From positions 1-9,632 of the forward strand of contig QMWA01000053.1 in assembly GCA_003661385.1 (NCBI GenBank): DNA of 9,632 nucleotides. Reading direction: 5' to 3'. The notes beneath the pieces are model-generated. The model was not told where the DNA came from, ran no database searches, and saw nothing but the letters and a program-made list of their open reading frames with translations. Position numbers and translations under genes: made by a program. Source of the DNA: Thermoproteota archaeon. GTDB taxonomy: Archaea > Korarchaeota > Korarchaeia > B14-G2. Below are positions 1-9,632 of this stretch, piece after piece (the first letter of the stretch is position 1; the number at the start of each line of letters is the position of its first letter).

Positions 1-881
1 AGCCAGCTTCTGCTGTCCCTGTTCTCCCTTAGCCAGCTTCTTATCCTCCTTGCTAGGCTTGGGAGGAGCTCTATGAACTTTGGTGTCAGGCCTAATGCCT
101 TCTCACATGCTACTATGTCCTCTATCGTGAGGGATCTAGCTGGGAGGGTGAACATCTTGAGGCCATGCTCCTGCTCTAGGGTCTTGTCTATGGTGTAGGA
201 CAGGAACTCCTCTCTTAGAGCCTGGCCTACCCCCTTCTCGTAGTCTCTTCCAAGCTGGTCCTTCACCTTGAGGGCATACTCGCTGTGCATATCCAGGATG
301 AGGAGCTTTACTGGAGGCTGGCCTTCCATGTGCCTTGACGCCACTGCTATGGCTGCTGCGATCAGGTTTCCTAGGAAGGTTTTGCCTGTGCCGCTTTTCC
401 CGAATATGCCAAAGCACCCTCTGGTAAGCGCATCTACGTCAAGTGGAACCTGAGCTGTGGAGTTCTTCGGTGAGCCTATTGGCCACTTCAGCTTGTAGTC
501 TGGTGTCCCATAGAACTCTGCTACCTCCTCCTCAGTTGGCTCAGAGCCCTCTGTGAGGTAGTCTGGTATCGTGGTGGCCTCCTCTACCTCGCCGCTGCTG
601 TCAGTCTGAGCTACAGGTATCAGAGTGACCATGGAGCCTAGCGTCCTCCCTCTCAGCTGGCTTATCGCCTGAGCTGGAGGCTCTGGGCTCCCGCTAAGGG
701 ACTCAGCTGCAGCAACCCCAGTCCTGTGGTGTACGTCGCCGACTACAGCTAGGAACGTCCTCTTGATCCCTCTGACAGCTATTATGGAGCCTATGGTGTA
801 GTCCTCTGAGGAGGAGCCTGGAGGAATCCTGGCGTAGACGCCAGAGGATAAGCTTCCACCAAACACCCTAAGCTTACCCAT
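1..881 (-). CDS. herA: HerA-type DNA translocase ATPase (3' end beyond window)
   Basis: HerA is a hexameric DNA-pumping ATPase that works with the nuclease NurA in DNA end resection. The reading frame runs open for 293 codons from an ATG at 881 and leaves the window at base 1, so the C-terminal part is missing. Residues 1-50 look like the HAS-barrel that starts HerA proteins (FGGSLSSG, then VVGDVHHRTG). The Walker A motif GIFGKSGTGKT lies at residues 158-168, and the Walker B-like DMHSEY at 197-202 corresponds to the D-x-H-G-E-Y signature of HerA. The GKSGTGKT/DMHSEY wording recalls the HerA branch also found in Cyanobacteria and Chloroflexi rather than the Sulfolobus type (from memory). No other start codon exists in frame upstream before a stop at 1011-1013, and a GGTG ribosome site lies 5 nt before the ATG. 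It follows nurA and a HAS-barrel gene on the same strand, which strongly supports the call. Confidence 0.9.
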   Translation of the reverse strand, partial: MGKLRVFGGSLSSGVYARIPPGSSSEDYTIGSIIAVRGIKRTFLAVVGDVHHRTGVAAAESLSGSPEPPAQAISQLRGRTLGSMVTLIPVAQTDSSGEVEEATTIPDYLTEGSEPTEEEVAEFYGTPDYKLKWPIGSPKNSTAQVPLDVDALTRGCFGIFGKSGTGKTFLGNLIAAAIAVASRHMEGQPPVKLLILDMHSEYALKVKDQLGRDYEKGVGQALREEFLSYTIDKTLEQEHGLKMFTLPARSLTIEDIVACEKALGLTPKFIELLPSLARRIRSWLRENRDSRSW

Positions 882-911
882 GAGAGCACCACAAGAGCCT
901 ATGGCAGGAGG

Positions 912-927
912 GTTACTAAACTTTGAT
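912..927 (-). promoter_or_regulatory. Possible promoter of herA
   Basis: Read on the minus strand this is an A/T-rich patch (AAAGTTTAGTAA) in otherwise G/C-rich DNA, centred about 35 nt before the herA ATG. A start of transcription about 25 nt downstream would give a leader of roughly 10 nt that still includes the GGTG ribosome site. The match to box A is imperfect, so herA may instead be read through from nurA. Confidence 0.35.
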
Positions 928-947
928 GCAGCCGGCAGGGGGCTCAG

Positions 948-1020
948 GGCACTGCTGGGCTTCCTTGAGGCTTCTGGACGGCGGGTGCAGCCTGCTTCTG
1001 GCTTCCAGGGCTAGCAGTGC
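948..1020. repeat. Inverted repeat between the HAS-barrel gene and herA
   Basis: GCACTGCT at 948-955 is the exact reverse complement of AGCAGTGC at 1013-1020, so the 73-base interval could close into a stem of 8 bp with a large internal loop. Inside it the word GAAGCC (minus strand) occurs three times as a direct repeat. The interval carries no box C or box D motifs and no tRNA-like loop. It could be a structured leader of herA or a remnant; I cannot assign a role. Confidence 0.4.
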
Positions 1021-1035
1021 TCTGTTGGCTGGCGT

Positions 1036-1054
1036 CCTGCTAGCTGGTAGCAGG
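1036..1054. repeat. Perfect 7-bp hairpin after the HAS-barrel gene
   Basis: CCTGCTA, a 5-base loop, and TAGCAGG form a perfect stem 25 bases beyond the stop codon of the minus-strand gene ending at 1079. There is no run of T after it on the minus strand, so it does not look like a typical archaeal U-tract terminator. It may be an RNA processing or attenuation element inside the nurA-herA transcript. Confidence 0.4.
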
Positions 1055-1078
1055 CTAGCTCCTGCCATGTTACCGCCA

Positions 1079-1720
1079 CTATCCCAGCATTGACTCCAGT
1101 ATCCCGCTTACCACCACTATCAGGTCTGCATCGTATCCCCATGCTTGCATGGATTCTACTCCGCTTCTGAGGAGCTGCTCCCTCTCATCTTCGGCTCTGA
1201 AGTTTGCTGCTAGGTACCTGGCTAGCCCTCTGGTTGCCATTAGGGCTTCTCTCTCTGGTAGGGAGGCGAAGATGAGTGGTAGGTAGCTTAGCTTGGGTGG
1301 TGTCCCGTGGAAGTCTCTTATGAGCTGGCTGTCTGGCAGGTAGGCTAGGTCGTGTACTAGGGGCTTTCTAGGGGGCCTGTCGTGCCAGAACCTGCTGCCA
1401 TCGTAGTAGCCTACTGAGACAGCCTTGTATACGTCTCTTAGCCTGGAGTCTAGGTCAGGGTACATGCTCTGGATTTCTCTCCTGGTCTTCCTCAGGGGGG
1501 TTGGCAGCGACGCCACTACAGTGGCTGAGACGACTTCTGAGGAGTACACTAGGCCTACTATGAGGAGGGTTTCGCAGTTCACAGCTATGAGCGACCCGTA
1601 CTCTGGTGTGGAGGGGTATGCTGGGGAGTAGGATTGGACTGAGAACTCTGTGAAGGTTGAGGAGAAGACTTCTCCGAAGGCTTTCTCGGGCTTGGAGTAC
1701 TCCCCTAGGTAGTCTTTCAT
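1079..1720 (-). CDS. HAS-barrel-like protein of the nurA-herA module
   Basis: A 213-residue soluble protein without an enzymatic motif I can recognise. Residues 15-65 read as a small beta-barrel: a FGEV...TEF pattern, then YGSLIAV and LLIVGLVYSSEVVSATV. This matches my memory of the HAS-barrel (HerA and ATP synthase barrel) proteins encoded between nurA and herA in Cyanobacteria and other bacteria, which share the TEF and the G-S-L-V/I-x-V patterns. The rest is mainly helical, with an acidic region near residues 170-185. The ATG follows the nurA stop codon without a single base between, so the two are translationally coupled. A likely role, by inference, is as a structural or loading partner of the HerA ring or a bridge to NurA. 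No promoter of its own is visible. Confidence 0.65.
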   Translation of the reverse strand: MKDYLGEYSKPEKAFGEVFSSTFTEFSVQSYSPAYPSTPEYGSLIAVNCETLLIVGLVYSSEVVSATVVASLPTPLRKTRREIQSMYPDLDSRLRDVYKAVSVGYYDGSRFWHDRPPRKPLVHDLAYLPDSQLIRDFHGTPPKLSYLPLIFASLPEREALMATRGLARYLAANFRAEDEREQLLRSGVESMQAWGYDADLIVVVSGILESMLG

Positions 1721-2974
1721 CTAGACCACCGTCCTCATCTTGAGCTTGGCTTTCCTGGTGAGCTTGACTCCAGGTGGGCCTCCCCCGGGTGGGGCTATCC
1801 CCTTGGAGGCTAGGAACCTGTCTACAAGCCCGTAGAACGCAGCCCTCTCCCTGCCAGTCACCACAGCGTTCTCATGTGCCCTTATCATGGCGTAGGGGTA
1901 GCCTCCAGCTAGGGCAGCTTGAGCGCACACGACCCTGTGGACTAGCTCAGCTTCTGGCATAGCCCACTCTGGGATCTCCACCCTTAGCACGCCCTCGCCA
2001 GCTTTCACGTAGAAGAAGAGCACGTCTAGGGCCTTGGCTGTAGCCTTGTTGTATGCTTTGAAGATGGGTGACCTCTCACCTGGGCTCAAGATCCTCGAGT
2101 AGAGGAGGGAGTCGCTGACTACCATGGCCTCGCGGCAGAGGGGGGCCCAGCCATCTTTTCTCCTGGCTCTCCATGCTGATCTGCAGTGTGAGCATGAGCT
2201 CACCTCGAAGCAGAGCACTGCCCTTAGCAGGGTGTTGCAGACCGACCTTGCAGCTGAGAAGTACACGCCGACAGGTATCAGCTCAGCTTCCCTCAGCTTT
2301 ATAAGCCACTTTCTGACCACAGCTATGAGCTTAGCTTTGTCTCTCTGCCTTCTGTCCATTGCGTAGGTCAGGGACAGGGGGCGGTCTAGGAGGAGGACTG
2401 CTGGCCTAGTGCCCTCCACCTGCTCAGCTGCCTTGACTGCCATGGAGAACTCGCCTTCGTAGGCCCAGGCGTCTCTGTCAGCCCAGTTCATCAGCCTAAG
2501 CTCACCGCCCCTCTGGAGGAAGAGCTCCTCCCCAACCTTCAGCTCGCACTCTGACCCCTCGAAGCAGGATGTCCCCTCTCTATTGTAGTAGGCTGCGTAG
2601 TAGCCTTTGTTAAGGACAGCCATCAGGGGGAGTATGTGGTGGTCTGGTGTTATCATCCCTGAGTCTGTTGCAATAACTGTCGTGTCTTCTAGAGCCTCTA
2701 GCGCCCATGTCTCACCTGCATTGAACTCTCCTATCCTGAAGCTGGGTGGGATCGATGACGCCCCCCACTCGCTGGTTGGGAGAGCTAGGTCTCCTAGTAT
2801 AGCTAAGCAGCTTCTGTCTCCTGTCAGCAGAGAGCGGACTTCCTCTTCGTCAGGTAGAGGGCTGCTGAGCAGCTTGAGCAGCTTGTCTAGGAGCTCAGGG
2901 TACTCCTCAGCCTCCCTCTTGAGTATGCCGAGCTTAGACTCAAGCTGCCTGAATACCTGGGAGAAGTCTAGCAT
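1721..2974 (-). CDS. nurA: NurA nuclease
   Basis: NurA is a metal-dependent 5'-3' exonuclease and single-strand endonuclease that acts with HerA to resect DNA ends. This 417-residue protein has the family motifs: motif I at 103-111 (TDSGMITPD, with D104 as likely metal ligand), LLLDRPL at 195-201 (D197), SD at 287-288, the LSPGERSPIF block at 296-305, RVEIPEW at 331-337, and the closing GYPY...AHENAV block at 358-371. Motif I reads D-S-G where D-G-S is usual. A cysteine group (C246, C255, C261, C264, C280) sits before the GERS block; a similar Cys-containing insert occurs in cyanobacterial-type NurA as I recall it. Residues 1-50 look coiled-coil-like, and the C-terminus from 395 is Pro/Gly-rich then basic. 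The ATG at 2974 fits a box A centred about 28 nt upstream; it is the first gene of the nurA-HAS-herA run. Confidence 0.88.
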   Translation of the reverse strand: MLDFSQVFRQLESKLGILKREAEEYPELLDKLLKLLSSPLPDEEEVRSLLTGDRSCLAILGDLALPTSEWGASSIPPSFRIGEFNAGETWALEALEDTTVIATDSGMITPDHHILPLMAVLNKGYYAAYYNREGTSCFEGSECELKVGEELFLQRGGELRLMNWADRDAWAYEGEFSMAVKAAEQVEGTRPAVLLLDRPLSLTYAMDRRQRDKAKLIAVVRKWLIKLREAELIPVGVYFSAARSVCNTLLRAVLCFEVSSCSHCRSAWRARRKDGWAPLCREAMVVSDSLLYSRILSPGERSPIFKAYNKATAKALDVLFFYVKAGEGVLRVEIPEWAMPEAELVHRVVCAQAALAGGYPYAMIRAHENAVVTGRERAAFYGLVDRFLASKGIAPPGGGPPGVKLTRKAKLKMRTVV

Positions 2975-2997
2975 GCCAGATATGCTCCATAGATCTA

Positions 2998-3007
2998 GCT
3001 TAAAAAC
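2998..3007 (-). promoter_or_regulatory. Box A promoter of nurA
   Basis: On the minus strand the sequence GTTTTTAAGC lies with its centre about 28 nt upstream of the nurA ATG, the distance expected for a transcript with almost no leader. The same TTTAAG core occurs before three other genes in this window. Confidence 0.6.
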
Positions 3008-3021
3008 AATGCTCTGCAGCT

Positions 3022-3084
3022 AGCATGCTCCCAGACAGGGCTTAGAGCAGAGGCAGCTACAGCATGCCACCCATGTAGCATGCT
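3022..3084. repeat. Cluster of AGCATGC(T/C) palindromes in the divergent promoter region
   Basis: AGCATGCT occurs at 3022-3029 and 3077-3084 and AGCATGCC at 3061-3068; a fourth copy, AGCATGCC at 2970-2977, covers the nurA start codon. The copies at 3061 and 3077 can also pair with each other as a hairpin (3061-3084). These lie between nurA and the divergent ATPase gene, so they are candidate regulator binding sites. The core GCATGC is expected only about twice in the whole window by chance. Confidence 0.4.
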
Positions 3085-3130
3085 CAGCTGGTGGAGGCTG
3101 GTCAGGACGCCGGCTTCTGCTTCTGTATGC

Positions 3131-3146
3131 TGACCTCATGAGGTCA
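3131..3146. promoter_or_regulatory. Operator-like palindrome 1 upstream of the ATPase TATA box
   Basis: TGACCTCATGAGGTCA is a perfect 16-bp palindrome that ends 4 bases before the TATA element of the ATPase gene. It shares TGACCT-N4-AGGTC with a second palindrome on the other side of the TATA box. The size and symmetry fit a dimeric winged-helix type regulator. No dedicated regulator gene is seen in the window. Confidence 0.65.
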
Positions 3147-3149
3147 GCC

Positions 3150-3160
3150 TTTTTATATAT
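3150..3160 (+). promoter_or_regulatory. TATA box of the ATPase-DUF763 operon
   Basis: The run TTTTTATATAT is the strongest TATA-like element in the window. Its centre lies about 26 nt before the ATG at 3181, so the transcript would start at or next to the start codon. Operator-like palindromes flank it on both sides. Confidence 0.7.
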
Positions 3161-3164
3161 TCAT

Positions 3165-3180
3165 TGACCTATGTAGGTCG
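3165..3180. promoter_or_regulatory. Operator-like palindrome 2 at the ATPase transcription start
   Basis: TGACCTATGTAGGTCG has arms GACCTA/TAGGTC around a central TG and ends on the base before the ATG. Its centre is 34 bp from that of palindrome 1. A protein bound here would cover the predicted transcription start and block RNA polymerase, so repression is the most likely effect. Confidence 0.65.
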
Positions 3181-4512
3181 ATGTATGAGAGCGAGTTCCT
3201 CCAGCTGGTTAAGGAGCAGTCTCCTTGGGTTAGCGACTGGAGGGCTATAGAGGGGGATGAGAAGGTAGCTGAGGCCTTGAGCAGGGAGCACAGGCTGCTG
3301 TATAGGCTTGAGTACACGGGTAACCTCCTGGTAGTTGGCCCTAGGAGGTCGGGTAAGACTACCTTGCTGAAGCTTCTCGCCTACGACCTCATAGTCAATA
3401 GGAGGGTTGACAGCAGGAGGGTTGTCTACGTCTCCTGTGAGCCTCTCTATGACCACAGGGACCTCATCGAGCTCTTCAGGCTTCTGGATAGAGAGGGGGT
3501 GAGGTTCATCTTCCTGGACGAGGTCACCTTCGTGGAGGGGTGGGAGAAGGCTGTGAAGTACTACCTGGACTCTAAGCTGAGGCTTGGGAAGGTGCTCTAT
3601 GCTACAGGCTCCACCACCGCATTCCTGAAGAGGGAGCCTTTTCCAGGGAGGGATATAAGGGTTGCTCTCCACCTTCCAGTCGAGTTCAGGAGGTTTGTTG
3701 AGCTCTTTGCTGACAGCAGCGTGAAGAAGGCCTTAGACAACGAGAGCAAGCTCAGGTTCCACGTGGATGACCTCAACTACATGCTGCTCAAGTACCTCGA
3801 GTGCGGTGGTTTCCCTGAGCTCATGTACCAGCTTATGGAGGAGGGGAGGGTCAGGGCTAGCAGCATCGAAGCTCTGGGAGAGTGGATTGAGGGGGATGTA
3901 GCGAAGCTAGGCAGGAGCATCAGGCTGGCGCTCTGCCTGCTCCGAGGGGTTGTAGCCAGGTATGGGACTAGGGTCTCGCTCAGCTCTCTTGCGAAGGATT
4001 TTGAGCTAGGCTCCCACAAAGTGGCTAGAGAGTACCTTGAGCTCCTTGAGGAGATGCTTGTCCTGAGGCAGGTGCTTCAGGCAGATCCACCCAGGAGGCT
4101 CGTGGTACCGAGGAGAGAGAGGAAGGTCTACCTGACTGACCCAGCTCTCTATGGCATGTACCTCAGGAGGCTGCTCTACAGGAAGCTAGGTCAAGAGGAC
4201 ATCCCTAAGCTCATTGAGGGGGCTGTGGCAGAGTACCTGTTTAGGAGGTATGGCGAGGTGTACTATAGCTACCAGAGCGGCAGGGAGACAGACTTCACGC
4301 TACTAGACCACCCGACTGGCATAGAGGTCAAGTGGCAGGAGAGAATCTCAGAGAGAGACTTCAGCAACCCACACCTCTTCAAGAGGAGGATTCTCGTGTC
4401 AAGAAGCCAGCTCAAGCAAGAAGGGAGGGTTGAGATAGTCCCAGCATGCATGCTGCTATTGCGTGGGAGAGCACACACCTTATATCACATGGACTGGAGG
4501 GGGTGGAGATGA
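3181..4512 (+). CDS. AAA_14-type ATPase with C-terminal DUF4143 nuclease-like domain
   Basis: A 443-residue ATPase of the group that joins an AAA_14 P-loop domain to DUF4143. The Walker A motif GPRRSGKTT is at 53-61, Walker B FIFLDE at 109-114, and a sensor-1-like segment LYATGSTT at 139-146. A winged-helix-like stretch follows near 265-300. The C-terminal domain carries the residues of a PD-(D/E)xK nuclease fold: E351, D371 (RETDF) and E382-V-K384, all present, so it may be catalytically able; in the family at large this domain's activity is not established. The ATG at 3181 follows a TATA box by about 26 nt and gives an essentially leaderless mRNA. The gene starts a two-gene unit with DUF763 (ATGA overlap) and runs divergently from nurA. 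Members of this family are very common and variable in archaea, with roles proposed in DNA handling or toxin-like or defence functions; none can be proved here. The flanking palindromes suggest autoregulation through the wHTH region. Confidence 0.85.
   Translation: MYESEFLQLVKEQSPWVSDWRAIEGDEKVAEALSREHRLLYRLEYTGNLLVVGPRRSGKTTLLKLLAYDLIVNRRVDSRRVVYVSCEPLYDHRDLIELFRLLDREGVRFIFLDEVTFVEGWEKAVKYYLDSKLRLGKVLYATGSTTAFLKREPFPGRDIRVALHLPVEFRRFVELFADSSVKKALDNESKLRFHVDDLNYMLLKYLECGGFPELMYQLMEEGRVRASSIEALGEWIEGDVAKLGRSIRLALCLLRGVVARYGTRVSLSSLAKDFELGSHKVAREYLELLEEMLVLRQVLQADPPRRLVVPRRERKVYLTDPALYGMYLRRLLYRKLGQEDIPKLIEGAVAEYLFRRYGEVYYSYQSGRETDFTLLDHPTGIEVKWQERISERDFSNPHLFKRRILVSRSQLKQEGRVEIVPACMLLLRGRAHTLYHMDWRGWR
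4443..4454. repeat. 12-bp palindrome upstream of the internal DUF763 promoter
   Basis: AGCATGCATGCT is a perfect palindrome made of two overlapping GCATGC cores. It lies inside the 3' part of the ATPase coding region, 25 bp before a TATA-like element that precedes the DUF763 gene. The same core is repeated before nurA, so it may be a shared binding site, although coding constraint could also explain it. Confidence 0.3.
4479..4487 (+). promoter_or_regulatory. Possible internal promoter for the DUF763 gene
   Basis: CTTATATCA lies inside the end of the ATPase gene with its centre about 26 nt before the DUF763 ATG, the same spacing as the other promoters here. A GGAGG ribosome site at 4496-4500, 8 nt before the ATG, would also serve translation from the ATPase transcript. 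Both routes may operate. Confidence 0.4.
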
Positions 4513-5618
4513 GCTTAACTGGCATAGCAGACCTACCTCTCCACGATGGCTGGGTCCCTAGGTGGCTCTTCTCTAGGATGGTGAAGCTGGCTAGAGCCCT
4601 GGTCTCAGCTGTGATCTCAGAGTATGGTGGAGAGGAGCTCGTATCGAGGCTTGCAGACCCATTCTGGTTCCAGGCCTTGGGTTGTGTGCTCGGCTTCGAC
4701 TGGCACTCCTCTGGGCTCACCACGGTGGTCACCGCAGCCCTTAGAGAGGCTGTGAGCCCAACTGAGCACAGGGTGGCGGTCTGTGGGGGGAAGGGGAAAG
4801 CCAGCTTGAGAGCTCCATCTGAGATAGAGGAGGCCTGCAGGGAGATGAGGGTAGAGCACCTCACAGGTGAGCTCACTAGAGCCAGTAGGCTCGCTGCTAA
4901 AGTCGATAACGCATGCGTGCAAGACGGCTACCAGCTCTACCACCATGCCTTCGTGTTCACTGAAAGCGGCTTATGGGCTGTGGTGCAGCAGGGGATGAGC
5001 CCAGCTGACAGGACAGCTAGAAGATACCACTGGCTCTCAGCTAAGGTGAGGAGCTTCACAGATGAGCCTCATACAGCGATAGTAGCAGAGAGGGTCAGGA
5101 GTAGGGTGCTGGACATGACTGCCCATGAAAGCGAGGGCGCCAGGAAGGCCTCATTGGACCTGGTAAAGGAAGGCCCTAGGAGGCTAGCTAGGCTCATCGA
5201 CGAGGCCGCTAAGGGGCAGAAGACCCTGCTGAGGTGGATCCCAGCTGGCAGCTCTGAGGTGAGCTACCTGAAGATGCCTTGGAGCATAAACTGGAGGGCG
5301 CTAGAGGAGGCCTACCAGCTTCAGCCTAGCAGGTATGAGGAGCTTGTGGAGATAAGGGGGGTTGGGCCGGCTACAGTCAGGGGGCTAGCTCTGATAGCTG
5401 AGCTCATCTACGGTGAGAGGGCAAGCTGGAGAGATCCAGCTAGGTTCAGCTTCGCATTCGGCGGGAAGGACGGGGTGCCCTTCCCAGTCGACAGGAAGGC
5501 TCTAGATGAGGCTATAGAGTTCCTTACTACAGCTCTTGAGAGAGCTGATGTCAGGGGCAGGGAGAAGCTGGATGCCTTGAAGAGGCTTAGGAGGCTAGCT
5601 GCTACTTATACGGTATGA
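4509..5618 (+). CDS. DUF763 family protein
   Basis: A 369-residue member of the DUF763 family, conserved in many archaea and some bacteria and without a function known to me. The N-terminal block matches the family signature closely: TGIADLPLHDG at 4-14, PRWLFSRM at 17-24, and DPFWFQALGC plus LGFDWHSSGLTT at 50-72. A helix-hairpin-helix-like segment (LVEIRGVGPAT, 279-289) suggests contact with DNA or RNA, and the family block FAFGGKDGVPFPVDRKALDEA follows near 315. The length is typical. I chose the ATG at 4509 because the conserved region starts within a few residues and because it overlaps the ATPase stop codon as ATGA, with GGAGG 8 nt before it. An in-frame ATG at 4446 exists but would add 21 residues without family similarity. 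The DUF763 gene is probably co-transcribed with the ATPase; this pairing hints at a shared DNA-related job, which is inference. Confidence 0.9.
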   Translation: MSLTGIADLPLHDGWVPRWLFSRMVKLARALVSAVISEYGGEELVSRLADPFWFQALGCVLGFDWHSSGLTTVVTAALREAVSPTEHRVAVCGGKGKASLRAPSEIEEACREMRVEHLTGELTRASRLAAKVDNACVQDGYQLYHHAFVFTESGLWAVVQQGMSPADRTARRYHWLSAKVRSFTDEPHTAIVAERVRSRVLDMTAHESEGARKASLDLVKEGPRRLARLIDEAAKGQKTLLRWIPAGSSEVSYLKMPWSINWRALEEAYQLQPSRYEELVEIRGVGPATVRGLALIAELIYGERASWRDPARFSFAFGGKDGVPFPVDRKALDEAIEFLTTALERADVRGREKLDALKRLRRLAATYTV

Positions 5619-5946
5619 GGCAGAGGAACTTCAGCGGCTTGTCTCCTGTGTTGATGATGCTGTGCGGCTCCCTAGGCGGTATGAAGGCGAAGCACCCTGG
5701 CTCCACCTCATGCTCTACATCTCCTATCCTGATGACTCCCTTGCCTTCTAGCACGTATATCTCATGCTCCCAGTCATGTGTGTGGTGTGGAGAGTACCCC
5801 TGGGGCTCTATCTCGAAGAGCCTCATGGCGAAGTTCTCTGCTCCATCCTCCTTCTTGATAAGCCACCTGACCTTCACGCCTCTAGCAGAGGGGTCCTCAA
5901 ACACCTGCTCCTCGACCTGAGTGAAGTGAGCTACCTTAGCAGGCAA
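5602..5946 (-). CDS. Small single-domain cupin protein
   Basis: A 114-residue cupin_2 type beta-barrel that should bind one divalent metal. Motif 1 spans 50-68 with ligands H55, H57 and E62 (the order H-x-H-x4-E, then G68), and motif 2 spans 84-99 with H95 and N99. Residues 1-40 form the N-terminal strands. Such small cupins act as dioxygenases, isomerases, or sugar or metabolite binders; the substrate cannot be told from this sequence. The start is a TTG at 5946: no other start codon exists in frame after the stop at 5962-5964, GGTGGT lies directly upstream, and a TTTAAGC box A is centred about 27 nt before it. The gene stands alone, head-to-head with the small helical protein gene, and its last codons overlap the convergent DUF763 gene by 17 bp. 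Confidence 0.88.
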   Translation of the reverse strand: MPAKVAHFTQVEEQVFEDPSARGVKVRWLIKKEDGAENFAMRLFEIEPQGYSPHHTHDWEHEIYVLEGKGVIRIGDVEHEVEPGCFAFIPPREPHSIINTGDKPLKFLCLIPYK

Positions 5947-5968
5947 GGCACCACCCTGAAGCTAATGT

Positions 5969-5977
5969 GCTTAAATC
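5969..5977 (-). promoter_or_regulatory. Box A promoter of the cupin gene
   Basis: On the minus strand GATTTAAGC is centred about 27 nt before the TTG start of the cupin gene. It shares the TTTAAGC core with the nurA promoter. The transcript would have almost no leader. Confidence 0.55.
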
Positions 5978-6042
5978 ATTTACCTCAGTGCAGGGTAGGG
6001 AAGGCCCTCTCGAGCACTAGAGCATTCAAGTGGGCTAAAAGG

Positions 6043-6050
6043 TTTTTAAG
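6043..6050 (+). promoter_or_regulatory. Box A promoter of the small helical protein gene
   Basis: TTTTTAAG, preceded by the purine-rich CTAAAAGG that may act as a BRE, lies about 30 nt before the TTG start at 6076. It repeats the element used upstream of nurA. Confidence 0.55.
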
Positions 6051-6075
6051 AAACTAGGCGGATGGCACTAGGGGT

Positions 6076-6570
6076 TTGTTGGCAGTCCCCTTAGGAGAGC
6101 TTGAGGAGAAGCTTGCTATCGCTAAGGAGGAGATGGGGAAGGCACCGAATATCGTCTACAGCCTCCTGAAGGAGGCTGTAAACCTGGTGTTCCAGGCTGT
6201 AAACGACGTGAAGGCAGCTAGAGAGGGAGGGCGCCTCCTCCCGATCAGGATGGCCTGCGCCAACGCGTGGCTCTCCGTATCTAAGGCTACGGACGCCCTG
6301 CTCGCAGCATACGGGCTTGGGGTGCCGAAGACCTCCAAGGAGAGGATGGAGAGGCTCTGGAGCCTAGCTGAGAGCAACCACACCATCGAGGTCTTCAACC
6401 TCCCAGAGAGGTTTGCTGCTCTGGAGAAGATCCTCATGCTGGATGGCTTCTATGACGGGGTTCTCAGCTATAGGGTCGTGAAGAAGCAGATAGGCAAGTC
6501 GATAAGGTACATATCTGACGTGGTGATGCTCATACTGGGCTCAGCTAAAAGCAAGAGTGAAGGTCAGTAA
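6076..6570 (+). CDS. Small all-helical protein, possibly PaREP1/HEPN-like
   Basis: A 164-residue protein predicted to be entirely alpha-helical, with no signal peptide. The central part (55-95: RMACANAWLSVSKATDALL, then an SKERMERLWSL stretch) resembles, from memory, the helical bundle of archaeal PaREP1-type and HEPN-like proteins, in which an A-x-W-x-x-x-x-K-A-T pattern precedes an S-x-x-E/R region. The catalytic R-x4-6-H of HEPN RNases is not clearly present, so an RNase role is not supported. The start is TTG at 6076 or the next TTG at 6079; a stop at 6055-6057 excludes longer forms, the ATG at 6062 is out of frame and closes after 10 codons, and the box A spacing agrees. Its final codons overlap the antisense guide sRNA. 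Function unknown. Confidence 0.7.
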   Translation: MLAVPLGELEEKLAIAKEEMGKAPNIVYSLLKEAVNLVFQAVNDVKAAREGGRLLPIRMACANAWLSVSKATDALLAAYGLGVPKTSKERMERLWSLAESNHTIEVFNLPERFAALEKILMLDGFYDGVLSYRVVKKQIGKSIRYISDVVMLILGSAKSKSEGQ

Positions 6571-6616
6571 TCGGCAAACTCATCACCAGTCAGGTGTCCC
6601 AGTCTTCATCACCCAA
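6561..6616 (-). ncRNA. C/D box guide sRNA with two 12-nt guides
   Basis: On the minus strand the order is box C GTGATGA (6612-6606), a 12-nt guide (6605-6594), box D' CTGA (6593-6590), a 3-nt spacer, box C' GTGATGA (6586-6580), a second 12-nt guide (6579-6568), and box D CTGA (6567-6564). Both C boxes fit RUGAUGA exactly, both D boxes are exact, and both guides have the 12-nt length typical of archaeal sRNAs that direct 2'-O-methylation with L7Ae, Nop5 and fibrillarin. By the rule of the fifth nucleotide before D or D', the modified bases would be the C in GUGUC of the target GUGUCCCAGUCU and the C in UAAUC of the target UAAUCGGCAAAC. A TATA-like element lies about 25 nt before box C. The RNA overlaps the last codons of the plus-strand gene. 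I did not recognise the target in rRNA or tRNA. Confidence 0.85.
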
Positions 6617-6634
6617 GCAGCACATGGATTGGTG

Positions 6635-6643
6635 TTATTAAAG
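6635..6643 (-). promoter_or_regulatory. Promoter of the C/D box sRNA
   Basis: CTTTAATAA on the minus strand is centred about 25 nt before the expected 5' end, which falls about 2 nt before box C. The surrounding A/T-rich patch (TTATTAAAGTTAA on the plus strand) is nearly symmetric and could also start a plus-strand transcript near 6664. Confidence 0.6.
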
Positions 6644-6663
6644 TTAACCTCTGAGCTCGCCTC

Positions 6664-6800
6664 CCATAGCACTGGCAGCTGCCCCAGCAAGAGAGCTCTC
6701 ATCCACCACACTGGCCCCTAGGACTGGGCTCCTAGGGTGGCTCGCTGGCAGCGTCAAAGGAGCCCCTACGCTCTCCAGCAGCTGGTGTGCATGTTGCACC
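6664..6800. other. Hairpin-rich noncoding region
   Basis: Between the sRNA promoter and the synthetase gene I find no credible coding region. The stretch holds GGCAGCTGCC (6674-6683, palindrome), the stem CCCTAGGA/TCCTAGGG around a 6-base loop (6716-6737), and GTGCA/TGCAC around TGT (6787-6799). It could be a structured RNA read from the A/T-rich patch at 6635-6647 on the plus strand, but no known RNA family is recognised. Confidence 0.35.
6716..6737. repeat. Perfect 8-bp hairpin in the intergenic region
   Basis: CCCTAGGA, the loop CTGGGC and TCCTAGGG pair perfectly. No T-run follows on either strand, so this is not an obvious terminator. Confidence 0.5.
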
Positions 6801-6835
6801 CATCAGTTTGCGGGTGGCAGTCTACAGGGAGAATG

Positions 6836-6844
6836 GCTTAAGTA
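6836..6844 (+). promoter_or_regulatory. Box A promoter of the acyl-CoA synthetase gene
   Basis: GCTTAAGTA is centred 25-26 nt before the ATG at 6865 and so predicts a leaderless mRNA. This position also argues against the longer reading frame that begins with GTG at 6787, because a promoter at this place could not serve that start. Confidence 0.55.
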
Positions 6845-6864
6845 GCTTCAGCTGTGAGGCTCTG

Positions 6865-8271
6865 ATGCCTGGGATAAGCTTCTTCTTCGAGCCTAAGAGC
6901 GTAGCTGTGATAGGAGCTTCGAACAAGGAGGGGAAGTTCGGGTACTATCTGCTGAGAAACCTGCTGACACTGGGCTATAAGGGCAGAGTTTATGCTGTGA
7001 ACGTGAAGGGAGGCTGTGTCCAGGGGCTTAAGGCCTATAGGAGCATACTTGAGGTACCAGATGAAGTCGATGTAGCTATCGTGGTCGTGCCAGCTGATAG
7101 GGTGCCTCAGGTTGCTAGGGAGTGTGCTGAGAAGGGGGTCAGGGGGCTTGTTGTGGTCAGCTCAGGCTTCAAGGAGGCTGGAGAGGAGGGGAAGAGGCTT
7201 GAGAGAAAGCTTGTTGAGGTAGCTAGGAAGGCGGGGATGAGGGTCATAGGCCCTAACACGACTGGGATACTCAACACGTCGAACATGTTCACCACCAGCT
7301 TTGTCCCGCTAGAAGGCCTCAGGAGGGGAGGGCTTTCGTTCATAGCTCAGACTGGGCTGTTCGCTGGCGCGACGCTGAGCTGGATGCTTACCACTCAGCC
7401 CTTTGGTGTAGCTAAGGTCTGTGGGCTTGGGAACAAGTGTGATGTGTCGGAGTGGGAGGCCCTAGAGTACCTCGGAGAGGATGAGGAGACCAAGGTGATA
7501 GCAGCCTACCTTGAGAGCGTCTCAGATGGCAGGAGGTTCCTCGAGGCTGCTAGGAAGGCCACTGCTAGGAAGCCTGTGATAGTCTTGAAGGCAGGTAGGA
7601 CTGAAGCTGGAGCTAGGGCTGCTCTAACCCATACGGGGTCGCTAGCTGGAGACGACAGGGTGTTCTCAGCAGCCTGCAGGCAGGCTGGAGTGGTCAGAGC
7701 GAGCTCTATGGGGGAGATGTTCAGCATAGCTAAGGGCTTCCTCATGCAGCCCCTCCCAGAGGGGCCTAGGGTGGCTGTAGTGAGCATGACTGGCGCAGGG
7801 GGAGTCCTAGCCTCTGATGCAGTCTCCACTGCAGGCCTCGAGGTAGCTGAGCTCTCAGAGGAGACTAGGAGGAGGATTGGGAGGGTGATGCCCAGCTGGG
7901 CTAGGGTAGGCTTGTTCGTGGACATTGAGCCCCTCTACGAGGCTGTTGGCGCTGAGTGCTATGAGGTGGCTCTAAGGGAGGTCCTCCAAGACCCTGGTGT
8001 AGACGCGTGCATGGTGATCTTGCTCTGCATGGGAGGGTGGACTATGCCTCTGATAGAGGAGAGGAGGCTGAGGAGGAGCTTCCTGGAGCCGCCTAGGGAG
8101 TCTGGGAAGCCCATTGTGGTGTACGTGCATGGGGACAAGGAGAGCTCTGAGCTGGCTGCATCAAGGCTGGAGTCTATGGGGGTACCTGCGTATGGCAGCA
8201 TAGAGGAGTGCACTAGGGTGCTCGAGGCCATGTACTTCTACTCTAGGTACCTGAGGAGGCACAAGCTGTGA
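6865..8271 (+). CDS. acdA: Acyl/acetyl-CoA synthetase (ADP-forming), alpha subunit
   Basis: The enzyme converts acyl-CoA, ADP and phosphate to the free acid, CoA and ATP, the energy-yielding step of peptide and sugar fermentation in many archaea. The 468 residues from ATG 6865 fit the usual alpha subunit: a CoA-binding Rossmann domain (FFEPKSVAVIGAS at 7-19, VVVP near 73-76, GPNTTGI at 129-135), a succinyl-CoA-ligase-like domain with IAQTG (160-164) and GLGNKCDVSEWEAL (187-200), and a third ligase domain. The phosphorylated histidine is H256 in ALTHTGSLAG, nearly the same position as His257 in the Pyrococcus furiosus alpha subunit, which supports this start. The usual QSG is QTG, and GPNC is GPNT. 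The ATP-grasp beta subunit is not fused or adjacent in the window, so it must be encoded elsewhere. Substrate cannot be told. The 3' end overlaps the convergent CxxCxxCC-protein gene by 111 bp. Confidence 0.9.
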   Translation: MPGISFFFEPKSVAVIGASNKEGKFGYYLLRNLLTLGYKGRVYAVNVKGGCVQGLKAYRSILEVPDEVDVAIVVVPADRVPQVARECAEKGVRGLVVVSSGFKEAGEEGKRLERKLVEVARKAGMRVIGPNTTGILNTSNMFTTSFVPLEGLRRGGLSFIAQTGLFAGATLSWMLTTQPFGVAKVCGLGNKCDVSEWEALEYLGEDEETKVIAAYLESVSDGRRFLEAARKATARKPVIVLKAGRTEAGARAALTHTGSLAGDDRVFSAACRQAGVVRASSMGEMFSIAKGFLMQPLPEGPRVAVVSMTGAGGVLASDAVSTAGLEVAELSEETRRRIGRVMPSWARVGLFVDIEPLYEAVGAECYEVALREVLQDPGVDACMVILLCMGGWTMPLIEERRLRRSFLEPPRESGKPIVVYVHGDKESSELAASRLESMGVPAYGSIEECTRVLEAMYFYSRYLRRHKL

Positions 8272-8763
8272 GGTAGTGTACCTCTGGGCCCCACTCGGGT
8301 TGTAGAGGAGGTCTATGGCTTCAGCTATGGCTGCAGCCAGCTTGGGTGTGGGCTCACCTAGCTCCACTCCAGGGCACCTTGGGTCCAAGTAGACGTAGAA
8401 GACCCCGTGCCTCGAGTGGAAGGCTGCCTCCTGCCTCCTCCCGTACTTCGGCTTCTCCAGGGGCTTGATTGGCCAGAGCTTGCATGCCAGAGGCTTGAAG
8501 CCTTGTATGCCGCAGAGCCACATGCCACCTAGCTTGTACTGCAGGATGCACCTTCCATCAGGCTTCTTCCTCAGGTATGGCCTCCCTAGCCTGATTTCTA
8601 TGGGCCATGAGCCGAGCAGCTTGAGCACCTTCACGTACTCTGATGGCGTCAGCGGCACCTGGAAGTGCCTACAGCACTCTCCGCAGCCAGTGCACGCCCA
8701 GGACCTGACCCTCCTCCAGGGGACTGGCTTAGCTGGCTGGGAGAAGGGGTTAGGCCAGCTCAT
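8161..8763 (-). CDS. YkgJ-type CxxCxxCC metal-cluster protein
   Basis: A 200-residue protein of the YkgJ family, whose members bind Zn or an Fe-S cluster through conserved cysteines; their role is not well defined. The signature C24-x2-C27-x2-C30-C31 is complete, and further cysteines C72, C84, C94 and C130 lie in the patterns GRCIL, LCGIQGFKPLACKLWP and DPRCPG that are usual in the family. The basic N-terminus (PVPWRRVR) is not a signal peptide and no membrane helix is seen. The ATG at 8763 lies 8 nt after the stop codon of the htpX-like gene, so both are probably one transcript; the ribosome site is weak. Residues from about 164 onward are encoded opposite the end of the synthetase gene. 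That tail has no family cysteines and may simply be read-through to the first in-frame stop. Confidence 0.85.
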   Translation of the reverse strand: MSWPNPFSQPAKPVPWRRVRSWACTGCGECCRHFQVPLTPSEYVKVLKLLGSWPIEIRLGRPYLRKKPDGRCILQYKLGGMWLCGIQGFKPLACKLWPIKPLEKPKYGRRQEAAFHSRHGVFYVYLDPRCPGVELGEPTPKLAAAIAEAIDLLYNPSGAQRYTTSQLVPPQVPRVEVHGLEHPSALLYAAIRRYPHRLQP

Positions 8764-8771
8764 AGCCAGCC

Positions 8772-9632
8772 CTAGACGTAGGCTATCTTAGCCAGCTCCT
8801 GCAGAGCTCTCAGCCTCTTCACTATGTTCGGGTGGGTTGAGAAGAGCTCAGCTATCCTGTCTGCTGTAGTTATCCTCTTGGACAGGATCTGCCTGACTAG
8901 CTCCTGGTCTCTCATGTACCTCCTCAGGTAGGCTAGGTCTCTGTCTGCTGTATCTGGGTCGCTTATGAACAGGGCCTTGAAGCTCCCTACCCTAGCTCCC
9001 TCTGAAGCCAGGTGGGGCCTGAGCCTCCCTGTGAAGGCCACTATCTTAGCTAGAGCCTCCATGAGCTTCCTCGCGCCATCTGGGACGTTCTCTGCGCTGA
9101 ACCTGTCAGCATAGTACTCTCTGAGCCTGCTTAGGTGTAGGACTAGCATGGTTAGAACCCAGTAGACTGCCATGAAGAGGAAGCCCAGCAGAGCAGCTGA
9201 AGGCCCCTGCTCCTCCTCTCTCCCACCCCTGTACCATGAGGAGAGCATGAGGCTGTAGCCTATGTAGTAGAAGATCGCTGGGAGAACTGATGCAAACATC
9301 ATCACCTGCACGTCTCTGTGCTTTATGTGCCCTAGCTCGTGGCCTATCACAGCCTCAACCTCCTCTTCCTCCAGGGTGCTCAGCAAGGCCTCTGTGACAG
9401 CGACCCTCGTCCCAGCTATAGGAGAGCCGTAGGCGAACGCGTTTGGCACAGGGAGGCTTGCTATCATCACCCTAGGCATCTTGAGGCCTGTCCTGGAGCA
9501 TATCCCCTCTACTATCCTGTAGAGCTGGGGGTAGCTCTCTCTAGGAGCCTCTCTCACACCGTACATCACGTCTATGATGTATGCCGCAACCAGCCACTGG
9601 ATCAGGTTAAACCCCACCACGAACGTGATCAG
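8772..9632 (-). CDS. htpX: HtpX-like membrane zinc metalloprotease (5' end beyond window)
   Basis: HtpX is an M48-family protease in the cell membrane that degrades misfolded membrane proteins. Counting from the GTG at 9620, the zinc motif HELGH is at 94-98 (H94, E95, H98), and the third ligand is E168 in the sequence SRLREYYAD. Membrane segments lie at 1-20, about 105-128 and 141-162, placing the active site on the cytoplasmic side as in other HtpX proteins. Conserved N-A-F-A-Y-G (60-65) and the C-terminal STHPN motif (FSTHP) agree with the family. The frame stays open with hydrophobic residues up to the last base of the window, so the GTG at 9620 is probably internal and the true N-terminus with the first membrane helix is missing. 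It is followed by the CxxCxxCC protein gene after 8 nt. Confidence 0.92.
   Translation of the reverse strand: MITFVVGFNLIQWLVAAYIIDVMYGVREAPRESYPQLYRIVEGICSRTGLKMPRVMIASLPVPNAFAYGSPIAGTRVAVTEALLSTLEEEEVEAVIGHELGHIKHRDVQVMMFASVLPAIFYYIGYSLMLSSWYRGGREEEQGPSAALLGFLFMAVYWVLTMLVLHLSRLREYYADRFSAENVPDGARKLMEALAKIVAFTGRLRPHLASEGARVGSFKALFISDPDTADRDLAYLRRYMRDQELVRQILSKRITTADRIAELFSTHPNIVKRLRALQELAKIAYV

What the first reader, a model, noticed from the sequence alone, without database searches (positions are those of the whole stretch)
6561..6616. A complete C/D box guide sRNA gene in antisense to a protein gene's 3' end
Seen: two exact RUGAUGA boxes, two exact CUGA boxes, and two guides of exactly 12 nt, in the order C-D'-C'-D. 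This pattern is very unlikely by chance and matches archaeal 2'-O-methylation guides. A TATA-like element stands about 25 nt before box C. Box D and the end of the second guide overlap the stop region of the helical-protein gene on the other strand, so the two transcripts can pair. The predicted modified bases are cytosines in GUGUC and UAAUC contexts. The targets were not recognised and may be lineage-specific.
Basis: partly seen in the sequence, partly recalled or inferred. Interest (0 to 1): 0.75.

Follow-up and report, generated by a model that had tools for sequence, protein, structure and literature searches.

The report
Archaeal C/D guide RNA for 23S
This is a short archaeal guide RNA gene whose second guide matches the organism's own large ribosomal RNA, so it very probably directs a methyl group onto a conserved site there; such guides are common in archaea, so it is a well-supported but ordinary find.

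Summary
About 7e-6 such motifs are expected per window by chance. The "targets not recognised" gap is now largely filled. The D guide pairs through 11 consecutive Watson-Crick pairs with the same genome's 23S rRNA (C1840 in AAAUCGGCAAAC; E. coli A1672, next to helix 61). Guides for the same site were found in 23 other archaeal contigs, all 12 nt long. Guide and rRNA covary: in all seven genomes where both were read, U faces A or G faces C. The D' guide is weaker (8 consecutive pairs) and tentatively targets 23S C2136 (E. coli C1994), across helix 61, which would make this a long-range double guide, as proposed for some Ignicoccus and Thermoproteus sRNAs. Fibrillarin, Nop5 and L7Ae are encoded in the genome. 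The antisense overlap with the neighbouring ORF is only 7 nt and probably has no function. Expression and methylation were not measured. Verdict: real, a new member of a well-known kind, modest interest.

The parts
6606..6612 (-). box C, GUGAUGA
   Evidence: exact RUGAUGA consensus
6594..6605 (-). D' guide AGACUGGGACAC; tentative target 23S CUGUCCCAGCCC, C2136 of the own 23S (E. coli C1994), 8 consecutive WC pairs
6590..6593 (-). box D', CUGA
6580..6586 (-). box C', GUGAUGA (3-nt spacer CUG to D')
6568..6579 (-). D guide GUUUGCCGAUUA; target 23S AAAUCGGCAAAC, C1840 of the own 23S (E. coli A1672), 11 consecutive WC pairs
   Evidence: covariation with rRNA
6564..6567 (-). box D, CUGA
6635..6642 (-). 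TATA-like element TTTAATAA, starting 30 nt upstream of box C; probable own promoter
   Evidence: promoter role inferred from position
6076..6570 (+). neighbouring 164-aa ORF; no Pfam match above cut-off, weak homologues in one relative and a paralogue in the own genome; its stop codon region overlaps the sRNA by 7 nt

Best explanation
The 49-nt core is an archaeal C/D box sRNA gene, probably with its own promoter, in the gap between two genes of the other strand. The RNA folds into a C/D k-turn and a C'/D' k-loop and is bound by L7Ae, Nop5 and fibrillarin. Its D guide anneals to 23S rRNA just 3' of the 5' strand of helix 61, and fibrillarin methylates the 2'-O of C1840 (E. coli position 1672). 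Its D' guide probably anneals just across the same helix and directs methylation of C2136 (E. coli C1994), so the RNA bridges the two strands that close domain IV. Shown here: the boxes, the spacing, the D-guide match, guide-target covariation, and the protein genes. Inferred: transcription, RNP assembly, methylation, and the D' target.
For: Perfect box and spacing architecture, chance about 7e-6 per window. The D guide has 11 consecutive WC pairs to the own 23S through the N+5 nucleotide; about 0.1% of shuffled guides or random window 12-mers do as well. The same guide between C and D/D' boxes occurs in 23 archaeal contigs against 9 bacterial (presumably chance) hits in a collection of bacterial and archaeal genomes, and all 23 archaeal hits have a 12-nt guide where three lengths were allowed. 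Guide and rRNA covary: the own sRNA and two Archaeoglobaceae have guide U facing rRNA A, four other genomes have guide G facing rRNA C, 7 of 7. Fibrillarin, Nop5 and L7Ae genes are in the genome. Helix 61 is a reported methylation hotspot, and Ignicoccus sR114 and Thermoproteus sR51 are reported long-range guides to this part of 23S (PMC4644070).
Against: No RNA-seq or methylation data. Position 1 of the D guide is a mismatch (A facing A). The D' guide has only 8 consecutive pairs, below the 9-pair criterion of PMC4644070, and 14-21% of shuffled or random guides reach 8 or more somewhere in 23S. The organism's 16S rRNA is missing from the assembly and its tRNAs were not scanned, so another D' target is possible. 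No close relative was available to test conservation of the locus itself.
Confidence: 0.94

Rival explanations
1. It is a C/D box sRNA in which only the D guide works on rRNA; the D' guide is empty or targets something else (16S, a tRNA, or nothing).
For: The D' match is 8 pairs and not significant by itself; one third of archaeal C/D sRNAs show no significant 16S or 23S complementarity (PMC4644070).
Against: The D' match lies across helix 61 from the D target, includes two bases (AG) in which the own 23S differs from its class, and falls in the segment that holds human Cm3820, guided by SNORD74.
Confidence: 0.4
2. The RNA acts mainly as an antisense regulator of the neighbouring ORF's mRNA.
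For: Box D and the stop codon region overlap on opposite strands.
Against: Only 7 nt overlap, within the box and guide end that bind proteins and rRNA; ORF-end overlaps are common in archaeal C/D genes and the 3' overlaps tested were neutral or slightly negative (PMC7994747); the guide is conserved elsewhere while this ORF has almost no homologues.
Confidence: 0.02
3. Chance motif or decayed sRNA pseudogene.
For: No expression data exist.
Against: Chance expectation about 7e-6 per window; all boxes intact; guide matches the own, lineage-altered rRNA sequence better than the class consensus.
Confidence: 0.02

Closest known systems
Archaeal C/D box sRNAs (RNA-guided fibrillarin 2'-O-methylation; Dennis et al. 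2015, PMC4644070)
   Same: C-D'-C'-D order, RUGAUGA and CUGA boxes, two 12-nt guides, short D'-C' spacer, N+5 target rule, helix 61 region of 23S rRNA as target.
   Different: Nothing in the mechanism; this member matched no curated Rfam family at gathering score.
Ignicoccus hospitalis sR114 (D target 23S C1961, D' target C2265 in that paper's numbering) and Thermoproteus tenax sR51
   Same: D and D' guides on 23S sites about 300 nt apart, by the paper's E. coli calibration points in the same region of domain IV; same assignment of guides for sR114.
   Different: Exact nucleotide identity could not be checked: the published alignment and the Ignicoccus 23S were not available. By interpolation the sR114 D' site lies about 2-5 nt from ours.
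C/D sRNAs of Thermococcus, Archaeoglobaceae, Desulfurococcales, Heimdallarchaeota and other MAGs found here
   Same: Same guide for the same 23S nucleotide.
   Different: In most the guide stands before D', not D, and the partner guides are unrelated.
Human SNORD74 (28S Cm3820)
   Same: The modified C lies in the segment CACUGUCCCUACC, homologous to the tentative D' target CUGUCCCAG (primer sequences in PMC6856654).
   Different: Eukaryotic; that the modified C is exactly the same nucleotide rests on my memory of the SNORD74 guide.

Membership tests
Archaeal C/D box sRNA | Boxes C/C' RUGAUGA and D/D' CUGA in order C-D'-C'-D | tested here: met
   all four exact
Archaeal C/D box sRNA | Two guides of about 10-12 nt ending at D' and D | tested here: met
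   12 and 12 nt
Archaeal C/D box sRNA | At least one guide with 9 or more consecutive WC pairs to rRNA through N+5 | tested here: met
   D guide, 11 pairs, own 23S C1840
Archaeal C/D box sRNA | Second guide also targets rRNA (double guide) | tested here: inconclusive
   8 consecutive pairs to 23S C2136; not significant alone
Archaeal C/D box sRNA | Guide-target pairing kept through compensatory change | tested here: met
   7 of 7 genomes, U-A or G-C
Archaeal C/D box sRNA | Genome encodes fibrillarin, Nop5, L7Ae | tested here: met
Archaeal C/D box sRNA | Terminal stem next to C and D | tested here: inconclusive
   only GG/CC (2 bp) next to the boxes, read from the sequence
Archaeal C/D box sRNA | 50-70 nt stable transcript bound by the RNP | not testable with these tools
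   no RNA data
Archaeal C/D box sRNA | 2'-O-methylation at the predicted nucleotide | not testable with these tools
   no methylation data

The most novel reading that the evidence does not exclude
A double-guide sRNA that bridges both strands of 23S helix 61, the helix that closes domain IV, acting as a folding chaperone as well as a methylation guide, whose guides have co-evolved with lineage-specific changes on both strands of that helix.
Probability: 0.4. Interest if true: 0.35.

Novelty: new member of a known kind. Interest (0 to 1): 0.22.

Why it matters
It adds a well-supported guide with an identified target to a poorly sampled archaeal lineage. It also shows a guide that changed together with an otherwise conserved 23S position, which is good evidence that the pairing is under selection. 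If the D' target is right, it is another case of a long-range double guide at helix 61. None of this changes the understanding of the system.

Tried and rejected
Rfam at gathering score gave no match in the window. BLAST of the region against 30 relatives found no orthologous locus, so conservation at this site could not be tested. The genome's 16S was absent; the 16S genes of relatives that were scanned gave at most 7 consecutive pairs for the D' guide. The partner guides of the two sRNAs found in the class did not find a good 23S site.

Full report
The window is contig C53 of an archaeal draft genome (1.74 Mb, 206 contigs, 91% complete). Twenty-five other genomes of its class are held, all of other families. 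Two sRNA matches in the class correspond by position to MAGs labelled Thermoproteota. I suspect the class is Korarchaeia, because one relative is a single 1.6-Mb contig like Korarchaeum cryptofilum, but this is an inference and nothing below depends on it.

Observation. The minus strand from 6612 to 6564 reads GTGATGA-AGACTGGGACAC-CTGA-CTG-GTGATGA-GTTTGCCGATTA-CTGA. All four boxes are exact and both guides are 12 nt. With box probabilities from an order-3 model of the window, 6.8e-6 such motifs are expected per window and 0.0012 per genome. The pattern C-D'-C' occurs twice in the genome and zero times when read backwards. A TATA-like TTTAATA starts 30 nt before box C, which would place transcription start within a few nt of box C. 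Since both neighbouring genes lie on the other strand, an own promoter is likely needed; about 20% of the archaeal C/D genes studied have a TATA-like motif upstream (PMC7994747).

Target of the D guide. The genome's 23S gene (contig C20) contains AAATCGGCAAAC, which pairs with 11 of the 12 guide bases consecutively, including the fifth base before box D. Of 4000 random 12-mers from the window, 5 did as well, and of 4000 shuffles of the guide, 4. The nucleotide to be methylated is C1840 of the own 23S, E. coli position 1672 by alignment, just 3' of the 5' strand of helix 61.

Conservation and covariation. A scan of the genome collection (bacteria and archaea) for box C, TTTGCCGA[GT]T and box D with a flexible guide length gave 32 hits, 23 archaeal and 9 bacterial. 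The archaeal ones span Thermococcus, Archaeoglobaceae, Desulfurococcales, Heimdallarchaeota, Aenigmatarchaeota and others; all 23 have exactly 12-nt guides, although three lengths were allowed, and most show a further pair of boxes next to it. Where the 23S of the same genome was available, the guide follows the rRNA: the own sRNA and two Archaeoglobaceae have U facing A, and four other genomes have G facing C. The own 23S departs from most of its class at two positions of the site (AACUCGGCAAAU in most relatives, AAAUCGGCAAAC here; L012 also ends in CAAAC), and the own guide matches both. Putting the own guide on the class target costs 3.5 kcal/mol.

Target of the D' guide. The best own-23S match is CTGTCCCAGCCC (C2136, E. 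coli C1994) with 8 consecutive pairs. Alone this is not significant: 14-21% of shuffled or random guides reach 8 or more. Three facts raise its standing. It lies across helix 61 from the D target, and the two own segments cofold into that helix. The pairing includes the AG in which the own rRNA differs from the CU of its relatives, so the pairing is stronger on the own sequence (-14.7 against -10.2 kcal/mol). The same segment in human 28S (CACUGUCCCUACC) holds Cm3820, the SNORD74 target (PMC6856654). I give this target about 0.55.

Known context. Dennis et al. (PMC4644070) name helix 61 a methylation hotspot and list Ignicoccus sR114 (D target C1961, D' target C2265) and Thermoproteus sR51 among sRNAs whose two guides bind sites far apart in sequence but close in structure. 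By their calibration points (E. coli A1912 = 2178, G2251 = 2520), position 2265 is near E. coli 1996-1999, within a few nt of our D' site. The exact nucleotides could not be compared.

Machinery. Fibrillarin and Nop5 lie side by side on contig C3, and two L7Ae-family genes are present.

The antisense overlap. The ORF 6076-6570 ends in a stop codon at 6568-6570, so the overlap with the sRNA core is 7 nt. The ORF has no Pfam assignment above cut-off and only weak homologues. Overlap of C/D genes with ORF ends is common, and the 3' overlaps tested were neutral or slightly negative (PMC7994747; the cases described there carry the stop codon of an upstream gene, so they are same-strand). I see no reason to assign it a function.

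Verdict. It is a new member of a well-known kind.

Noticed in passing
L003 1501 onwards (own genome, contig C20:4469-4517, + strand): A second exact C-D'-C'-D sRNA (guides CTCCGAGCCTT and AGATCTTGAGTA) about 0.9 kb downstream of the 23S gene; no good target in the own 23S. The sequence just before it resembles a tRNA 3' end, but ARAGORN finds no tRNA.
   Followed up: partly
6076-6570: Helical-looking 164-aa protein without a family; weak homologues in three places of one relative (G017) and one paralogue in the own genome.
   Followed up: partly
L018: The 23S gene of relative G002 is about 500 bases longer than those of its relatives, with the two sites studied here about 840 instead of 300 nt apart; this looks like an intron or insertion.
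   Followed up: no
4446-5618: Strong DUF763 protein (E 5.7e-131), and next to it a cupin gene on the other strand.
   Followed up: no
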